Source: Terriglobales bacterium (GTDB taxonomy: Bacteria; Acidobacteriota; Terriglobia; Terriglobales; Acidobacteriaceae). From it: a DNA stretch of 64,000 nt. The notes beneath the pieces were generated by a model, which ran no database searches, had not been told where the DNA came from, and saw nothing but the letters and a program-made list of their open reading frames with translations. Below, one piece after another: positions 1 to 64,000 of the stretch. The stretch lies in contig JAICWP010000025.1 in assembly GCA_025934735.1 (NCBI GenBank), positions 1-64,000 of the forward strand, read 5' to 3'. Position 1 is the stretch's first letter. Each line of letters begins with the position of its first letter. A program made the translations under genes and the position numbers.

Positions 1-1
1 C

Positions 2-94
2 AATTCCACCGTCCTGGGAGCCTCGCAGTTCGGCTTCCTGACCGCCGCGCGTGCCCCCCGGCAGATCCAGTTTGCTTTAAAGCTTTCGTTCTGA
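2..94 (+). CDS. C-terminal end of a TonB-dependent receptor (Oar-like), partial
   Basis: Thirty codons before a TGA read as the end of an outer-membrane beta-barrel; the last residues are PRQIQFALKLSF. The complete receptor at 41765-44902 ends in the closely similar PRQIQLALRVTF, and a final aromatic residue is typical of barrel proteins. The start lies outside the window, so substrate and domain layout cannot be seen. A strong terminator follows within 25 bases. Confidence 0.75.
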   Translation, partial: NSTVLGASQFGFLTAARAPRQIQFALKLSF

Positions 95-115
95 TCGCTG
101 CCTGAACTGTTCCTT

Positions 116-150
116 GGCCGAATCTCGCACGAGGTTCGGCCTTTTTGTTT
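116..150 (+). terminator. Rho-independent terminator
   Basis: GGCCGAA (116-122) pairs with TTCGGCC (135-141), extended inward by CTC/GAG, followed directly by TTTTTGTTTT. It ends the receptor transcript and insulates ispE. Confidence 0.85.
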
Positions 151-248
151 TGCTTGTCCCGACCGGCCCGTTACCGGACTCCTCCTGGTGCCTTCAGGGG
201 CGAAGAATCTCTCGTGCACGGCGACGATGGCCAGCAGGTCCTATTCGG

Positions 249-254
249 TACAAT
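249..254 (+). promoter_or_regulatory. -10 element (TACAAT) for ispE
   Basis: TACAAT lies only 9 bases before the ATG of ispE, so transcription would begin within a few bases of the start codon, giving a leaderless or nearly leaderless mRNA. No good -35 box or Shine-Dalgarno is visible. The same TACAAT with flanking G/T and C recurs before other genes here. Confidence 0.45.
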
Positions 255-263
255 CCTCTCTGC

Positions 264-1271
264 ATGGCCACCACGGTGCGATCGTTCGCTAAGGTCAATA
301 TCGGTTTGTGCATCGGCAGCAGGCGTGCGGATGGCTTTCACGAATTGCGCACTGTCTACCAGACGATCGAGTTGCACGACAGGGTCACCGTGAGCGTGGG
401 GAAGGGCACGGGCATTGAGCTGCACTGCACCACGGCTGGCGTTCCCCTGGATAGAACGAATACTTGCTGGCGGGTGGCCGAGCGCGCCGTGGCGCAGCTG
501 GGCATGGCGGGTCGGGTGCGTATTGAAATCGAAAAGCAACTGCCGGTGCAGGGCGGCCTGGGCGGCGCTTCTTCGAACGCGGTGGCCACGTTGCTGGCCC
601 TGGAACGCGAACTCCATCGCGACCTGCCCTTCCCCGAAAAACTTCGGCTGGCCGCGGAAGTCGGGTCCGACCTGCCTCTGTTCCTGATCGGCGGAACCGT
701 GCTGGGCGTCGGCCGTGGCGAGGAGGTGTATCCCCTGCCCGAGTTGCCGCCCATCGCTTGTGTGCTGATCACGCCCGGGGTGCCCGTTTCCACCCCGCGA
801 GCCTTTGCCGACTGGGACGGCATGCAAGCATCGGCAAAATTGACGGTTTCCCCGCCCTCCGATAGAATCAACCTGTTCAGTTCAGCCGTTTTTTGCGGCT
901 TGAATGACTTTTTGTCCCGGCCCAGTGAAGCGGCCGGGCGGCTTTTTTCCGGTGTCCCTGCCATGGAGAGTAGGGGCCGGGCCGAGACCCAGCTGCTCGA
1001 CCTTGTCCGTACCGGGATCGCGAACGACTTTGAAAAAGTCGTATTCCCGCAGCATCCCGAACTGGCAGAGGTGAAAAGTATTTTAGAAGCCGAGGGAGCG
1101 CTGTACGCTTCCCTGTCAGGTTCCGGCTCTGCGGTTTTTGGCCTGTTCGGCTCACCCGAGGCCGCCAGTACGGCAGCGGGGCGCTTACAGGCACACGGAA
1201 CTCGCGCTCACGTGACCACTACCGTGCCGCGAACGCAATACTGGGAACGGTTGCTGGAAATTGACAAGTGA
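264..1271 (+). CDS. ispE: 4-diphosphocytidyl-2-C-methyl-D-erythritol kinase
   Basis: GHMP-family kinase of the non-mevalonate (MEP) isoprenoid pathway, phosphorylating CDP-methylerythritol in the cytoplasm. The 335-residue product begins with the IspE signature AKVNIGLCIGSRRADGFHEL, has the ATP loop PVQGGLGGASSN at about residue 94 and the C-terminal GHMP motif SLSGSGSAVFGLF. The reading frame is open upstream to 114, but homology starts at the ATG at 264 (MATTVRSFAKVN). It is longer than usual (about 290-310) because of an insertion at about residues 187-239, whose DNA contains a terminator-like hairpin. Confidence 0.93.
   Translation: MATTVRSFAKVNIGLCIGSRRADGFHELRTVYQTIELHDRVTVSVGKGTGIELHCTTAGVPLDRTNTCWRVAERAVAQLGMAGRVRIEIEKQLPVQGGLGGASSNAVATLLALERELHRDLPFPEKLRLAAEVGSDLPLFLIGGTVLGVGRGEEVYPLPELPPIACVLITPGVPVSTPRAFADWDGMQASAKLTVSPPSDRINLFSSAVFCGLNDFLSRPSEAAGRLFSGVPAMESRGRAETQLLDLVRTGIANDFEKVVFPQHPELAEVKSILEAEGALYASLSGSGSAVFGLFGSPEAASTAAGRLQAHGTRAHVTTTVPRTQYWERLLEIDK
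916..948 (+). other. Terminator-like hairpin inside ispE
   Basis: CCCGGCC (916-922) pairs with GGCCGGG (932-938); a six-T run follows four bases later (943-948). A weaker hairpin-like repeat, AGCCG...CGGCT, lies just upstream near 885-900. Both fall in the poorly conserved insertion of IspE. Whether they act on transcription is not known. Confidence 0.4.
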
Positions 1272-1296
1272 CCACTGGCAACTGACCCACTGGGTT

Positions 1297-1370
1297 TGGG
1301 CGGTCGACTAATGGTAGGTCAAGTGCCTTTGGAGCACTTTGTCTAGGTTCGAATCCTAGCCGCCCAGCCA
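1297..1370 (+). tRNA. tRNA-Gln (anticodon TTG)
   Basis: The acceptor stem TGGGCGG/CCGCCCA, D-arm, anticodon stem AGTGC/GCACT with loop CTTTGGA (anticodon TTG at 1329-1331) and T-arm CTAGG TTCGAAT CCTAG form a complete cloverleaf. The discriminator is G and the 3' CCA is encoded (1368-1370). It sits between ispE and prs and reads CAA codons. Confidence 0.95.
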
Positions 1371-1502
1371 GAGAATCCGTCGTTAGCTCTGGTTGTGGTC
1401 GTCAGCCAAGAGCCAATGGCGAAAGTCCACGACGTACTTATGGCGGCACCGACAAAACACGTGGGTTGGCAGCGCAGTTTGACTCCGGAGACGAGGCAAG
1501 CC

Positions 1503-2525
1503 ATGGCAACGATGGCCACCGCAACCGAAAGCAAAACGCAGCAGTCTGAACCCAAGCCGGAACGCAAGCCACAACGCGCCCGCATGGACGACAAATTCAA
1601 GATTTTTTGCGGCACCGCTAACCCGAACCTGGCTGACGAGGTCTGCAACTTTTTGGGTTTGGTGCGCGGCCAGGCGCACGTTACCCGTTTTTCTGACGGT
1701 GAAGTGTACGTACAGATTCTGGAAAACGTCCGCGGCGCTGACGTGTTTCTGATGCAGCCCACGTGCCATCCGGGGGATATGCACCTTATGGAGCTGCTGC
1801 TGATGATGGACGCGCTGAAGCGCGCTTCGGCGCGGCGTATCACCGCGGTCATCCCCTATTTCGGTTACGCCCGCCAAGATCGCAAGGACAAGCCGCGCGC
1901 CCCCATTTCCGCCAAGCTCGTTGCCGACCTGCTTACCACGGCGGGCGCCGACCGCGCCCTGGTCGTGGACCTGCACGCGCCCCAGATCCAGGGTTTCTTC
2001 AACATTCCGGTAGACCACCTGTTCGCCTCGCCGGTGCTGGTGGATCATTTCAAGAAGATGGCCTTGCCCGATTTGACTGTGGTTTCGCCCGATGCGGGCG
2101 GCGTGGAGCGGGCCCGCTTCTTTGCCAAGAAGGTGGATTCGCCCCTGGCCATTGTGGATAAACGCCGGGTGGAGATGAACGTCGCCGAGATCATGCACGT
2201 CATCGGAGACGTCAAAGGCCGCACCTGCTTGTTGATTGACGACCTGATTGACACCGCGGGCACGCTGGTAAAGACCGCGCGCGCTCTCAAAGACAGCGGT
2301 GCCGGACGGATTTTTGCCTGCGCCACCCACGCCGTGCTCTCCGGGGAGGCAGTGGAGAACCTGGCCAAATCGGATATCGAGCAGGTGGTGGTGACTGACA
2401 CTATCCCGCTCAGTGAGGCGGCGCAGCGCGAGCCCAAAATCAAAGTGCGTTCCATTGCCGGGCTGATTGCGCGCGCCATTCAGTCGATTCACGAAGAGAC
2501 TTCGGTCAGCAAGCTATTCATGTAA
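1503..2525 (+). CDS. prs: Ribose-phosphate pyrophosphokinase (PRPP synthetase)
   Basis: Makes phosphoribosyl pyrophosphate from ribose 5-phosphate and ATP for nucleotide, histidine and tryptophan synthesis. Family motifs include the N-terminal KIFCGTANPNLADEV, the ATP/Mg region LVVDLHAPQIQGFF, PDAGGVERAR and the PRPP loop DDLIDTAGT (residues 246-254). The core begins at MDDKFKIFCG (about codon 28); the ATG at 1503 has a purine-rich GAGG upstream and gives a 340-residue protein with a short charged leader. The frame is open to 1395. It is followed 15 bases later by rplY, probably co-transcribed. Confidence 0.93.
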   Translation: MATMATATESKTQQSEPKPERKPQRARMDDKFKIFCGTANPNLADEVCNFLGLVRGQAHVTRFSDGEVYVQILENVRGADVFLMQPTCHPGDMHLMELLLMMDALKRASARRITAVIPYFGYARQDRKDKPRAPISAKLVADLLTTAGADRALVVDLHAPQIQGFFNIPVDHLFASPVLVDHFKKMALPDLTVVSPDAGGVERARFFAKKVDSPLAIVDKRRVEMNVAEIMHVIGDVKGRTCLLIDDLIDTAGTLVKTARALKDSGAGRIFACATHAVLSGEAVENLAKSDIEQVVVTDTIPLSEAAQREPKIKVRSIAGLIARAIQSIHEETSVSKLFM

Positions 2526-2540
2526 GGCAGGACTTAACTT

Positions 2541-3278
2541 ATGGCAACAGCAACCAAAGAAAGCAACGTACTGGAAGCCAAGCAGCGGCAGAGCAACGGG
2601 AAGAACGAAGCCCGGCGCGTGCGTCGCGGCGGCCAGGTGCCGGGTGTGGTGTACGGCGCCAAGAAAGCGCCGGTCGCGGTGTCGCTGGATCCCAAGCAGA
2701 TCGCGCGCATTCTGCAGTCGGCCACCGGCCACAACACCATTTTCGAGCTGGCGTTGGATGGCGAGCGCACTCGCGCCATGATCGTGGATTGGCAGCATGA
2801 GCCCATCAAAGGCTCGCTGCTGCACGTGGACCTTAAACGCATTGCCATGGACCAGAAGCTGCAGGTGCGCGTCCCCATCGTGATGAAGGGCGAGGCCATC
2901 GGCGTTAAGCAACAGGGCGGAATTCTGGAGCAGGTGGCGCGCGAGGTCGAAGTGGAGTGCTTGCCGGACGACATTCCCAGCTCCATCGAGGCGGACGTTA
3001 CCGAGTTGGTGTTCGGCAAAGTGCTGCGTGTTGCCGACCTGCCGCACAGCGGCAAGTTGAAATTCCTGAGCGACCCGAACCAGCCTGTGGCCCACGTCAT
3101 TTCGGTTAAGGAAGAAGTGGCCCCCACTCCGGAAGCGGTCGCGGCCGAAGCTGCCGTTGCTCCCACCGAACCCGAAGTCATCAAGAAGGGCAAGCAGGAG
3201 ACCGAGGAAGAGGGTGGCGAAGCTGCTCCGGCAGAGAAGCCGGAGAAGGCCGAGAAGAAGGAAAAGAAAGAGAAATAA
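2541..3278 (+). CDS. rplY: 50S ribosomal protein L25 (Ctc/TL5 type)
   Basis: 5S rRNA-binding protein bL25. The 245-residue product has the N-terminal L25 domain (NGKNEARRVRRGGQVPGVVYG; FELALDGERTRAMIVDWQHEP) and the Ctc-type C-terminal beta domain (residues about 100-190), then a low-complexity acidic/lysine tail rich in E, K and A that is longer than usual. The prs-rplY-pth order is conserved in many bacteria and supports the assignment. Confidence 0.95.
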   Translation: MATATKESNVLEAKQRQSNGKNEARRVRRGGQVPGVVYGAKKAPVAVSLDPKQIARILQSATGHNTIFELALDGERTRAMIVDWQHEPIKGSLLHVDLKRIAMDQKLQVRVPIVMKGEAIGVKQQGGILEQVAREVEVECLPDDIPSSIEADVTELVFGKVLRVADLPHSGKLKFLSDPNQPVAHVISVKEEVAPTPEAVAAEAAVAPTEPEVIKKGKQETEEEGGEAAPAEKPEKAEKKEKKEK

Positions 3279-3308
3279 CCCGGTGTTGTGGCGCCGGCGC
3301 GTGGGCAC

Positions 3309-3360
3309 GTTTCAGGGTTTCAGAGTTCAGGAACCTTGAACCTGCGAAACTGAAACTTGG
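3309..3360. repeat. 7-bp-periodic inverted repeat between rplY and pth
   Basis: GTTTCAG-type heptamers on the left arm (GTTTCAG, GGTTTCAG, AGTTCAG) are matched on the right by CTTGAAC and GAAACTGAAAC, giving an imperfect hairpin. It belongs to the same architecture as the repeats at 13138, 37489, 47821, 57256, 58404 and 60124, although the heptamer differs. Confidence 0.6.
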
Positions 3361-3383
3361 TAATAGGCGGGTGACGGGTAAGC

Positions 3384-3971
3384 GTGAAACTGATCGTCGG
3401 GCTCGGCAATCCGGGCATCGAATACCAGTTCACGCCCCACAACCTCGGCTTTTTGACGGTTGACCGTCTGGCTGAACGTCTTGCGGTAGAGGTCAAGAAC
3501 CGGCACTGCCAGGCGCTAACGGCTCGGGCCACAGTAGGCGAACAGGCCGTACTGCTGGTCAAGCCCGAAACGTACATGAACCTGAGCGGGCTGGCGGTGC
3601 GCGGGCTGGTGGAGGAGTACGAGGCCACGCCGGAGCAGGACCTGATCGTGATCTACGACGAACTGGACCTGCCGTTTGGCGCAATTCGTATCCGGCCTCG
3701 AGGCGGCACGGCGGGCCACAACGGAATGGAATCCATTGTGGGCGCGCTGGGCACGGAAGAGTTCTTGCGGATCCGGCTGGGCATCGCGCCTGACCGCAAG
3801 GTCGCGGACGGCGCCCGTTATGTGCTGGGCCAGTTTCGCCGGTCGCAGTACAAAGCCGTGGACCAGATGCTGGATAACGCGGCAGACGCAGTGGAAGCAA
3901 TTTTGAAAGAGGGCGCGGCGGCGGCCATGAACCGCTTCAACCGCAAGCCCGAAACAGAAGCAAGCGATTAG
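3384..3971 (+). CDS. pth: Peptidyl-tRNA hydrolase
   Basis: Releases tRNA from prematurely dropped peptidyl-tRNA. The 195-residue length is normal. It opens with KLIVGLGNPGIEYQFTPHNLGF, which contains the catalytic His (residue 19); the usual TRHN is TPHN here. It also has YMNLSG and the DELDLPFGAIRIR / GGTAGHNGMES signature. The start is a GTG at 3384. It lies between rplY and rpsF. Confidence 0.95.
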   Translation: MKLIVGLGNPGIEYQFTPHNLGFLTVDRLAERLAVEVKNRHCQALTARATVGEQAVLLVKPETYMNLSGLAVRGLVEEYEATPEQDLIVIYDELDLPFGAIRIRPRGGTAGHNGMESIVGALGTEEFLRIRLGIAPDRKVADGARYVLGQFRRSQYKAVDQMLDNAADAVEAILKEGAAAAMNRFNRKPETEASD

Positions 3972-4017
3972 CCACGGATTTGCACGGATCCCTCAGGTTT
4001 TCTGACGATCTGTGGCC
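3971..4017. repeat. GCCACGGATTT...CTGTGGCC imperfect palindrome
   Basis: GCCACGGATTTGCACGGAT on the left is partly matched by GATCTGTGGCC on the right. The same CCACGGATTT / ATCCGTGGC pair is seen at 44908-44971. It fills the gap between pth and rpsF. Confidence 0.5.
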
Positions 4018-4033
4018 AGGTTTGGGAGAAAAC

Positions 4034-4414
4034 ATGCAACGTACTTATGAAGTGATGTTCATTGTTCGGCCTGACATGGGCGAAGAGGACTTGGAGAAGC
4101 TGGTGTCCACGCTGGAGTCGCAGGTTTCCGCGGCCGGCGGCGCCGTGAAGAATGTGGAGCGCATGGGCAAGCGCCGCCTCGCCTACATGGTGCGCCGCTT
4201 TCAGGAAGGCATGTATGTGCTGTTCACGGTGGAAGGTGGCGGCACTGCCATTCATGAAATGGAACGCCGCCTGCGCGTCACCGAGCCGGTGATCAAATTT
4301 CTCACCGTGCGCGTGGATAAGGAGCAGGCGCGCCTGGCCAAGCTGAAGGAGCGGCGCAAGGCGCCCGCGCCGCCTCCGGAAACGGGCAGCCAGCCGGCGG
4401 CAGTAACGGCATAA
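4034..4414 (+). CDS. rpsF: 30S ribosomal protein S6
   Basis: bS6, which pairs with bS18 on the small subunit platform. Family features are [23 protein letters not shown] at the N-terminus, the [20 protein letters not shown] core and a C-terminal basic/proline tail; 126 residues. The ATG at 4034 follows GGGAGAA at good spacing. There is no ssb gene between rpsF and rpsR as in many bacteria; an inverted repeat occupies the gap. Confidence 0.95.
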
Positions 4415-4419
4415 GCGAC

Positions 4420-4478
4420 GTTTCAAGGTCGCATGATGGCAAAGTCTCACCGGCTTTGTGCATTCGCAACCTTGAAAC
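4420..4478. repeat. Inverted repeat between rpsF and rpsR
   Basis: GTTTCAAGGT (4420-4429) is perfectly complementary to ACCTTGAAAC (4469-4478), with an inner CAAAG/CTTTG pair. It could fold in the rpsF-rpsR mRNA leader. It resembles the intergenic palindromes elsewhere in the window; a ribosomal-protein autoregulatory site is an untested alternative. Confidence 0.5.
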
Positions 4479-4506
4479 CGGATTTTCGAAGATTCTAAGG
4501 AGCATT

Positions 4507-4875
4507 ATGGCTGACGAGACACAAAGACCTCAAACGGCGGGGGCTCCGGCTCCGGCCGAGACTCCCACGCACGCTGCGCCGGCACCGTCGGCAGCGGCGC
4601 CCACGCCCGGACCACGTGGCGGGCGTGGCCCCGGCGGATCGCGCGAAGGTGGACGCAAATATTTCCGCCGCAAAAAGGTATGCAAATTCTGCGTGGAAAA
4701 GATCCAGTCAATTGACTACAAGGACTATCGGCTGCTCTCGCAATTCGTGGCGGAGAGCGGCAAGATCGTGCCTCGCCGTCTGAGCGGCGTGTGTACACCG
4801 CACCAGCGGCGGCTGTCCACGGCGATCAAGCAGGCGCGCAACATCGCCCTGCTGCCGTTCAGCGCGCGCACCTGA
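4507..4875 (+). CDS. rpsR: 30S ribosomal protein S18
   Basis: bS18. The conserved part runs from about residue 55 ([20 protein letters not shown]) through [30 protein letters not shown], with a KVCKFC pair of cysteines and a further Cys in GVCTPHQ, as in zinc-type S18. An Ala/Pro/Gly-rich N-terminal extension of about 50 residues precedes it, giving 122 residues rather than the usual 75-90. The start at 4507 follows AAGGAG. Confidence 0.95.
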
Positions 4876-5036
4876 GGGCGGCCGTTAGTCGTTGGCTGTG
4901 AGTCGTTCGCCTTGCAAGGGTACAGACTGACGACACGCCCACGCGCAATACGGTGGTTCCATTGCCCAGCGGCCGAAGGAACCACAAGCCATCAGAAACT
5001 CTGAGGCCTCAGCCACAAGCCACGAGAAACCCTGAG

Positions 5037-5092
5037 GGCTCAGCGCCGTAGGCGCGCCATTGGAAAGCCCAGGACGGGAGTCCTGGGTCAGG
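5037..5092. repeat. Composite hairpin repeat in the rpsR-rplI gap
   Basis: The 277-base gap 4876-5152 contains no gene. It holds AGCGCCGTAGGCGCG followed by AAAGCCCAGGACGGGAGTCC, the latter with a CCCAGGAC/GTCCTGGG stem. Both modules recur at 61203-61275 as AAAGCCCCGGACGGAAGTCC and AGCCCCGTAGGGGCG, with changed stem bases that preserve pairing. Repeated CCACAAGCCA and CTGAGG(C/G)CTCAG words lie just upstream. Confidence 0.6.
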
Positions 5093-5152
5093 AACGGAAT
5101 TCGAACAGGAGTCCTGTAAGGACGACACGGAAATTTCAGAACGGAGTAATCC

Positions 5153-5614
5153 ATGGAAGTCATTCTGAAGGAAGATGTAGATAAGCTGGGCTCGCGCGGC
5201 GATGTGGTCAAGGTCGCCGACGGATATGGCCGCAACTACCTGCTACCGCGCAAGCTGGCCATCGAAGCCACTAAGAATAATCGCGCGGTTATTGAGCAGA
5301 TGAAGGCCGCGTCGGTCCGCCGCTCAGCCCGCGATAAGGCCGATGCCGAGGCTCTCTCCACTCAGTTCAACAACCTGACCCTCTCCTTCCAGCGCCGTTC
5401 CGGCGAGCACGACCAGCTGTTTGGCTCGGTCACCTCGTCTGACCTGGCCGCCGAGATGGAGAAAAAAGGTTTCAACGTGGATCGCCGCAAGATCCAGTTG
5501 CATGAATCCCTGAAGTCCTTGGGCGAGTTCACCGTCCCGGTGAGGCTGCACAGGGAAGTCACTGCTCACGTGCGCGTGGTTATTGAAAAAGAAGCCACGG
5601 AAGAGGAGCAGTAG
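5153..5614 (+). CDS. rplI: 50S ribosomal protein L9
   Basis: bL9, an elongated two-domain 23S rRNA-binding protein. The N-terminal signature MEVILKEDVDKLGSRGDVVKVADGYGRNYLLPRKLA is nearly canonical, followed by the connecting helix and the C-terminal domain with FGSVTSSDLAAEMEKKGF and KSLGEFTVPVRLHREVTA. 153 residues, the usual length. The start follows GGAG. It ends the ribosomal block. Confidence 0.96.
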   Translation: MEVILKEDVDKLGSRGDVVKVADGYGRNYLLPRKLAIEATKNNRAVIEQMKAASVRRSARDKADAEALSTQFNNLTLSFQRRSGEHDQLFGSVTSSDLAAEMEKKGFNVDRRKIQLHESLKSLGEFTVPVRLHREVTAHVRVVIEKEATEEEQ

Positions 5615-5631
5615 TCTGGGTTGTCATCTGT

Positions 5632-5664
5632 GCTGCGCTAGCTCAATGGCCGAGCGAGCGCAGC
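5632..5664. other. 8-bp perfect stem-loop after rplI
   Basis: GCTGCGCT (5632-5639) pairs exactly with AGCGCAGC (5657-5664). No T-run follows, so it is not a classical terminator; it could protect the rplI mRNA 3' end or be a dispersed repeat. Confidence 0.35.
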
Positions 5665-5717
5665 CAAGGGACCTGCTTTCCCAAGGCCAACCTGGAACTT
5701 GGCAGTCCCGTAACGCG

Positions 5718-5723
5718 TACAAT
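5718..5723 (+). promoter_or_regulatory. -10 element (TACAAT) for the glycosyltransferase
   Basis: CGTACAATCC closely matches GGTACAATCC before ispE. It is 32 bases before the ATG at 5756, which has ACGGAGG as Shine-Dalgarno. No clear -35 box at 17 bases. Confidence 0.4.
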
Positions 5724-5755
5724 CCACGAGACAAACTGCGCGCACGGAGGACTCC

Positions 5756-7287
5756 ATGGCATCAACCAAGCCGGCACTCGGACCGGCGCAGACAGATGCC
5801 GAAGCCCGCACCACTACATTTGTCCTGATCGGGATCGCCCTGGCCATCGCGCTCGTCCATCTGCTCACCAATTCCCGCTACGGCTTCCATCGCGATGAAC
5901 TGCAAACTCTGAGCGATGCCCTGCACCTCGACTGGGGATTCGTGGCCTATCCGCCTTTGACCCCGTTTCTGGAGCGGATCAGCCTGCATATTTTTGGCAT
6001 TTCCCTGGTCGGATTGCGGCTCTTCTCCGTGATCGCGCAGGCCGCGGCCATTGTGGTGACCGGATTGATAGCCCGGGAACTAGGCGGCGGACGTCTCGCA
6101 CAAATCGCCGCCGCGCTGGCCGTCGCACTCTCTCCCCTGCCATTGTTCGAAGGCACGGAGTTCCAATACTCGACCTTTGATTACCTGTGGTGGGTGCTGA
6201 TTGCCTACTTCGTAGTTCGCCTGCTCAATACGGAGAACCCTCGCTGGTGGCTAGCCATTGGCGTTACCGTGGGCTTGGGTTTCATGACCAAGTACACCAT
6301 GGGTTTTTACGTCGCCGGCATTCTGGGGGGCATGCTGCTGACCCGCGCCCGGCGGTTCTTCCTCAGCCCGTGGTTCTGGGGCGGCACGGCGCTGGCTTTT
6401 GTGATTTTTCTGCCCAACATCATCTGGCAGATCCGGCATGGATTCATCTCCCTCCACTTCCTGCAGCACATCCATGCGCGCGACGTGGGCGAGGGCCGGA
6501 CGAACGGCTTCGTGCGTGACCAGTTACGGATCTGCGCGAATCTTTTCGCCGCGCCCTTGTGGATTGGTGGGCTAATAGCTTTTCTGCGCAGCCCGAAATA
6601 CCGGTTGCTGGCCTGGATGTACCTGATCCCGCTGGCCCTGTTTGTAATTTTGGCAAGGGACGAGGCTATTACCTGGCGGCCGCCTATCCCATGCTGATTG
6701 CGATGGGCGCGGCCGCAGGGGAGCGATGGCTCGCCTCTCTGCCGCGCCTCGGGCGGCGCACCGTAGAAGCTACGTTTTTCGTGGGCCTTGTGCTGTTCGG
6801 CCTGTACTTCGGCGCTGTGATTTTGCCCCTGGCATCGAGCGGGCCCCTCAAGTCTTTCGCTCTCAAGAACAACGGCGATCTGCGGGAAGAGATTGGCTGG
6901 AACCAACTGGTCAGGACGGTTGCCGGCATTCGCGACTCCTTGTCTCCGGAGCAGCAAGCCAATGTAGGCGTGCTGGTAGGGAATTACGGCGAGCAGGGTT
7001 CGATCGAAGTTCTAGGCCGGGCTTATCATCTGCCACAACCGATCAGCGGCACGAATTCGGCGTGGCTGCGCGGCTATCCTGAGCCCCCGCCTTCGACTCT
7101 GATCGTGCTGGGTTGGTCGCGGAAAGGCGCGGAGAGCACCTTTACCTCCTGCCGCCTCGCTGGACACAACGGCAATTCTGTGGGCGTTCATAACGAGGAG
7201 AGCGACGACCACCCGGACATTTTTGTTTGTGGCCCTCCCCGCCTGCCCTGGCCGCAATTCTGGAAGGAGTTCCAGCGCTTCGGCTGA
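5756..7287 (+). pseudogene. GT39/ArnT-like membrane glycosyltransferase, split by a frameshift
   Basis: Polytopic inner-membrane transferase of the PMT/ArnT type, which would move sugars from polyprenyl-phosphate carriers. The first part has the early loop motif SRYGFHRDELQTL with the acidic residues expected for this family, YPPLTPFLERISLHIFG, and many membrane helices. It runs out at 6697, but the family motif GKGRGYYLAAAYPML and the remaining C-terminal part continue in another frame to 7287. The frame changes near the TTTT run at 6648-6651; one lost T would explain it. No good slippery site is present. It is a recent pseudogene or a sequencing/assembly error. Confidence 0.75.
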
Positions 7288-7373
7288 TCCCCATTCCGCA
7301 ACGCACCTTAGAAGGGTTGAGAACTTTCAAAACCTTGCTGCTTTGTTCCTGCTAAGCTCTCCCCGGAGCTCGC

Positions 7374-8600
7374 ATGTCGCGCCGAATTCTTCTGATCTCG
7401 CTGCTGATTGCTTCTGCCGCGCCGTTCGCCCGGGCGCAACCCAAGCCTCGCGTTCGCGCCATCACCGCCTTCGTGCGCCTCGACCGGGACCACTACCAGC
7501 CTCAGGTGCAAGATGCCGTCTCCTTCCTGCACCGCGCCCAGGCGGCCTACCAGGGTGCCGGTTATGAAGTGCAGACGTTGCGCATCACCACCCAGCCCTT
7601 TCCCGAATACATTCACGGCTTGTCGCATCAGCAGGCGCTGGCATTTTTTCGCAGTCTGGACGAGTTGGCGCAAAAGCAGGGATTCATCGCCAGCCTCGGC
7701 CCGGCGATGCTCAGCGATTCAGATGATCGTGGCATGGCGAATCTGCTCTCCGAGGTCCTGGCGTCTTCCAAGAACCTGTCTGGCAGCATCGTCATCGCCG
7801 GTCAAGACGGGTTGCACTGGAAGGCCATTGCTGCGGCGGCCCAGACCATTCAATACCTGGCCGCCCACTCGCCCGGCGCCCAGGCCAATTTCAATTTTGC
7901 TGCCACCGCCATGCTGCCGCCCTACGGCCCCTTCTTCCCCGGCGCATACTTCACCGCTGAAGGCCATCAGTTCGCCATCGGCCTTGAATCAGCCAACGTC
8001 GTGCAGGACGCTTTCTCCGCCGGGCAGGACTTACCTTCCGCACGCCGCAGCTTGGCGCAAAAGCTAACCGCAGCCGTCACTCCCATCGAGAAAGTTGCGA
8101 CGACGCTCGCATCCGGGACCGGTTGGACCTACGCTGGAATGGATGTCTCGCCTGCCCCCTTAGGGGAAGTCTCCATTGGCGCAGCCATCGAAAAGTTGAC
8201 CGGCGCGCCCTTCGGTTCCTCGGGCACGCTCACCGCCGCTGCCCTCATCACGAGCGTGCTGCGACAGTTGCCGGTCAAACGCGCCGGGTATTCCGGCCTG
8301 ATGATGCCGATCCTCGAGGACAGCACTCTGGCCCGGCGGTGGGGCGAAGGCCGCATCTCCATTGACGGCCTGCTGGCATATTCATCAGTCTGCGGCACCG
8401 GCTTGGACACTATTCCCCTGCCTGGCAAGGTTTCGACGCTCCAGGTCGAACGCATGCTCTCCGACACCGCCAGCCTGGCTTACAAGTGGAACAAGCCTCT
8501 GTCTGTGCGACTTCTGCCTGTGCCTGGCAAGCAGGCCGGCGAAAAAACCAGCTTTAACGATCCTCACCTGGTCAACACCGTGCTGCAGCCCCTACCCTAA
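7374..8600 (+). CDS. Exported DUF711 (UPF0210) family protein
   Basis: The 408-residue product starts with a signal peptide (MSRRILLISLLIASAAPFARAQ) and then matches DUF711: the VRAITAFVRLDRDHY start and the C-terminal motif VCGTGLDTIPLPGKVS. Homologous cytoplasmic UPF0210 proteins have no settled function and are structurally related to glycyl-radical-enzyme-like barrels; I infer no reaction. Export is unusual for the family. An imperfect GCCCTAAAA/TTTTGGGC hairpin follows the stop (8622-8644). Confidence 0.75.
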   Translation: MSRRILLISLLIASAAPFARAQPKPRVRAITAFVRLDRDHYQPQVQDAVSFLHRAQAAYQGAGYEVQTLRITTQPFPEYIHGLSHQQALAFFRSLDELAQKQGFIASLGPAMLSDSDDRGMANLLSEVLASSKNLSGSIVIAGQDGLHWKAIAAAAQTIQYLAAHSPGAQANFNFAATAMLPPYGPFFPGAYFTAEGHQFAIGLESANVVQDAFSAGQDLPSARRSLAQKLTAAVTPIEKVATTLASGTGWTYAGMDVSPAPLGEVSIGAAIEKLTGAPFGSSGTLTAAALITSVLRQLPVKRAGYSGLMMPILEDSTLARRWGEGRISIDGLLAYSSVCGTGLDTIPLPGKVSTLQVERMLSDTASLAYKWNKPLSVRLLPVPGKQAGEKTSFNDPHLVNTVLQPLP

Positions 8601-8677
8601 ACTCCTGACTGGGGTCGAAGCGCCCTAAAACTCCCATTTTGGGCCTCTTAGCGGCCCCGGAAGGTTCATTTAACCCC

Positions 8678-8683
8678 TATAAT
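8678..8683 (+). promoter_or_regulatory. -10 element (TATAAT) before the ECF sigma gene
   Basis: A perfect TATAAT lies 96 bases before the chosen start at 8780. The -35 position is GC-rich with no TTGACA match. It is preceded by CCCC, as is the TAAAAT at 15922. Confidence 0.4.
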
Positions 8684-8779
8684 TCTGCTCACGGATTGGG
8701 TCCCGGCCCGTCTAAGCCAGTGCAAACCGGTACCGACTCTGGCAAATCCGGCTTGCCAAGGACAGGTTCAGACGAGACC

Positions 8780-9487
8780 ATGCCGGCCGATGCGATGGCA
8801 GTTCCCTTAACGGTTGGCGAGCGTTCCACCCCGAGCCGCAAGCCAGGGGCGGGACAGGGCAGCGGATCCGGAAACCCCAGCTGGGGGCACATGCTCGGAC
8901 AGAGCTTAGGCCGTGTTGATGACACGGCGCTGATTCGTGAGGCGCAACGCGGCAATGCGGGCGCCTTCGAGGAACTCGTCCGCCATTATGACCAGGCGGT
9001 GTTGCGGCTGGCCCTGCACCTGACCGGCTCCGAGCACGACGCTCAAGACATCTACCAGGAAGCGTTCCTTAAGGCTTACAAGAACGTGGGCAGCTTCCGG
9101 TTCGAGTGCTCGTTCTACACCTGGATTTACCGCATTGTGACCAATCTCTGCCTCGACCACTTGCGCAAGCGGGCGGTGCGGCGCGAAGAGGCCCCGGTGG
9201 CGGTGGATCCCCAGGGCGAGCAGTACGACGTCCTGGAGCAGGTGGCGGACGGGCGTGCCGGCGCCGATCCCGAACGCGACTTGATGCGCCGTGAATTGGG
9301 AGGCCGGATCAGCCGGGCCTTGAGCAAGCTGACTCCACGCGAGCGCATGGTATTTGAGTTGAAGCATTACCACGGCCTGAGGCTGCGTACCGTAGGAGAA
9401 ATTTTGAACACCACCGAGGAAACAGCCAAGAACACGCTGTTTCGGGCCACGCAGAAGCTTCGGGTGGCATTGGCGGATATGAAGTAG
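8780..9487 (+). CDS. RNA polymerase sigma factor, ECF (RpoE/SigW-like)
   Basis: The 235-residue product has a disordered N-terminal leader of about 50 residues, then sigma region 2 (LIREAQRGNAGAFEELVRHY; QDIYQEAFLKAYKNVGSF; FYTWIYRIVTNLCLDHLRKR) and region 4 (LSKLTPRERMVFELKHYHGL; TTEETAKNTLFRATQKLR). The frame is open to 8639; the ATG at 8780 is the first well-placed start. The next gene encodes a zinc-finger membrane protein, its likely anti-sigma factor. Likely role is envelope-stress transcription, with the downstream exported proteins as candidate targets. Confidence 0.9.
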   Translation: MPADAMAVPLTVGERSTPSRKPGAGQGSGSGNPSWGHMLGQSLGRVDDTALIREAQRGNAGAFEELVRHYDQAVLRLALHLTGSEHDAQDIYQEAFLKAYKNVGSFRFECSFYTWIYRIVTNLCLDHLRKRAVRREEAPVAVDPQGEQYDVLEQVADGRAGADPERDLMRRELGGRISRALSKLTPRERMVFELKHYHGLRLRTVGEILNTTEETAKNTLFRATQKLRVALADMK

Positions 9488-9540
9488 CGGTTTTGGAAAC
9501 GGCCCAGCTCCCTCGGGCCGAAGGAACGAGATTTCGGAAG

Positions 9541-9600
9541 GGCCCGGCTTCAGCCGGGCCGCAAAGGCGACAAGAACTTGGGGGCTTCAGCCCCTGAGGG
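9541..9600. repeat. Two GC-rich hairpins between sigma and anti-sigma genes
   Basis: GGCCCGGCT-TC-AGCCGGGCC (9541-9560) is a perfect 9-bp hairpin and GGGGCTTCAGCCCC (9581-9594) a second one. The CTTCAGCCCCT / CCCCTTCAGGGGC type also occurs near 61180. The hairpins could lower expression of the anti-sigma gene relative to sigma, or be merely dispersed repeats. Confidence 0.55.
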
Positions 9601-9622
9601 ACCCCGGAAGGGGATGGAAACT

Positions 9623-10558
9623 ATGAAGTGCGAATGGGTTAAAGCGAACCTTCTGCTGTACATTTACGACGAACTGCTGGACGACGCACGCTATGAGCTG
9701 GAGCAGCATGTGGCCCGCTGCGGCGAATGCGCGGCGGAGCTGGAAGGCCTGCGGCAGTTCAAGACCAGCATGACCGCGACGCCGGTTGTGGAGCCCACGC
9801 CCAACCTGCTGACGGCCTCGCGCATGCGCCTGCAGGAAGCGCTGGAAACCGCCGAGCAGCCGCGCTTTTGGCAACGCTGGACCTTCGACCTCGCCGCGCT
9901 TTTTGGCCGCGCTCGCTTTTCACCCGCGCTGGCCAGCGTGATTTTCATCGTTGGCTTCGCCGCCGGCATCGGCAGCACTTACAAGATTGTTTCCGGCAAC
10001 AGCCCGCAAATCGCCAGCACTTCCGTGCCGGCACAACCCGTGGAATCTTCCATTACCGGCATTCGCGCTATCAACCAGCTTCCCGGCAGCAACAAGGTGG
10101 AAATCAAGTACGACACCGTGACCACGCAATCCGCCGAGGGCTCAATGGACGATTCTCGAATCCAGCAGCTGCTGCTGTTCGCCGCCCGCAATAATTACAA
10201 CTCCGGCGTGCGCCTCGATTCCGTGGACCTGCTCTCTCAACAGCCGCAGGACCAGCGCGTGCGCGAGGCCCTGATTTATGCGTTGCGGTATGACAGCAAC
10301 CCCGGAGTTCGGCTCAAGGCCTTAAATAGCCTGGGGGCTTACGTGCGCCAGGATGTGCGGGTGCGCGATGCCGTGCTGGAGGCGCTGCTCAACGACGGCA
10401 ACCCGGGGGTGCGCGCGGAAGCCATCCACCTGCTGCAATCGGTGCGCGCCGATAGCAGCGTGCGTGACGTGCTGCAACACCTCGCGCGCCAGGATAAGAA
10501 CTCCTACATTCGCACTGAATCGCGGGCTTTGTTGGCGCAGATGCCGGAGATTGATTGA
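9623..10558 (+). CDS. Membrane anti-sigma factor with zinc finger and HEAT repeats
   Basis: 311 residues. The N-terminal anti-sigma zinc finger has C3, H29, C33 and C36 (HVARCGEC), as in ZAS-domain proteins that bind ECF sigma factors. One transmembrane helix lies at about residues 100-120 (ALASVIFIVGFAAGIGSTY). The C-terminal part (about 175-305) is built of HEAT-like helical repeats with recurring NPGVRLKAL / NPGVRAEAI words and would lie outside the cytoplasm. The ATG at 9623 is preferred over 9614 because AAGGGG is then 9 bases upstream. Sensing by the HEAT domain is inferred. Confidence 0.85.
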   Translation: MKCEWVKANLLLYIYDELLDDARYELEQHVARCGECAAELEGLRQFKTSMTATPVVEPTPNLLTASRMRLQEALETAEQPRFWQRWTFDLAALFGRARFSPALASVIFIVGFAAGIGSTYKIVSGNSPQIASTSVPAQPVESSITGIRAINQLPGSNKVEIKYDTVTTQSAEGSMDDSRIQQLLLFAARNNYNSGVRLDSVDLLSQQPQDQRVREALIYALRYDSNPGVRLKALNSLGAYVRQDVRVRDAVLEALLNDGNPGVRAEAIHLLQSVRADSSVRDVLQHLARQDKNSYIRTESRALLAQMPEID

Positions 10559-10634
10559 TGGATTACAGGAATTTCATCGCCGCAGCGGAGCCGGCGCTTG
10601 CAAATGCTCCGCAGGGAACAGGGAAGGAAACGTT

Positions 10635-11828
10635 GTGAAAACGACTCCAAAAGTCGCGCTGGTGTTGCTGCTGGCGTCAGTAGCAGCGGCAGCGCAGCAG
10701 TCGCGAGTGTATCGCGAAGATGGCGGATGGATAGAAGAGATTACTGGTTCGTTACCGGGAGCACATAGTTTGCGCGTAAGCGCGCAAATGGGCTCAGTGC
10801 AGGTGCAGGGTGGCGCCCAGCAGGCTGTCAACTATGTCGTGCGGGTGCGCGCCTATACCTCCTCGGAGCAGGAAGCGCGCCGCCAATTCGAACAGTACCA
10901 TGTTGAGGCCGCCAAACACGGCGACATGGCCGTGATCGAGGGCCAGTATCTGGGCCGAAGAGCGCGCCATTTTTCCGCGAATTTTTCGCTGCAAGTTCCG
11001 CAGAGCCTGGAAGCCGCCAAGGTTGAAACCGATGGCGGCAGTGTGAGCGTCAACGACATTGCCGGCCACGTGGAGGCCTCAAGCGGCGGCGGCAGCCTGA
11101 AACTGGACCGCATCGGCGGCAACATCAGCGGCAGCACGGGAGGCGGCAGCATTGACGTTGGGGCGGCCGGCGCCGACCTCGATCTGGAAACCGGCGGGGG
11201 CTCTATCCGCGTAGCTTCCGCTAAGGGCAAGATTTCGGCCCAAACTGGCGGCGGCAGCGTGGTGGTGCTGGATGGCTTGCAGGGCGCGTTTCTGGAAACC
11301 GGCGGCGGCAGCATCCAGGTGAAGCGCTGCCAGGGCCACGTTAAGGCGTCCACCGGCGGCGGCAGCATTGACCTGGGGCAAATTGACGGTCCAGCGGAAG
11401 TGGATACTGGCGGCGGCAGCATTCATCTGGCTCTGGCCAATGGTCCGGTGCGCGCCGAAAGCGGCGGCGGCAGCATCGAACTGATGAATCTCAGCCAGGG
11501 GGCGCGGGCGGAAACCGGCGGGGGCGGCATTACCGCCCAATTTGTCGCTACCCGCGGGTCCTTCAGCAACTCAGTGCTGGAAACTCCCGCCGGCGATATC
11601 ACCGTGTATCTTGCGCCTACTCTCCCGGTCACCATCCATGCCGCCGTGGACATGGGCAATGGCCACAAAATTCGGTCTGATTTTCCGGAGATCAAGGTGC
11701 TCTCGGAGGGCGGTGATTACGGTCCCAAGCGCATTACGGCGGAAGGCAGCCTGAACGGCGGCGGGCCGGTGCTCAAAGTGCACACCAGTTCCGGTGACAT
11801 CGTTTTCCTGCGCAGCAGTAGTAAGTGA
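10635..11828 (+). CDS. Exported DUF4097-type repeat protein (18-residue solenoid)
   Basis: Starts at GTG 10635 behind GGAAGGAAA; a signal peptide (MKTTPKVALVLLLASVAAAAQ) precedes 397 residues in total. Residues 132-293 are nine exact 18-residue repeats (a tenth is partial) of the form TGGGSI-x-V/L-...-G-..., for example TGGGSIRVASAKGKISAQ, encoded as a 54-base period with no insertions. Such repeats fold as a right-handed beta-ladder in DUF4097-like proteins. No catalytic motif is seen. It lies 76 bases after the anti-sigma gene, so it is probably in the same operon and acts in the envelope. Confidence 0.8.
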   Translation: MKTTPKVALVLLLASVAAAAQQSRVYREDGGWIEEITGSLPGAHSLRVSAQMGSVQVQGGAQQAVNYVVRVRAYTSSEQEARRQFEQYHVEAAKHGDMAVIEGQYLGRRARHFSANFSLQVPQSLEAAKVETDGGSVSVNDIAGHVEASSGGGSLKLDRIGGNISGSTGGGSIDVGAAGADLDLETGGGSIRVASAKGKISAQTGGGSVVVLDGLQGAFLETGGGSIQVKRCQGHVKASTGGGSIDLGQIDGPAEVDTGGGSIHLALANGPVRAESGGGSIELMNLSQGARAETGGGGITAQFVATRGSFSNSVLETPAGDITVYLAPTLPVTIHAAVDMGNGHKIRSDFPEIKVLSEGGDYGPKRITAEGSLNGGGPVLKVHTSSGDIVFLRSSSK

Positions 11829-11877
11829 AGCTGGCGGCGGGATGGTCACATTGACGAAATTTCCATAGAGGATTCAC

Positions 11878-13119
11878 ATGCGTACACTTTTCTTGAGCAC
11901 GCTGGCGCTGGCAGTAGCGACGTCTTGGGCGCTGCCTTCCCGGGCGGCGGACCTGGGCCTGCAGCCGGACACTCCCTACACCCTGTTCGGCGAGGAGAGC
12001 GGCTCCTATCTGGGCATTGATACCCGCGACATTACCCACGAACGCATGGTCGCGCTCAAGCTGAACGAAGAGCGGGGCGTGGAAATCACCATGGTGGACC
12101 AGGATGCTCCCGCGGGCAAAGCCGGATTGCGCGAGCAAGACGTGATCCTCAGCTTCAACGGTCAGCCGGTGGAAGGCGTTGCAGAGTTGCGGCGCATGAT
12201 TCACGAGACGCCGCCCGGGCGCGCCGTCACCCTGGGCATCAGCCGCAATGGGCAGATGATGAACGTGAAAGTCCAGCTGGCTGACCGGCGCAAGCTGTTC
12301 CATTATCCTGCTATTGCCGCGGTACCCCCCGTACCGCCGGTTCCCGGTCTCGCCATGGGCCCCCCCATGAATATGGATGTGCCGATGGTTCCCGACTTTG
12401 ATGTGCCCTCCATGGACGTGATCGTGCACTCCTCGGTGCGCGGCGGCCTTATGGTGGAGAACCTCACTCCCCAGTTGGGCGACTTTTTTGGGGTGAAGAA
12501 CGGACAGGGCGTCTTGGTGCGCTCGGTGGAGAAGGGCAGCGCGGCGGAGCGTGCCGGATTCCAGGCCGGCGACATCATCGTGCGGGTGGGCGACCGGCAG
12601 GTCACCGATAGCAGTGACTGGCGGAACGCCATGCGCCGGCACGGCAGCGGCCCGATGCCCATCAGTGTGGTGCGCAACCGTAAATCGCTAACCATTCACT
12701 TCGTCGTTCCGCGGCAAACCGGGCAGGCCATCGGCCTGGACCCAGAGATCATTGCGGATATGGGAGCGCTTGGGGCCGAAATGGACAACTTGGGGCCGGA
12801 GATCGAGCGTGCCCACCGCCAGGCCATGGATGCGGAGAAGGAGTTGTTGAAGCACAACGCGGAGTTTGGCAAGCAGGCAGCCCAGGCCGCGGAGCAAGCG
12901 CAACGCGAGATCCGTTCCCACCAGCGGGAAATCCAGCAACAGGCCCGGCAAGCCGCCGCCGAAGCGCGCCGGGAAGTTCTCTCTCATCAGCGCGAGATCC
13001 AGGAGCAGGCACAGCGAGCCGTGGAAGAAGCTCGCCGCCAGATGGAGCTTCACCGCAAGGACATCGAGCGCATTCAGCGCCAGATGGAAGAGTGGAAGCA
13101 CAAAGCGGAAGAGATGTGA
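11878..13119 (+). CDS. Exported double-PDZ protein with coiled-coil tail
   Basis: 413 residues with a signal peptide (MRTLFLSTLALAVATSWALPSRA). PDZ domain 1 is at about 66-140 (APAGKAGLREQDVILSFNGQPV) and PDZ domain 2 at about 188-280 (SAAERAGFQAGDIIVRVGDRQV). From about residue 300 a long charged coiled coil follows with repeated SHQREIQ-QAR words. The trypsin-like domain of HtrA/DegP is absent, so it probably binds unfolded or C-terminal peptides rather than cutting them. It ends the sigma/anti-sigma cluster, 49 bases after its neighbour. Confidence 0.82.
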   Translation: MRTLFLSTLALAVATSWALPSRAADLGLQPDTPYTLFGEESGSYLGIDTRDITHERMVALKLNEERGVEITMVDQDAPAGKAGLREQDVILSFNGQPVEGVAELRRMIHETPPGRAVTLGISRNGQMMNVKVQLADRRKLFHYPAIAAVPPVPPVPGLAMGPPMNMDVPMVPDFDVPSMDVIVHSSVRGGLMVENLTPQLGDFFGVKNGQGVLVRSVEKGSAAERAGFQAGDIIVRVGDRQVTDSSDWRNAMRRHGSGPMPISVVRNRKSLTIHFVVPRQTGQAIGLDPEIIADMGALGAEMDNLGPEIERAHRQAMDAEKELLKHNAEFGKQAAQAAEQAQREIRSHQREIQQQARQAAAEARREVLSHQREIQEQAQRAVEEARRQMELHRKDIERIQRQMEEWKHKAEEM

Positions 13120-13137
13120 GGATGGCCCGTGGCCATC

Positions 13138-13240
13138 AGTTCTTGGCTTTTGGGCCTTTACTCTTGACGCACCTATCGCAGCTTAAGCGAAAGCTACAGG
13201 CCAAAAGCTGAAAGCTAACCAGCCAACAGCCGACTGTTTC
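13138..13240. repeat. Inverted repeat of AGCTAA/GCCAAAAG-type words
   Basis: The left arm TCTTGGCTTTTGGGCC (from 13141) is matched by AGGCCAAAAGCTGAAAGC (13198-13215); more 7-8-base words (AACCAGCC, AACAGCC) follow. Same type as 37489 and 57256. It separates the convergent PDZ and recG genes. Confidence 0.55.
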
Positions 13241-13285
13241 AACTGATTCACCCTATGTGGGAACTGAGAACCGAGAACTGCTCTT

Positions 13286-15508
13286 TCACCCCACCTCCAC
13301 TAACCCATACCTGCGATTCCAGTGGCTGCGCAGATGGCCAAAAGCGCGCGCCAGGTCCGGCTTGGGCACTTCCAGGTTGGAGTCGGCCAGCAGGGCCGCA
13401 GCCTCTTTCTTGGCGAGTTCCAGCAGGTCGCGGTCCCGCACGATGTTGGCCACCCGCAGGCTGGGCATGCCCGCCTGGCGCGTGCCGAAAAATTCGCCCG
13501 GCCCGCGCAGTTCCAGATCGAGTTCCGCAATTTTGAAGCCATCCGAGGTGCCCAGCATGGCTTGCAGGCGCTGCTCCGCTTCCTCGGAAACTTTGGTTCC
13601 TGTCATCAGAATGCAGTACGACTGCGCCGGTCCGCGACCGATTCGTCCACGGAGCTGGTGCAACTGCGCCAACCCGAACATCTCCGCATGCTCGATCACC
13701 ATCACGCTGGCGTTGGGCACGTCCACCCCGACTTCGATTACCGTGGTGGAAACCAGGACATCTACTTCGCCCTTCTGAAAGCGGCGCATCACGGCGTCCT
13801 TCTCTTCCGCCTCCAAGCGGCCATGCAGCAGGCCGATCCTCAAGCCGGGCAGAATTTCGCGGCGCAGCTTGTTGTACATCTGGATAGCCGCTTTTACCTC
13901 GCGTTCCTCGTTCTCCTCAATAACCGGATAAACCACGTACGTCTGGTGCCCGGCGGCTGCCTCCTTGCGCACAAAATCCCATACCTCGGCGGCACGCTCG
14001 TCGGGAACACGCTGGGTGATAACGGGTGAGCGGCCAGGAGGCAGTTCGTCCAGAACGCTGGAGTCCAGGTCGCCATAGATGGTCAGTGCCAGCGTGCGGG
14101 GGATAGGAGTGGCGGTCATGACCAGGGTGTCAGGTTCGGCCGGAGCTGAGCTTAGCTTGCGCCGGCGCGCAGTTGCTCCGTCTGGCGTGCAGTGCGGCTC
14201 ATAGGAGACCTCCACCTGGCTTTCACTGGCCTTCCGCATCAGCTTGAAGCGCTGAATCACGCCGAAACGGTGTTGCTCGTCCACGATGACCAGGCCAATG
14301 TTTGCGAATTCCACCGTCTCCTGGATCAGGGCGTGCGTGCCGATAACCAGTTGTGCATCGCCGCGGGCGATGTGGCGGCGCAGGTCGCGCTTGCGATCCT
14401 GCTCCATCGAGCCGGTGAGGAGCAAGATGCGGTAGCCGGCATGTTCCAGGATGCGGCGGGCGGAAAGGTAATGCTGCGTGGCCAGAATCTCCGTGGGCGC
14501 CATCAGCGCCACCTGATAGCCGTTTTCGATGGCGATGATGGCCGCCTCCAGCGCCACAATGGTCTTGCCCGAACCCACGTCGCCCTGCAGCAACCGCCGC
14601 ATAGGGAAGGGTTGCTGCATGTCAGAGGCAATTTCCTTCAGCACCTTCTTCTGTGCCGCCGTGGGGTGAAAGGGAAGGATGCGCTTAATGGCCTGGCGCA
14701 CACGGTCGTTCAGCTCGAACGAAATGCCGGGATGCGTGCGCTGCTTCCGGCGCTTCAGCTCCAGGCCCAGTTCCAGGAAGAACAGCTCTTCGAAAATGAG
14801 CCGCCGGTGCCCCGGGGTGCGCGCCGCCTGCAGCTTCGCCAGGCTCTCCCCGGCTTCGGGCCAGTGCGCCTGCCAGAACGCTTGCCGGCGGGGAATGAGC
14901 GCCATGCGCTCGCAAATCGGCGCCGGGATGCTTTCCGCCACCTCCGGCAGGTTCTCCAGAACGGAATGGATAATGCGGCGGAACCAGCGGCTGGTCAGCT
15001 TGCCATTGGCGGCGGACTCGTAGATGGGCACAATGCGTCCGACCTCGAGCGACTGCGCCGCTCGATCGGCAGCTTCGCCCTCGCCGTTTTCTCCCAGAAT
15101 TTCGAACTGCGGCTGGATAATCTGCAGGCCGCCACGTCCCCAGGTGTTTTCCTCCACTTTGCCGTAGAGCGCCACCAGTTGCCCGGGCTGAAACTTGCCC
15201 ATCAGGTACCGCCCGTGAAACCACAGGCAGGTGAGCTTGGAGCGGCCCTGCCCGGCAGTCATCTGGAAGATGTCCTTGCCCGCGCGGCGGGTGCGGAATA
15301 GCCCCGAGCCGCGCACTTCAGCGATGACCGTGGCCATCTCGCCCGGCCGCAGTTCGCCTAGACCGCGCGGGTTCAGCCGGTCTTCGTAGCGGAAGGGCAG
15401 GTAGTAAAGCAGGTCCTCGACCGTGCTGATGCCTTTGCCGGCCAGCACCTCGGCCACACGCGGGCCAATCCCTTTGACGTACTGCACGGGCGTGGTCAGT
15501 TCCATCAT
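13286..15508 (-). CDS. recG: ATP-dependent DNA helicase RecG
   Basis: Remodels stalled replication forks and Holliday junctions. The 740-residue product has the N-terminal wedge/OB domain, Walker [15 protein letters not shown], motif [10 protein letters not shown], motif [15 protein letters not shown], motif [12 protein letters not shown] and the C-terminal [19 protein letters not shown]. Two adjacent ATG codons (15508, 15505) begin the homology; the frame extends to a TTG at 15532. An extra segment of about 30 residues (near 430-460) lies between motifs II and III. Confidence 0.94.
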
Positions 15509-15624
15509 GGAGGTCTGGACTGATGGTAGCAAACCGGCAGCAGCACCCGGACGTGCTTTCAGGAACGACGCTGGGCACCCGCTCAGGGCATAATTGAATA
15601 AAGGTCAGCAGATCGAGGAGGCCG

Positions 15625-15852
15625 GTGGCCAAGAGCTACTTACCCAAGAATTTCTGGCAGTCGCTGATAGCGGTGGTGGTTGGCAACGCCATTTACTTCC
15701 TGCTCATGCCCTATATGCCCCTACGGGCCCGGCACACCACATTTCGCTTTGACTTTGGCCTGGTAGTGGACTTCTGGATCTGCCTTGTTATCTATGGCTT
15801 GCTGGCACTATTCAAGCGTTGGCGCCGGCCCGGCCGCACTTCCTCACAGTAG
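15625..15852 (+). CDS. Small membrane protein, unknown
   Basis: 75 residues starting at GTG 15625 behind GAGGAG. Two hydrophobic helices are visible (about 13-31, WQSLIAVVVGNAIYFLLMP, and 46-63, LVVDFWICLVIYGLLALF) with a basic, Ser-rich C-terminus. I do not recognise a family. It is divergent from recG and precedes the diguanylate cyclase by about 90 bases. Confidence 0.65.
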   Translation: MAKSYLPKNFWQSLIAVVVGNAIYFLLMPYMPLRARHTTFRFDFGLVVDFWICLVIYGLLALFKRWRRPGRTSSQ

Positions 15853-15921
15853 TTCAGCTTGGGCCCGGTTCGTGACGGCGGAGGTGACCTCGGTAACTTC
15901 CTGACATTTCCCTACAGCCCC

Positions 15922-15927
15922 TAAAAT
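15922..15927 (+). promoter_or_regulatory. -10 element (TAAAAT) before the GGDEF gene
   Basis: CCCCTAAAATCC, with CTGACA 15 bases upstream (15901-15906) as a possible -35. The ATG is at 15942, so the leader would be very short. Confidence 0.4.
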
Positions 15928-15941
15928 CCTGCAGGAATACT

Positions 15942-17432
15942 ATGCAGAAAATCGCCGTCCTTTACGACGCCAGCCAGGCCGTATTGTCCACCTTCGACCT
16001 GGATGAGGTGCTGAATCAGATCTTAATGATTGCACGCGATTATTTTCACCTGCAGAACGTAGCCATTCTCTTGCTGGACAAAAACACACAGGAATTGCAA
16101 GTCCGCAGCCAAATCGGCTGGGATGCCGGAATGGACCAGATCCGCTTGTCGCTGGACCAGGGCATCACCGGGGCGGCGGCGCGGCTGAAGCGCCCGGTTT
16201 ATGTGCCCGACGTAAGCAAGGACGCTCGCTATATGGTTTCCGCGCAGAGCACTCGGTCGGAGCTGGCGGTACCGCTCATGGTGCGCGACCAGGTGGTGGG
16301 CGTGCTCGACTGCCAGAGCCAGCAGCTGAGCTTTTTCGATTCCGACACTATTGATCTGCTGACGCTGTTTTCCACGCAAGCTTCCATGGCGCTGCAGAAC
16401 GCACACCTCTATTCCCTGGAGCAGCACCGTGCGGCACAGCTGGAGGCTATTAACGCCATCGCCAAGCAGACCACGGCGGTGCTGGACCTCAAGGACCTGC
16501 TGGTCAAGGTGTGTTCGCTGGTGCGGCAATCGTTTCCCGGCGACCACGTATCGGTTTTGTTGCGTGATGATCAGGAACTGATGTTGCGCGCCCACGAGGG
16601 CAGCCTTACTTTGCGCGGCTCCGATCCGGAAATGCTGATCGGAGACGCTATTGCCTGGCGCTGCATGGCGACTGGCCGCACCGTGGTGGAAAACGATGTC
16701 GCCAGAGTGCCGCAATACCTGGCCATGTTTGAGCAGACCCGGTCCAAGATGTGCATTCCCCTGATCTCGTTCGGCCAGACCCTGGGCGTGCTGGCTTTGG
16801 ACAGCGGACAGCTCAACAGCTTTCAGATGACGGATTCGCAGCCGCTGGAATCGGTGGCGGATATATGCGCCACCGCCATCCAGAACGCCTACTACGTGGA
16901 CCGCGTGCGGCAACTCGCTTACATTGACGGCCTTACCGGTATCTTTAATCGCCGCTACTTCGATATGCGCATCGCCCAGGAGATGGAGCGAGCGCGCCGA
17001 TATAACAGCAATTTGTCGGTCATCATGCTCGACATTGATAATTTCAAGCGGCTGAACGACGACTTCGGCCACTTGCTGGGTGATGAGGTGCTGCGTCAGG
17101 TCTCATCCGTGCTTTCGCAGCAATTGCGCAAGGTTGACGTGGTTTGCCGTTATGGCGGAGAGGAATTTGCCGTGCTCTTGCCCCAGATCAGCGCCGAGCA
17201 GGCCTTCAGCGTGGCGGAAAAGCTGCGCCGCGAGGTGGCCGGTTACCGCTTCTCGGGCGTGCCCTGCGCCGTCACCATCAGCGCCGGGGCGGCCGCGTAC
17301 CCCATCCACGGCGGCTCCCGTGACGAAGTAATGAAAGCCGCCGACACAGCCCTCTATACCGCCAAGCAGGCGGGGCGTAACTGCGTGCGCATGGCGACTG
17401 TGATCGCGCAGGCGGTAGGCGCCGCCCTCTAG
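15942..17432 (+). CDS. Diguanylate cyclase with two GAF domains
   Basis: 496 residues: GAF 1 (about 8-155), GAF 2 (about 175-320), then GGDEF (about 335-490). The active-site loop is GGEEF at 405-409, and the RxxD inhibitory site RKVD lies exactly five residues upstream (396-399), so it should make c-di-GMP with product feedback. There is no transmembrane segment, so the GAF domains would sense a cytoplasmic ligand or redox state. It converges with and overlaps the next gene by four bases. Confidence 0.92.
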   Translation: MQKIAVLYDASQAVLSTFDLDEVLNQILMIARDYFHLQNVAILLLDKNTQELQVRSQIGWDAGMDQIRLSLDQGITGAAARLKRPVYVPDVSKDARYMVSAQSTRSELAVPLMVRDQVVGVLDCQSQQLSFFDSDTIDLLTLFSTQASMALQNAHLYSLEQHRAAQLEAINAIAKQTTAVLDLKDLLVKVCSLVRQSFPGDHVSVLLRDDQELMLRAHEGSLTLRGSDPEMLIGDAIAWRCMATGRTVVENDVARVPQYLAMFEQTRSKMCIPLISFGQTLGVLALDSGQLNSFQMTDSQPLESVADICATAIQNAYYVDRVRQLAYIDGLTGIFNRRYFDMRIAQEMERARRYNSNLSVIMLDIDNFKRLNDDFGHLLGDEVLRQVSSVLSQQLRKVDVVCRYGGEEFAVLLPQISAEQAFSVAEKLRREVAGYRFSGVPCAVTISAGAAAYPIHGGSRDEVMKAADTALYTAKQAGRNCVRMATVIAQAVGAAL

Positions 17433-18019
17433 TCGCTCTGATACAGGCGCAGGTCTCCGGCTCCCACGTGAACGTGCAGCCGGTAGGAACCTGGACCGTG
17501 CGTCTTAAATGACCTGGCGAACCCATCTTTGCTCACATTGAACGCGGGAGCGGTGAGATCGCCGATGGCTACGGACGCATCCACCTCCCGGTAGTCCTCC
17601 GGACGGCGCACATCAACATTTACGTCGCCGGCATGGGCTTCGATGTCCTTGCTTCCCGAGACACCTTGAACATTCAGATCCCCGGCTCCCAGCCGGATGA
17701 AAAGGTCAGAACGCTGCGGCACCTCGATCTCGGCATGAAAATCCTGGTGAGGGGCCCGTCGCACCGTGAGGCTGGCGCTTGAGCCCGCGGCTTGCAATTC
17801 GACCTGAACCGAACCCGAAGTCGTACTCGCCGGACGATAAGTGACGCGCACGTGCTCCGCGGGAGTGCCGGAAATGACGTAGTCGCCAGGCGCCAGGTGC
17901 ATTTGAATGCTGCCACCCGCAGCGAACTTCTTCTCAACGTGAGCTTCAGGAACCAGGTCTTGTGCTGCTGCCACTCCAGCCAGGAGAAGAAGGGCCCCGG
18001 CTAACCGTAGCGGTTTCAT
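17429..18019 (-). CDS. Exported DUF4097-like protein
   Basis: 196 residues with a signal peptide (MKPLRLAGALLLLAGVAAAQ). The mature part is beta-rich, with ladder words (GSIQMHLAPGDYVISG; SGSKDIEAHAGDVNVDV; LHVHVGAGDLRLY) like a short DUF4097 protein. No catalytic motif. Its start faces selA across 72 bases. Function unknown. Confidence 0.65.
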   Translation of the reverse strand: MKPLRLAGALLLLAGVAAAQDLVPEAHVEKKFAAGGSIQMHLAPGDYVISGTPAEHVRVTYRPASTTSGSVQVELQAAGSSASLTVRRAPHQDFHAEIEVPQRSDLFIRLGAGDLNVQGVSGSKDIEAHAGDVNVDVRRPEDYREVDASVAIGDLTAPAFNVSKDGFARSFKTHGPGSYRLHVHVGAGDLRLYQSD

Positions 18020-18077
18020 GCGTACTCCTTCTCGATGGAATACGTCGCACTCGCGTCACCAGTTCCCGACGTTGTGG

Positions 18078-18083
18078 GATAAT
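18078..18083 (+). promoter_or_regulatory. -10 element (GATAAT) for selA
   Basis: TGGGATAATC ends only 8 bases before the GTG at 18092, implying a leaderless or nearly leaderless mRNA, as for ispE. No Shine-Dalgarno is visible. Confidence 0.4.
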
Positions 18084-18091
18084 CTCCGGCA

Positions 18092-19528
18092 GTGCCAGTG
18101 ACTGACCAGTCCGAACTGTATCGCCGGTTGCCTTCCGTAGACGAACTCCTGCGTTTGCCAGAGGTTACAAAGCTGGCAGGCCGTGAAGGCCATGCCCCGG
18201 TTGCGGAGGCTGCTCGAGTCGTCCTGGCCCGGGTGCGGGAGGAGATTGCCGCAGGAACGCTGAACGCCGCGGGAGTGGACCTGGCGGTTTCCAGCTTGAG
18301 CGAGGCGCTCGAACGGCAACTGCGGCAGGCTACGCAACTATCCTTGCGTTCCGTGGTTAACGCCACCGGTGTGGTGCTGCACACCAATCTGGGGCGGGCG
18401 CCCCTGGCCGCCGGCGCGCTCGACCACTTGAGGGAGGTGGCTTCCACCTATTCCAACTTGGAATTCGAGGTCGCTGCGGGCGAGCGCGGCAAGCGCGACG
18501 TACATGTGCAATCCCTGTTCGCGCAGTTGTTCGCCCCCATGGTCGGGGCCGAAGCTGGCCCATCCGAACCTGTATCCACGGTGGTGGTGAATAATAACGC
18601 CGCCGCCGTACTGCTGGGCCTGAACACACTGGCCGAAGGCGGCGAGGTAATTGTCTCCAGGGGCGAACTGGTAGAGATTGGCGGGTCGTTCCGCATCCCC
18701 GAGGTGATGGCGAAATCCGGCGCCATCCTGCGCGAGGTGGGCACTACCAACCGCACGCGCATCGGCGATTACGACCGCGCCATCAATGAGAAGACACGCC
18801 TCTTGCTGCGGGTGCACCGTTCGAACTTCCAGATCACTGGCTTTACCGAGCAGCCTGCGCTTTCCGAACTGGTGGAACTGGGGCGCAGGCGGCACATCCC
18901 GGTGATGGAGGACCTGGGCAGCGGCGCGCTCGTAGATCTGCGCTCGCTGGGCATCGCCGGGGAACCGGGCGTGGCCGACAGCCTGCGCGCCGGCGTGGAT
19001 GTGGTGACCTACAGCGGCGACAAGTTGGTGGGCGGCCCGCAGGCGGGCATGTTGAGCGGCCGCCGCGACCTGATCACACGGATCCGCTCTAACCCGCTGT
19101 TTCGCGCCCTGCGTGTGGACAAGCTGACTTACGCCGCGTTACAGGCCACGCTGTTGGCCTATGTTCGCCAGGACCACGATGCCATTCCTGCCCTGCGCAT
19201 GCTGCGGCTTTCCGCGGAAGCAATAGAGCGTCGCGCCGAAGCCGTAAAGCAGAAGCTGCAAAACGCCATCCGCCTCTCCGTCGAGATTGTGGATGGCCGC
19301 TCGGTGGTGGGCGGAGGGGCCGCTCCGGCCGCGACCCTGTCAACCCGCTTGCTGGCAGTCACCTGCGAAGGCCTGAGCGCCGATGAACTTGCCGCACGCC
19401 TGCGTGCCTGGGAGCCGCCCATTGTCGCCCGCGTTGAGGAAGGCCGAGTTCTGCTCGACCTGCGCACCGTGTTTGCGGAACAAGATGAGTTGGTGGAGCG
19501 GGCTCTTACCGCGATTTCGAAAACCTGA
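18092..19528 (+). CDS. selA: L-seryl-tRNA(Sec) selenium transferase
   Basis: PLP enzyme that turns Ser-tRNA(Sec) into Sec-tRNA(Sec) with selenophosphate. 478 residues; the N-terminal region YRRLPSVDELLRLPEV, SLRSVVNATGVVLHTNLGRAPL, VVVNNNAAAVLLGLNTLA, EDLGSGALVDL and the PLP-lysine loop YSGDKLVGGPQAG are all family signatures. GTG start at 18092, or GTG 18098. selB, selD, tRNA-Sec and any selenoprotein gene are not in this window. Confidence 0.94.
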   Translation: MPVTDQSELYRRLPSVDELLRLPEVTKLAGREGHAPVAEAARVVLARVREEIAAGTLNAAGVDLAVSSLSEALERQLRQATQLSLRSVVNATGVVLHTNLGRAPLAAGALDHLREVASTYSNLEFEVAAGERGKRDVHVQSLFAQLFAPMVGAEAGPSEPVSTVVVNNNAAAVLLGLNTLAEGGEVIVSRGELVEIGGSFRIPEVMAKSGAILREVGTTNRTRIGDYDRAINEKTRLLLRVHRSNFQITGFTEQPALSELVELGRRRHIPVMEDLGSGALVDLRSLGIAGEPGVADSLRAGVDVVTYSGDKLVGGPQAGMLSGRRDLITRIRSNPLFRALRVDKLTYAALQATLLAYVRQDHDAIPALRMLRLSAEAIERRAEAVKQKLQNAIRLSVEIVDGRSVVGGGAAPAATLSTRLLAVTCEGLSADELAARLRAWEPPIVARVEEGRVLLDLRTVFAEQDELVERALTAISKT

Positions 19529-19542
19529 TTCACCAGGCAGAC

Positions 19543-19608
19543 TCGGAGGCACAGAGAAAACACAAAAAATGAAAAAAGCATTTCTCCGTATCTCTATGTC
19601 TCAGTGGT
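19543..19608. repeat. GGCACAGAGAAAACAC / TCTCAGTGGTGAA dispersed repeat
   Basis: GGAGGCACAGAGAAAACAC on the left and TTTCTCCGTATCTCTATGTC on the right form an imperfect palindrome. Its right end runs into the start region of the next gene. It is related to the CTCTGCG family at 20205, 24417, 52128-52420, 56471 and within nrdJ. Confidence 0.5.
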
Positions 19609-20152
19609 GAAGTTGACTTGCTTGGCGACTATATTCACTATCGGCCACTCAACGCGCACTCTTCAGGAACTGGTCGCCGCACTGCAGGCACACGGTATGC
19701 GCACCCTGGTGGACATCCGTTCCTTTCCCATGTCGCGTCGCCTGCCGCACTTCAATCGCGAGGCGTTGGAGCAGGAACTGCCCCGGGCAGGCATCGCCTA
19801 CGTGTGGATGAAAGACCTGGGCGGGCGCCGCAAGAAGCAGCGGGACGACTCTCCCAACGTGGCACTGCGCAATGACAGTTTCCGCAACTACGCCGACTAC
19901 ATGCTGACCGAACCCTTCCAGCGCGCCATCGAAGAACTGTTGCGCCTCGCTGCACAGGCCCCCACAGCCATCATGTGCGCCGAGCGGGTTTACTTCCGCT
20001 GCCATCGCATGCTGGTTTCTGATTACCTGGTCGCGCACGGCCATGAGGTGCTGCACATCGACGCCACTGGTCCCGTTCGTCCTCACAAACTCATGACAGA
20101 AGCGCGGGTTGTGGATGGGCAGCTCATCTACCGCGGCGACAGACTGCTGTGA
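19604..20152 (+). CDS. DUF488 domain protein
   Basis: 182 residues. Family signatures are the N-terminal TIGHSTRTLQELVAAL, VDIRSFPMSRRLPHFN, WMKDLGGRRK and the C-terminal cysteine motif CAERVYFRCHR. DUF488 proteins have no firmly assigned reaction. The start is one of two adjacent GTG codons inside the right end of a dispersed repeat; homology begins about 10 residues later. Confidence 0.85.
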   Translation: MVKLTCLATIFTIGHSTRTLQELVAALQAHGMRTLVDIRSFPMSRRLPHFNREALEQELPRAGIAYVWMKDLGGRRKKQRDDSPNVALRNDSFRNYADYMLTEPFQRAIEELLRLAAQAPTAIMCAERVYFRCHRMLVSDYLVAHGHEVLHIDATGPVRPHKLMTEARVVDGQLIYRGDRLL

Positions 20153-20204
20153 CTTGAAGTAATGAAGATCGACGGATGAAGCCCAGTGGCAGCATTTTCT
20201 CGGC

Positions 20205-20245
20205 GAACTCCGCGTGACCTTTGCGACCTCTGCGGTGAGCTTTTT
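20205..20245. repeat. CCTTTGCGACCTCTGCGGTGAGC dispersed repeat copy
   Basis: Matches the CCTCTGCG(T/A)CCTCTGCGGT pattern found at 24417, 52389, 56475, 63123 and 63746. It lies in the gap between the DUF488 gene and acpS. Confidence 0.5.
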
Positions 20246-20321
20246 CGATCGGCAATCATCAATGCCATTATTTGTGTTACCGTAGAAAACTCCGGCGTAA
20301 ATTGGCGGGACAGAAGGCATA

Positions 20322-20711
20322 GTGCGCTGCTGCATGATTGTCGGAACCGGCATTGACATCGTGGAAGTGCCCCGGGTGGCGGCGGCAATCGAACGCTTTG
20401 GCCAGCGCTTTTTGGAGCGGATTTACACGGAAGGCGAAATCCGCTATTGCGAATCCAAAGCCAACCGGGTGGAGCGCTACGCCGCGCGCTTTGCCGCAAA
20501 GGAAGCGGCCATGAAGGCGCTGGGCACGGGCTGGAATCGGGGCGTGAGGTGGCGCGATATCGAGGTGCGCCGGCAACCGGGCGGCCGCCCCACGCTGGTG
20601 TTCAGCGGCAAAGCGGCCGAGTTTGCCGCCGGGCTGGGCGCCACCAATACCGCACTTTCGCTGACGCACACTGCTTCCGAAGCGGTTGCCCAGGTGATCC
20701 TCGAAGCGTGA
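20322..20711 (+). CDS. acpS: Holo-[acyl-carrier-protein] synthase
   Basis: Transfers phosphopantetheine from CoA to acyl carrier protein. The Mg-binding GTGIDIVEVPRV (D near residue 12), RFAAKEAAMKALGTG and the C-terminal LSLTHTASEAVAQVIL are typical. AAGG four bases before GTG 20322 favours a 129-residue product; homologues usually start at the ATG at 20334 (MIVGTGID), giving 125. Confidence 0.93.
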   Translation: MRCCMIVGTGIDIVEVPRVAAAIERFGQRFLERIYTEGEIRYCESKANRVERYAARFAAKEAAMKALGTGWNRGVRWRDIEVRRQPGGRPTLVFSGKAAEFAAGLGATNTALSLTHTASEAVAQVILEA

Positions 20712-20724
20712 CGATAAGCTGAAA

Positions 20725-23151
20725 ATGAGCGAATCCGCAGTTCTCCCCAAACCAGCGCAAGCTCAAGCGGCAACCGCCACCGCGCCCCTGGCCGGCGTGG
20801 CTCTGGTCAGCTTTGCCGCGCTGTTGTTGGAACTCGCCCTGACCCGCTTGTTTTCGGTGGTGCTCTTCTACCACTTCGCCTTTTTGGCGATTTCCATCGC
20901 CTTGCTTGGCCTGGGCGCCGGCGGAGTGTTTGCTTACCTTCGCCAGCACTGGCTGGCTCCCCACGACGTGCGCAAAATTGGCGGCCTGCTCTGTCTTATC
21001 AATGCGGTGGCCATTGTGCTCACGTTGGAAGTGGTGCTGCACACGCGCGTGGCCCTGCAGTTGAGCAGCTACAACTTCAAACGCCTGACCGCGATCTACC
21101 TGTTCTCGGCGATACCGTTTTTCTTCACCGGTTTGCTGTTCTCTGTGGCCTTTGCGCGGGAGACTCGTCGTATTCCGCAGCTGTACGGCGCCGACCTAGT
21201 TGGCGGGTCGCTCGCCTGCCTGGCGGTGGTTCCGCTGCTGAACTGGATCGGCGGACCGAATACCGTGGTTTTTGCCGCCTTGGCTATGGCTTTGGGCGCC
21301 GTGACCTGGGCCCCTTCCAGGCGCGGGCGCCGCGCGGGCGTCGTCCTTGCACTGGTTCTGGCTGCCCTGATCGCCGCCAACTACTCCGGCCGCCTGATGG
21401 ACGTGATCTACGCCAAAGGGGTGCGCATCTCCGATTACTTCACCGTGGAGTATGTGCGCTGGAACGCCATCTCGCGTATCGAAGTGGACCGCAAGAAGGA
21501 CGGCTCCAAGTGGGTGGTGATTGATGCCGACGCCAACAGCGCCATCATGAATTTCGATCCCAAGGTGTGGGAGCAGACGCCGCTGCACAGGGCCATGATG
21601 TCCACCGCACCCTCGGTGACCAATGTGCTGCGGCCTCACGGCAGCTACGCCATCATCGGCCCTGGAGGCGGTCCGGACGTGATGCGCGCGCTGGCCAACG
21701 GCAGCAGCAACATCACTGGCATTGAGATCAATCCCATCATCATCAACAACGTGATGCGCGGCCGCTATGCCGACTACTCGCATCACCTCTACGACCTGCC
21801 CCAGGTCCACATTCACATTGCCGACGGCCGCTCCTGGGTGCGCAACTCCCGCCAGCGCTACGACGTGATCCAGATGACCCTGGTGGATACCTGGGCCTCT
21901 ACCGCCGCCGGCGCTTTCGCCCTCAGCGAAAACAACCTGTACACGGTGGAAGCTTTCAAGGAATATTTCGAGCACCTGAAGCCGGACGGCATGATTGCCA
22001 TCACCCGCTGGGAATTCAAAGAACCCCGCGAAGCCCTGCGCGTGCTTGCGGTCGCCATTCAGGCGCTGCATGACATTGGCGTGGCCAACCCGGCGCGCAA
22101 CTTTATTGTGGTCTCCGAAGGGGCGTTGAATGTGGACGGCCGCCCCGTGGTGGTGCTGGCCAAGAAGACTCCTTTCACCGCGGAGGAGGAAGCCGCGGTA
22201 CAGGCGCACTTGGCGGAAACCAGGCTGGTGGCGCAATACATGCCTTCGCAGCCCCAGGACAATGCCTTCGGCCAGCTCATCGCCAGCAATGATCCTTACG
22301 GCTTCGCGCAGAACTACAAATTCAACGTAACCCCCGTCACCGACAATGCCCCTTTCTTCTTTTTCACCCTCAAGACCCGGCAGATTCTGAACAAGCAACT
22401 GCTGGCCCGGGGAATTGACTGGAAAGTGAACCTGGGGGTGGTAGTGCTGGCGATGGTGCTGCTCATCTCCATTGCCGCCGTGCTTTTCTTCCTGGTGCTG
22501 CCGTTGGCCCTGCACGGCGGAGGCGGCGGACAAACGCTGCAATTGCTCTACTTTGTTGCCGTGGGCCTGGGCTACATCCTGGTGGAGATCACGTTTATCC
22601 AGCGTTTCGTTCTGTTTCTGGGCAATCCCACCTACGCGCTGACCGTCGTCATCTTTCTGCTGATGCTTTCCAGCGGGGCGGGAAGCATGGCGTCACGCCG
22701 CTGGTTGTCTCAGCCCAGCCAGGTGAAGGTCCCGCTGGTGGCGATCGTAGCGGCGCTGCTGGTTTACGTCGGTGTGCTGCACCACCTTCTCGGTTCGCTG
22801 GTTGGCTTACCCTTTTTCGTAAAGCTGGTGATCAGCGCGGCCGTGCTTATTCCTCTGGGCTTTGCCATGGGCATGCCCTTCCCCACCGGACTGCGCTGGC
22901 TGGCGGGAGATACGGTAGAAGCTGAGGATGCCACCATTGCGCCGGCGGACGGCGCTCCTGCCCAGCGCAACGTCATCGAGTGGGCCTGGGCCATGAACGC
23001 GGCCTCCAGTGTGCTGGGCTCGGTGCTGGCCATCGTCATTGCCATCCATGTGGGCCTGAACCTCACGCTTAGCTGCGGCGCCCTCGCCTATCTGCTGGCC
23101 TTATTGCTCACGGTTACCTTCCGGCACACGCCGGTTGCCCGTGGAGCCTAG
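20725..23151 (+). CDS. Membrane protein with spermidine-synthase-like domain
   Basis: 808 residues. An N-terminal set of about six membrane helices (about 20-220) precedes a SAM-dependent aminopropyltransferase-like fold (about 290-470) with GPGGGPDVMRAL, ITGIEINPIII, VHIHIADGRSW and YDVIQMTLVDTWAS; further helices (about 570-800) follow. The catalytic aspartate context of true polyamine synthases is poorly matched, so spermidine production is doubtful. Fused membrane forms of this kind are widespread in environmental bacteria and uncharacterised. It starts 13 bases after acpS. Confidence 0.75.
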   Translation: MSESAVLPKPAQAQAATATAPLAGVALVSFAALLLELALTRLFSVVLFYHFAFLAISIALLGLGAGGVFAYLRQHWLAPHDVRKIGGLLCLINAVAIVLTLEVVLHTRVALQLSSYNFKRLTAIYLFSAIPFFFTGLLFSVAFARETRRIPQLYGADLVGGSLACLAVVPLLNWIGGPNTVVFAALAMALGAVTWAPSRRGRRAGVVLALVLAALIAANYSGRLMDVIYAKGVRISDYFTVEYVRWNAISRIEVDRKKDGSKWVVIDADANSAIMNFDPKVWEQTPLHRAMMSTAPSVTNVLRPHGSYAIIGPGGGPDVMRALANGSSNITGIEINPIIINNVMRGRYADYSHHLYDLPQVHIHIADGRSWVRNSRQRYDVIQMTLVDTWASTAAGAFALSENNLYTVEAFKEYFEHLKPDGMIAITRWEFKEPREALRVLAVAIQALHDIGVANPARNFIVVSEGALNVDGRPVVVLAKKTPFTAEEEAAVQAHLAETRLVAQYMPSQPQDNAFGQLIASNDPYGFAQNYKFNVTPVTDNAPFFFFTLKTRQILNKQLLARGIDWKVNLGVVVLAMVLLISIAAVLFFLVLPLALHGGGGGQTLQLLYFVAVGLGYILVEITFIQRFVLFLGNPTYALTVVIFLLMLSSGAGSMASRRWLSQPSQVKVPLVAIVAALLVYVGVLHHLLGSLVGLPFFVKLVISAAVLIPLGFAMGMPFPTGLRWLAGDTVEAEDATIAPADGAPAQRNVIEWAWAMNAASSVLGSVLAIVIAIHVGLNLTLSCGALAYLLALLLTVTFRHTPVARGA

Positions 23152-23315
23152 CTCGGGCCGTCTGTTATCATCGCCTTAAATTTGAGTCATGGCAGGAGTG
23201 GTATCAGCGCGAGGGCGTGCATCGGCGGCCCACGGGTCGGAACCGAGGCCCCTAGATTGACAATTCCGGTGCCGGCGCCGAAGCATCAGAATAGCTACTA
23301 AGTGTCAGGGGAAAA

Positions 23316-24389
23316 GTGGCTAGCCAGAGGCAATTGAGATGGTCGGAACTGCGGGTCGGGCTGACGGTGGTCTTCGCCAGCATCGTGCTCATCATTCTGA
23401 TCTTCCTCATGACCGGCTCAAGCGGGCTGTTCACCCACAAGATCACCCTTTTCTCCTACTTTGATAATGCTTCCGGACTGCGCGTGGGTGCGCCCGTGCG
23501 CCTGGAGGGTGTGGACATCGGCAATGTGAAGGCCATTCGAGTCGTCCCTGGGCATGGGCTGACCCCCGTACAGGTGGCGATGACGGTGAGCACTAGGTTT
23601 AAGGACGCGGTGCGCACCGATTCCACCGCCGAACTCAGCACCCAGGGCGTCCTGGGTGAAACTTTCGTGGATATTGACAGCCGCGCCGCGCATGGGCCAC
23701 CGGCACAGGATGGCGCCGTGCTGCCCATCCATGAACGCCCGGACCTCACTGATATGGTGCGCGCCAGCCAAAGCACTCTGCAGAACATTCAGGCATTGCT
23801 GCAGCGCGTGGACAGCATCGTCTCCTTTGTGCAGAGCGGCCAGGGCTCAGTGGGCAAGTTGATTTACGACGAGGCCCTCTACAACCGCCTGAATACCACG
23901 TTGGCGGAATTCCAGAAGGTGGCCGCCGCGGTTACCGAGGGCCAGGGCAGCCTGGGAAAGCTGATTGTGAACGACGACCTCTATAACCGCGCAAACGCCA
24001 GCGTGGACAAACTCAACGCCATCCTCGACCAGATCAATTCCGGTCAGGGCACGGTAGGCAAATTCATCAAGGATCCATCGCTCTACAACAATGCCAATGC
24101 CACCATCTCCCAAGCCAACCAGCTCATGGCCGATGTCAATGCCGGTAAGGGCACCCTCGGGCTCGTGACCAAGGACCAGGCCTTCGCCGCCAAGGTGAAC
24201 GACACCGTCAACAAGCTCAATGCCCTGGCTACGCAGCTCAACTCCGGCCAGGGGACAGTGGGCAAGCTGTTGCAGGATCCCTCCATGTACAACAACACCG
24301 ACCGCTTGTTGACGGAAACCCGTGACCTGATCGCGGCCATCCGCAAGAATCCAAAGAAGTACCTCACCATCCGCTTGAAGTTTTTTTAA
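23316..24389 (+). CDS. MCE/MlaD family lipid-transport protein
   Basis: 357 residues from GTG 23316. One N-terminal anchor helix (LTVVFASIVLIILIFLM), an MCE domain at about 40-130 (FDNASGLRVGAPVRLEGVDIG; LSTQGVLGETFVDID), then residues 175-344 formed of exactly five 34-residue repeats beginning G(Q/K)G(T/S)xGKLxxDxxLYN. The tail would form a long helical tube across the periplasm, as in other MCE proteins. No MlaE permease or MlaF ATPase gene is adjacent, so its transporter partner must be elsewhere. Confidence 0.88.
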   Translation: MASQRQLRWSELRVGLTVVFASIVLIILIFLMTGSSGLFTHKITLFSYFDNASGLRVGAPVRLEGVDIGNVKAIRVVPGHGLTPVQVAMTVSTRFKDAVRTDSTAELSTQGVLGETFVDIDSRAAHGPPAQDGAVLPIHERPDLTDMVRASQSTLQNIQALLQRVDSIVSFVQSGQGSVGKLIYDEALYNRLNTTLAEFQKVAAAVTEGQGSLGKLIVNDDLYNRANASVDKLNAILDQINSGQGTVGKFIKDPSLYNNANATISQANQLMADVNAGKGTLGLVTKDQAFAAKVNDTVNKLNALATQLNSGQGTVGKLLQDPSMYNNTDRLLTETRDLIAAIRKNPKKYLTIRLKFF

Positions 24390-24416
24390 TCTGGGCGCTG
24401 ATCCTCAGCGTCTTGG

Positions 24417-24440
24417 GCGTCCTCTGCGGTTTGGGTTTTC
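24417..24440. repeat. GCGTCCTCTGCGGTTT dispersed repeat copy
   Basis: The 16-base word GCGTCCTCTGCGGTTT (24417-24432) is identical to part of the element inside the ribonucleotide reductase gene at 63751-63766. It lies between convergent genes. Confidence 0.55.
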
Positions 24441-24809
24441 TCAGTTTTGCATAAACATCTTGGCCGCGGTCGCCACCATGGCAATGGCGAAAATCTTGCG
24501 CAACGTGGGGCCGGAGATTTCCTGCGCCCAAGCGCCTCCGAAGTAGCCGCCCACAAAAACCCCGCCGGCGATGAGCAAACCGAGCTGCCAGTTCACCTTG
24601 CCAGCCTTGTAGTACTCCATGAACGCGAGAACGCCGGTGGGCGGCAAGAGCATGGCCAGAGAGGTGCCCTGGGCCATGTGCTGGTCCATGCCAAAGATGT
24701 AGATCAGCGCCGGGATGAGAATAATGCCGCCACCCACGCCGATGAGTCCGGAAAACACACCGACAGCCACACCCAGGGCCAAGGCCCCCACTACGTGCCA
24801 CACGGTCAT
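24441..24809 (-). CDS. Half-length TauE/SafE-type membrane permease
   Basis: 122 residues with about four membrane helices; GLIGVGGGIILIPALI is the hallmark of the TauE/SafE sulfite/organoanion exporter repeat. Normal members have two such repeats in about 250 residues; this has one and would need to dimerise. The ATG at 24809 begins the homology; the frame is open to 24866. Substrate unknown. Confidence 0.75.
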   Translation of the reverse strand: MTVWHVVGALALGVAVGVFSGLIGVGGGIILIPALIYIFGMDQHMAQGTSLAMLLPPTGVLAFMEYYKAGKVNWQLGLLIAGGVFVGGYFGGAWAQEISGPTLRKIFAIAMVATAAKMFMQN

Positions 24810-24860
24810 GATTGGTCTCGCAAGAGGAAGTAAGTGCGGAAGGATTGTAGAGGGAGCACG

Positions 24861-24884
24861 CAGCATTCAGCAATCAGCATTCGG
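24861..24884. repeat. CATTCAGCAATCAGCATTCGG 7-bp-periodic repeat
   Basis: CATTCAG / CAATCAG / CATTCGG are three 7-base words in tandem in the 156-base gap before lipA on the minus strand. The rest of the gap shows no other feature. Confidence 0.45.
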
Positions 24885-24965
24885 CCCACGGAACAGATCC
24901 GGGAGGGTACGCGAAGGTTCCGGGCTATGCCGACCGGCGCTGCGCCACGAGAGAACAGCCAGAAG

Positions 24966-25883
24966 CTAGCAGTTGGGAGCCGGTTTCGTCGCTTCCGCCT
25001 GCTCGTGAGCGTGATAGCTGGAGCGCACCAACGGTCCCGATTCCACATGGCGGAAGCCGAAGCGCAGCGCTTCTTTCTTGAGGTACAGAAACTCGTCCGG
25101 GCTGTAGTAGCGGGCGATGGGCAGGTGATCGCGCGAGGGCCGCAGGTACTGGCCTACGGTCAGGATGTCCACCCCGCGCGCGCCCAGGTCGCGGAAAACC
25201 TCCACCAGTTCGGCCATCTCTTCTCCCAGGCCGACCATCACGCCGGACTTGGTCACCATGCCTGGCGAAAACTTTTTGGCATTTTCCAGCAGCTTGAGAG
25301 TCCGCTCGTAACGGGCACCAGAGCGGACCACGCGGTAAAGCCGAGGCACCGTCTCGGTGTTGTGGTTGAGCACATCGGGTCGCGCGTCTAGCACGATTTT
25401 GAGCGCGTCATCCCAGCCCTGAAAGTCGGGAATAAGGACTTCCACCCGGCACTCCGGCGTAAGCTTACGGATTTCTTCGATGGTCTGAGCGAAAATGCGG
25501 GCGCCGCCCAGGTTGTCGTCGTCGCGATTCACGCTGGTCACCACGGCATGCTTCAACCCCAGTGTGGCAACCGCCTCTGCCACGCGCCGCGGCTCATCCC
25601 AATCCAGGGGGCCGGGTTTGCCTTTGGGCACGGCGCAGAAGCCGCAGCGGCGGGTGCAGATGTCGCCCAGCAGCATGAAAGTGGCGGTGCGGTGGTTCCA
25701 GCACTCGCCAATGTTGGGGCATTGCGCCGATTCGCAGACGGTGTGCAGCCCCAGGCCGCGGGCCAAAGTTTTCAGGTTGTGGTAATTATCGCCAACCGGA
25801 GCACGGGCTCGCAGCCAGCCCGGTTTGGGCTGTGGCCGCTGCGGCGAGAGACTGATCTGCACCAGTTCGGCGGAAGATCCCAT
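24966..25883 (-). CDS. lipA: Lipoyl synthase
   Basis: Radical SAM enzyme that inserts two sulfurs into protein-bound octanoate to make lipoate. 305 residues; the auxiliary cluster cysteines are C50, C55 and C61 ([12 protein letters not shown]) and the radical SAM cluster is C76, C80, C83 (CTRRCGFC). [27 protein letters not shown] and [11 protein letters not shown] are canonical; the terminal serine motif is VRSSYHA. Start ATG 25883. lipB is not nearby. Confidence 0.95.
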
Positions 25884-25908
25884 GTAAGCCTCTATTTTAC
25901 GACGAAAT

Positions 25909-25958
25909 GTGTGGGGACGAGGCTTTGCCTCGTCCGGGCGAGCGCAGTTCGCCTGATT
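25909..25958. repeat. GTGGGGACGAGGC hairpin repeat (intergenic copy)
   Basis: GGACGAGGC (25915-25923) pairs with GCCTCGTCC (25927-25935) across a TTT loop, followed by GGGCGAGCGCAGTTCGCC. It aligns along about 50 bases with 59909-59960 and 62962-63025, with compensating changes in the stem. Confidence 0.65.
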
Positions 25959-26007
25959 CCTCAGACTTCAACGCCAAGCAGCCGAGAGCGGCTGTGTCCC
26001 AAAAGAG

Positions 26008-26373
26008 TTATAACGTGTGCAAATATGCCAGTAAATCTTTGATCTGCTGTGGCGTGAGCACATTGCCGAAGGCCGGCATGTGGGTCTTGCCGTACTGCAC
26101 CACCTCGGTGACCCGGTCATCATTGGCAGGCAGCCCGCTGGGCAGGTACTGCTTCTTGAACATATGCTGCAGGCTGGGCCCCTGCAGGTCCTTGGAAGAG
26201 TAGGGCTCGTGACAGCGGGCGCAGTAGTAATCGAACACCCGGCGGCCGGAGGCTTGTTGCGGATTAAGCCCCAGTTCAGCATCGCTTTTGCGCCGTTCCA
26301 CATCACAGCCCGTGAGCAAGATTAAGAGCAGGACCGAAGAGCAGATCAGAAGTACGCTTCTCAATGGGAGCAC
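26008..26373 (-). CDS. Cytochrome c lipoprotein
   Basis: A signal sequence with lipobox (LLLILLTGC) is followed by a single class I cytochrome c domain: haem motif CARCH, with LPSGLPANDDRVTEVVQYGKTHMPAFGNVLTPQQIKDLLAYL giving the Met ligand region. About 121 residues if it starts at GTG 26373; TTG 26364 is an alternative, and the frame is open to 26562 but that part overlaps the divergent gene. It is an outer-face electron carrier; the partner oxidase or dehydrogenase is not in the window. Confidence 0.82.
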   Translation of the reverse strand: MLPLRSVLLICSSVLLLILLTGCDVERRKSDAELGLNPQQASGRRVFDYYCARCHEPYSSKDLQGPSLQHMFKKQYLPSGLPANDDRVTEVVQYGKTHMPAFGNVLTPQQIKDLLAYLHTL

Positions 26374-26382
26374 CCGGAAACG

Positions 26383-26388
26383 TACAAT
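26383..26388 (+). promoter_or_regulatory. -10 element (TACAAT) before the YeaO-like gene
   Basis: CGTACAATAA, 15 bases before the ATG at 26404, matching CGTACAATCC at 5716 and GGTACAATCC at 247. The leader would be short. Confidence 0.4.
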
Positions 26389-26403
26389 AATAGAGCAAAG
26401 CTG

Positions 26404-26835
26404 ATGCCGGTCGCAGTCAAACGCGTTTACGAGAAGCCGGTGCGCGGCGATGGCGCCCGCGTGCTGGTGGACCGCCTCTGGCCTCGCGGCGTGCGCAAGG
26501 AGGCGGTACATACCTGGCTTAAGGAACTCGCCCCCTCCGACGAACTGCGGCGCTGGTTTCACGTCCGCCCCCAGCGCTGGGATATGTTCCGCCAGCGCTA
26601 CCTTAAAGAGTTATCGCGCCCGCCGGCGGCGGCAGCTTTGGAAGAACTCTATGGCCTGGCCGAGGAGCGCAGCAAACTGACGCTCTTGTTTGCCTCGCGG
26701 GACGTGGAACACAACAATGCGGTGGTGCTGAAGCAACTGCTGGACGGCATGCGCAAGCCGCCCACCGGCACCGGGCCGGCCGCTGCAGCCGCTATGCCCG
26801 CACGGCAGCGTGCACGGGCCCGGCGGCCGCGATGA
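26404..26835 (+). CDS. DUF488 family protein, YeaO-like
   Basis: 143 residues. The N-terminus VKRVYEKPVRGDGARVLVDRLWPRGVRKE and LKELAPSDELRRWF are characteristic of the YeaO branch of DUF488; TLLFASRDVEHNNAVVL is the conserved core. An Ala/Arg-rich tail follows. It is a different branch from the DUF488 protein at 19604. Its stop overlaps the next start (ATGA), so the two are probably translated together. Confidence 0.85.
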   Translation: MPVAVKRVYEKPVRGDGARVLVDRLWPRGVRKEAVHTWLKELAPSDELRRWFHVRPQRWDMFRQRYLKELSRPPAAAALEELYGLAEERSKLTLLFASRDVEHNNAVVLKQLLDGMRKPPTGTGPAAAAAMPARQRARARRPR

Positions 26836-27644
26836 TTCTTCATCCCTTGAGCCCGACTCTGCAGGTTTCCTGCGACCCAATGCCCGCCTGGGATGCCGTA
26901 GCCGTGACCCAGCAGCAGAGCGCGTCCGCCTGGTGGCTGATTGCGCAGCCCGATCATGCCGCGTTAGCTGGAGAGTTGGCAGTACATTTTGCCGCCCCGG
27001 ATTTTCCCGCGATGGACCCCGACGTGGTACAGGCAATCGCCCTGCACGATGCCGGCTGGGCGAAATACGACGGCGGTAGCGAAGCCGGCGGTGGAATCAA
27101 AGGCGCTCCACCTCAAGCGCAGCGTGACAGTTCGGGGCGTCCGCTCTCTTTTCTGCAGGCGCCCGTCAACACATTCGTGGAGGCCTGGACCGCTTCCATC
27201 CACCTCGCCCAGGAGAAAGCCGGCGCCATCGGCGGGCTGATGGTCAGCGGCCATTTTCGCCGCCTGGCCGAATACCGGCAGGACTCGGTGGAGGATACGC
27301 CCGAAGATGCGGCCCTGATCCATCGGTTCTTAGGGAATGAGGTTCAGCAGGACGAAGCGCGCTTTCGCCGCCAATCGCGCTCGCGCCCTGAGGTGGAGCG
27401 ACTCGTGGATCTCTTGCAGTTCTGCGACCTGCTCTCGTTGTACTTGTGCTGCGGTTCGCGCGCCAGCATTCACTTCCCGCAAAAGATCGCTTCTCGTCCC
27501 ATGATTCTGCGGCGCAACGGAGAGTTGTGCCGGCTGGACCCTTCGCCGTTCCGGGAAGAAGTCAGCCTGGGTGTGCCCGCGCGACGCGATCCCGCTTCCC
27601 GCACTGAGCCGAATACTCGCGTCTTGCCCATCTTGATCAGATAG
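26832..27644 (+). CDS. DUF3891 family protein
   Basis: 270 residues with QQQSASAWWLIAQPDHAALAGELAVHF near the start and IALHDAGWAKYDG, resembling DUF3891 proteins whose His/Asp pattern (QPDH, LHDAGW) suggests an HD-like hydrolase. The C-terminal half has QFCDLLSLYLCCG. Activity unknown. The start overlaps the stop of the YeaO-like gene by four bases. Confidence 0.75.
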   Translation: MILHPLSPTLQVSCDPMPAWDAVAVTQQQSASAWWLIAQPDHAALAGELAVHFAAPDFPAMDPDVVQAIALHDAGWAKYDGGSEAGGGIKGAPPQAQRDSSGRPLSFLQAPVNTFVEAWTASIHLAQEKAGAIGGLMVSGHFRRLAEYRQDSVEDTPEDAALIHRFLGNEVQQDEARFRRQSRSRPEVERLVDLLQFCDLLSLYLCCGSRASIHFPQKIASRPMILRRNGELCRLDPSPFREEVSLGVPARRDPASRTEPNTRVLPILIR

Positions 27645-27696
27645 GTTCCTGAAGCCGAAACGTTTTGTGCGCTGCATCGCGCGACTGAAGCCGCAG

Positions 27697-29250
27697 CTAC
27701 TGCTGCATCGCCGCCAGCACAATCTGGTCAATCGTGCTCAAGGCTTGGGAGTCGGAAAGGTGGTGATTGTTGGTAAGGATGGAGAACACAATCTTTTCGC
27801 CTTTCGCGGTGGTGGCATAGCCGGAAAGCGCATTCACGTGATTGAGTGAACCCGTTTTGCCCTGCACTTTGCCCATACCCGGCGTCCCCTTGAAGCGGTC
27901 GGCTAGGGAGCCATCCACCCCTGCCACCGGCAGCGTGCCTTCGTAGAGCAGCGCCCAGGGCTGATTGGCGGCATACTGCAACAACTGCACAATGGCGTGT
28001 GGCGTAACCAGGTTCTCGCGGGAGAGCCCGGAGCCGTCGTAGAAAACGAATTCGTCGGGGCTGATGCCCACCTGTTGGGTAAGGAAGGTCCGCACCACCT
28101 CTTTGCCGCCCTCGATGGTGCCGGCATTGCCTTTCTCCCGCCCCAACAAGCGCAGCAGCAGTTCTGCATGCAGGTTCTGGCTGACCTTATTGATGACGGT
28201 CAGATCTTCAGCGATCGGCTGCGACTGGTAGCTGGCCAGCACCACGCGCTGGTCCGGCGAAGTGGCGGATGAACTGCCGCCCCCCCGCGAAGCCACGCTG
28301 GTTACCGTAACCGTGGATAAGCTGGCTAGTTCGGTGTGATGCGAGCGCGTGCGCCCGTAAATCACCACCCCGCGCTGTTCCAGCAGTTGGCGAAACAAAT
28401 CGGCCGCGTAATCGGCCGGATCCTCGATGGCCAGGGCTTCTTTGGCTCCGGCATCATCCACCGGCATGTTGCCCCATAACGTGATGCTGCGGGCGCCGGG
28501 CTCGCGGTTGATGTAGATCTTCCGCGGGCCGGTGCCCGGCGGTGTGGTGATGATTCGGTTGTCAATGCGGTAGTAGTCGGCAAAAGGCGTTACGCTGACG
28601 AAGGCGCGGTCGCCGATGTGGTCGGCGGGCAAAATGCTGACCACCACCACGTTGTCGTTGATCGTCAGCGCGGAAACCGGCGCGCCATCGCCCCACACCA
28701 GGTCGTCCTGGCTCCAGCCTTCACCGTAGCGTTCGAACGCGTAATAGGAATCGTCGGCCACTACATCGCCGTCCACGAATTTCAGTCCCTTACGCACCAC
28801 CTCATCCGCCAGGTCGGACAGCACCTTGATGGGCTGCGAGTCGCGCTCGGTATGCAGGTTATAAGGCAGCACCCGGCCGGAGAGGTTGGGATCGCCGTGC
28901 CCCGCCAGAATCAGATCGCCGGTAAGCCGGCCATACTTGTCGAGGTTGCCCGTGGTTTCCACGGTCGTTCGAAAGCGATAGTCGGGGCCAATCAGGGCCA
29001 GCGCCGTCGCGGTGGTGAACAGCTTGGTGTTGGAAGCGGGAGTAAACAGCTTGTGTTCATTGCGGGCGTACAGGACCTTGCCCTTGTCCAGGGAAATGAT
29101 TTCGATGCCCCAGAAGCCACGCGCCACGTCGGGCTCGGCAAGGATCTGGTTAATCCGTGTTTCCAGGGAAGGCTTGCTGGCCGCGTTGGCGAAAGGCGCC
29201 ATCCACAGCAACACCAGCAGCAGCAACGGAGAAAAACGCCTGCGCAGCAT
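27697..29250 (-). CDS. dacB: D-alanyl-D-alanine carboxypeptidase/endopeptidase (PBP4 type)
   Basis: Periplasmic peptidoglycan hydrolase of family S13. The 517-residue product has a signal peptide (residues 1-23), the SxxK motif S73-N-T-K76 (PASNTKLF), the SxN-like YDGSGLSRENL and the KTG triad in VQGKTGSLNHVNALSGY. The large insert domain between SxxK and SxN typical of PBP4 is present. Start ATG 29250. Confidence 0.92.
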   Translation of the reverse strand: MLRRRFSPLLLLVLLWMAPFANAASKPSLETRINQILAEPDVARGFWGIEIISLDKGKVLYARNEHKLFTPASNTKLFTTATALALIGPDYRFRTTVETTGNLDKYGRLTGDLILAGHGDPNLSGRVLPYNLHTERDSQPIKVLSDLADEVVRKGLKFVDGDVVADDSYYAFERYGEGWSQDDLVWGDGAPVSALTINDNVVVVSILPADHIGDRAFVSVTPFADYYRIDNRIITTPPGTGPRKIYINREPGARSITLWGNMPVDDAGAKEALAIEDPADYAADLFRQLLEQRGVVIYGRTRSHHTELASLSTVTVTSVASRGGGSSSATSPDQRVVLASYQSQPIAEDLTVINKVSQNLHAELLLRLLGREKGNAGTIEGGKEVVRTFLTQQVGISPDEFVFYDGSGLSRENLVTPHAIVQLLQYAANQPWALLYEGTLPVAGVDGSLADRFKGTPGMGKVQGKTGSLNHVNALSGYATTAKGEKIVFSILTNNHHLSDSQALSTIDQIVLAAMQQ

Positions 29251-29339
29251 GAGCTTAGCTGGATTGTAGCACTGGGCGGAACGCCGAGTACCGGGTACCG
29301 AATCCGAGGTATATCTGGGCGTGGCGCTGGGCTTGAGTC

Positions 29340-30020
29340 TTAGGCTATAGCGAGAGCCGCCAGGGTCTGCAGATCGGGGACTTCCAGGTCGGGCTTCTCT
29401 GATGAAACCCGGGTGGCGCCGAAGCCGCGGCGGCGTACCAGCACAGTAGCCAGGCCCAGCGACTTGGCAGGCACCACATCGTGGTACACGCTTTGGCCAA
29501 CGTGCAGCACCTGCTCCTTGGGCAGAGCCAATCTTTCCAGGGCTCGATCAAAGGGAGCAAGTGAAGGCTTGTAGGCGCGCGCCTGCTCGGCCGTGATTAC
29601 CTGGTCAAATTTCACCTGCAGATGAGGCGCCGTGCCGGCGAACAGGTCGTCGTCGGTGTTGGAGATGATGGCGAGCCGGTATCGGGTCTGCACCTTCTTA
29701 AGCGCCACCACCGTGTCGGGGAAGGGCGGCCAGGTCTTCAGCGAATCGGGAAGCGAGCCTACTTCCGCGTCCGAAGCTGCGAATCCCAGCCGTTGGCCCA
29801 GTCCCCGCACCACCTGTTGCAGAACTTCCCGATAGCGGCGATATGGATTCTGCGCGGCTGGCTCCAGTTCGGCATAGAGTGCCAGAATCTGCTCGTCGCG
29901 AAGCGGGCTTCCGTGCGCGCGCAAAATGGGCCGCAGCGCGCCCAGCAGTCCGGTTTCCCAGTCAATCAGCGTGCCGTAGCAGTCGAAGCTCAGGGCCTGA
30001 AAACGGGAAAATTCGAGCAT
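29340..30020 (-). CDS. HAD-superfamily hydrolase (haloacid dehalogenase type)
   Basis: 226 residues from ATG 30020 (MLEFSRFQALSFDCYGTLIDWE). The nucleophile motif is FDCYGTLID, then ISNTDDDLF, and QARAYKPSLAPFDRAL with the motif III lysine. LHVGQSVYHDVVPAKSLGLATVLV is motif IV. The sequence is closest to 2-haloacid dehalogenase-like proteins, but substrates in this family cannot be read from sequence. Confidence 0.85.
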   Translation of the reverse strand: MLEFSRFQALSFDCYGTLIDWETGLLGALRPILRAHGSPLRDEQILALYAELEPAAQNPYRRYREVLQQVVRGLGQRLGFAASDAEVGSLPDSLKTWPPFPDTVVALKKVQTRYRLAIISNTDDDLFAGTAPHLQVKFDQVITAEQARAYKPSLAPFDRALERLALPKEQVLHVGQSVYHDVVPAKSLGLATVLVRRRGFGATRVSSEKPDLEVPDLQTLAALAIA

Positions 30021-30058
30021 GTGGTTAGCTGCAAGCACCAACGACTAACAACCGTCTC

Positions 30059-30739
30059 CTATCTCCGCACTTGCAGCGGCTGGGTCAGGCTGAAGCTGAT
30101 GGTGGATTCGGCCGGCAGTTCAATATTTTTGTTGCCGGTAAAGGCGGTGCCCGCCGTGCCCGCGCCTGCGCCCGCGGCAGCGCCAATGGCCGCTCCTTTG
30201 CCCCCGCCCGTCAGCCCGCCAATCAGCGCGCCCAAACCTGCGCCGCCGCCAATCATCACTGCCGAACGCTTGCCCTTGCCTTTCTCCGAGCGGCTCACGG
30301 TTGCTGTTTGCACTTCGTGAGAAGCTCCGTGAATAGTAATGGAGGTCAGTGCCAGGCGCAGAAGAGCGCCCCCCTTAAACCGCCCCAGCGGAGCGGCTTG
30401 GACCACCGTGCCCTGGGCGGCGGCGCCCGCCGGAATCACGGTTGCCCCGTTTACCACCACGGGCTGCGACAGCGAGGCAGAGAAGGTGTCGCCGCTGTTG
30501 CTGATCTTGGACCCCACCGCCTGGTCGAGGCGCACGGTCAGCACTGTGCCGGCGGGAATCACCACCGGTTTGGCTTCTACCGCCCTTCGTTCCGGTTTTG
30601 GAGCGGGCTGAGAAGCGGTGTTGGCGGGCTCGGCCGAGCTTGATGGGGCTTCGCTCTCCGTCGCTGGTTGCGGCTTGCTGCAGGCCACAATCGTCATCAG
30701 CAAGAAAAATAGAAGTAGGGCCTGGTAGCGGTGAGTCAT
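30059..30739 (-). CDS. Glycine-zipper lipoprotein
   Basis: 226 residues; GGAGGTG lies six bases before ATG 30739. Lipobox LMTIVAC with Cys20, then a Ser/Ala/Pro-rich linker, a beta-rich domain (VIPAGTVLTVRLDQAVGSKIS; VVVNGATVIPAGAAAQGTV) and a Gly-rich membrane-like segment at about residues 160-205 (GGGAGLGALIGGLTGGGKGA). The type is common in Acidobacteriota and uncharacterised. Confidence 0.75.
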   Translation of the reverse strand: MTHRYQALLLFFLLMTIVACSKPQPATESEAPSSSAEPANTASQPAPKPERRAVEAKPVVIPAGTVLTVRLDQAVGSKISNSGDTFSASLSQPVVVNGATVIPAGAAAQGTVVQAAPLGRFKGGALLRLALTSITIHGASHEVQTATVSRSEKGKGKRSAVMIGGGAGLGALIGGLTGGGKGAAIGAAAGAGAGTAGTAFTGNKNIELPAESTISFSLTQPLQVRR

Positions 30740-30882
30740 GGAGACACCTCCAAGTAATACCTGCGTTTTAGCAGACCAGGTGCCACAGCGCAATACAAGA
30801 GCAGGAAACCGTGGTAGGTGCAGTCGTGTGCTTTGCGATGGCTAGCGGTCCAACAATATTGATAGCGCGACGACGGACTGAG

Positions 30883-31830
30883 CTATAGCAGTTTTAAACC
30901 TTCATCCAGAGTTGGGTAAGCCAGGCGCGGAAGCAGTTCCTGCTTCATCCGCGAGTTGTCGGCCACGGAGGATGTCATGCCTGCCCTGATGACGTCGCGA
31001 TTCAGTGGAGCCGGAGTGCGGAAGAGCAGGGCAAACGCTTCACAGCCCCATGTAGCCGCAAAGAACATCCAGCGTGGCAGGCGCCACGGCCGCGGATAGC
31101 CATAGTGGGCCGCCAGGCGATCAAGGAAGGCCTGCAGGGTGAGTGGTGCATCGTCGGCCACCTGGTAGATGCCGGAAGCGTGCTCGTTCTCCACCGCCGC
31201 CTGCAGGGCAGCAAGAAAATCGGGAAGAGCAATCAGATGCACCCACGTAGGTTTCCGCCAGACGCCCATCAGTCGATGCCGCAGCAGCCATTTGGCGCCT
31301 TCCACCAGCTTGATTCCTTTGCCGTAAACCACTCCGGCACGGAACACCACCGGGTGCAATCCGGCATCAGCACCAGCTTGCAATACCAGTTTCTCTGCTT
31401 CCAGCCGGGTGCGGAAGTGGATTACCTCAGTTTTGGATTGCAGTACCCCGCGCGCACGGCGCTCGGGCGTGGTCTCACCCTCGACATGCGGAAAGCTCAC
31501 CAGAACAAATTTCCCAACCCGCCCCTCTTGCGCCGCAGCCAGCAAATTCCGCACATAGCCCACATTGGTCAGCGGCAGAAAACGTGCCGGCCGGGGCGCG
31601 AACAGCACGCCAGCCAGATGAATCACGCAATCAACGCCTTCGCAAATCCCATTTAACGTTGCAGGATTGCCGAGATCAGCCGGGCAGACAGTAACATTGG
31701 GAAGCGCGGAGGCATCGAAGGGCAGCGGCTTTTTGTGCACCAAAAGCCATAACTGATGCCCGGCAGTGGCAAAATGCCGCACCACCTGCGAACCCAGATT
31801 GCCCGCCGCCCCTGTGATCAGGATTTTCAC
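30883..31830 (-). CDS. NAD-dependent epimerase/dehydratase (extended SDR)
   Basis: 315 residues with the Rossmann motif GAAGNLGSQV at the N-terminus and CVIHLAGV. The catalytic YxxxK is not clear: the FRTRLEAEKLV region carries the lysine but not the tyrosine, which is usual for atypical SDRs that act as NADPH sensors or reductases. The substrate is unknown. Its start overlaps the stop of the upstream protease gene (ATGA, 31827-31830). Confidence 0.8.
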   Translation of the reverse strand: MKILITGAAGNLGSQVVRHFATAGHQLWLLVHKKPLPFDASALPNVTVCPADLGNPATLNGICEGVDCVIHLAGVLFAPRPARFLPLTNVGYVRNLLAAAQEGRVGKFVLVSFPHVEGETTPERRARGVLQSKTEVIHFRTRLEAEKLVLQAGADAGLHPVVFRAGVVYGKGIKLVEGAKWLLRHRLMGVWRKPTWVHLIALPDFLAALQAAVENEHASGIYQVADDAPLTLQAFLDRLAAHYGYPRPWRLPRWMFFAATWGCEAFALLFRTPAPLNRDVIRAGMTSSVADNSRMKQELLPRLAYPTLDEGLKLL

Positions 31831-32390
31831 GCCGGCTTTTCGGAGCGCGTCATGAAATCACGAAAATAAATCATGCCTCCTATATCGAAGAGGCCGTGCG
31901 CGATCATGGGCACTAGCAACTTGGCCGTGAACATGTAGAACAGGCCCAGGTAGAGGCCCTGGAAAAACGACCAGTAACTGATAACGCGTATATCCCTTCT
32001 CCCGATGTGAGCTGCCATAAACAGCACGGAAGCGACGAGAAGGCCACAGCGCGCTTGAATAAAACCACGGAAGAAGATTTCTTCACCGCAAGCCGCGGTC
32101 AGTCCACCCAGGACCATTTGCAGAGGACGGGCATCAGCAAACTCTTTTGCCAGCGAAGTCGTCAGTTGCTGGGCATAGGCGCTGCCCTTGGCCACCTGGT
32201 AGCCGTACTGCACCAGGCGGGTCCACACTGCCAGCCAGACGAATGCGGCGATGCCAAGGACGATGGACGCGGCGGTCGGCCGTAAGTCGACGGGTAGGTT
32301 CCCGGCGCGTATTCCCCACAATCCAACCGTGCCCAGGAAAAAAGTAACTGCGATTTCCAGAGCAAGATGCCGCTTGACGTAGAAGAGCAA
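31827..32390 (-). CDS. CPBP family intramembrane protease
   Basis: 187 residues with about five membrane helices. The Abi/CPBP motifs are present: EExxFRG (CGEEIFFRGFIQ), FxxxH-like FMAAHIGR and the second His motif IAHGLFDIGG. Members include CAAX-like proteases and bacteriocin-immunity proteins. It is translationally coupled to the SDR gene downstream. Confidence 0.82.
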   Translation of the reverse strand: MLFYVKRHLALEIAVTFFLGTVGLWGIRAGNLPVDLRPTAASIVLGIAAFVWLAVWTRLVQYGYQVAKGSAYAQQLTTSLAKEFADARPLQMVLGGLTAACGEEIFFRGFIQARCGLLVASVLFMAAHIGRRDIRVISYWSFFQGLYLGLFYMFTAKLLVPMIAHGLFDIGGMIYFRDFMTRSEKPA

Positions 32391-32407
32391 ACCCCCCTCC
32401 CGGAATT

Positions 32408-33532
32408 CTATTGCTTGCTGGATTCCGCCAGCTTTTCCGGTTCCGAGGCAGAGGCGGCGGCAGCGGCGGCTTTGCCGGAGTGTCCGTTGGCAGGCTCAAA
32501 GCCGGGCAGCGCAGGTTCGCCGGCGGCTGCCGGTTGCGGCTGCGCTGGTAATTCCGGCGTTGCCGGCTGGTCCACGAACTTGTCGCGTTTGAGCAGGGGC
32601 CGCCCCAGCGACGGGTTATAGCTGGTCCACGCGCCCTCCAGCCCGGCCTCGCGTTCGAAGTGCGCTCGCATGCTTTCCATCTTGGAATCGAGGTCGTCCA
32701 TATAGTGCAGCATGAGGGCTTCGGGAAACATGGGCAGCTTGGGCGACCCAAACTCGTATTCGCCATGGTGGCTGATGATCAGGTGCTCCAGCAGCACCTT
32801 CAACTCGCTGGGGAAGCCGGGCACCTGGGCCAGTTTGTCCTGCAGCATTTCCAGCTCGATAATCATGTGCCCCAGCAACTGGCCGCGCGTGGTGTAAGAG
32901 AATGAGCGGTTGTAGGAGAGCTCGTGGACCTTGCCGATGTCGTGCAGAAAAACGCCGGTCAGCAGCAGATCGCGGTCAATCTGCGGATAGTTTCGGCTCA
33001 CCAGGTCGCAGGAGCGGAAGAGCGAGACCACGTGCTCCAGCAGGCCGCCGATGAAGGCATGGTGCAGCGTCTTGGCCGCGGGCGCGACCTTGTAGGCGGC
33101 GGCAATTTCCGGATCGGCCATAAACGCCTGCACCAGTCCGCGCAGGTATTCGTTCTTGAATCCAGACACGAAATCGGCGATCACCTGCCAGAGTTGCTCC
33201 ACATCCTGGCTGGTCTTGGGCAAGTAGTCGGCAAAGTCCACTTCCGTTTCGCCGAGCTTGCGTATTTTATGGATGGTCAGCTGGAAATGATGTTTGTAGC
33301 GGTTGATCAGCCCCTTGACCTTGATGTAATCGTCCTGCTCGAAAGCATCAATCGCTTCCGCGACGTTGTCCCACATCTTGGCTTCGATTTGCCCGGTGCG
33401 GTCGGCCAGGGTCAGGGCCAAATAGGGCTCGCCGGTTTTCTTGGGCTTCACCTGCTTGGAGGCCACCACGAAGCTGGAGGTGATGACCTTGTTTTCGCAG
33501 CGAGGGCAATCGGCGATAAAAAAATCTTTCAT
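32408..33532 (-). CDS. 3'-5' exoribonuclease-like HD/OB protein (YhaM type)
   Basis: 374 residues. A short cysteine pair (ADCPRCENK) is followed by an OB-fold nucleic-acid domain (VKPKKTGEPYLALTLADRTGQIEAKMW) and an HD domain (HHAFIGGLLEHVVSL; LLTGVFLHDIGKVHEL; LIISHHGEYEFGSP) as in YhaM/CBF1. A Pro/Ala/Ser-rich tail of about 70 residues is extra. Start ATG 33532 rather than the open frame to 33553. Confidence 0.88.
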   Translation of the reverse strand: MKDFFIADCPRCENKVITSSFVVASKQVKPKKTGEPYLALTLADRTGQIEAKMWDNVAEAIDAFEQDDYIKVKGLINRYKHHFQLTIHKIRKLGETEVDFADYLPKTSQDVEQLWQVIADFVSGFKNEYLRGLVQAFMADPEIAAAYKVAPAAKTLHHAFIGGLLEHVVSLFRSCDLVSRNYPQIDRDLLLTGVFLHDIGKVHELSYNRSFSYTTRGQLLGHMIIELEMLQDKLAQVPGFPSELKVLLEHLIISHHGEYEFGSPKLPMFPEALMLHYMDDLDSKMESMRAHFEREAGLEGAWTSYNPSLGRPLLKRDKFVDQPATPELPAQPQPAAAGEPALPGFEPANGHSGKAAAAAASASEPEKLAESSKQ

Positions 33533-33610
33533 GACCAGCGTGCGGCGGACCACGGAAAAAGGCCAACAGCGCGCTGTTGGCGGGAGTCCGCCGGTGAGGT
33601 CAGCCTACCA

Positions 33611-34738
33611 TTAAAAGAGCAGGAAGTGCTTCTTCTTTTTATGCTTCTTCGTCTGTTCCGCGGAGGCGGTGGTGTAGATGGGCTTGGTTTCATTGGGGCT
33701 GGCGCCGGCGTCCGTGTAGCCAGGCTTGATGTCAATGTAGGCGTCTTCACGCAACTTGGTCAGGTACGCGCGCAAAGCGGGTTGCAGCTTCTGGTAATAA
33801 AGGGCGTCCTGAATTTTCCCTTCGACTTCTTTTTCCGGAGGCACGCCCGCCTGCTGGTGCTCGGTGACCTTGAGAATTACGAAGCCCTGCTTGGTGCGGA
33901 TGGGCTTGGTGAGTTCGCCCGCCTTCATGCCGAAGGTGACGTCTTCCAGTTCCTTGGCCAGGGTGCCGCGCTTGAAGTAGCCCAGGTCGCCGCCTTGTGG
34001 CGCCGTAGGCCCGTCGGAGTCCTTCTTGGCTACATCGTCGAACTTTGCGCCTTTCTGAATGGCGTCGTAGACCTGGTTGGCCTTGGCCTGCGCGTCCGCC
34101 ACCCGCTGCTCATCGCTGATGGAAGCCGCCGTCTTGGGGTCTTCGGTCGGCTTGGGCTGGGTGGAAATCAGGATCTCGCTCAGCCGCACCTGCTCCGGTT
34201 GCTCCATGTCAGACTGGTGGTCCTTGTAATATTTTTGAATTTCCGCGGGCGTGATGTTGATTTTTGAGCCCACTTCCTGCTGGATCACTTTCTGCGTGAT
34301 GATGTTTTCGCGCAGGTTCTCTTTGAACTCTTCGTAGGAGACGCCCTGGGCCTGGGCGGCTTTGGCCAGGTCGTCCATGTTGGCCAATCCCATCTGCTTG
34401 CGGATTTCGTCCAGGCGCTTGACCAGGTCGGTCTCGGCCGTGATGCCCATGTCGTCGCCCTTCTGCAGTAGCAGTTGCTGGTCCACCAGATCGCGCAGCA
34501 CATTCTTCTCTTTGTCGGAAATCTGCTGCGGCGTGGCGTTCTGCTGCTCGCCTTCCTGCTGCACCTGCTGCTCGCTGCGGTCGTATTCGGTGCGGGTGAC
34601 GATGTGGTTATTGATGCGGGCGATGATCTCCTCCACCACCGTTCCGGACTTGGTGTCCGGTTTAGAAGGAGTGTCGGCGGCGAAGAGCGGCAAGGCTAAA
34701 AACGCAATGGCGGCGAGAATGGATATGTGGCGTTTCAT
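33611..34738 (-). CDS. SurA-like peptidyl-prolyl isomerase
   Basis: 375 residues with a signal peptide (MKRHISILAAIAFLALPLFAA). The SurA N-terminal chaperone domain (EEIIARINNHIVTRTEYDRSE) and one parvulin domain at about 190-320 (VRLSEILISTQ; AKFDDVAKKDSDGPTAPQGGDLGYF; IRTKQGFVILKV) are clear. It is likely a periplasmic outer-membrane-protein chaperone. A KKHKKKKHF tail ends it. Confidence 0.88.
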   Translation of the reverse strand: MKRHISILAAIAFLALPLFAADTPSKPDTKSGTVVEEIIARINNHIVTRTEYDRSEQQVQQEGEQQNATPQQISDKEKNVLRDLVDQQLLLQKGDDMGITAETDLVKRLDEIRKQMGLANMDDLAKAAQAQGVSYEEFKENLRENIITQKVIQQEVGSKINITPAEIQKYYKDHQSDMEQPEQVRLSEILISTQPKPTEDPKTAASISDEQRVADAQAKANQVYDAIQKGAKFDDVAKKDSDGPTAPQGGDLGYFKRGTLAKELEDVTFGMKAGELTKPIRTKQGFVILKVTEHQQAGVPPEKEVEGKIQDALYYQKLQPALRAYLTKLREDAYIDIKPGYTDAGASPNETKPIYTTASAEQTKKHKKKKHFLLF

Positions 34739-34925
34739 GGTTTACGGCTGGCGGTCCCTGGTCCTGTAAGTCTCTGGAGTGAAGTTCTTCCCAATATTGT
34801 ACATCGCTCCAGCGCTCCCATGGGCCTCTCTGGTTTAGCGGCCGCCCTCAACCAGATAGACACTGTTATCATAGCCAGTTTTGCTCCGGCTCCCGTATCG
34901 TTTCCGGTCCGTAGCGAGGACAACC

Positions 34926-36647
34926 ATGAAGATGCCGGTGATCCTAAGCGCCCTTCTGCTTATGTCTGCTGCCTCCTTTGCTGCTCCGGCGGCCAAGCCC
35001 GCCAGGGTTCCAGATCAGGCTCAGCTCAAGAAAATGATTGCGCGCTTCGCGCCTACTCGGATCCAGGTGGATGTTTCCGGGCTCTCCGCCGGCAACCGCC
35101 GCGCGCTCTCCAAGCTGATTGCGGCAGCCCGCATCCTCAACGACATTTATATGCAGCAGCTGCGGTCAGGCGACCGGGCTCTGTATAGCCGCCTAGGGAA
35201 GGAGCGCTCACCGCTGGGGCGCGCCCGCTTTCAGTATTTCTGGATCAATAAGAGCCCGTGGGACGACCTAAACGATTTCAAGGCATTCATCCCCGGAGTG
35301 CCAGACCGCAAACCGCTAGGGGCGAACTTTTATCCCGCAGACATGACCCGCGAACAATTTGAGAGCTGGGTGAAAGGGCTGCCGGAAAAGGACCAGGAGC
35401 AGGCCCGAGGCTTCTTCACCGTGATCCGCTGGCAGGCGGGAGGCAAGGGCAAACTTGCCTGGGTGGCCTACAGCCAGGAATACCGTCCCCAACTGGAGCA
35501 CGCTGCCGCGTTGCTGCGCCAGGCGGCTACGCTCACGGACAACGCTTCGCTTCGCAAGTTCCTTATGAGCCGGGCCGCCGCCTTCCTCTCCAACGACTAT
35601 TACCCGAGCGATTTGGACTGGATGGACCTGGATTCGCCGCTCGACATCACCATCGGGCCGTACGAAACTTATACGGACGAACTGTTTGGGTACAAAGCGG
35701 CCTTCGAGGCCTACGTCAACCTGCGCGACGAAAAGGAAACCAACAAGCTGGCCGCCTTTGCCCAGCATCTGCAGGAAATTGAAAACAATCTGCCGGAAGC
35801 GCCGCAATACCGCCGCTCGCAGCTGGGAGGGCTGGCGCCCATCCGCGTGGTGGACGAGATTCTGAGCGCGGGCGATGGTGCTCACGGCGTCCAGACCGCT
35901 GCCTACAACCTGCCCAACGACGAGCGCGTGGTGCAGCAGAAGGGCAGCAAACGTGTGATGCTGAAGAACATTCAGGAAGCGAAATTCCAGGCTGCGCTTG
36001 TTCCCATATCCAGCCGCGTGCTGGTCCCCGCGGAGCAGAAAGACGTCAGCTTTGAAATGTTTTTCACCCACACCGTGGCCCACGAGCTGATGCACGGGCT
36101 GGGGCCGCAGCAGATCAAAGTGCAGGGCCGCGACACCTCGCCGCGTAAGGAACTGAAGGAACTCTACGCGCCCATCGAGGAGGCCAAGGCCGACGTTACT
36201 GGCCTGTTCGCGTTGCAGTACATGATGGACCACAACCAGCAGATGGGGCTCGCCGGCGTGCTGCCCAGCGACGCGGCGGCGCAGCGCCAGCTCTACACAA
36301 CCTTTCTCGCCTCCGGCTTCCGCAGCATTCGATTTGGGCTGAACGAGGCGCACGGCAAAGGCACGGCGGTGCAGCTCAATTATCTGCTGGATAAGGGCGG
36401 CTTCGTGGTCAACCGGGATGGCACGTTTTCTGTGGACATGGCCAAAATTAAGGATGCGGTGCGCGATCTTGACCACGAATTTCTAACCCTCGAAGCGGAA
36501 GGCAACTACGCCGGCGCGAAGCAGATGCTGGAGCATTACGGCGTGATCCGGCCGGAAGTGCAGAAAGCTCTGGACCGGCTGCACGATATCCCGGTGGACA
36601 TCGAGCCGCTGTTCGTCACCGCTGATGAACTGGCGCCGGCGCGGTAA
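34926..36647 (+). CDS. Exported M49-like (dipeptidyl-peptidase III-related) metallopeptidase
   Basis: 573 residues from ATG 34926, preceded by GAGG, with a signal peptide. Zinc motif H386-E-L-M-H390 (TVAHELMHGLG) and second motif EEAKAD at 418-423. Classical DPP III has HExxGH, one residue longer, and EECRAE, so this belongs to the shorter, bacterial branch. The overall similarity is to bacterial proteins annotated as peptidase M49 or Zn-dependent hydrolase. Substrate unknown. Confidence 0.75.
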   Translation: MKMPVILSALLLMSAASFAAPAAKPARVPDQAQLKKMIARFAPTRIQVDVSGLSAGNRRALSKLIAAARILNDIYMQQLRSGDRALYSRLGKERSPLGRARFQYFWINKSPWDDLNDFKAFIPGVPDRKPLGANFYPADMTREQFESWVKGLPEKDQEQARGFFTVIRWQAGGKGKLAWVAYSQEYRPQLEHAAALLRQAATLTDNASLRKFLMSRAAAFLSNDYYPSDLDWMDLDSPLDITIGPYETYTDELFGYKAAFEAYVNLRDEKETNKLAAFAQHLQEIENNLPEAPQYRRSQLGGLAPIRVVDEILSAGDGAHGVQTAAYNLPNDERVVQQKGSKRVMLKNIQEAKFQAALVPISSRVLVPAEQKDVSFEMFFTHTVAHELMHGLGPQQIKVQGRDTSPRKELKELYAPIEEAKADVTGLFALQYMMDHNQQMGLAGVLPSDAAAQRQLYTTFLASGFRSIRFGLNEAHGKGTAVQLNYLLDKGGFVVNRDGTFSVDMAKIKDAVRDLDHEFLTLEAEGNYAGAKQMLEHYGVIRPEVQKALDRLHDIPVDIEPLFVTADELAPAR

Positions 36648-36673
36648 GCAACACCCGCCTATCTGCCAAACAC

Positions 36674-37438
36674 CTATTTCCGCCGCAGCGCAATAGCGGT
36701 CACGTCGTCATGCAGCAGGGGGCTGCGAGTGAAGTCCTCCACCCGGTCCAGCACCTGGCGGCATAACGCCGGCGCATCGGGGGGCTGCATGGTTTGAACC
36801 GCTTCGCGCAGGCGCTCCACTCCGAATTCCTGCCCGCGAGACTTGCTCTCCACCAGTCCTCGCGACACCAGCAGCAGCGAGGCTCTGGGTTGCAGCACTC
36901 GCACCTCGGGTTCATAGGTGGCGTGAGAAAAAAGCCCGAGAGGAAGAGCATTGGCGGAGAGAAGGTCCACCGCGGAATCGTGTTTTAGCAGGCCGGGCGT
37001 GTGGCCCGCATTGCAATAGGAGATTGTGCCTACCAGCTGATTGAGGCAGCCAATAAATGCCGGCGAGTAGTGCACTCCCCCCGCGGCAGAGAGGATGGCG
37101 CGGTTCAGCAACAACGCAAGCTCGGCCATGCCGTCATTGTCGTTGCTGTGGTCGGCGGCGAACAGGCGCGGCACTTGGGCGCGAAAAACGTCCTGCACTG
37201 CGGCGGCGATCTCCATAGCCGCATCGCGCTTGCCCGCGAAGTCGAACAAGGCAAACGCCAGGCGCGAGGGGCTAACCTCCAGGAACTCGTAGAAGTCGCC
37301 CCCCATGCGCGCAAAGGCGTATTCCGCGCCGACCTCGACGGTTTTTGTGGTGGGCAGGGGCGAGCGCTGGGGCAGGCGGCGGGAGGCTCGGGGCGCAGCG
37401 CTTTGGAAGGAGAAGCGCACGGCGGGCCAAAGTAGCAC
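36674..37438 (-). CDS. PP2C/RsbU-type serine phosphatase
   Basis: SpoIIE-like phosphatase domain: VEVGAEYAFARMGGDFYEFL, FALFDFAGKRDAAME, ISYCNAGHTPGLL and HDDVTAIALRRK. About 254 residues if started at GTG 37438; GTG 37420 is possible. The frame is open to 37522, but that extra N-terminus is translated dispersed repeat (37489-37535) and is probably not coding. The GGDFYEF acidic residues for Mn binding are intact. No partner anti-anti-sigma factor is seen nearby. Confidence 0.82.
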   Translation of the reverse strand: MLLWPAVRFSFQSAAPRASRRLPQRSPLPTTKTVEVGAEYAFARMGGDFYEFLEVSPSRLAFALFDFAGKRDAAMEIAAAVQDVFRAQVPRLFAADHSNDNDGMAELALLLNRAILSAAGGVHYSPAFIGCLNQLVGTISYCNAGHTPGLLKHDSAVDLLSANALPLGLFSHATYEPEVRVLQPRASLLLVSRGLVESKSRGQEFGVERLREAVQTMQPPDAPALCRQVLDRVEDFTRSPLLHDDVTAIALRRK

Positions 37439-37488
37439 AAGCGGGCCCAGGCGGCAATTGGGCTGTTTGCCCCTTTGCAACTGGCTGC

Positions 37489-37535
37489 AGCCAAGAGCTA
37501 ACAGCCAAGAGCTAAGAGCCAAGCGCCAACAGCTG
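37489..37535. repeat. CAGCCAAGAGCTAA 7-bp-periodic repeat
   Basis: AGCCAAGAGCTAAC AGCCAAGAGCTAAG AGCCAAGC are 14-base (2 x 7) units in tandem between two minus-strand genes. The same words appear in the hairpin at 57256-57305. Confidence 0.6.
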
Positions 37536-37536
37536 C

Positions 37537-38955
37537 CTACTTGCCGTACTTATTCTGCAGGAAGCTGCCCACCTCGTTCTCCAGGCCTGCGTAGTCGCAG
37601 TGGATGGTGGCGCGCAGAGCGGCTTCCGTGGAGCTGCCTTCAGCAATGCGCTGCAGGATGCGGACCAGATCTTCCATGCCGTAGGTGTCTCGAACGTACT
37701 CGGCGGCGGCCAGCGACTCGTCATAGGCCAGCCGGGCCTCGGGCGTGCTGAAGCGGATGAAGCTGCCGTCCAGCATGTTGAACGGTAGTGCCTGGTGCTG
37801 AGCCATCAATAGCCCCAGCCGCCGTCCAAAGGGCGCGGCCGTTCTGGGCTCCAACAGCTGCGCAATCCCCTCATGCAGCCACTGCGGGCAGCGCCCCCCG
37901 CTCAGCTGATTGATAAATGAGTGCGCCAGTTCGTGCTTGAGCACCCGCGCCAGTCCCGGGGTCAGCTCGCTCAAGCCGCTCACCGGGATGCGCAGCTTGC
38001 CGTCGTTCATGGCACTGGTCCAGCCCGGCGCCTGGGTAACGTCAAAAAACTCCTGCTCGGTATAGAGCACCACGGGAATGCTGTAGCGCGGCTCCCCATC
38101 CAGTTGGCTGATCAGATCGTTGTAGTCGGCTTCCAGGGCCTGCAACAATTGGCGGCGGAACTCATCCGAGGTTTGCCGGCCTTCGTAGCGCAGGGTGAAA
38201 TGCCCGGTCTCACTCTGGGAAAAGTCAGCTTCGGCGGCGACCTCCCGCTGCGCCTTGGCCAGGTATCGCTGCACAGTCGCATCAGGCCTAAGTTGCAGGG
38301 AATGTTTCCAGGAAGCGATGGCATCGCGGCTGCGGTCCGACATGAACTGCGCGAACCCGAGCACGGCAAAAGCATCGGGCGAATCCGGAGCCAGCAGGGC
38401 GGCTCGCTGCGCCGCTTCCAGGGCCCGGCGGTGGTCTCCACCCTGCAGCAGCACCGCGGCATAGTGGGTCAGAATGGCGGCATTGTCGGGGGTCAACCCG
38501 AGCGCATGTTGGAAGTAGGCCTGCGCCTGCTGGCGGTGCCCCGCCTCCTCCTCATGCCTGCCGGCCACAAAATACCCGGCTGCGGCCATGGAGGCACTCC
38601 CGGAGCGGTCCAGGGAATCAAGCACCGAGGTATCCACCTGCCCATCCTTGATTACCGAAACCGCTACCTGCGTGCCATCCAGGCTGACGCTAGGGGTGAA
38701 AGCCGGCATTTCCGCAGCCGGTTTCTGCGAATCTGAGGAGGCACTGCTGCCCTCGCTTGGCGGTATGCCGCTGGCGTCCACGTGATCTACCAGCGATTTG
38801 GGGATAGCATAGGAATTGTCCCCAATGTCATATTCGACGTGAGTAGGGCCCTGGCGTACGCGATCCGCCAGAATGCGGCCTCCATTTTTCAGATAAATGG
38901 TATCCGCCGGGGCGCAAACCGCCGAAATGAGGACGATAATCAGGCAGGCCCGCAC
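37537..38955 (-). CDS. TPR protein with MA-type gluzincin peptidase domain
   Basis: 472 residues from GTG 38955 with a signal peptide. TPR-like helices occupy about 130-240 (GYFVAGRHEEEAGHRQQAQAYFQHALGL). The C-terminal domain has zinc motif H341-E-L-A-H345 (LKHELAHSFINQL) and the downstream glutamate E362 in WLHEGIAQLLE, as in the peptidase_MA group. It is divergent from the M1-like peptidase gene, 36 bases away. Confidence 0.82.
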   Translation of the reverse strand: MRACLIIVLISAVCAPADTIYLKNGGRILADRVRQGPTHVEYDIGDNSYAIPKSLVDHVDASGIPPSEGSSASSDSQKPAAEMPAFTPSVSLDGTQVAVSVIKDGQVDTSVLDSLDRSGSASMAAAGYFVAGRHEEEAGHRQQAQAYFQHALGLTPDNAAILTHYAAVLLQGGDHRRALEAAQRAALLAPDSPDAFAVLGFAQFMSDRSRDAIASWKHSLQLRPDATVQRYLAKAQREVAAEADFSQSETGHFTLRYEGRQTSDEFRRQLLQALEADYNDLISQLDGEPRYSIPVVLYTEQEFFDVTQAPGWTSAMNDGKLRIPVSGLSELTPGLARVLKHELAHSFINQLSGGRCPQWLHEGIAQLLEPRTAAPFGRRLGLLMAQHQALPFNMLDGSFIRFSTPEARLAYDESLAAAEYVRDTYGMEDLVRILQRIAEGSSTEAALRATIHCDYAGLENEVGSFLQNKYGK

Positions 38956-38991
38956 GTCGCGATTTTAACCGCGCCGTTCGCGGCTGAGACC

Positions 38992-41547
38992 GTGACCAAG
39001 GTAACTATCCACGTTTGCGCGCTGCTCGTGTGGGCAGGGCTTGCAGCCTATGGGCAAGCAGTGGTTCCGCCCCCGCAAGCAGCCGTTGCCGCGGCTCCCA
39101 GCCCGGGCGTTGCCGGTAGCCTTTATCAGCAACTGGGCAGTGTGGGCCTGGACCCCGGCCGCGTGTTCCACATCCGCGATGCTTCCATTGAGCACCCGGA
39201 CCTGCACATCACTTTCAACGACGGCGTCATCGCCTTTACCAAGGACGTGCTGGGCCGTGTGAGCGGCGCGTACTTCGAAGGTGAGGGCGACCTGCTGCTA
39301 ATGCCGCCCAACCGGGCTGAGCGCGCCTCACTAGGCCTGTTCACTGGAACCGCCATCCTGGAGGAGCAGTTCACCAGCGCTTACCTGCGGTTCAATGACG
39401 AAATGCGCCAGAAGTTGCAACCATTTATGTATCCCGCAACCGATGCCCCGGATTTTGTTGCCGCCCATGACGCGGTCTCGCGCTCGCTGGCCGGCAGCGA
39501 TGCTTTGCGTCTGCTCATCACTTTCAGCCGTTTTCTCCCGGTGACCGGTCCCACCCAGCCCCTGGCCCCGTACACCGGCGATGACCACTATCTGCACCTG
39601 CGCCTGAGCAGCCCCCGGCGTGGGTTATTCGACGTTTTTTTTGACAGCCTGGCCCGGGAACAGGTCTCCGCTGGGCAATTCAGCCTGACCTCGCAGGCTG
39701 GCTTCTACGACCTGTGGACCTCTTTTGCTCTGCCCACGCCTCGGGGAGGGCACGCCAGAAGCCCGGATCTGGTGGACATCAGTCGCTATCGCATCCGGGC
39801 GCGCGTCACCCTGCCCCATGAACTTGCGGCTAAGGCGCTGCTGGATGTGGATGTTCGGCAAGGCGGCGAGCGCGCCCTGCTGTTCGAGCTTTCCCGCTTC
39901 CTGCAAGTGCAGAAACTGGAAGCTGACGGGCACCCGGTCGAGTTCGTGCATAACCCCGCGCTGGAGGGCACGCAACTGGCGCGGCGCGGCGATGACATCG
40001 TGGCGGTGGTTTTTCCCGAACCGCTGCGGGCCGGCCAGCACCTGCAATTGCGCTTCGAATATTCCGGCCCGGTACTTTCCGAGGCGGGCGGCGGCCTGCT
40101 CTACGTGGGCGCGCGCGGCACCTGGTATCCCAACCGCGGCTTGGCCATGTCAAATTTCGATTTGCAGTTCCACTATCCTGCGGCCTGGACCCTGGTCGCT
40201 ACGGGCAAGCAAGTAACGCCAGAGGCTGCAGAAGCCCCCGATACCCCACAGCCTGGCGAGCAGGTCGGCCACTGGATCTCCGAGCACCCCATGCCCATGG
40301 CCGGCTTCAACCTGGGGCAGTACGTGAAAGCCTCCGCGCGCGCCGGCAACGTCGTGGTCAATACCTACGCAGCTGCGGGAGTTGAGCATACCTTCCCACG
40401 GCCCCCCATGCCTCCTATTCCTCTTACAGGTACGCCCGGCATCTCGCCGGCGGAACAGATGCCGCGCCAGTCGGCCCCTCTCATGTCCCCTCCGCCCGCT
40501 CCTTCTCCGGCGCGCTATGCCGAGGCGGTAGCGCAGGAGGCCGCGCACACCATTGAATTCCTCAGCCCTCGCTTGGGTCCCTTTCCCTACAGCAGCCTGG
40601 CGCTTACGCAAATGCCGGGCAACACCAGCCAGGGCTGGCCGGGGTTGATCTTCCTTTCCAGTTTCGCCTTCCTTAGCCCGCACGAGCGAGAGGCGCTGCG
40701 CTTTTCTCCGGGCGCCAACGTGCTTTACGGAGAGCTGATGCCGGCGCACGAAACGGCTCACCAGTGGTGGGGCGACCTGGTGGGCTGGAGCAGCTATCGC
40801 GACCAGTGGATCGGGGAAGCGCTGGCCAACTACTCCGTGCTCATGATGCTGGAGCGGGAGCATCCCCAGGGTTTCGCGCTCATGATGCAGATCTACCGGC
40901 AGCAACTGTTGCAAAAGAATAAGGCGGGCATGGAACTGCGCGAAGCCGGGCCGGTCACCCTGGGCTTGCGCCTCTCATCCTCCAAGTTTCCCGATGCCTA
41001 TGACGCCATTGCCTATGGCCGGGGCACCTGGCTGTTCCATATGCTGCGCTACATGCTGCGCGATACCGCCCGCCAGCTTCGGCCCGGCGTCCGGACGGCG
41101 GAGGCCGATAGCGATGCAGTGTTCTTGCACGCGCTGCGCACTCTGCAACAACGCTTCGCCGGCAAAGAGATGACGCTTGACGACGTGCAGGCGGCGTTTG
41201 AGCAAGACCTGCCCCGCTCCTTGTGGTACGAGGGAAGAAAATCATTGGATTGGTTCTTCGACGACTGGGTTAACGGCACGGCCATTCCCCGCTTGCAACT
41301 GGCAGGGGTGAAATTCCTGCGCAAGGGAAATCTTGTGTTCGCCACAGGCACCCTTAAGCAGGACGACGCACCCGCCGACCTGGTCACCTCCGTTCCTATT
41401 TACGCTCAGCTCGCGGGCAAGACTCCGGTGCTGTTGGGACGCGTATTCGCCGATGGCCCGGAGACGCCATTTCGCCTGCATGCCCCCGCCGGCACCCGCA
41501 AATTGCTTACTGATCCTTACCAGACCGTGCTCACCCGCAATCATTAA
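38992..41547 (+). CDS. M1-family-like aminopeptidase, exported
   Basis: 851 residues from GTG 38992, with signal sequence KVTIHVCALLVWAGLAAYGQA. The zinc motif is H586-E-T-A-H590 (AHETAHQWWGD), with the third ligand E609 eighteen residues on (GEALANY), exactly the M1 spacing. GWPGLIFLSS replaces the usual GAMEN substrate loop, so aminopeptidase specificity is uncertain. The N-terminal 350 residues are a beta domain specific to this subgroup. The frame is open to 38782, but that would overlap the divergent gene. Confidence 0.85.
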   Translation: MTKVTIHVCALLVWAGLAAYGQAVVPPPQAAVAAAPSPGVAGSLYQQLGSVGLDPGRVFHIRDASIEHPDLHITFNDGVIAFTKDVLGRVSGAYFEGEGDLLLMPPNRAERASLGLFTGTAILEEQFTSAYLRFNDEMRQKLQPFMYPATDAPDFVAAHDAVSRSLAGSDALRLLITFSRFLPVTGPTQPLAPYTGDDHYLHLRLSSPRRGLFDVFFDSLAREQVSAGQFSLTSQAGFYDLWTSFALPTPRGGHARSPDLVDISRYRIRARVTLPHELAAKALLDVDVRQGGERALLFELSRFLQVQKLEADGHPVEFVHNPALEGTQLARRGDDIVAVVFPEPLRAGQHLQLRFEYSGPVLSEAGGGLLYVGARGTWYPNRGLAMSNFDLQFHYPAAWTLVATGKQVTPEAAEAPDTPQPGEQVGHWISEHPMPMAGFNLGQYVKASARAGNVVVNTYAAAGVEHTFPRPPMPPIPLTGTPGISPAEQMPRQSAPLMSPPPAPSPARYAEAVAQEAAHTIEFLSPRLGPFPYSSLALTQMPGNTSQGWPGLIFLSSFAFLSPHEREALRFSPGANVLYGELMPAHETAHQWWGDLVGWSSYRDQWIGEALANYSVLMMLEREHPQGFALMMQIYRQQLLQKNKAGMELREAGPVTLGLRLSSSKFPDAYDAIAYGRGTWLFHMLRYMLRDTARQLRPGVRTAEADSDAVFLHALRTLQQRFAGKEMTLDDVQAAFEQDLPRSLWYEGRKSLDWFFDDWVNGTAIPRLQLAGVKFLRKGNLVFATGTLKQDDAPADLVTSVPIYAQLAGKTPVLLGRVFADGPETPFRLHAPAGTRKLLTDPYQTVLTRNH

Positions 41548-41764
41548 GGGCTGCCGCGTCGCCAGCTGTTCCCAGTCGGGCTGCGTCTGAATGGGCAGCA
41601 CGACACATCTGTTGTGGTATGCAATCTTGTCTTGCGCCATCTAGCGCCATCCCGCCTTGGAACCCAGGTACCGTCTTGACATCACCCACGATTTCCAATA
41701 TCACAAGCAGACTGCAACTTAGCCGCGCTTCATCCGTCCTTATATCGTGTTGAGGTGAAAGCTC

Positions 41765-44700
41765 ATGATGCGTGCCCGCGTGGTCGGTTGCAGCCTGCTT
41801 GTTCTGTCCGTGGCTGTTATGTTTGGCAGCCTTCCCCTGCAGTCCCAGGTGGTGACTGTAACGGTGCAAGGCCGGGTATTTGACAGCACAGGAGCGGTTA
41901 TCCCTGAAGCCCAGGTCAGCGTGGTCAACACGGCCACCAGCCTTTCCCGTACCACGGCCAGCAATGTTAACGGTGACTATCAAATCTCTTTGCTGCCCGT
42001 CGGCGACTACATGGTCACGGTGGAGAAAAAGGGCTTTCAAAAGCAGGTCAAGAAGGTCCACCTCGACATCGGCCAGGTGGGCGCCGTCAACTTCACCCTG
42101 CCATTGGGCGAGGTGACGCAGGAAGTCAAAGTAGTAGATGTGGGCGTGACCGCCGAGCCCACCCGCACCATGCTCAGCTCAGTTATTGACGAGAACAAGA
42201 TCCAAAACCTGCCGGTGAACGGCCGCCAGTTCATTGATTTTGCCCTGCTGGCCCCGGGGGTCACCATCGGCGACACCACCTCCGGCAGCACCGACGTGAT
42301 CATCGAACCCGTCACCAAACTTTCCTTCGCCGGCCAGACCATCCACTACAACTTCGTGGCCATTGACGGCGCCGACGACATTTCCACCGCTTCCGGAGTG
42401 CAGAAGTTCACACCCTCGCAGGATGCCGTGCGCGAATTCCGCGTTATCAACAGTGATTACAGCAGCGAGTACGGGCGTGCCGTGGGCGGCATTGTGGACA
42501 TCATCACCAAGAGCGGAACCAACAACTTCCACGGCTCAGCCTATGAGTACTTCCGCAACGACGCCCTCGATGCCAACAGCCTGCTGGCCTCCAAGGACCC
42601 CTTCAGCTGCACCGTGCCGGGAGACTTGAGCTCCGGCGGCTGCCGCCGCCTCAACAAGCTGCGCCAGAACCAGTATGGCTTTACCGTGGGCGGCCCCATC
42701 CAGAAGGACAAAACCTTCTTTTTTGCCAACTACGAGGGCCAGCGCCGGAGCGAATCGCCCTACTATAACTCCATCATTCTGAATAACATTACGACCATTA
42801 ACCAGTTCAAGACGGGTATCGGTTTTCCGGCGGAGAACCTGAACGTCACCCGCACCAACAATTACGACAACTTCCTGATCAAGCTGGACCACGCCTTCAG
42901 CCAGAAGGAATACATGTATGTGCGCTATTTCTTCGATGATGGCCGGCTGCACAACTACTCGCCTCTTAACGACGGTTCCGATATGCCTTCCGGATTTAAA
43001 AATAATTTCTCCCGCGACCAGTCGCTGGTAGGCAGCTTGACCTCGGTCGTCTCCCCCACCCTGGTCAACGAAGTTCGCATGCAGTATGCCAAGCGCTCCT
43101 TCGACTTCCCCACGGTGACGGCAGAGCCCCACATGGAAGTGGCCAACCAGTTCGCCATCGGGGTGAACCGCGGCAATCCCGATTTCTACAATGAACGACG
43201 TTTTGAGCTGGTGGACGATGTAACCAAGACGATCGGCCGCCACACCATCAGCTTCGGCGGGGATTTCAACCACGTAAACACCACCGAGTCGTTTCCGCTG
43301 TTCTACCCCTTCGAAGCGACCTTCGTCTGCATCGCGCCCGATCCGACCAACCCCAGTTCGCCCTGCAACACCTCCAACCTGCTGGACCACACGCCGGTAG
43401 TGCTGTGGATGGAGCGCTTCCAGGCGCCGAACTTCAATGAGCCTTCTTTTAATACTTCAGTGTTCCAGATGAATGGCTATCCGCAGGCGATCCGCAACCA
43501 GGCCAGCGGTACCCTCGGCCACACGTATGATGGTTTTTACGTCCAGGACCGCTTCAGCGCCACTCAGAACCTAACCCTCACCCTGGGCACCCGGTTCGAT
43601 TTTGAAACCTGGCCCAGCAACGTGCTGAACAACCCCCACGGCGTGGACCCGCGCGCCGGCTTCGCCTATAACCTGGGCGGCAGCCACTCCGTTGTGATTC
43701 GCGGCGGCTTCGGGTTGTTCCACGGCATGATTCCTTCACCCCTGCTCATGTGCCAGGCGCCCTCCTGTGGCGGCACCGCGGCTTATGGCAAGTTCCGGCC
43801 CGGCGAAGATAACCTGAACTCCAACAGTCAGCTGTTCGGTTATTCGGGGTTCTTTCCGGCAGCTTTTCAGAACGCCTTCAACGGCTTGATCTTCAACGGG
43901 CAGTATCCTGACCCCAACAACCTGGCCACCCTGGGCGTGCTCAAGCCCGCCACCATTGTGCGCTTCACCCAGGACCACAAGCTGCCGTATGGCATCCAGA
44001 GCAGCCTGGGCGTGGAGTTCCAGCCCTATAAGGACGCGGTGCTTAACATCAGCTACCTGCGCACTCACGGCGTGCACCTGGGCAGTTTTTTCAACATCAA
44101 CCAGCCCTCGCCCAGCGGTTCGGTGCTGGTGCACGACTCCAAAGGGGATGTGGGTTCCAAGAACACGTTCTTTTGCCCAGTTTCGGTGTGCGGCGCTCCC
44201 GGTGTGCCGGGAGCGGCCAACCCGGCTTACTTCACCTACTTTGAAGCCGACTCGCGCTGGTGGTCGGAATTCGATGGCTTGCTGGTCACGCTTAACAAGC
44301 GGGTCAGCCATCACCTTGGCTATGGCATCAGCTACACCTGGTCCAAGACGCTGGACAACGGTCCCAACCCCAGCTTCGTGCTCATTCCGCAGGACAGCGG
44401 CAGCTTCGGCGCCGAAAAGGCGCTCTCGTCCGACGACGTACGCCACCGCTTTGTGGGCAATATGACCCTGGCCGGCCCCACCCACCTGAACGCCGTGCTC
44501 AATGACTTCGAGTTCTCGACCATCGTCACCCTGGAGTCGCCACACTACTTCACCAAATTCGTAGGCTTTGACGCTAATGGAGATGGCTTCCCGCTGAACG
44601 ACCGCGTCGGCCTCGAGCCCCGCAACACCTTCCGCGGCGACAGCTATCAAACCGTAGACCTGCGCCTTTCCCGTACTTTTAAGGTGGCCGAGCAGGTTCA

Positions 44701-44902
44701 CCTGCAGGGGATGGCGGAGGCGTTCAACGCCTTGAACAACGTGAACATCCGCTACTTCAATACCGTGTACGGCGCGCCTGATTTCATTCCCGCGGGGACC
44801 CCGGGCACCTTCTTCGAGGGCTCTCCCAACCCGGGATACGGCACGCCGCGCGCGGTCTTCAACCCGCGCCAGATCCAACTGGCGCTGCGGGTGACCTTCT
44901 AG
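41765..44902 (+). CDS. TonB-dependent receptor, Oar-like
   Basis: 1045 residues: signal peptide (about 1-28), carboxypeptidase-regulatory beta-sandwich at 30-115 (VQGRVFDSTGAVIPEAQVSVVN), plug domain (about 125-250; LPVNGRQFIDFALLAPGV, YSSEYGRAVGGIVDIITKSG), then a 22-strand-type barrel ending PRQIQLALRVTF. It is typical of the large receptor families of Acidobacteriota, thought to import polymers or siderophores; ligand unknown. Start ATG 41765 behind GTTGAGGTGAAAG. Confidence 0.92.
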   Translation: MMRARVVGCSLLVLSVAVMFGSLPLQSQVVTVTVQGRVFDSTGAVIPEAQVSVVNTATSLSRTTASNVNGDYQISLLPVGDYMVTVEKKGFQKQVKKVHLDIGQVGAVNFTLPLGEVTQEVKVVDVGVTAEPTRTMLSSVIDENKIQNLPVNGRQFIDFALLAPGVTIGDTTSGSTDVIIEPVTKLSFAGQTIHYNFVAIDGADDISTASGVQKFTPSQDAVREFRVINSDYSSEYGRAVGGIVDIITKSGTNNFHGSAYEYFRNDALDANSLLASKDPFSCTVPGDLSSGGCRRLNKLRQNQYGFTVGGPIQKDKTFFFANYEGQRRSESPYYNSIILNNITTINQFKTGIGFPAENLNVTRTNNYDNFLIKLDHAFSQKEYMYVRYFFDDGRLHNYSPLNDGSDMPSGFKNNFSRDQSLVGSLTSVVSPTLVNEVRMQYAKRSFDFPTVTAEPHMEVANQFAIGVNRGNPDFYNERRFELVDDVTKTIGRHTISFGGDFNHVNTTESFPLFYPFEATFVCIAPDPTNPSSPCNTSNLLDHTPVVLWMERFQAPNFNEPSFNTSVFQMNGYPQAIRNQASGTLGHTYDGFYVQDRFSATQNLTLTLGTRFDFETWPSNVLNNPHGVDPRAGFAYNLGGSHSVVIRGGFGLFHGMIPSPLLMCQAPSCGGTAAYGKFRPGEDNLNSNSQLFGYSGFFPAAFQNAFNGLIFNGQYPDPNNLATLGVLKPATIVRFTQDHKLPYGIQSSLGVEFQPYKDAVLNISYLRTHGVHLGSFFNINQPSPSGSVLVHDSKGDVGSKNTFFCPVSVCGAPGVPGAANPAYFTYFEADSRWWSEFDGLLVTLNKRVSHHLGYGISYTWSKTLDNGPNPSFVLIPQDSGSFGAEKALSSDDVRHRFVGNMTLAGPTHLNAVLNDFEFSTIVTLESPHYFTKFVGFDANGDGFPLNDRVGLEPRNTFRGDSYQTVDLRLSRTFKVAEQVHLQGMAEAFNALNNVNIRYFNTVYGAPDFIPAGTPGTFFEGSPNPGYGTPRAVFNPRQIQLALRVTF

Positions 44903-44907
44903 GCCGC

Positions 44908-44971
44908 TGGCCACGGATTTACCCGGCTGAGCACGGATTCAGAGAAATGCGAATTCATCTGAATCCGTGGC
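44908..44971. repeat. GGCCACGGATTT...AATCCGTGGC palindromic repeat
   Basis: CCACGGATTTACCCGG and GCACGGATTCAGAG on the left are matched by CATCTGAATCCGTGGC on the right. Same words as 3971-4017. The rest of the interval 44972-45144 shows no gene. Confidence 0.6.
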
Positions 44972-45144
44972 TCCCTGTTCCGATTCAGGACAAACGCGCC
45001 TAAATCGGGCTCGGAGTGTGTCAGGGGACCACAACCACCTTTCGAGCTCATCTCCTAAACCCAACAACATCACTGAGATTGCGACCTTGCTCGACCCCTC
45101 GCGTGTGGTAAGAGAGTTGCTTCTGCGGGGGGTGGAGTCCCCCC

Positions 45145-45333
45145 ATGAAGTTGCACATCGTCTGGCGCAATCCTCTTCCGGTTCGCCACATTCAGCGCTG
45201 GGAATCAGTTGAAAAGGCTGCCGATAAGAGCGTTTACCTAGTCCAGGAGTATGTGCTCGACGGCGCGGATGGCGATGGCTACTGGGCTACGGAATGTGAA
45301 CTGCAAGTGATCTCCGGCGGCCATGCAGCCTGA
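45145..45333 (+). CDS. Possible small protein, unknown
   Basis: 62 residues (MKLHIVWRNPLPVRHIQRWE...). A GGAG lies eight bases before the ATG, inside a GGGGGG/CCCCCC hairpin that could mask it. The composition looks coding (YLVQEYVLDGADGDGYWATE), but I recognise no family. The remainder of the interval 45334-45482 shows nothing clear. Confidence 0.4.
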   Translation: MKLHIVWRNPLPVRHIQRWESVEKAADKSVYLVQEYVLDGADGDGYWATECELQVISGGHAA

Positions 45334-45482
45334 CCGAGGCGCTATCCTGAGCGCTCGGGATCCCGCCCCGGTAGCGGGTTTCCAGGGATTTTAATTTCGG
45401 AAATTCGCCAAAAAATGTGCTGTGAAGACAACTTGCGCCTAGGCCGTGAATTCCAATAAAAAGGCCGAGTAGTAACACCCGT

Positions 45483-46208
45483 ATGGACGCCAGTTCTTGT
45501 AGCTCAGAATTATTAACTCACGCCGCCACCCTCAAGCGAAACAATGCCCTCACCGCCATGCTTTGCGGCGCCCTACCCGCGCTGCTGCTGGCGCTCTATG
45601 CCCCACCGACGCGGCATCAATGGCTGATCGGGTTGGCGATAGGACTGGTGTGGGCGAACGCTTTTGAATACTTCTACCACCGCTACCTTCTGCACCACAC
45701 GCGAGGGAGGCTGGGCAAGGGCCACATCCTGCACCACATCAGCTCGGGGAAACAAAACGAGCTGGAGCATCTGACGTTTGGGGAGTCGCCGCTGTATGTA
45801 ATGCTTTTGTTCGGCACCAACGGCTCCCCCGTCGCCCTCGCCGACCTGATCTGGCGATTCCCATTGGCCCCCGGCATCCTGCTGGGCTTTACCGCGTACT
45901 TTATCGCGGTGGAAGAAATCCACTGGCGCATTCATCGGGGCGGTTGGCTGCCGCCTGGCCTGCAGGCCGCCATTCCTTATCACCTTGACCACCACGACAT
46001 TCCCGAAGGACGCTACAACGTGTTCTTCCCCTTGTTCGATCTTCTGCTGGGGACGGCCAAGTCCACGTTCCCGAACGCGCCGGCGCTGCGCCTTCGCCCG
46101 CGAAGGAACCTCTGGCGTGTTCTCCAGGAAGAGGCGCTGCTCTACACCTGGATCATCGGGATGGCGGTGTTTATCCGCCTGTTCTGCGAGACCTCGCCCA
46201 AGCCCTGA
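45483..46208 (+). CDS. Fatty acid hydroxylase / sterol desaturase family membrane protein
   Basis: 241 residues, about four membrane helices, and the di-iron histidine clusters of the family: EYFYHRYLLHH, GHILHH, EIHWRIHRGG and YHLDHHDIPEGRYN. Likely a membrane mono-oxygenase acting on a lipid. Start ATG 45483; no clear Shine-Dalgarno. Confidence 0.85.
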   Translation: MDASSCSSELLTHAATLKRNNALTAMLCGALPALLLALYAPPTRHQWLIGLAIGLVWANAFEYFYHRYLLHHTRGRLGKGHILHHISSGKQNELEHLTFGESPLYVMLLFGTNGSPVALADLIWRFPLAPGILLGFTAYFIAVEEIHWRIHRGGWLPPGLQAAIPYHLDHHDIPEGRYNVFFPLFDLLLGTAKSTFPNAPALRLRPRRNLWRVLQEEALLYTWIIGMAVFIRLFCETSPKP

Positions 46209-46230
46209 GTCGTGGTCGTCGCGATCTTCT

Positions 46231-46602
46231 TCATTCTTGATTCGGTTCCTGGTACAAGCCAATCACGTTGCCGGCCGGATCGGTAAAGCGGGCGGTGATT
46301 TCCGGGGCGTCTGCGCCGATGGGCTGAACGATGGCGCCGCCATTGGCGACGACGGCTTTGATCGCTGCCTCGACATTGTCCACCATCACGTAAACCAGTA
46401 GGCCCGGTTTCGCCGCGGGTGGCCGCCCCTGTACCCAGGCGCCGCTGACTTCTCCAACTCCGTCGTCGAAGGCCTTGTGGCCGTCGCCACGCTGCCGGAT
46501 GTTCCAGCCAAAGACGGCGTGGTAGAAGGCGGCAGAGCGCTCAATATCAGTCGCGGGGATTTCGACATAGCAGATCTTGCCATTGGCAATTGTCGGCGGC
46601 AT
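46231..46602 (-). CDS. VOC (glyoxalase/bleomycin-resistance) family protein
   Basis: 123 residues with two beta-alpha-beta units: KICYVEIPATDIERSAAFYHAVFGWNI and LLVYVMVDNVEAAIKAVVANGG, ending FTDPAGNVIGLYQEP. The pattern matches small VOC proteins. The metal ligands and substrate cannot be assigned. Confidence 0.85.
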   Translation of the reverse strand: MPPTIANGKICYVEIPATDIERSAAFYHAVFGWNIRQRGDGHKAFDDGVGEVSGAWVQGRPPAAKPGLLVYVMVDNVEAAIKAVVANGGAIVQPIGADAPEITARFTDPAGNVIGLYQEPNQE

Positions 46603-46791
46603 TGGGGATCTCCTGCTGGCAGGCCGGTAATGTTAGGCCAGCGCTGGCCACAAGGGCAACATGGTCGTGCCTCGAGTCAAGGTCACTTCTCCAAATTGGG
46701 CAACGGCTCAATGTTTGAATGGCTGAATGCCTTTACCGCCTAAATGCCTGCATGACTCGATCCTCTTGGGTTTGCTAACATCTTGCTTCCG

Positions 46792-47814
46792 ATGAAATCC
46801 ACCGCACGGGCCAAATCTACCGGCGAAAACGTGGTGCGGATCGAGGCCGAAGCGCTCCTCGCCCTGGCTGATCGCCTGGCCGGGCCCATGGCGCAGGCTT
46901 TCCGTGGCGCCGTTGATCTACTCTATGCCTGCCACGGGCGCGTGGTGGTCACTGGTTTGGGCAAAAGCGGGCTGGTGGCGCGCAAGGTAGCCGCCACCCT
47001 CAGCTCCACCGGCACCCCCGCGCTCTTCCTCCATCCGGCGGAGGCCCTGCACGGCGACTTGGGCATGCTGGTGCGTGGGGATGTGGTCCTAGGCCTCTCC
47101 GCCAGCGGCGAGACCGAAGAGATTCTGCAGCTGCTGGCCACCATGAAGCGCCTGCAGATTCCGGTGATCAGCGTCACCTGCGACCGCCTCTACTCGGGTG
47201 GCGTGGGCGCCATTGAAAATCCGAAGCTCTCCACCCTGGCTTCCGCCGCCGACGTGGCTCTCGATTGCTCGGTGGACAAGGAAGCCTGCTCGCTGGGACT
47301 GGCCCCCACCGCCTCCACCACCACCATGCTGGCGCTGGGAGACGCCCTGGCCATGGCCCTGGCCGAGCGCCGCGGTTTCAAAGAAGAGGACTTCGCCAAT
47401 CTTCACCCCGGCGGCAAATTAGGCAAGCGCCTGGCGCGGGTGGAAAACCTGATGCATACCGGCGACGCAGTTCCACGGGTCGCCCCTGCCACAAAAATGC
47501 CCCAGGTGATTTACGAGATGTCACGCAAGAAGCTGGGCGTTAGCACCGTGGTGGAAGGCGAGCGCCTGCTGGGCGTTATCAGCGACGGGGACTTGCGCCG
47601 CCTGCTGGAGCGCCGCGGCAAGGACGTCCTCGACCTGACTGCCGCCGACTGCATGACCACCAATCCCACGGTCATCGCTCCCCAGCAGTTCGCCGCTACC
47701 GCCCTGGCGCTTATGGAGGAGAGAAAGATTACTTCCTTGCCGGTGGTGAATGCCCGCGGCGAATTGCAGGGCATCATTCACCTGCATGATTTGTGGGAAA
47801 CCCAAATGGTTTAG
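46792..47814 (+). CDS. kdsD: Arabinose-5-phosphate isomerase (KpsF/KdsD)
   Basis: Converts ribulose 5-phosphate to arabinose 5-phosphate, first step to KDO for lipopolysaccharide. 340 residues: SIS domain (VVVTGLGKSGLVARKVAATLSSTG; FLHPAEALHGDLGML; LGLSASGETEEIL; FANLHPGGKLGKRL) and two CBS repeats (about 215-340). ATG 46792 preferred over the upstream TTG. The cell therefore very likely makes a Gram-negative outer membrane. Confidence 0.93.
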   Translation: MKSTARAKSTGENVVRIEAEALLALADRLAGPMAQAFRGAVDLLYACHGRVVVTGLGKSGLVARKVAATLSSTGTPALFLHPAEALHGDLGMLVRGDVVLGLSASGETEEILQLLATMKRLQIPVISVTCDRLYSGGVGAIENPKLSTLASAADVALDCSVDKEACSLGLAPTASTTTMLALGDALAMALAERRGFKEEDFANLHPGGKLGKRLARVENLMHTGDAVPRVAPATKMPQVIYEMSRKKLGVSTVVEGERLLGVISDGDLRRLLERRGKDVLDLTAADCMTTNPTVIAPQQFAATALALMEERKITSLPVVNARGELQGIIHLHDLWETQMV

Positions 47815-47820
47815 GGGCAG

Positions 47821-47967
47821 TTGTTAGCAGTGGGTAGCCGGTAGTTGGGAAATGCGGTTGGCAGCTCACCCGCTGCCCTCACTCGCGGCACCTACCAGCT
47901 ACCAACTGCCAACCACCAACCACCAACTACCAACTACCAACTACCAACTACCTACTACCAACCACCA
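47821..47967. repeat. ACCAACT heptamer tandem array with inverted left arm
   Basis: 47894-47963 is ten tandem 7-base units (ACCAGCT, ACCAACT, GCCAACC, ACCAACC, then ACCAACT x4, ACCTACT, ACCAACC). The left arm 47823-47849 (TTAGCAGTGGGTAGCCGG...) carries the complementary heptamers, so the whole element can fold back. It occupies the gap between convergent kdsD and the potassium-channel gene. Confidence 0.8.
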
Positions 47968-47971
47968 CTTT

Positions 47972-49114
47972 TCAGAAATGCTCTTCGCCCACTGCTACCG
48001 GCGCGCTGCCCTCCTTCTGGGCGATGATCCGGTCCCAGGGGCTGCTGCGCCAGTTGTCTTTAACCTTCACGGCGCTGCTCCAGGTGGGGAGGTTCAAAAG
48101 TAGAGTCGCTGCCATCGCCTGCACGTAAGGCTCATACATGCGGCGCAACGCCAGCAACTTGCGCTCTGCCTCTTCCCCCCCGCGCAACTGCAAGCCATTC
48201 GCGCCCAGTACCTGGCGCAAATTGGCCAAACCTTGCGGCGGCAAGCGGTCGGGCGCTTCTGAGCGGTGATGCGAGCCCACCACCTGGGCCAAATCCACCA
48301 CCGCGTGGCGTGCCATGGCAAAGGTAAGACGTGCCTGGTTGCTGGGTATTCCGTCGATGCCCACAATGGTGAGCGCGCTTACATCCAGAATGGTGGTCAG
48401 CGCGCCCAGCCAGCTCTGGTTAATGTGCTGGGATCGGTACAGCGCCAGCACGGGATAGGAAATGTGGCTCTCCAGCACTTCCGCCGCCCAGTGCTCCCAC
48501 TCGTGCAGAAAACGGTCCAGCAAGGGCTGGTTGTTCGCATCCGCCATGCGCGACAGGAATTCCTGCGCGGTTGGTGGCGAGCCGGCCCGCGCATCGAGCA
48601 GCGAGATTTCCACCTCCCGGCGCGAAAACGAGCTGTAGATCACCGGCAGGTAGCCGATCACCATAGCCAAAAAGCCAAAGCCCACGCCCGATTCCAGCAC
48701 CGCCAGTGCCCGCGTCGCGCCCGTGAGCGGCACCACGTCCCCATAGCCCAGAGTAAAAAACGTACTGCCGCTGAAGTACACCAGCGAGCCAAAGCCGCTG
48801 TTTCCGGAAAATAGGTGGACGTGCGTACCCGCCCCGTATTGCAGCAGGGCAAAACCCACGATCAGGGCGAATGCCCAGAGGCCCAGCAGCACGATTAGCG
48901 AGAGCGGCCCAAAGTAGCTGAGGTAGGATTCGCGCCGTCGCGGCGAAGGGACAAACCTCGCCAGCGCCGCCCACGGCCGCCACGTGATTCGGTAGAACAG
49001 TGCCGTGAAGCGGAACGAGCGCGTCACCCGCCGCGGCAGCACGATAGTTTCAAAAGCGTCCAGCAGGATGGCCAGGACCAGGATGCTGCCCGCTATGAGG
49101 GCCAGGATCTTCAT
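47972..49114 (-). CDS. Two-helix potassium channel family protein
   Basis: 380 residues. Ion-channel module with pore motif STFFTLGYGDVVPLTG (TLGYGD filter) flanked by membrane helices (LSLIVLLGLWAFALIVGFALL; LAVLESGVGFGFLAMVIGYLP) and an extra N-terminal helix. The C-terminal half (about 180-380) is soluble, helical and without an RCK/TrkA-N motif, so its regulator is unknown. A cation channel, most likely K+. Confidence 0.88.
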   Translation of the reverse strand: MKILALIAGSILVLAILLDAFETIVLPRRVTRSFRFTALFYRITWRPWAALARFVPSPRRRESYLSYFGPLSLIVLLGLWAFALIVGFALLQYGAGTHVHLFSGNSGFGSLVYFSGSTFFTLGYGDVVPLTGATRALAVLESGVGFGFLAMVIGYLPVIYSSFSRREVEISLLDARAGSPPTAQEFLSRMADANNQPLLDRFLHEWEHWAAEVLESHISYPVLALYRSQHINQSWLGALTTILDVSALTIVGIDGIPSNQARLTFAMARHAVVDLAQVVGSHHRSEAPDRLPPQGLANLRQVLGANGLQLRGGEEAERKLLALRRMYEPYVQAMAATLLLNLPTWSSAVKVKDNWRSSPWDRIIAQKEGSAPVAVGEEHF

Positions 49115-49209
49115 GGCAGTCGGTCAATTGTAGATGGGCGGGCCGCCCGTGGGTAGAGACGTACTCATTACGCTTTTCGCGCTGCCTGGAACGGACCCTC
49201 TAATCTGAC

Positions 49210-49578
49210 CTACGCTTCTTCTTCCGCTATCTGCAGCGCCCGTTGGATGGTCTCGCGCTGTCCTTCAGCGAGGGTTAGGAACTCGAATCCGTGCCGGAAT
49301 CCGCTGCGGTAGCGCACCACCGCCCGCAATTTGGTCGCGATCACGGTGGCCGGCAAGGTGAACTCCAGCGTCGCCACTTCTCCCGGCTGCAGCTCCCCCG
49401 TCAAGGTGGCGCTCATGCCGTCCTGCCCAACCTCATTGGATCGTCCCCACAAGGACTCCACCACTCCATCGCGAAACACCTGCACCGCGACTCGCATGTT
49501 CACGTTATAGCGGGGATAGCGCCGGGCTTCTCTGCTGGCAGGGGCGTTCAGGCCGGTAATTCCATCCGTCCTTTTCAC
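49210..49578 (-). CDS. PilZ-domain protein
   Basis: 122 residues. It begins with an RRYPRYNVNMRVAV motif (RxxxR-type) and has EVGQDGMSATL and GEVATLEFTLP, matching the PilZ fold that usually binds c-di-GMP; the D/NxSxxG part is modified (EVGQDGMS). Such proteins would respond to the diguanylate cyclase product. Start ATG 49578. Confidence 0.75.
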   Translation of the reverse strand: MKRTDGITGLNAPASREARRYPRYNVNMRVAVQVFRDGVVESLWGRSNEVGQDGMSATLTGELQPGEVATLEFTLPATVIATKLRAVVRYRSGFRHGFEFLTLAEGQRETIQRALQIAEEEA

Positions 49579-49610
49579 TGCTTCGCCTTTCCCGGCTGCC
49601 GGGTCGGGGT

Positions 49611-50081
49611 TTAGTTACCGTGCAACACGTATCCAGGTTCCAGGGGCAACTTGCCCCCTACTTGCAGCACGTCAATTCCTCCGGTGATCGAATAAACGTC
49701 CACCAGGCCCACCCCGCCCGGGGTGGATTCCACTCTCTTCACTATTGCGTCGTCGGAGTTGACGACCATGATGGCAGGACGGTCAACGCGGCCATGATTG
49801 GCGGATGTGATCAGTTCATTCACATCATTCGCCGTCATTCCATACACCTTTTGCAGCACGATGCGCATGTCGGCAGAGGCAGGATCGCGCGTCACCAGAG
49901 TGACCGGCCGGCCGTTGGGCCACCGTCCCATTTGCCCTTTGCAAACCTTCACCAGGTCCACAAAGGTGACCCCCTTCAGATTGTTTGCCTTGTTGGAGAT
50001 CAGCGCGACGTCCTTGGCCGCTGCTGCCTGTAAGCAGGCTAGGGCGACGGCGAACACCCACAACATGGAACGAAAGCGCAT
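49611..50081 (-). CDS. Small exported PstS-like substrate-binding protein
   Basis: 156 residues; GGAGAAATGG precedes the ATG. Signal peptide (1-22), then one lobe of a phosphate-binding-type fold (NLKGVTFVDLVKVCKGQMGRWPNGRPVTLVTRDPASADMRI; GGVGLVDVYSI). Half-size proteins of this kind are known, but no ABC transporter is nearby. Ligand unknown. Confidence 0.7.
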   Translation of the reverse strand: MRFRSMLWVFAVALACLQAAAAKDVALISNKANNLKGVTFVDLVKVCKGQMGRWPNGRPVTLVTRDPASADMRIVLQKVYGMTANDVNELITSANHGRVDRPAIMVVNSDDAIVKRVESTPGGVGLVDVYSITGGIDVLQVGGKLPLEPGYVLHGN

Positions 50082-50171
50082 CCATTTCTCCGGAGAATTA
50101 GCCGGATTATAGCCCTATCTTATTGTTGCGCCTTAGATTCCGAAGGTCATGTCCCGGCAGGGGAACAAAGA

Positions 50172-50298
50172 AAGTACCCGGGGTGAAAGTACTCAGTTGC
50201 GGGTACCAAAGATTTACTAGCCACCACCGAAGGGCGATGACGCCCGCCTTCGCGGCTTACAAACCGCTGGGTACCGGGTACTGAGCACTGGGTACTCG
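50172..50298. repeat. GGTACTGAGCACTGGGTAC heptamer inverted repeat
   Basis: AGTACCCGG, AGTACTCAG and GGGTACC near 50175-50208 face GGGTACCGGGTACTGAGCAC near 50270-50288. GAGTACCGGGTACCGAA at 29286-29302 is a shorter relative. It lies in the 218-base gap between the PstS-like and Amt genes; a GGCGATGACGCC hairpin sits in its middle. Confidence 0.6.
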
Positions 50299-50299
50299 C

Positions 50300-51898
50300 C
50301 TACTGATTCACCGCCACCTGCCGGTAGGCCAGCACGATATCCGACTTGGTCACCATGCCCAGCAGCTGTTTTTCTTCCCGCCGTGAAACCACAGGGAAGT
50401 TGGCCAGGTGGTGCTCGCGCATCCGTTCCACCACTTCATGGATGGTCTGGTCGGGGAAGGCAGCCTGCACCTGCCGCGTGTACACCGCCGCCACCCGCAC
50501 GTGCGAACGCTGGCTGCGGTCAATTTTAGTGACGTCCGCCATGGTGACAATGCCGCACAGCTCGGCTTCCTTGTCCAGCACCGGCAAGGCGAAGATCTCC
50601 CGCGCAAACATGAGTTCCTGCACCGAATCCAGCATGTCATCGGGCGAAACCACCGGCACATCGGTCATCACGTCCGCTACTCTTACGGCCGAAAGCACGT
50701 GCAGCGGGGTTGCCGTGTTGCCGGTGAACAGTTCGGGATAGGCCACCGTGCCATGCTGGGCCAGGTCCAGCCCGCTCAGTTCTTCTTCTTCGGTCACCCG
50801 CAGCCCGGTTACCAGGTCCACCACCTTGAACACCACCACGCCCGCCACCAGCGCGTAGGCCAGCGCCGTGACCGTGCCTACAGCCTGTGCCCAAATGTGG
50901 ACCGTGTAGCCGTGGAAGCCGTGAGGAATCATGGGCGCCCACAGCCCCGCCGCCAGGCCGCCCAACAGCCCGGGCGTGGCATGCACCGGACCGACGCCGC
51001 AGGGATCATCAATCTTTAGCCGCTTTTCGATCCAGCGGGCGGTGTAGGGAATCTGCGCCCCGGCCGCCAGCCCGATGGCCAGCGCGAATAATGGGTGCAC
51101 CAGGTGCGCCCCCGAGCAGATGGCCACCGCGCCCGCCAGCCCGCCGTTGGGGGTAATGATGGCGTCTGGCTTGTTCTGCTTCCAGGTCGCCGCCATCGAG
51201 CCCAGAATGCCGCCGGCCATGGCCGTGAGCGTGTTAATGGCTACCAGCGGCAGATCCGCGGCAATGTTGCCATAGGACGGTACGGAGCCCAGGTTGAACC
51301 CGAACCAGCAGAACATCAGCAGCAGCGCGCCCAGCCCCATCATGGGCACATCGTGCGCCTGACCCGGCGTCTTGCGCTTGCCCAGGTAGGCTGCTCCAAT
51401 TAGACCGATGATGCCGCCCACCGCATGCACTCCCAGCGAGCCGGCATAATCCTGCACGCCCAGCCGCGCCAGCGGCCCGTTCCACAATATGTACGCGAAG
51501 ATCGGGTAAATCACCCCGATATAGAGCGCGGCAAACAGCAGGTAAGCCGAAAACTTCATGCGCCCGGAGAAGCAGCCGCTGGGAATAGCGCAGGAAACCA
51601 GCACGAACATTAGGGAAACGAAGAACGCGATGGAGTGCCCGCCGTCGCCGACAAACTGCCAGGGCAAATGCCAGCCGTTGGGCAGCGCCGCCAGCGGCCA
51701 GCCGTACTGCTTGATGGCGAAGCCCCCAACCAGAAAGACGACGATGCCCAGGCCCAGGTGCCCCGTCATCTTCATCATGACGTTGTTCACTTCGCGCGAG
51801 CGCACCTGCCCGCCTTCCAGCAGGAAAAACCCCGCCTGCATTAGGAAGATGAGGCTCCCCATGGACAACAGCCATAACCAATAGACGTTGGTCTCCAC
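50300..51898 (-). CDS. amt: Ammonium transporter (Amt) with two CBS domains
   Basis: 532 residues from GTG 51898 with GGAGGAAA just upstream. The Amt core of eleven helices has AGFFLLEGGQVRSREVNN, DYAGSLGVHAVGGIIGLIGA and CSGAHLVHPLFALAIGL (pore histidines). From about residue 410 a pair of CBS domains follows (VADVMTDVPVVSPDDMLDSVQELM; MREHHLANFPVVSRREEKQLLGMVTKSDIVLAYR). CBS domains could gate transport by adenine nucleotides. No PII gene (glnB/glnK) is adjacent. Confidence 0.92.
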   Translation of the reverse strand: METNVYWLWLLSMGSLIFLMQAGFFLLEGGQVRSREVNNVMMKMTGHLGLGIVVFLVGGFAIKQYGWPLAALPNGWHLPWQFVGDGGHSIAFFVSLMFVLVSCAIPSGCFSGRMKFSAYLLFAALYIGVIYPIFAYILWNGPLARLGVQDYAGSLGVHAVGGIIGLIGAAYLGKRKTPGQAHDVPMMGLGALLLMFCWFGFNLGSVPSYGNIAADLPLVAINTLTAMAGGILGSMAATWKQNKPDAIITPNGGLAGAVAICSGAHLVHPLFALAIGLAAGAQIPYTARWIEKRLKIDDPCGVGPVHATPGLLGGLAAGLWAPMIPHGFHGYTVHIWAQAVGTVTALAYALVAGVVVFKVVDLVTGLRVTEEEELSGLDLAQHGTVAYPELFTGNTATPLHVLSAVRVADVMTDVPVVSPDDMLDSVQELMFAREIFALPVLDKEAELCGIVTMADVTKIDRSQRSHVRVAAVYTRQVQAAFPDQTIHEVVERMREHHLANFPVVSRREEKQLLGMVTKSDIVLAYRQVAVNQ

Positions 51899-52127
51899 GC
51901 TTTCCTCCGTGTTGGTCGCGTGTAACTGGCGGTCAGTTTTGCCTGCGAATCTGGTAGCGCGGTCTCCAGCCGTGGCGCGCCTTCAGGTCAGGCAGCGCCT
52001 GCGGTGGCTGTCATGCAGTTTCCCCGGCAGCTACTTTCCTCGTTTCCCGCCTAAAACGGAAATTCAAAATTTTTATCGTGGGGATAAGCAGAACCGTGCC
52101 TGTGCAAATAGTTGCCGACATGTAGGA

Positions 52128-52420
52128 CTAGCCACGGAGACACAAAGACACGGAGATTGGGCAGCCACGCAGAGACGAAACGACTAGAACCAATGTTGCA
52201 TCCTTAGGTGAGCGCAGCCCGCCCGCGTCATGCCCTGCCGGGAGTCACAACGCAGCCTTGGCCGCGATAGGCAGTTCCCAGGAGGGCCTCATGCTGAGGG
52301 CCTTTAGGCCTGAAGCATCTCGCGTGCACTACCTGAGAACGATCGTAAATTGCGTCTGCGCTCAGGCGCGCACTTGGTGGTGTTTTCTTTGTGCTCTCTG
52401 CGTTCTCTGCGGTCAATGTT
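52128..52420. repeat. Repeat-rich intergenic region upstream of amt
   Basis: The 51899-52412 interval has no gene. It contains AGCCACGGAGACACAAAGACAC (52131-52152), CCGCGATAGGCAG... to a GGCCTCATGCTGAGGGCC / GGCCTTTAGGCC hairpin cluster (52280-52310) and CTCTCTGCGTTCTCTGCGGT (52394-52413), all members or relatives of repeat families found elsewhere in the window. The last one overlaps the 3' end of the amidohydrolase gene. Confidence 0.55.
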
Positions 52421-53744
52421 TCAGTCCATACAGCTTCGCTGCGTTATCGAACAGCACCATGTGCGCCAGTTCCACTGCCCGCGCGCGGCTGATTTCCCCG
52501 TCCTGCATCATGCCTGTCAGCGCCAGTCCCAAGGCTTGCCGGCCGGTGCTTGCGATCATGTATCCGATGGAATCCCAGTCGTACTCTGGCGAGTTTCCCG
52601 GATACAAGTCGGTGCCGAACATCACTTTTTCCGGGTACCATTCCAGCCAGTCGCGGATCACCACGCTCAGCGCCCGCGGCGAAAGCATCCAGTCCTGCTC
52701 GGAAAAATCGGTATAGACGTTGGGCTTGCCCAGCAGGAATGCGGTCACCTTCGAATACGGTCCCGAACCGCCATGCAGCAGCACAAATTTGGTCTGCCGC
52801 AGGCTGGGATCGTCGAGCACCGAATCCAGCAGCTCCGGGTTCGAGCCCGCAATATCGAAATAACCGCCACATCCCGCCCCGGTATGGATGTGCACCGCCA
52901 ATCCCAACCGCCCTGCGGCCCTGGCAATTTCTCGAAAGAGAACGTCCTGCAGCGCCAGATACTCACCTTTGGCCGGCGTTCCTCCCGCCGCGTAATGCGC
53001 GTAAGCCTGCTCCGCCTGCGCCCGGTTGGGTTCGCCGAAGTTCAGGGTCCGCAGATATGCCGCCTCGAACTTGATTGCCACTGCCCCAGCCTTCTTCTGG
53101 CGCTCCAGCGTGGGCTCCACCACCCGCGCCACGTAATCGTTCAGAGTCGCCGGAACCGCGTTCAGGCCCGACTCCTTCAGATAGCGCTGCAGCAGCATCT
53201 CCTCCCGGCTGAAGAAAAATTTCCGGTCAGGATTTTCGCTGGCCAGCGGCTGGTTATTGAGCGGCACCAGCAACGCGTCGTCATAGGGCACCCACAGGAA
53301 CCGGGGCGGCGCCAGGCCCGGCCCCATGGCGATTCGGTTGGCCAGCATGGTGCGGATGTTCAGCTTGTCCAGCACCCAGGCGGGGAAGTGCTCGCCCTGT
53401 TCCCGCTGCACCCTCTCTCGCGTGGCGCGCAGTTCCCGCAGGTGATCCGGCGTCTTATCGTTGTACTTGTAACCGTACAGCGCCTTCCAGGCTTGCAGAA
53501 ACAGCGGATTGTCCGGCCGCACCATGGTGGGATCGGCCGTCGGCTCCAGGGGTGCGCAGGGCAGGGCATCGTAATCATCGTCCTTTTCTCCTGGCGCCAC
53601 CACTTTCGGGACGTGCGTGTGGTCGTCAATCGCCGCAATGCGGTTGATCTCCTGCATCAATTGCGGATCGGGAGCCGTCTGCGTCCACCCTGTGACCGCC
53701 AGTGCCATCCCTATTCCCGCCACCCATAGCGCCTTCAGTGTCAT
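52413..53744 (-). CDS. Exported amidohydrolase-family protein
   Basis: 443 residues with a signal peptide (MTLKALWVAGIGMALAVTGW). TIM-barrel hydrolase signatures: AAIDDHTHV (first metal His pair), AVHIHTGAGCGG, FVLLHGGSG and FGTDLYPGNSP (metal Asp). This is the amidohydrolase_2 pattern, which includes decarboxylases and renal-dipeptidase-like enzymes; the substrate is not clear. Confidence 0.82.
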   Translation of the reverse strand: MTLKALWVAGIGMALAVTGWTQTAPDPQLMQEINRIAAIDDHTHVPKVVAPGEKDDDYDALPCAPLEPTADPTMVRPDNPLFLQAWKALYGYKYNDKTPDHLRELRATRERVQREQGEHFPAWVLDKLNIRTMLANRIAMGPGLAPPRFLWVPYDDALLVPLNNQPLASENPDRKFFFSREEMLLQRYLKESGLNAVPATLNDYVARVVEPTLERQKKAGAVAIKFEAAYLRTLNFGEPNRAQAEQAYAHYAAGGTPAKGEYLALQDVLFREIARAAGRLGLAVHIHTGAGCGGYFDIAGSNPELLDSVLDDPSLRQTKFVLLHGGSGPYSKVTAFLLGKPNVYTDFSEQDWMLSPRALSVVIRDWLEWYPEKVMFGTDLYPGNSPEYDWDSIGYMIASTGRQALGLALTGMMQDGEISRARAVELAHMVLFDNAAKLYGLKH

Positions 53745-53834
53745 TTCTCCTCCGATGTTGTTTGTGCCTCGCCTGGAAAGTCGAACCTGGGAACCGCGAG
53801 CGTGCCTTGCTGCTCTTCAGCCGCGGTTTGCGAT

Positions 53835-53840
53835 TACAAT
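53835..53840 (+). promoter_or_regulatory. -10 element (TACAAT) before the TonB-receptor gene
   Basis: GATTACAATGCG, 34 bases before the ATG at 53875. Same TACAAT as before ispE and other genes; no strong -35. Confidence 0.35.
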
Positions 53841-53874
53841 GCGTGGAACAGGCTTCTCAAGGCTCGCGTAGTTC

Positions 53875-56358
53875 ATGTTTCACTCACCATCTCGGTGGCC
53901 AGCCCTCGTCCTTTCCGTGGCTCTGCTCTGGGCTGCCGGGTGCGCTTCCATCGCTTGCGCCCAACCCGCCGAGAAACTCACCATCACGGTGCACGACGAA
54001 AACGCCGTCGCCCAGCGCTCGGTCCGCGTCTCTTTGCAGCCCACAGGCAGAACGGGTGTCTTTAAACAGGAAACTGACTTCGCTGGCCGATGCCAGTTCA
54101 CCAGCCTGCCTCCCGGAGCCTATCAGCTGCAGGCCCAAAAGGAAGGTTTCTATGCGGTTACGCAGACTGTACAGGTCAGCGCGGCCACGGGCACCATTGA
54201 CGTCGAGCTTCATCACCTGCAGGAGGTCAAAGAAGAGGTCAACGTGGTGGAATCCGCGCCCGCTATTGATCCAGAGAAAATTGCCGATACTCGCACTCTC
54301 TCTGGCCTCGACGTCATCAACATCCCTTATCCCGTTACCCGCGATTACCGCAACATTCTGCCCTACATTCCGGGCGTGGTGCAGGACAGCAGCGGCCAGC
54401 CTCACGTGGTCGGCGGACATACCTACGAGACCCTCGACACGCTAGACGGCTTCGACATTACCGACCCGGTGAGCGGCACCCTGCAACTGCGCGTCTCCAC
54501 CGACGCCCTGCGCTCCATCGACGTGCAGAGCAGCCGCTACTCCGCCGAGTTTGGCCGCTCCTCGGCCGGCGTGCTCAACCTTTCCACTGGCATTGGCGAC
54601 GACCGCCTGCGCTACTCCGGCACCAACTTCCTGCCTTCCTTCAAATTCATTCGCGGCGTCAATCTGGACAAATGGACGCCCCGCTTCACCGTGTCCGGCC
54701 CGCTCAAGAAAGGTAGAGTCTGGTTCTACGAGGCCGAGGATTTCGAATACGACTACAACCTGATTCGCGACCTGCCCGCCAACGCCGACCAGGCGCCGCT
54801 TTGGCGCTTCAGCAATCTTGTCAAGCTGCAGAGCAACATCACCCGCTCCAACATCCTGACCGGCAGCTTCCTGTTTAACCGCTTTAAATACAGCCATGCC
54901 GGCCTGTCCTTGTTCAATCCGCTCAATGCCACCACTAATCAGGACGCAACCGGATACCTGGCGACTTTCAAGGATCAGCACTATTTCCACAACGGCACTT
55001 TGCTGGAAAATGGGCTGGCCCTGTTCGAGCAGGAACTGGACGTACTGCCTCTGGGCAATCGGCCCTACATCGTGACTCCCGGCCTGGTCAGCGGCAATTT
55101 CTACCGCACCACCCTGGAGCGTTCCCGCCGGCTGCAGTGGATCACCAACGTCTATCTCCGCCCCCGCACCTGGCACGGCCGGCACGAATTCAAGTTCGGC
55201 ATGGATGCGGATCGCGTGGCTTACCACGAATTCGACGACCGCACTCCCATCCGCGTCTTCAGCGAAACCGGCGTCCTGCTGCGCCAGACCCTGTTTCCCA
55301 CCCAGATCCTTAGCCTGCGCAAGAACAATTTGCAGGGCAGCGCCTACGCTCAGGATCGCTGGTCGCCTTCCCAGCGCCTCATCCTTGAATATGGAGTGCG
55401 GTCCGACACGGATGAGATTGTTCGCCGCATCCTGGTCTCACCCCGAATTGCCGGCACCTATATGCTGACCAGCGACGGTGAAACCAAGCTTTCCGCCGGT
55501 TATGGCATCTTCTACGACGCCACCAATCTGGCCCTGGTCAGCCTTCCGCTTTCCGGCACCCGTCTCGATTCTTACTACGGCGCCAATGGCGTTCTACTGC
55601 GTCCGCCCGTACTTACGAAGTTTTTCCTCAACCAGAACACCTTGCGCGAGCCCCGCTTCACCAACTGGAGCCTCAGCCTGGAGCGACGGCTTCCGGGCGA
55701 TGTTTACGCCACCGTCGAATACCTGCAGCGCCGCGGCACCGACGGGTTCATCTATCTGCCCCAGCCTCCTGCTGCCGGCCTTACCGGCGGCTCCTTCCTG
55801 ATGACCAATATCCGTCAGGACCACTCGCGCTCGCTCAGCCTGATCGTGCGTCATACCTTCCTTAAGACCTATCCGCTCATGGCCTCCTACACCCATTCCC
55901 GCAGCGTGACCAATGCCGTCCTTTCCTATAGCCTCGACGGCCTGAATTACGGACTGGAAGGCCCCGGCCCTTATCCCTGGGACACGCCAAATCGCTTCCT
56001 CGCCTGGGGCATGGCGCCTTTGCCTAGCCTGCCCTTGATTCATAAGCTCGATTTCGCTTATTCGCTCGACTGGCACAGCGGCTATCCCTTCGCTATGGTG
56101 AACCAGCAACAGCAATTTCTGCAGCCGCTGAACAATCTGCGGTTTCCCCGCTTTTTTTCGTTTAGTCCCTACATTGAAAAACGTTTCACTCTGCGCAGCT
56201 ACAACTTCGCTGTGCGCGGCGGCTTCGATAATGTGACCAGCAGCCCCAATCCCACCGCCGTGAACAACAACATCGATTCCCCTAATTTCCTTACCTTCAG
56301 CAATGTGGACCGCCGGACCTTCGTGGCCCGCATTCGCTTTCTGGGAAAAAAGAAGTAG
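53875..56358 (+). CDS. TonB-dependent receptor-like outer-membrane protein
   Basis: 827 residues: a signal/lipoprotein-like N-terminus (LLWAAGCASIACAQ), a carboxypeptidase-regulatory beta-sandwich (ITVHDENAVAQRSVRVSLQPTG... YQLQAQKEGFYAVTQTV), then a plug-like segment (VDVQSSRYSAEFGRSSAGVLNLSTG is the region just before the barrel) and a barrel ending RTFVARIRFLGKKK rather than an aromatic residue. It is distinct from the receptor at 41765. Confidence 0.85.
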   Translation: MFHSPSRWPALVLSVALLWAAGCASIACAQPAEKLTITVHDENAVAQRSVRVSLQPTGRTGVFKQETDFAGRCQFTSLPPGAYQLQAQKEGFYAVTQTVQVSAATGTIDVELHHLQEVKEEVNVVESAPAIDPEKIADTRTLSGLDVINIPYPVTRDYRNILPYIPGVVQDSSGQPHVVGGHTYETLDTLDGFDITDPVSGTLQLRVSTDALRSIDVQSSRYSAEFGRSSAGVLNLSTGIGDDRLRYSGTNFLPSFKFIRGVNLDKWTPRFTVSGPLKKGRVWFYEAEDFEYDYNLIRDLPANADQAPLWRFSNLVKLQSNITRSNILTGSFLFNRFKYSHAGLSLFNPLNATTNQDATGYLATFKDQHYFHNGTLLENGLALFEQELDVLPLGNRPYIVTPGLVSGNFYRTTLERSRRLQWITNVYLRPRTWHGRHEFKFGMDADRVAYHEFDDRTPIRVFSETGVLLRQTLFPTQILSLRKNNLQGSAYAQDRWSPSQRLILEYGVRSDTDEIVRRILVSPRIAGTYMLTSDGETKLSAGYGIFYDATNLALVSLPLSGTRLDSYYGANGVLLRPPVLTKFFLNQNTLREPRFTNWSLSLERRLPGDVYATVEYLQRRGTDGFIYLPQPPAAGLTGGSFLMTNIRQDHSRSLSLIVRHTFLKTYPLMASYTHSRSVTNAVLSYSLDGLNYGLEGPGPYPWDTPNRFLAWGMAPLPSLPLIHKLDFAYSLDWHSGYPFAMVNQQQQFLQPLNNLRFPRFFSFSPYIEKRFTLRSYNFAVRGGFDNVTSSPNPTAVNNNIDSPNFLTFSNVDRRTFVARIRFLGKKK

Positions 56359-56470
56359 ACGATCCAGCTCGCCGAGGCTTAAATCCAGAGCTCGCCAGCA
56401 GGTTCACAGCGATAACAATGAAGTTCAACGTTTGCTGGAGTGAGAGCTGATCTATCTATGTTTCCCTCTT

Positions 56471-56498
56471 CTTCTCTGCGCCCTCTGCGTTGAGGTGT
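56471..56498. repeat. CTTCTCTGCGCCCTCTGCGTTGAGG dispersed repeat copy
   Basis: Matches the CCTCTGCGTCCTCTGCG pattern with two changes. It lies in the 240-base gap between the receptor and sod; TAGAAT at 56551-56556 is a candidate -10 for sod. Confidence 0.5.
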
Positions 56499-56598
56499 GG
56501 GGTAGTGTCCTAGAGGTTTGCTGGCCCGCTCGTACTCCGGCGCTTTTTGTTAGAATCAAAAATTGTCTTTGAACATCTGAACTCAATAGGAGGAAAAT

Positions 56599-57243
56599 AT
56601 GGCCCACGAACTGCCCCCTTTGCCGTATGACTACTCAGCCCTGGAGCCGCACATTGACTCACAGACCATGCACCTGCACCATGACGGCCATCATGCGGCT
56701 TACGTCAAGAACCTGAATGCAGCCCTGGAAAAGCATGCTGACCTGCAGAAAAAGCCCGCGGACGAGCTGTTACGGAACATAAACAGTATTCCCGAGGATA
56801 TTCGCACCGCCGTGCGCAACAACGGCGGCGGTCACGTGAACCACACCATGTTCTGGCGCATAATGAAGCCGCAAGGCGGCGGCGAGCCCAGCGGCAAGAT
56901 CGCCGATGCCATTAAGAAAACCTTCGGCAGCTTCGGCGACTTCCAGAAGCAGTTCAACGAGGCCGGCACCAAGCTGTTCGGCAGCGGCTGGGTTTGGCTG
57001 GTGCGCGCCCAGGGCGGCAAACTGCAGATTGTCACGACGCCCAACCAGAACAACCCGCTCTCCGATGGCAACTTCCCCATAATGGGCAACGACGTCTGGG
57101 AGCACGCCTATTACCTGAAGTACAACAACCGCCGCGGCGAGTACCTGACCGCATGGTGGAACGTACTCAACTGGGCGGAAATCAATCAGCGCTTCGAGCA
57201 CAGCGAGTCCGGCGTGCACGAGCCCGCGTTAGCCCACCGGTAA
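56599..57243 (+). CDS. sodA: Superoxide dismutase, Mn/Fe family
   Basis: 214 residues with AGGAGGAAAAT before the ATG. Ligand motifs: [13 protein letters not shown] (first His), NHTMFW, and the C-terminal [27 protein letters not shown] and NQNNPL are conserved. The Gly in NNGGGHVNH and the Gln in the C-terminal PNQNNP favour a manganese rather than an iron enzyme. Cytoplasmic; no signal peptide. Confidence 0.94.
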
Positions 57244-57255
57244 GTCAAACCCTTT

Positions 57256-57305
57256 GGCTCTTAGCTCTTGGCTTTTAGTAAGGCCAAGAGCTAAAAGCTA
57301 AGAGC
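57256..57305. repeat. AGCTCTTGGC/GCCAAGAGCT hairpin
   Basis: GGCTCTTAGCTCTTGGCTTTTA (57256-57277) faces GGCCAAGAGCTAAAAGCTAA (57282-57301), a near-perfect hairpin with a short loop made of AGCTCTT/AAGAGCT heptamers. It lies between sodA and the dehydrogenase gene and ends 7 bases before the next ATG, so it might act as a terminator for sodA or block the next start. Confidence 0.7.
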
Positions 57306-57311
57306 GGCACC

Positions 57312-58406
57312 ATGCAGGCCATCACCATCATTCCCCGCACTCCCCACAGCACACAGCTGCGCGATGTTCCCAAACCCGCGCTCGAGTCCGTCGCGAACGG
57401 CCGCGGAGTGCTGGTCAAAATTATCCGCGTGGGCGTGGATGGCACTGACCGCGAATTGCAGGAAGGCCTCTACGGCGCGCCCCCGCCCGGCTTCGATTAC
57501 CTCATCGAAGGCCACGAAAGTTTTGGCCAGGTGCAGGCGGTCGGAGCCAACGTCCACGAACTCGAGCCCGGCGACTTCGTGGTTGCCACCGTTCGCCGTC
57601 CCGGCTCCAGCATCTACGACCTTATCGGCGAATACGATTTCACCACCGACGACACTTACTACGAGCGCGGCATCAACCTGCTGCACGGCTTTCTCACCGA
57701 GTATTACGTGGACCAGCCCGAGTACATCGTGCGCATCCCGCCCGGCCTCAAGGATGTCGCCGTGCTGCTCGAGCCCACCTCCATCATCGAGAAGGGAATT
57801 GCTCAGACGTTCGAAATCCAGCGCCGCCTCAAGGTGTGGCAACCGCGCCGTGCCCTGGTCATGGGCGCCGGCTCCATCGGACTGCTGGCGACGCTCGCCC
57901 TCATCCTGCGCGGCATGGATGTCACAGTCCTGGGCAAGGACCACAAGCCCTATCTCAACTCCGATCTCATCGGCCAGCTCGGCGCTTTCTACGAATCCAC
58001 CGACAAGCTGTCCATCGCCGAAGCCGCCCGCCAGCGCGGGCCCTTCGACATCATTCTTGAATGCACCGGCTACTCCCCCATCGCCTTCGAGTGCATGCAG
58101 GTGCTGGGCAAAAACGGCGTGCTCGTGCTGGCCAGCGTTACCGGCGGCAACCGCGCCATTACCGTGCCCTCCGACCAGATTAATCTCGGTTTTGTGCTGG
58201 GCAACAAAGTCATGGTGGGCACGGTCAATGCTAACCGTACCTTTTTCGAAATGGGTGTGGAAGATATGGCCCTGGCCGCGGTCGAATTCCCCGGCTGGCT
58301 GGCCCGCCTGATTACCACCCGCGTGCGTGGTCTGGCCAACTACAAAGACCTATTTACCGAGATGTCCGCCCCCGGGCAGATTAAGGTTGTGTGCGAGATT
58401 TCTTGA
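57312..58406 (+). CDS. Zinc-dependent glucose 1-dehydrogenase-like MDR enzyme
   Basis: 364 residues of the medium-chain dehydrogenase family, closest in pattern to archaeal glucose/aldose dehydrogenases. VGVDGTDRE has Asp43 where most family members have the zinc-ligand Cys; the halophilic archaeal glucose dehydrogenase also uses Asp there. GHE (H68, E69) and the nucleotide loop GAGSIGLLATLALILRG follow. The four-Cys structural zinc lobe is absent. The true sugar substrate is inferred only. Confidence 0.82.
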   Translation: MQAITIIPRTPHSTQLRDVPKPALESVANGRGVLVKIIRVGVDGTDRELQEGLYGAPPPGFDYLIEGHESFGQVQAVGANVHELEPGDFVVATVRRPGSSIYDLIGEYDFTTDDTYYERGINLLHGFLTEYYVDQPEYIVRIPPGLKDVAVLLEPTSIIEKGIAQTFEIQRRLKVWQPRRALVMGAGSIGLLATLALILRGMDVTVLGKDHKPYLNSDLIGQLGAFYESTDKLSIAEAARQRGPFDIILECTGYSPIAFECMQVLGKNGVLVLASVTGGNRAITVPSDQINLGFVLGNKVMVGTVNANRTFFEMGVEDMALAAVEFPGWLARLITTRVRGLANYKDLFTEMSAPGQIKVVCEIS

Positions 58407-58535
58407 TTGAAGATTGAAGAACGAAGATTGGCGGTTTACAACCGCCGCAATCCGCGGGCGCTTTTCAATCGTCAATCTTCAATTTCCTCGCAATGTCATC
58501 CTGAGCGGAGGCAGACGATTCGCTTGCGAATCGTC
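58404..58535. repeat. GATTGAA inverted heptamers plus GTCATCCTGAG element
   Basis: GATTGAAGATTGAAGA (58405-58420) faces CAATCGTCAATCTTCAAT (58468-58485). Immediately after, GTCATCCTGAGCGGAG (58495-58510) precedes a perfect hairpin GACGATTCGC-TT-GCGAATCGTC (58514-58535) and GCGAAGTCGAAGGACC. A GCCATC/GTCATCCTGAGGG-type relative lies at 60862. CAATCAC/CCAATTA words continue to 58660. Confidence 0.65.
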
Positions 58536-58640
58536 CGGCGAAGTCGAAGGACCCCGTGTCTGTTCAGCAGTACCAATGCAGCTCAAGGGAGTTGCTATTG
58601 TGCCGTGATCTTTCAATCACCCAATTACCCGATTACACAA

Positions 58641-60074
58641 TTACTCAATTTGCGGTTTCCTGTACACCACTCCGCCCTTCATCACGAAATTCACCTTCTC
58701 CAGTTCCGTCACATCGCCCAGCGGATCCCCGGGCGCGGCCACGATATCGGCGTACTTGCCCGGTTCGATCGTTCCCACCTTGTGCTGCATACCGAGCAAT
58801 TCGGCGGCAGTGACGGTAGCGGAGCGGATCGCCTGCGCCGGCGTCATCCCGTACTTCACCATGAGAGGAAATTCCTGTGCCGGGTTGACCGTCCATGGGA
58901 AGCCGCCGGCGTCGGTGCCGAACGCAATCTTCACGCCCGCATTCAACGCCCGCTTAAAAGTATCGCCATGAATTGCCACCATCTGCTCCCACACTTTTGC
59001 CCCAGCCGCTGCCCGCCCTTGCGCCACATACTCGCCCACAAACAGCGTAGGCACATAATAGATGCCCTTCTGCGCCATCATCTTCAAATCGTCGGGCGCA
59101 ATGTACATGCCGTGCTCGATCGAATTCACTCCCGCCACCACCCCGTTGTGCACGCCGTTGATCCCGATCGCGTGCGAGGCCACCGGATGGTTTTCGCGGT
59201 GCGCTTCATCCACAATCGCGTTCAGTTCTTCCATGGTGAAGGTGGGCCGGTCCTCGACCACTCCCTTATCGGTTACGCGATAGCCGCCGTCCAGGTAGGT
59301 CTTGATCCAGTCCGAGCCTTTGGAAATCTGCTCCCGCACGGCGGTACGGCAGCCGACCGCGCCATCGCACACCTGCACTCCGTGCGGCCAGTCCGGCCAA
59401 TCCCAGCGGAAGCCGAGCACCGGGTAGGCGCCGGTCACGTCCAGCGCCCGCGTGGCTACCCGCATGCGTGGGCCGTCGGTGATGCCGCGCTCGATGGCAT
59501 GTTTCAGGTCCACGTCGGCATAGCCTGCGCCCTCGGTTTCCAGGTCCCGAATCGTCGTGAATCCGTAGCCCAGCGCCAGGCGCGCCGCTTGCGTCGCTAC
59601 AATCGCGCGGTAGGCGTCCGATTCCTGCAGGATCTGCTTGTTGTAGTCCTCTTCGGTCACGTCGCCCGTCAGCAGCGTGTGCGTATGGGTATCAATCAGT
59701 CCCGGCAGGCAGGTCTCGTGCGAAAGATCAATGAGCTTGGCGCCTCTGGGCACGCCTCGGCCTGCGGGCTGCACCTGTTGGATATTTTCGCCATCGATCA
59801 CTACATCAACGTTGCGCCGCGGCTGCTCCGCCTTTTCGTCAATCAGCGTCCCGCAGCGCAGGTAGGTCACGGCCGGCTTCTGAGCTGCGCTTTGCTCGGC
59901 TGATGTCTGTGTGGCGACGGGCGCCTCCGCCCTTCCGGCCGAGCGCAGCTCGGCTATGGCTCCCGCTTGTAGATTTTTCGTTTGTGCCCACAGTGAGCCA
60001 CTCATGGCGACCATTGTTGCTAGTAGCACTACCAGCTTCGCCAGCACTCTGCTCCTGCTGCTAGTTCTGCTCAT
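58641..60074 (-). CDS. Exported amidohydrolase (imidazolonepropionase/prolidase-like)
   Basis: 477 residues from ATG 60074 (GGAGGAG-type Shine-Dalgarno upstream) with a signal peptide. Metal motif GLIDTHTHTLL, then VASHAIGINGVHNGV, FGTDAGGFPW and a C-terminal ITVEPGKYADIVAAPGDPL-type ending (GTIEPGKYADIVAAPGD). This is the type annotated as Xaa-Pro dipeptidase-like amidohydrolase. Residues about 38-55 (just after the signal peptide) are encoded by a dispersed hairpin repeat. Confidence 0.85.
   Translation of the reverse strand: MSRTSSRSRVLAKLVVLLATMVAMSGSLWAQTKNLQAGAIAELRSAGRAEAPVATQTSAEQSAAQKPAVTYLRCGTLIDEKAEQPRRNVDVVIDGENIQQVQPAGRGVPRGAKLIDLSHETCLPGLIDTHTHTLLTGDVTEEDYNKQILQESDAYRAIVATQAARLALGYGFTTIRDLETEGAGYADVDLKHAIERGITDGPRMRVATRALDVTGAYPVLGFRWDWPDWPHGVQVCDGAVGCRTAVREQISKGSDWIKTYLDGGYRVTDKGVVEDRPTFTMEELNAIVDEAHRENHPVASHAIGINGVHNGVVAGVNSIEHGMYIAPDDLKMMAQKGIYYVPTLFVGEYVAQGRAAAGAKVWEQMVAIHGDTFKRALNAGVKIAFGTDAGGFPWTVNPAQEFPLMVKYGMTPAQAIRSATVTAAELLGMQHKVGTIEPGKYADIVAAPGDPLGDVTELEKVNFVMKGGVVYRKPQIE
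59909..59960 (-). repeat. GTGGCGACGGGCG hairpin repeat inside the amidohydrolase gene
   Basis: Read on the plus strand it gives GTGTGGCGACGGGCGCC... CCGAGCGCAGCTCGGCT and aligns with 25909-25958 and 62962-63025. It lies in antisense relative to the gene and encodes about residues 38-55 (AELRSAGRAEAPVATQT) without a frameshift. Confidence 0.6.
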
Positions 60075-60123
60075 TATGCCGCTCCTCCTCGCCTTTTCCC
60101 GGGCCGCCGAGTGTAACAAGAAC

Positions 60124-60215
60124 GGGTAGCTGATGGTTAGTAGTTGGTTGCTGGCCTTGCATCTTGCCGACTTCCTCGTGATGGAGCGTTCCACCAGCTA
60201 CCAGCTACTACCTAC
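60124..60215. repeat. GTAGTTGG/ACCAGCTACC heptamer inverted repeat
   Basis: GGGTAGCTGATGGTTAGTAG (60124-60143) faces ACCAGCT ACCAGCT ACTACCTAC (60193-60214). Same heptamers as 47821-47967. The rest of 60216-60515 shows TATTTGCGCTTATCCGCC-type words (60351-60380) and no gene. Confidence 0.65.
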
Positions 60216-60515
60216 GGTTTTTTTTGAAAACCTGTGCTCCCGCTGTGCAAAAATTTCCACGGGCCGCTTCGCTGCCCAGGGTGATTGCTGGCGGCGGGCG
60301 GGAACACCGCATTTTTAGCGGCTATTTACCTCCGCTCTAAACGAATTCCTATTTGCGCTTATCCGCCTTAATCCGCGGCCAAGAATTTACCGTTGCACCA
60401 CTCTTCGGGGATTGACGCTACCAACCTTCGCGCGTAGATTTTTCGCCATAGCGCGCCAGCCGAACAGAAATCTTCAGGCCACTCGCAAGCCCACCCTGCA
60501 ACCAGGAGAAGTGCC

Positions 60516-60824
60516 GTGAAGGATGCCGACGATTGGAAGGTTTACCGTACCCGCTATCTGGTGCGCGCCCGCCAGCTCACCGCCCCGCTCACCTTGGTGG
60601 ATGGCTCCGGCAAGGAACAACGCGGACACGAGGGCGACTACCTGGTGGAGTGTTCCGACGGCACCCATCGTATCGCGCCACGACAGGTTTTTGAGGACAT
60701 CTACGTGGAGATGGGAGCTCCCATCGAGGCGCGCATGTTCTCCCTGATTCGCGGCTTGCGCAAATCGCACGTCCTGGCCGAAGATGACCCCAACCAGCCC
60801 GTGCTCTTCAGCCTTACCGGATAG
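60516..60824 (+). CDS. Small protein, unknown (PGDYLV-like)
   Basis: 102 residues from GTG 60516, with AGGAG eight bases upstream. The core EGDYLVECSDGTHRIAPRQVFEDIYVEM resembles small proteins of environmental bacteria that carry a D/P-GDYLV...P-x-x-F-x-x-x-Y motif. No enzyme motif. It stands alone between repeat-rich gaps. Confidence 0.6.
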   Translation: MKDADDWKVYRTRYLVRARQLTAPLTLVDGSGKEQRGHEGDYLVECSDGTHRIAPRQVFEDIYVEMGAPIEARMFSLIRGLRKSHVLAEDDPNQPVLFSLTG

Positions 60825-60861
60825 CAGCTTCTCTTTCGGCGAGGTTTAACTCGCCTCCCGG

Positions 60862-60905
60862 CGTCATCCTGAGGGCTTTAGCCCGCAGATCTCGCCTGCA
60901 GTGCA
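60862..60905. repeat. GTCATCCTGAGGGCTTTAGCCC repeat
   Basis: CGTCATCCTGAGGGCTTTAG (60863-60882) resembles 52284-52300 (GCCTCATGCTGAGGGCC) and 58495. It is the first repeat in the gene-free interval 60825-61347. Confidence 0.5.
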
Positions 60906-61016
60906 GCCGAATTCCGGTGGGTTGTGCAAGCTTTGGCCGCCAGGCATTCTCTCCGGCCGGCAGCCCTCGCCAGATCAATAGTTTAGCGATAAAATACTAT
61001 ATGTAGCGGTTTAGTA

Positions 61017-61045
61017 TTGACAGGCCCTATACCTAGCAGTACTGT
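61017..61045 (+). promoter_or_regulatory. Candidate promoter for the ribonucleotide reductase gene
   Basis: TTGACA (61017-61022), a 17-base spacer and TACTGT (61040-61045). A small A/T-rich stretch upstream (60985-61016: GATAAAATACTATATGTAGCGGTTTAGTATT) contains two TTTAG words and a near-palindrome CTATATGTAG, a possible regulator site (NrdR-like boxes are A/T palindromes of this kind). The predicted 5' leader is about 300 bases. Confidence 0.45.
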
Positions 61046-61179
61046 GACGGTCCTAGGCGATGTTTTGGGGCGAGTCAAAGGCCCGGGCTAACCTGAGGGA
61101 GGGAGGCCCGGCGTCGCTCGCGGTGGACGTTTCGCGGCAAAATCGTGGTCGGAAGCATCGTCTGACCTCGCCAGGCTCC

Positions 61180-61300
61180 AGCCCCTTCAGGGGCGAGATA
61201 GTAAAGCCCCGGACGGAAGTCCGGGGTAGAGATGTGGATGAGTTGCCGAGCCCCGTAGGGGCGGCACAGGCCGGGCGTGAGCCCGGCGCGCAACAACGAA
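61180..61300. repeat. Composite hairpin repeats in the nrdJ leader
   Basis: CAGCCCCTTCAGGGGC (near 61180-61196), AAAGCCCCGGACGGAAGTCC (61203-61222), AGCCCCGTAGGGGCGGC (61248-61264) and GGCCGGGCGTGAGCCCGGC (near 61269-61289) are successive hairpins. Two of them recur at 5037-5092. They lie in the mRNA leader of nrdJ; no cobalamin riboswitch core is visible. Confidence 0.55.
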
Positions 61301-61347
61301 TTGCACCAACTCCGCGCCAGCGGATCGTAGTCGAGGAGAGAGCGATC

Positions 61348-64000
61348 ATGTCAGAAGTTCAAGAGAAGCTGACCATCCCATCCGCCGAAAAGACCAACAA
61401 GAAGAAGGCGCCGGGCCTGACCTTCCGCCGCTACTTCTCCAAGCCGGGCGTCTCACCTTACGACGAGCTGGAATGGGAAAAGCGCACCGCCCAAATCACC
61501 GACGCCCAGGGCAACGTCATTTTCGAGCAGAAGGATGTGGAGGTCCCTAAGGACTGGTCCATGACCGCCACCAACATCGTGGCCTCCAAGTACCTGCACG
61601 GCAAGCTGGGCACGGCGGAGCGCGAAACCGGGGTCCGCCAGCTGGTGGGGCGCGTGGCTGAAACCATCCGCGACTGGGGCATGGCCGGCGGCTACTTCCA
61701 CTCTCCCGAAGACGCGGCCACCTTCCACGATGAGCTCGCCTACCTGCTGCTCCGCCAGTACGCTGCCTTCAACTCGCCGGTGTGGTTCAACGTGGGCTGC
61801 GACCGCATTGAGCCCAACTCCGACGCCCGCAACTGGCACTGGAACCCGCAGCTGGGGCGCATCGAATTCGGCGTCACCGGCTACTCCAAGCCGCAGTGCT
61901 CCGCCTGCTTCATCAACTCGGTGCACGATTCGCTCGATTCCATCCTCACCCTGGCCAAGACCGAAGGCATGCTCTTCAAGTGGGGTTCCGGAACCGGAAC
62001 AAACCTGAGCTCGCTGCGCTCCTCCACCGAATCGCTCTCCGGCGGCGGCACCGCCAGCGGCCCGCTCAGCTTCATGAAAGGCTTTGACGCCTTCGCCGGC
62101 GTCATCAAGTCCGGCGGCAAGACCCGCCGTGCCGCCAAGATGGTTATCCTCAACATTGACCATCCCGACATTGTCGAGTTCATCGAGTGCAAGTCCAGGG
62201 AAGAAGCCAAGGCCCATGCCCTGGTGCGCGAAGGCTACGACGGCTCTTCGCCCGATTCCGAAGCCTACAGCTCCATCTTCTTCCAGAACGCCAACAACTC
62301 CGTGCGCGTGACCGACGACTTCATGTACGCCGTGGTCCGCGACACCGAGTTCTCCACCAAGGCCATCGTTGACGGCCGCGTTGTCAATACCTACAAGGCT
62401 CCGGAACTGCTGCGCAAACTCTCTGATGCCACCTGGCACTGCGGCGACCCCGGCATGCAGTTCGATACCACCATCAACCGTTGGCACACCTCCAAGAACA
62501 CGGCCCGCATCAACGCTTCCAATCCGTGTTCCGAATACATGTTCCTGGACGACTCCGCCTGCAATCTGGCCTCGCTCAACCTGCTGAAGTTCGCGCCCAA
62601 CGGCACTTTCGACATTGAGGCCTACCGCTACGCCGTGGATGTGGTCATCACTGCCCAGGAAATTCTGGTGGATAATGCCGGCTATCCCACAGAGACCATC
62701 GCCAAGAACTCGCACGACTACCGTCCCCTGGGCCTGGGTTACGCCAACCTGGGCGCGCTGCTCATGGCTTCCGGGCTGCCCTATGATTCCGATGCCGGAC
62801 GCGACTACGCCGCTTGCGTCACCGCCATCATGTGCGGCCAGGCGTATCTCCAGTCGTCCAAAATCGCCGAACTCTGCGAGCCTCTGGTTCCTATCACGGA
62901 GGCGGTGAAGTCAGGCCTGACCGGTGCCCGTGTCGCCGATTCCCGTGTGTCCGATGCTCGCGTGGGGACGGGCGCCCTCGCCCGTCCGGGCGAGCCAAGC
63001 TCGGCTCCGCTTCCTGGCTCTGCCTGTCCCGGCTGGTACATCAACCGCGAGCCCTTCCTCGACGTCATCAGAATGCACAGAGCATCTGTCAATAACATAG
63101 GTTCTTCCGCGGCCTCGGCGAATGCCTCTGCGTCCTCTGCGTTAAAGGTGTTGATTGAAGCCTCCAAAGAATGCTGGGACGAAGCGCTCTCCCACGGCGA
63201 GAAATTCGGCTACCGCAACTCCCAGGTCACCGTGCTCGCTCCCACCGGCACTATCGGCTTCATGATGGACTGCGACACCACCGGCGTGGAGCCCGACCTG
63301 GCCTTGGTCAAATACAAGAAGCTGGTCGGCGGCGGCATGATCAAAATCGTCAACCAGACCGTGCCCGCGGCCCTCTTCAAGCTGGGTTACACCCACGACC
63401 AGGCCAATGCTATCGTCAGCTACATTGACGCTACCGGCACCATCGAGGGAGCTCCCCACGTCAAGGATGAGCACCTGCCTGTGTTCGACTGCAGCTTCAA
63501 GCCCGCCAAGGGCACTCGCTCCATCCACTACATGGGGCACCTGAAGATGATGGCCGCGGTTCAGCCCTTCATCTCTGGCGCCATTTCCAAGACCGTGAAC
63601 CTGCCCGAATCGGCGACGGTCGAGGAAATCATGGAAGCCTATCTCCAGTCCTGGAAGCAGGGCCTGAAAGCTGTGGCCATCTACCGCGATGGCTGCAAGA
63701 AGTCCCAGCCCATGGTGACCTCGAAGGAGAAGAAAGAAGAAAAAACCTCTGCGTCCTCTGCGGTTTTGGTTGAAGAGGACCTGAACGCTCCGCCGCGCGC
63801 CGTGCGGCACAAGCTCCAGGACGAGCGCGCCTCCATCACTCACAAATTCAACATCGCCGGCCACGAGGGCTACATCACCGTGGGCCTCTATCCCAACGGC
63901 ACCCCCGGGGAAATCTTCATCACCATGGCCAAAGAAGGCTCCACCGTCAGCGGCCTGATGGACAGCTTTGCTCTGGCCGTCTCCATCGCCCTGCAGCACG
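61348..64000 (+). CDS. nrdJ: Adenosylcobalamin-dependent ribonucleotide reductase (class II), 5' part
   Basis: Reduces ribonucleotides to deoxyribonucleotides with AdoCbl and thiols. The window holds 884 codons from ATG 61348 (GAGGAGAG upstream); the stop is beyond it. Class II signatures include QYAAFNSPVWFNVGC, QCSACFINSV, KWGSGTGTNLSSLRSS, the active-site cysteine region INASNPCSEYMFLDDSACNLASLNL, VLAPTGTIGFMMDCDTTG and HYMGHLKMMAAVQPFISGAISKTVN. Three in-frame segments (about residues 539-560, 585-601 and 798-808) are encoded by dispersed repeats. Cobalamin must be made or imported by this cell. Confidence 0.93.
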   Translation, partial: MSEVQEKLTIPSAEKTNKKKAPGLTFRRYFSKPGVSPYDELEWEKRTAQITDAQGNVIFEQKDVEVPKDWSMTATNIVASKYLHGKLGTAERETGVRQLVGRVAETIRDWGMAGGYFHSPEDAATFHDELAYLLLRQYAAFNSPVWFNVGCDRIEPNSDARNWHWNPQLGRIEFGVTGYSKPQCSACFINSVHDSLDSILTLAKTEGMLFKWGSGTGTNLSSLRSSTESLSGGGTASGPLSFMKGFDAFAGVIKSGGKTRRAAKMVILNIDHPDIVEFIECKSREEAKAHALVREGYDGSSPDSEAYSSIFFQNANNSVRVTDDFMYAVVRDTEFSTKAIVDGRVVNTYKAPELLRKLSDATWHCGDPGMQFDTTINRWHTSKNTARINASNPCSEYMFLDDSACNLASLNLLKFAPNGTFDIEAYRYAVDVVITAQEILVDNAGYPTETIAKNSHDYRPLGLGYANLGALLMASGLPYDSDAGRDYAACVTAIMCGQAYLQSSKIAELCEPLVPITEAVKSGLTGARVADSRVSDARVGTGALARPGEPSSAPLPGSACPGWYINREPFLDVIRMHRASVNNIGSSAASANASASSALKVLIEASKECWDEALSHGEKFGYRNSQVTVLAPTGTIGFMMDCDTTGVEPDLALVKYKKLVGGGMIKIVNQTVPAALFKLGYTHDQANAIVSYIDATGTIEGAPHVKDEHLPVFDCSFKPAKGTRSIHYMGHLKMMAAVQPFISGAISKTVNLPESATVEEIMEAYLQSWKQGLKAVAIYRDGCKKSQPMVTSKEKKEEKTSASSAVLVEEDLNAPPRAVRHKLQDERASITHKFNIAGHEGYITVGLYPNGTPGEIFITMAKEGSTVSGLMDSFALAVSIALQH
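62962..63025 (+). repeat. GTGGGGACGGGCG hairpin repeat inside nrdJ
   Basis: GGACGGGCG (62966-62974) pairs with CGCCCGTCC (62979-62987) over a CCCT loop, followed by GGGCGAGCCAAGCTCGGCT. It aligns with 25909 and 59909 along about 55 bases, encodes VGTGALARPGEPSSAPLPGS and keeps the frame. Confidence 0.7.
63101..63150 (+). repeat. CCTCTGCGTCCTCTGCG repeat inside nrdJ (first copy)
   Basis: GCCTCTGCGTCCTCTGCGTT (63124-63143) is within a Ser/Ala-rich codon stretch (GSSAASANASASSA, about residues 585-598). The 17-base word CCTCTGCGTCCTCTGCG is identical to that at 63746. Confidence 0.65.
63741..63770 (+). repeat. CCTCTGCGTCCTCTGCG repeat inside nrdJ (second copy)
   Basis: ACCTCTGCGTCCTCTGCGGT (63745-63764) encodes TSASSAV at about residue 800, in a lysine/glutamate linker. 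It shares 17 bases with the copy at 63124 and 16 (GCGTCCTCTGCGGTTT) with 24417. Confidence 0.65.

Follow-up and report, generated by a model that had tools for sequence, protein, structure and literature searches.

A REP-like palindromic repeat in frame within a variable linker of a class II ribonucleotide reductase, and related hairpins in the same linkers of relatives

Results

The nrdJ gene, its linkers and the element within it

The window (the whole 64,000-nucleotide stretch of DNA analysed here) ends inside nrdJ, a gene for a class II ribonucleotide reductase of a soil bacterium (Table 1). NrdJ makes DNA building blocks and is essential. The window protein scored 1321.2 bits against the curated class II family NF005122 (cut-off 859) and 446.8 bits against PF02867. 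The open reading frame is intact and encodes 1023 aa counted from the ATG at 61348, with its stop at contig position 64419, past the window end (full ORF in L031). An own-genome search with NrdJ gave no second match at E <= 0.001, so no class I enzyme was seen.

Table 1 Coordinates of the repeat copies, the nrdJ gene and its linkers in the window
Feature	Position	Strand	Evidence or remark
REP copy adjoining a radical SAM gene and upstream of the domains it encodes	25909..25956	+	covariance model 41.6 bits
REP copy in an amidohydrolase gene (58641-60194, minus strand)	59909..59957	+	covariance model 47.6 bits; PF01979 4.8e-45
nrdJ, class II (B12-dependent) ribonucleotide reductase	61348..64000	+	NF005122 and PF02867
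NrdJ variable linker 1, about residues 515-566	62890..63045	+	linkers of relatives; pLDDT <50 at 529-554 (weak model)
REP element in frame, NrdJ linker 1	62960..63008	+	covariance model 62.3 bits, E 2.2e-8 genome-wide
Tag GTGG of the nrdJ REP	62962-62965	+	
Hairpin 1 of the nrdJ REP, 9-bp stem, 4-nt loop	62966-62987	+	
Hairpin 2 of the nrdJ REP	62988-63006	+	
NrdJ variable linker 2, about residues 572-606	63061..63165	+	hairpins in 7 relatives, none in the window copy
Second short repeat CCTCTGCGTCCTCTGCG, copy in frame, NrdJ linker 2	63125..63143	+	
NrdJ variable linker 3, about residues 780-815, start of the C-terminal tail	63685..63792	+	hairpins in 30 relatives, none in the window; pLDDT <50 at 782-826 (weak model)
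Second short repeat CCTCTGCGTCCTCTGCG, copy in frame, NrdJ linker 3	63746..63764	+	

The protein has three GC-rich, variable linkers. In an AlphaFold2 model that is weak overall (mean pLDDT 63.4, with low scores outside the linkers too), linkers 1 and 3 are low-confidence coil, and linker 2 falls below 50 at residues 588-591 only. The nearest solved chain, 7b9q, has about six residues at the position of linker 1.

The element in linker 1 covers NrdJ residues 538-554, translated as RVGTGALARPGEPSSAP. Its first hairpin has a perfect stem (GGACGGGCG/CGCCCGTCC) closed by the loop CCCT and begins directly 3' of the GTGG, and its second contains one non-standard pair. REP families are described in PMC6006769 as having GTAG or GTGG 0-2 nt 5' of a fully paired basal stem of 7-20 with a loop of 2-5; in nrdJ the GTGG ends at 62965 and the 9-bp stem with its 4-nt loop begins at 62966. 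As DNA, the element has a folding energy of -20.4 kcal/mol (z -2.87), which 3 of 200 shuffles matched. A regulatory RNA at this place was considered and rejected, as Rfam over 58500-64000 at E <= 1 gave no match at the insert. The sequence-only reading of the window had placed a palindromic dispersed repeat in the nrdJ coding sequence at 62962-63025 and an in-frame insert at about residues 539-560. The repeat and its frame stand; its extent is corrected to 62960-63008 and its residues to 538-554.

The insert does not consist of one clean element, which counts against our preferred explanation: the difference from the nearest sister is 23 codons and larger than the 49-nt repeat. By eye, an imperfect threefold 15-nt repeat lies upstream of the 49 nt, within this difference.

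A dispersed repeat family in the same genome

We built a covariance model from nine genomic copies that all lie outside the window. Run blind to the nrdJ copy, it matched this copy at 62.3 bits (E 2.8e-10 over the window and 2.2e-8 over the genome, rough values from a short calibration), seventh of 64 matches, and recovered the copies at 25909-25956 and 59909-59957 that the sequence-only reading had named. The next-best match in the window reached 14.8 bits (E 0.41). Genome-wide there were at least 52 matches at E <= 0.01 and at least 64 at E <= 1, counting the nine copies in the model; these counts are lower bounds, with 150 of 2255 candidates scored. An own-genome BLAST search with an 84-nt nrdJ region returned 15 further matches (E <= 1.9e-4). 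Two of these 15 are near-identical and lie at the contig ends C49 and C50.

Could the insert simply be ordinary coding sequence whose likeness to the repeat is due to chance or to GC-rich low complexity? The linkers are indeed GC-rich and variable. This explanation is hardly credible given the blind genome-wide match, the absence of the insert from the sister and a 28-nt pattern which, with up to three mismatches, matched the nrdJ copy alone in the window and nothing in 100 shuffles; on the blind match and the shuffles we rejected it. The nrdJ insert is a member of a dispersed family in its own genome, as the sequence-only reading had claimed in calling the copies one kind of element.

GTGG was invariant in the nine model copies and in all 21 aligned copies, the latter chosen by tag. 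It is followed by a short hairpin of varying sequence (GGACAGGCG, GCACAGGCG and GACGGGGC types), and many copies carry a second hairpin, GGGCGAGC-GCA-GCTCGCCT. Between copies the stems differ and the pairing is kept, as had been proposed, except for two mismatched pairs within the 59909 copy. By eye, that copy lies near the amidohydrolase N-terminus, after an apparent signal peptide.

With at least 52 matches at E <= 0.01, we scored the family as having many dispersed copies, mostly between genes; location was examined for 29 of the 64 matches, and the Pfam scan covered ORFs at 16 of them together with the amidohydrolase and nrdJ. Copies in nrdJ, mutS2 and the amidohydrolase gene were read as intragenic. 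The other scanned copies lay outside matched domains, though not necessarily outside genes (L067 and L082, for example). The MutS2 copy, decayed and matched at 60.1 bits, sits just 5' of the MutS_V domain, inside the aligned gene.

RAYT genes

The spread of REPs is attributed to a RAYT-type tyrosine transposase of the HUH family. The genome has five Y1_Tnp matches, and all three genes scanned are REP-associated tyrosine transposases (NF047646, above cut-off). One of them, L066 (90.7 bits; cut-off 80), is flanked by GTGG-tagged copies of the GTGTGGGCACGGGGCTCTGCCCCGTGC type and, on its opposite side, by the inverted GGACGGGGCAGAGCCCCGTCC-CCACAC, an arrangement as expected for a REP-RAYT unit. 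It is the only one of the five Y1_Tnp matches with related copies on both sides, and these copies are of a sister stem type, GACGGGGCTCTGCCCCGTC, and not of the nrdJ stem, which counts against our preferred explanation. L062 and L063 are flanked by other inverted repeats, and no flanking repeats were seen at L064 and L065. With its tag, its short hairpin and a RAYT gene bearing related copies on both sides, the nrdJ insert fits the REP class, and a RAYT protein may have moved it.

Linker occupancy among relatives

The nearest sister NrdJ in the sample, which holds no same-genus genome, is L033 (87% identical). It lacks the insert: its linker has 34 residues against 57 in the window, 23 fewer. 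For a wider comparison, 195 NrdJ loci yielded 193 ORFs, which represent 174 distinct genes. Of 79 perfect hairpins (stem >= 8) in the 174 genes, 55 fell at reference residues 520-559, 580-599 and 780-819; the remainder were scattered, a few of them near 945-974.

Occupancy was scored by eye from the hairpin list in 148 distinct NrdJ genes at least 70% identical to that of the window, itself included. A REP-like hairpin was present in at least one of the three linkers in 41 of the 148, in both orientations and with different stems. Linker 1 was filled in 19 of 146 readable rows (18 forward, 1 reverse), linker 2 in 7 of 147 (all forward) and linker 3 in 30 of 135 (17 forward, 13 reverse). The insert is thus not common to all related NrdJ proteins: 127 of the 146 linker-1 rows were scored as having no tagged hairpin, a figure in which decayed copies (L034, L182, L189, L191 and L193) count as none. 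Some hairpins were left out as untagged or unlike the family: at linker 1, L046, L049, L112, L115, L201, L231, L236 and L237; at linker 2, L050, L151, L156, L163 and L210; and at linker 3, L037, L041, L045, L046, L052, L054, L056, L057, L061, L103, L107, L109, L110, L137, L170, L212, L225 and L232. L096, L176, L136 and L191 were counted at linker 3 despite having no clean tag or another orientation in the script. At linker 2, L179 was counted through its second hairpin, and the frame of L231 is aberrant.

The sequence-only reading had called such an insert in an essential enzyme unusual. This does not hold among close relatives: of the 77 NrdJ genes, the window's among them, that share at least 85% identity over residues 20-510, 38 have at least one filled linker. 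In a genus-level sample, 3 of 29 NrdJ genes were filled, again with the window's included, and we dropped the idea that NrdJ is unusually targeted everywhere.

Insertion site, reading frame and stem sequence

An exact insertion was visible in L208, where a 24-nt hairpin stands in linker 1 between GGC TCC AAT GTA and ATG CCC; the unfilled L038 reads GGC TCC AAC GTA ATG CCC at the same site. The closest row to L208 in the tree, L115, holds a different insert and is not empty. Of 19 unfilled rows, 13 have a GTN codon at the insertion point. Every one of the 18 forward linker-1 copies shares the same reading frame, as insertion after a GTN codon would give, and this single frame can be explained by such a valine codon supplying the GT of the tag. 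MutS2 copies mostly use a different frame from those in linker 1, which means that the insert need not encode one particular peptide.

The nrdJ hairpin GGACGGACGCATTCGTCCGTCC has an exact copy in the E2 gene of its own genome in both G283 and G166. The GGAG-tagged nrdJ hairpin of G405 is one base off a MutS2 hairpin. The stems of the nrdJ and MutS2 copies differ in G239, which counts against our preferred explanation. The sharing of stems between nrdJ and E2 or MutS2 favours insertion, or conversion, by the subfamilies of each genome. No target-site duplication or transposition intermediate was noticed, which also counts against it.

The same linkers could instead have received one ancient insertion each, per orientation, that was inherited, with the hairpin kept by compensatory change or gene conversion and with many losses. 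This explanation is compatible with REP identity, and the probabilities attached to the readings here do not sum to one. The predominance of forward copies in linker 1 (18 of 19) and their one frame would agree with it, since that frame could reflect an old insertion followed by many losses and sequence turnover. So would the pairing: the 15 distinct linker-1 hairpins pair in 99.3% of cells and change on both sides at four of nine pairs, with a covariation of 0.339 versus 0.121 when shuffled (17 of the 18 forward rows given), and the nine reverse linker-3 hairpins (9 of 13 rows given) pair at 100% with changes at three of eight pairs. The rows omitted from these analyses have the less regular stems, and their omission raises pairing. 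Kept pairing is by itself no evidence of function, because re-insertion of different subfamilies explains it without selection. Several observations speak against an ancient origin. Orientations are opposite at linkers 1 and 3, and unfilled sites or different inserts lie near filled rows in the tree (L102 by L181 and L183; L115 by L208). Parsimony requires at least 17, 6 and 25 changes for linkers 1, 2 and 3, in trees with many weak branches and with gains and losses not distinguished. In three genomes the stem equals or nearly equals that of a copy in a different gene, and this speaks for re-insertion or conversion. Taken with these points, we consider ancient insertion unlikely.

Other genes as controls

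We searched for the repeat in five genes of 30 genomes with a REP expression; the genomes were chosen mostly by NrdJ score and the expression was written from NrdJ copies, so that both lean to NrdJ. It matched 21 of 30 NrdJ genes, 9 of 25 MutS2 genes (27 loci given), 4 of 27 sucB-like E2 genes (30 given, one genome twice), 1 of 30 IF-2 genes and none of 29 PolA genes (30 given). By eye, PolA L394 and E2 L432 and L435 are REP-like and were missed by the expression. Plain hairpins with a stem >= 8 numbered 45 in 91.9 kb of NrdJ, 13 in 62.6 kb of MutS2, 14 in 84.6 kb of IF-2, 7 in 82.9 kb of PolA and 10 in 39.9 kb of E2. A strict pattern found 1566 copies in 33 genomes, 19 of them in nrdJ (17 genomes) versus 0.83 expected if uniform; 31 of the 33 genomes had been picked with the NrdJ score in view, and an insert can raise that score. 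The best 30 MutS2 loci of the 61 genomes in the genus-level sample held one hairpin, L308, with an unclear tag, plus the decayed copy of the window's genome. For the REP-rich G405, 15 of 157 sites were examined and ten ORFs scanned; none of the copies was clearly in a domain, L299 perhaps. The view that such inserts are a property of any flexible linker is weakened by the counts for IF-2 and PolA, and the E2 count shows that REP targeting is not limited to DNA genes.

The excess in NrdJ over the four control genes (0 to 9 of 25-30), biased to NrdJ as it is, is what might be expected if the hairpin had been co-opted, so that an mRNA or DNA structure adjusts the translation, folding or transcription of NrdJ, or the peptide alters the enzyme. 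Many intragenic REPs lie in DNA synthesis and repair genes, for which PMC3733652 speculates on altered activity. We regard co-option as improbable. The hairpin was scored as lacking in 39 of the 77 close relatives, and its position, orientation and peptide vary. E2, which is no DNA gene, is struck too, and PolA has no copy by the expression and one by eye. As RNA, the window copy folds only slightly better than shuffled sequences (z -1.76 and -1.04).

Discussion

A REP stands in frame in the intact nrdJ ORF and is missing from the nearest sister, and related hairpins occur in the same three linkers of relatives. Very probably, the insert is a REP element that landed in frame in a flexible NrdJ linker and is translated and tolerated, with the linkers serving as recurrent landing sites. 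Such an element is a palindromic repeat that does not move autonomously and has a tag of the GTGG/GTAG type immediately 5' of its short hairpin; it would have entered the linker in frame, perhaps via a RAYT. It would add 17-23 residues rich in Gly, Ala, Pro and Ser, which would be translated and tolerated. The NrdJ linkers would act as landing sites again and again, receiving whichever subfamilies are present in each genome, and copies would later decay or vanish. The insert peptide is probably made, and it is presumably harmless. We interpret the NrdJ inserts as most probably selfish DNA that flexible linkers can tolerate; a function is not the likeliest reading.

A bolder version, to which we give little credence, is that the NrdJ linkers are true REP targets. 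Single-stranded units would integrate in frame on the 3' side of GTN codons (eight codons or 24 nt in L208) and be replaced when the active subfamily changes. Their repeated presence in NrdJ and MutS2 would change dNTP supply or repair to a degree that is relevant to the host or to the spread of REPs.

In-frame short mobile repeats are a direct route to new bacterial protein sequence. NrdJ offers a replicated natural experiment, with three linkers in dozens of related species, sites both filled and empty, and inserts in two orientations and from several subfamilies. It makes testable what the studies of Rickettsia and of intragenic REPs have asked: whether inserts are neutral, how specific their targets are and why DNA-metabolism genes are so often struck.

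The kind of event is already known, and in this respect too the insert is less unusual than the sequence-only reading had held. Palindromic repeats in coding sequence have been described as RPEs in Rickettsia, in frame in many genes and about 150 bp long (PMC10969869), and as intragenic REPs (PMC3733652). The latter reports REPs within genes, many of DNA synthesis or repair, with REP-encoded residues inside uvrA, recB, DNA polymerase I, DnaE2 and others; recB of two Xanthomonas species carries different REPs at nearly the same position. It suggests neutrality in linkers, speculates on altered function and treats RPE-4 and RPE-6 as CGTC-tagged REPs. Solibacter, an acidobacterium, has about 600 REP-like structures (PMC6006769). 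The main text of PMC3733652 does not mention ribonucleotide reductase and mentions Acidobacteria once, about transposases. nrdJ is absent from the genes named for intragenic or REP cases in the available text of PMC3733652 and PMC6006769, and Acidobacteria are not mentioned in that of PMC9669993, on insertions in the reductase family. A literature search for REPs with ribonucleotide reductase or Acidobacteria gave no such case among the matches listed, by titles and abstract starts with few subscription journals. What is new is nrdJ as a target, the lineage, the repeated use of the same linkers and the presence of both filled and empty sites.

Among known systems, the Rickettsia RPEs resemble the nrdJ element in being palindromic repeats translated in frame. 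They differ from it in length (described as about 150 bp, against 24-49 nt for nrdJ-type elements); the nrdJ element, at no more than 49 nt, carries GTGG and not the CGTC of RPE-4 and RPE-6, which sets it apart, and its genome has RAYT genes. The likeness to REP/RAYT systems is closer, in the GTGG tag, the perfect short hairpin, the dispersed and often double or clustered copies and the RAYT gene with copies on both sides; here, in contrast, the element lies in an essential metabolic gene and the same linkers are used across a clade. The intragenic REPs of PMC3733652 represent the same kind of event, with linkers as neutral places, whereas here three linkers of one enzyme recur within one clade.

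Short repeats within NrdJ and MutS2

The linkers of NrdJ, the class II ribonucleotide reductase, carry a second short repeat, CCTCTGCGTCCTCTGCG, which lies in frame in linkers 2 and 3. In the window, this repeat had six matches with up to three mismatches, against 0.09 expected. A stricter expression for it found no further copy in 195 kb of overlapping loci from the same genome.

Positions of repeats and Acido-Lenti-1 matches
Feature	Position	Location or strand	Score (gathering)
CCTCTGCGTCCTCTGCG	63125-63143	NrdJ linker 2, in frame	
CCTCTGCGTCCTCTGCG	63746-63764	NrdJ linker 3, in frame	
CCTCTGCGTCCTCTGCG	20218, 24412, 52395, 56473	further window matches	
REP in MutS2	L076 1501-1549 (own genome C5:236493-236541)	in frame, somewhat decayed	
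Rfam Acido-Lenti-1 'sRNA'	61180-61226		37.8 bits (37)
Rfam Acido-Lenti-1 'sRNA'	61249-61288	minus	21.2 bits (37)
Rfam Acido-Lenti-1 'sRNA'	5042-5087	minus	52 bits (37)

In one relative's NrdJ gene (L046, genome G006), linker 1 is filled by an unlike hairpin, CCCCAGACGC-TTC-GCGTCTGGGG, and the strict REP pattern had no copy in that genome. Linker 2 of another (L049) encodes a translated tandem CTCGAAA repeat. In linker 1 of L182 and L117, tag-containing units (AHVG three times and TCCAATGTAGGCGC twice, respectively) are repeated at a hairpin or hairpin remnant, and these look like traces of slippage or repeated insertion.

The MutS2 of the window's bacterium also contains a REP, placed directly ahead of the MutS_V domain. 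The same variable MutS2 stretch holds REPs in several relatives.

Acido-Lenti-1 matches and REP arrays

The palindrome-rich DNA upstream of nrdJ holds the first two Acido-Lenti-1 matches in the table. Instead of marking a gene for a small RNA, Acido-Lenti-1 could itself be a repeat of palindromic type, but 20 other loci of the same genome (60.9 kb) gave no match at the gathering threshold.

Tandem REP arrays lie at the end of contig C50 (L008) and the start of contig C49 (L009) of this genome. Their sequences are almost the same, and the two arrays are perhaps an assembly overlap.
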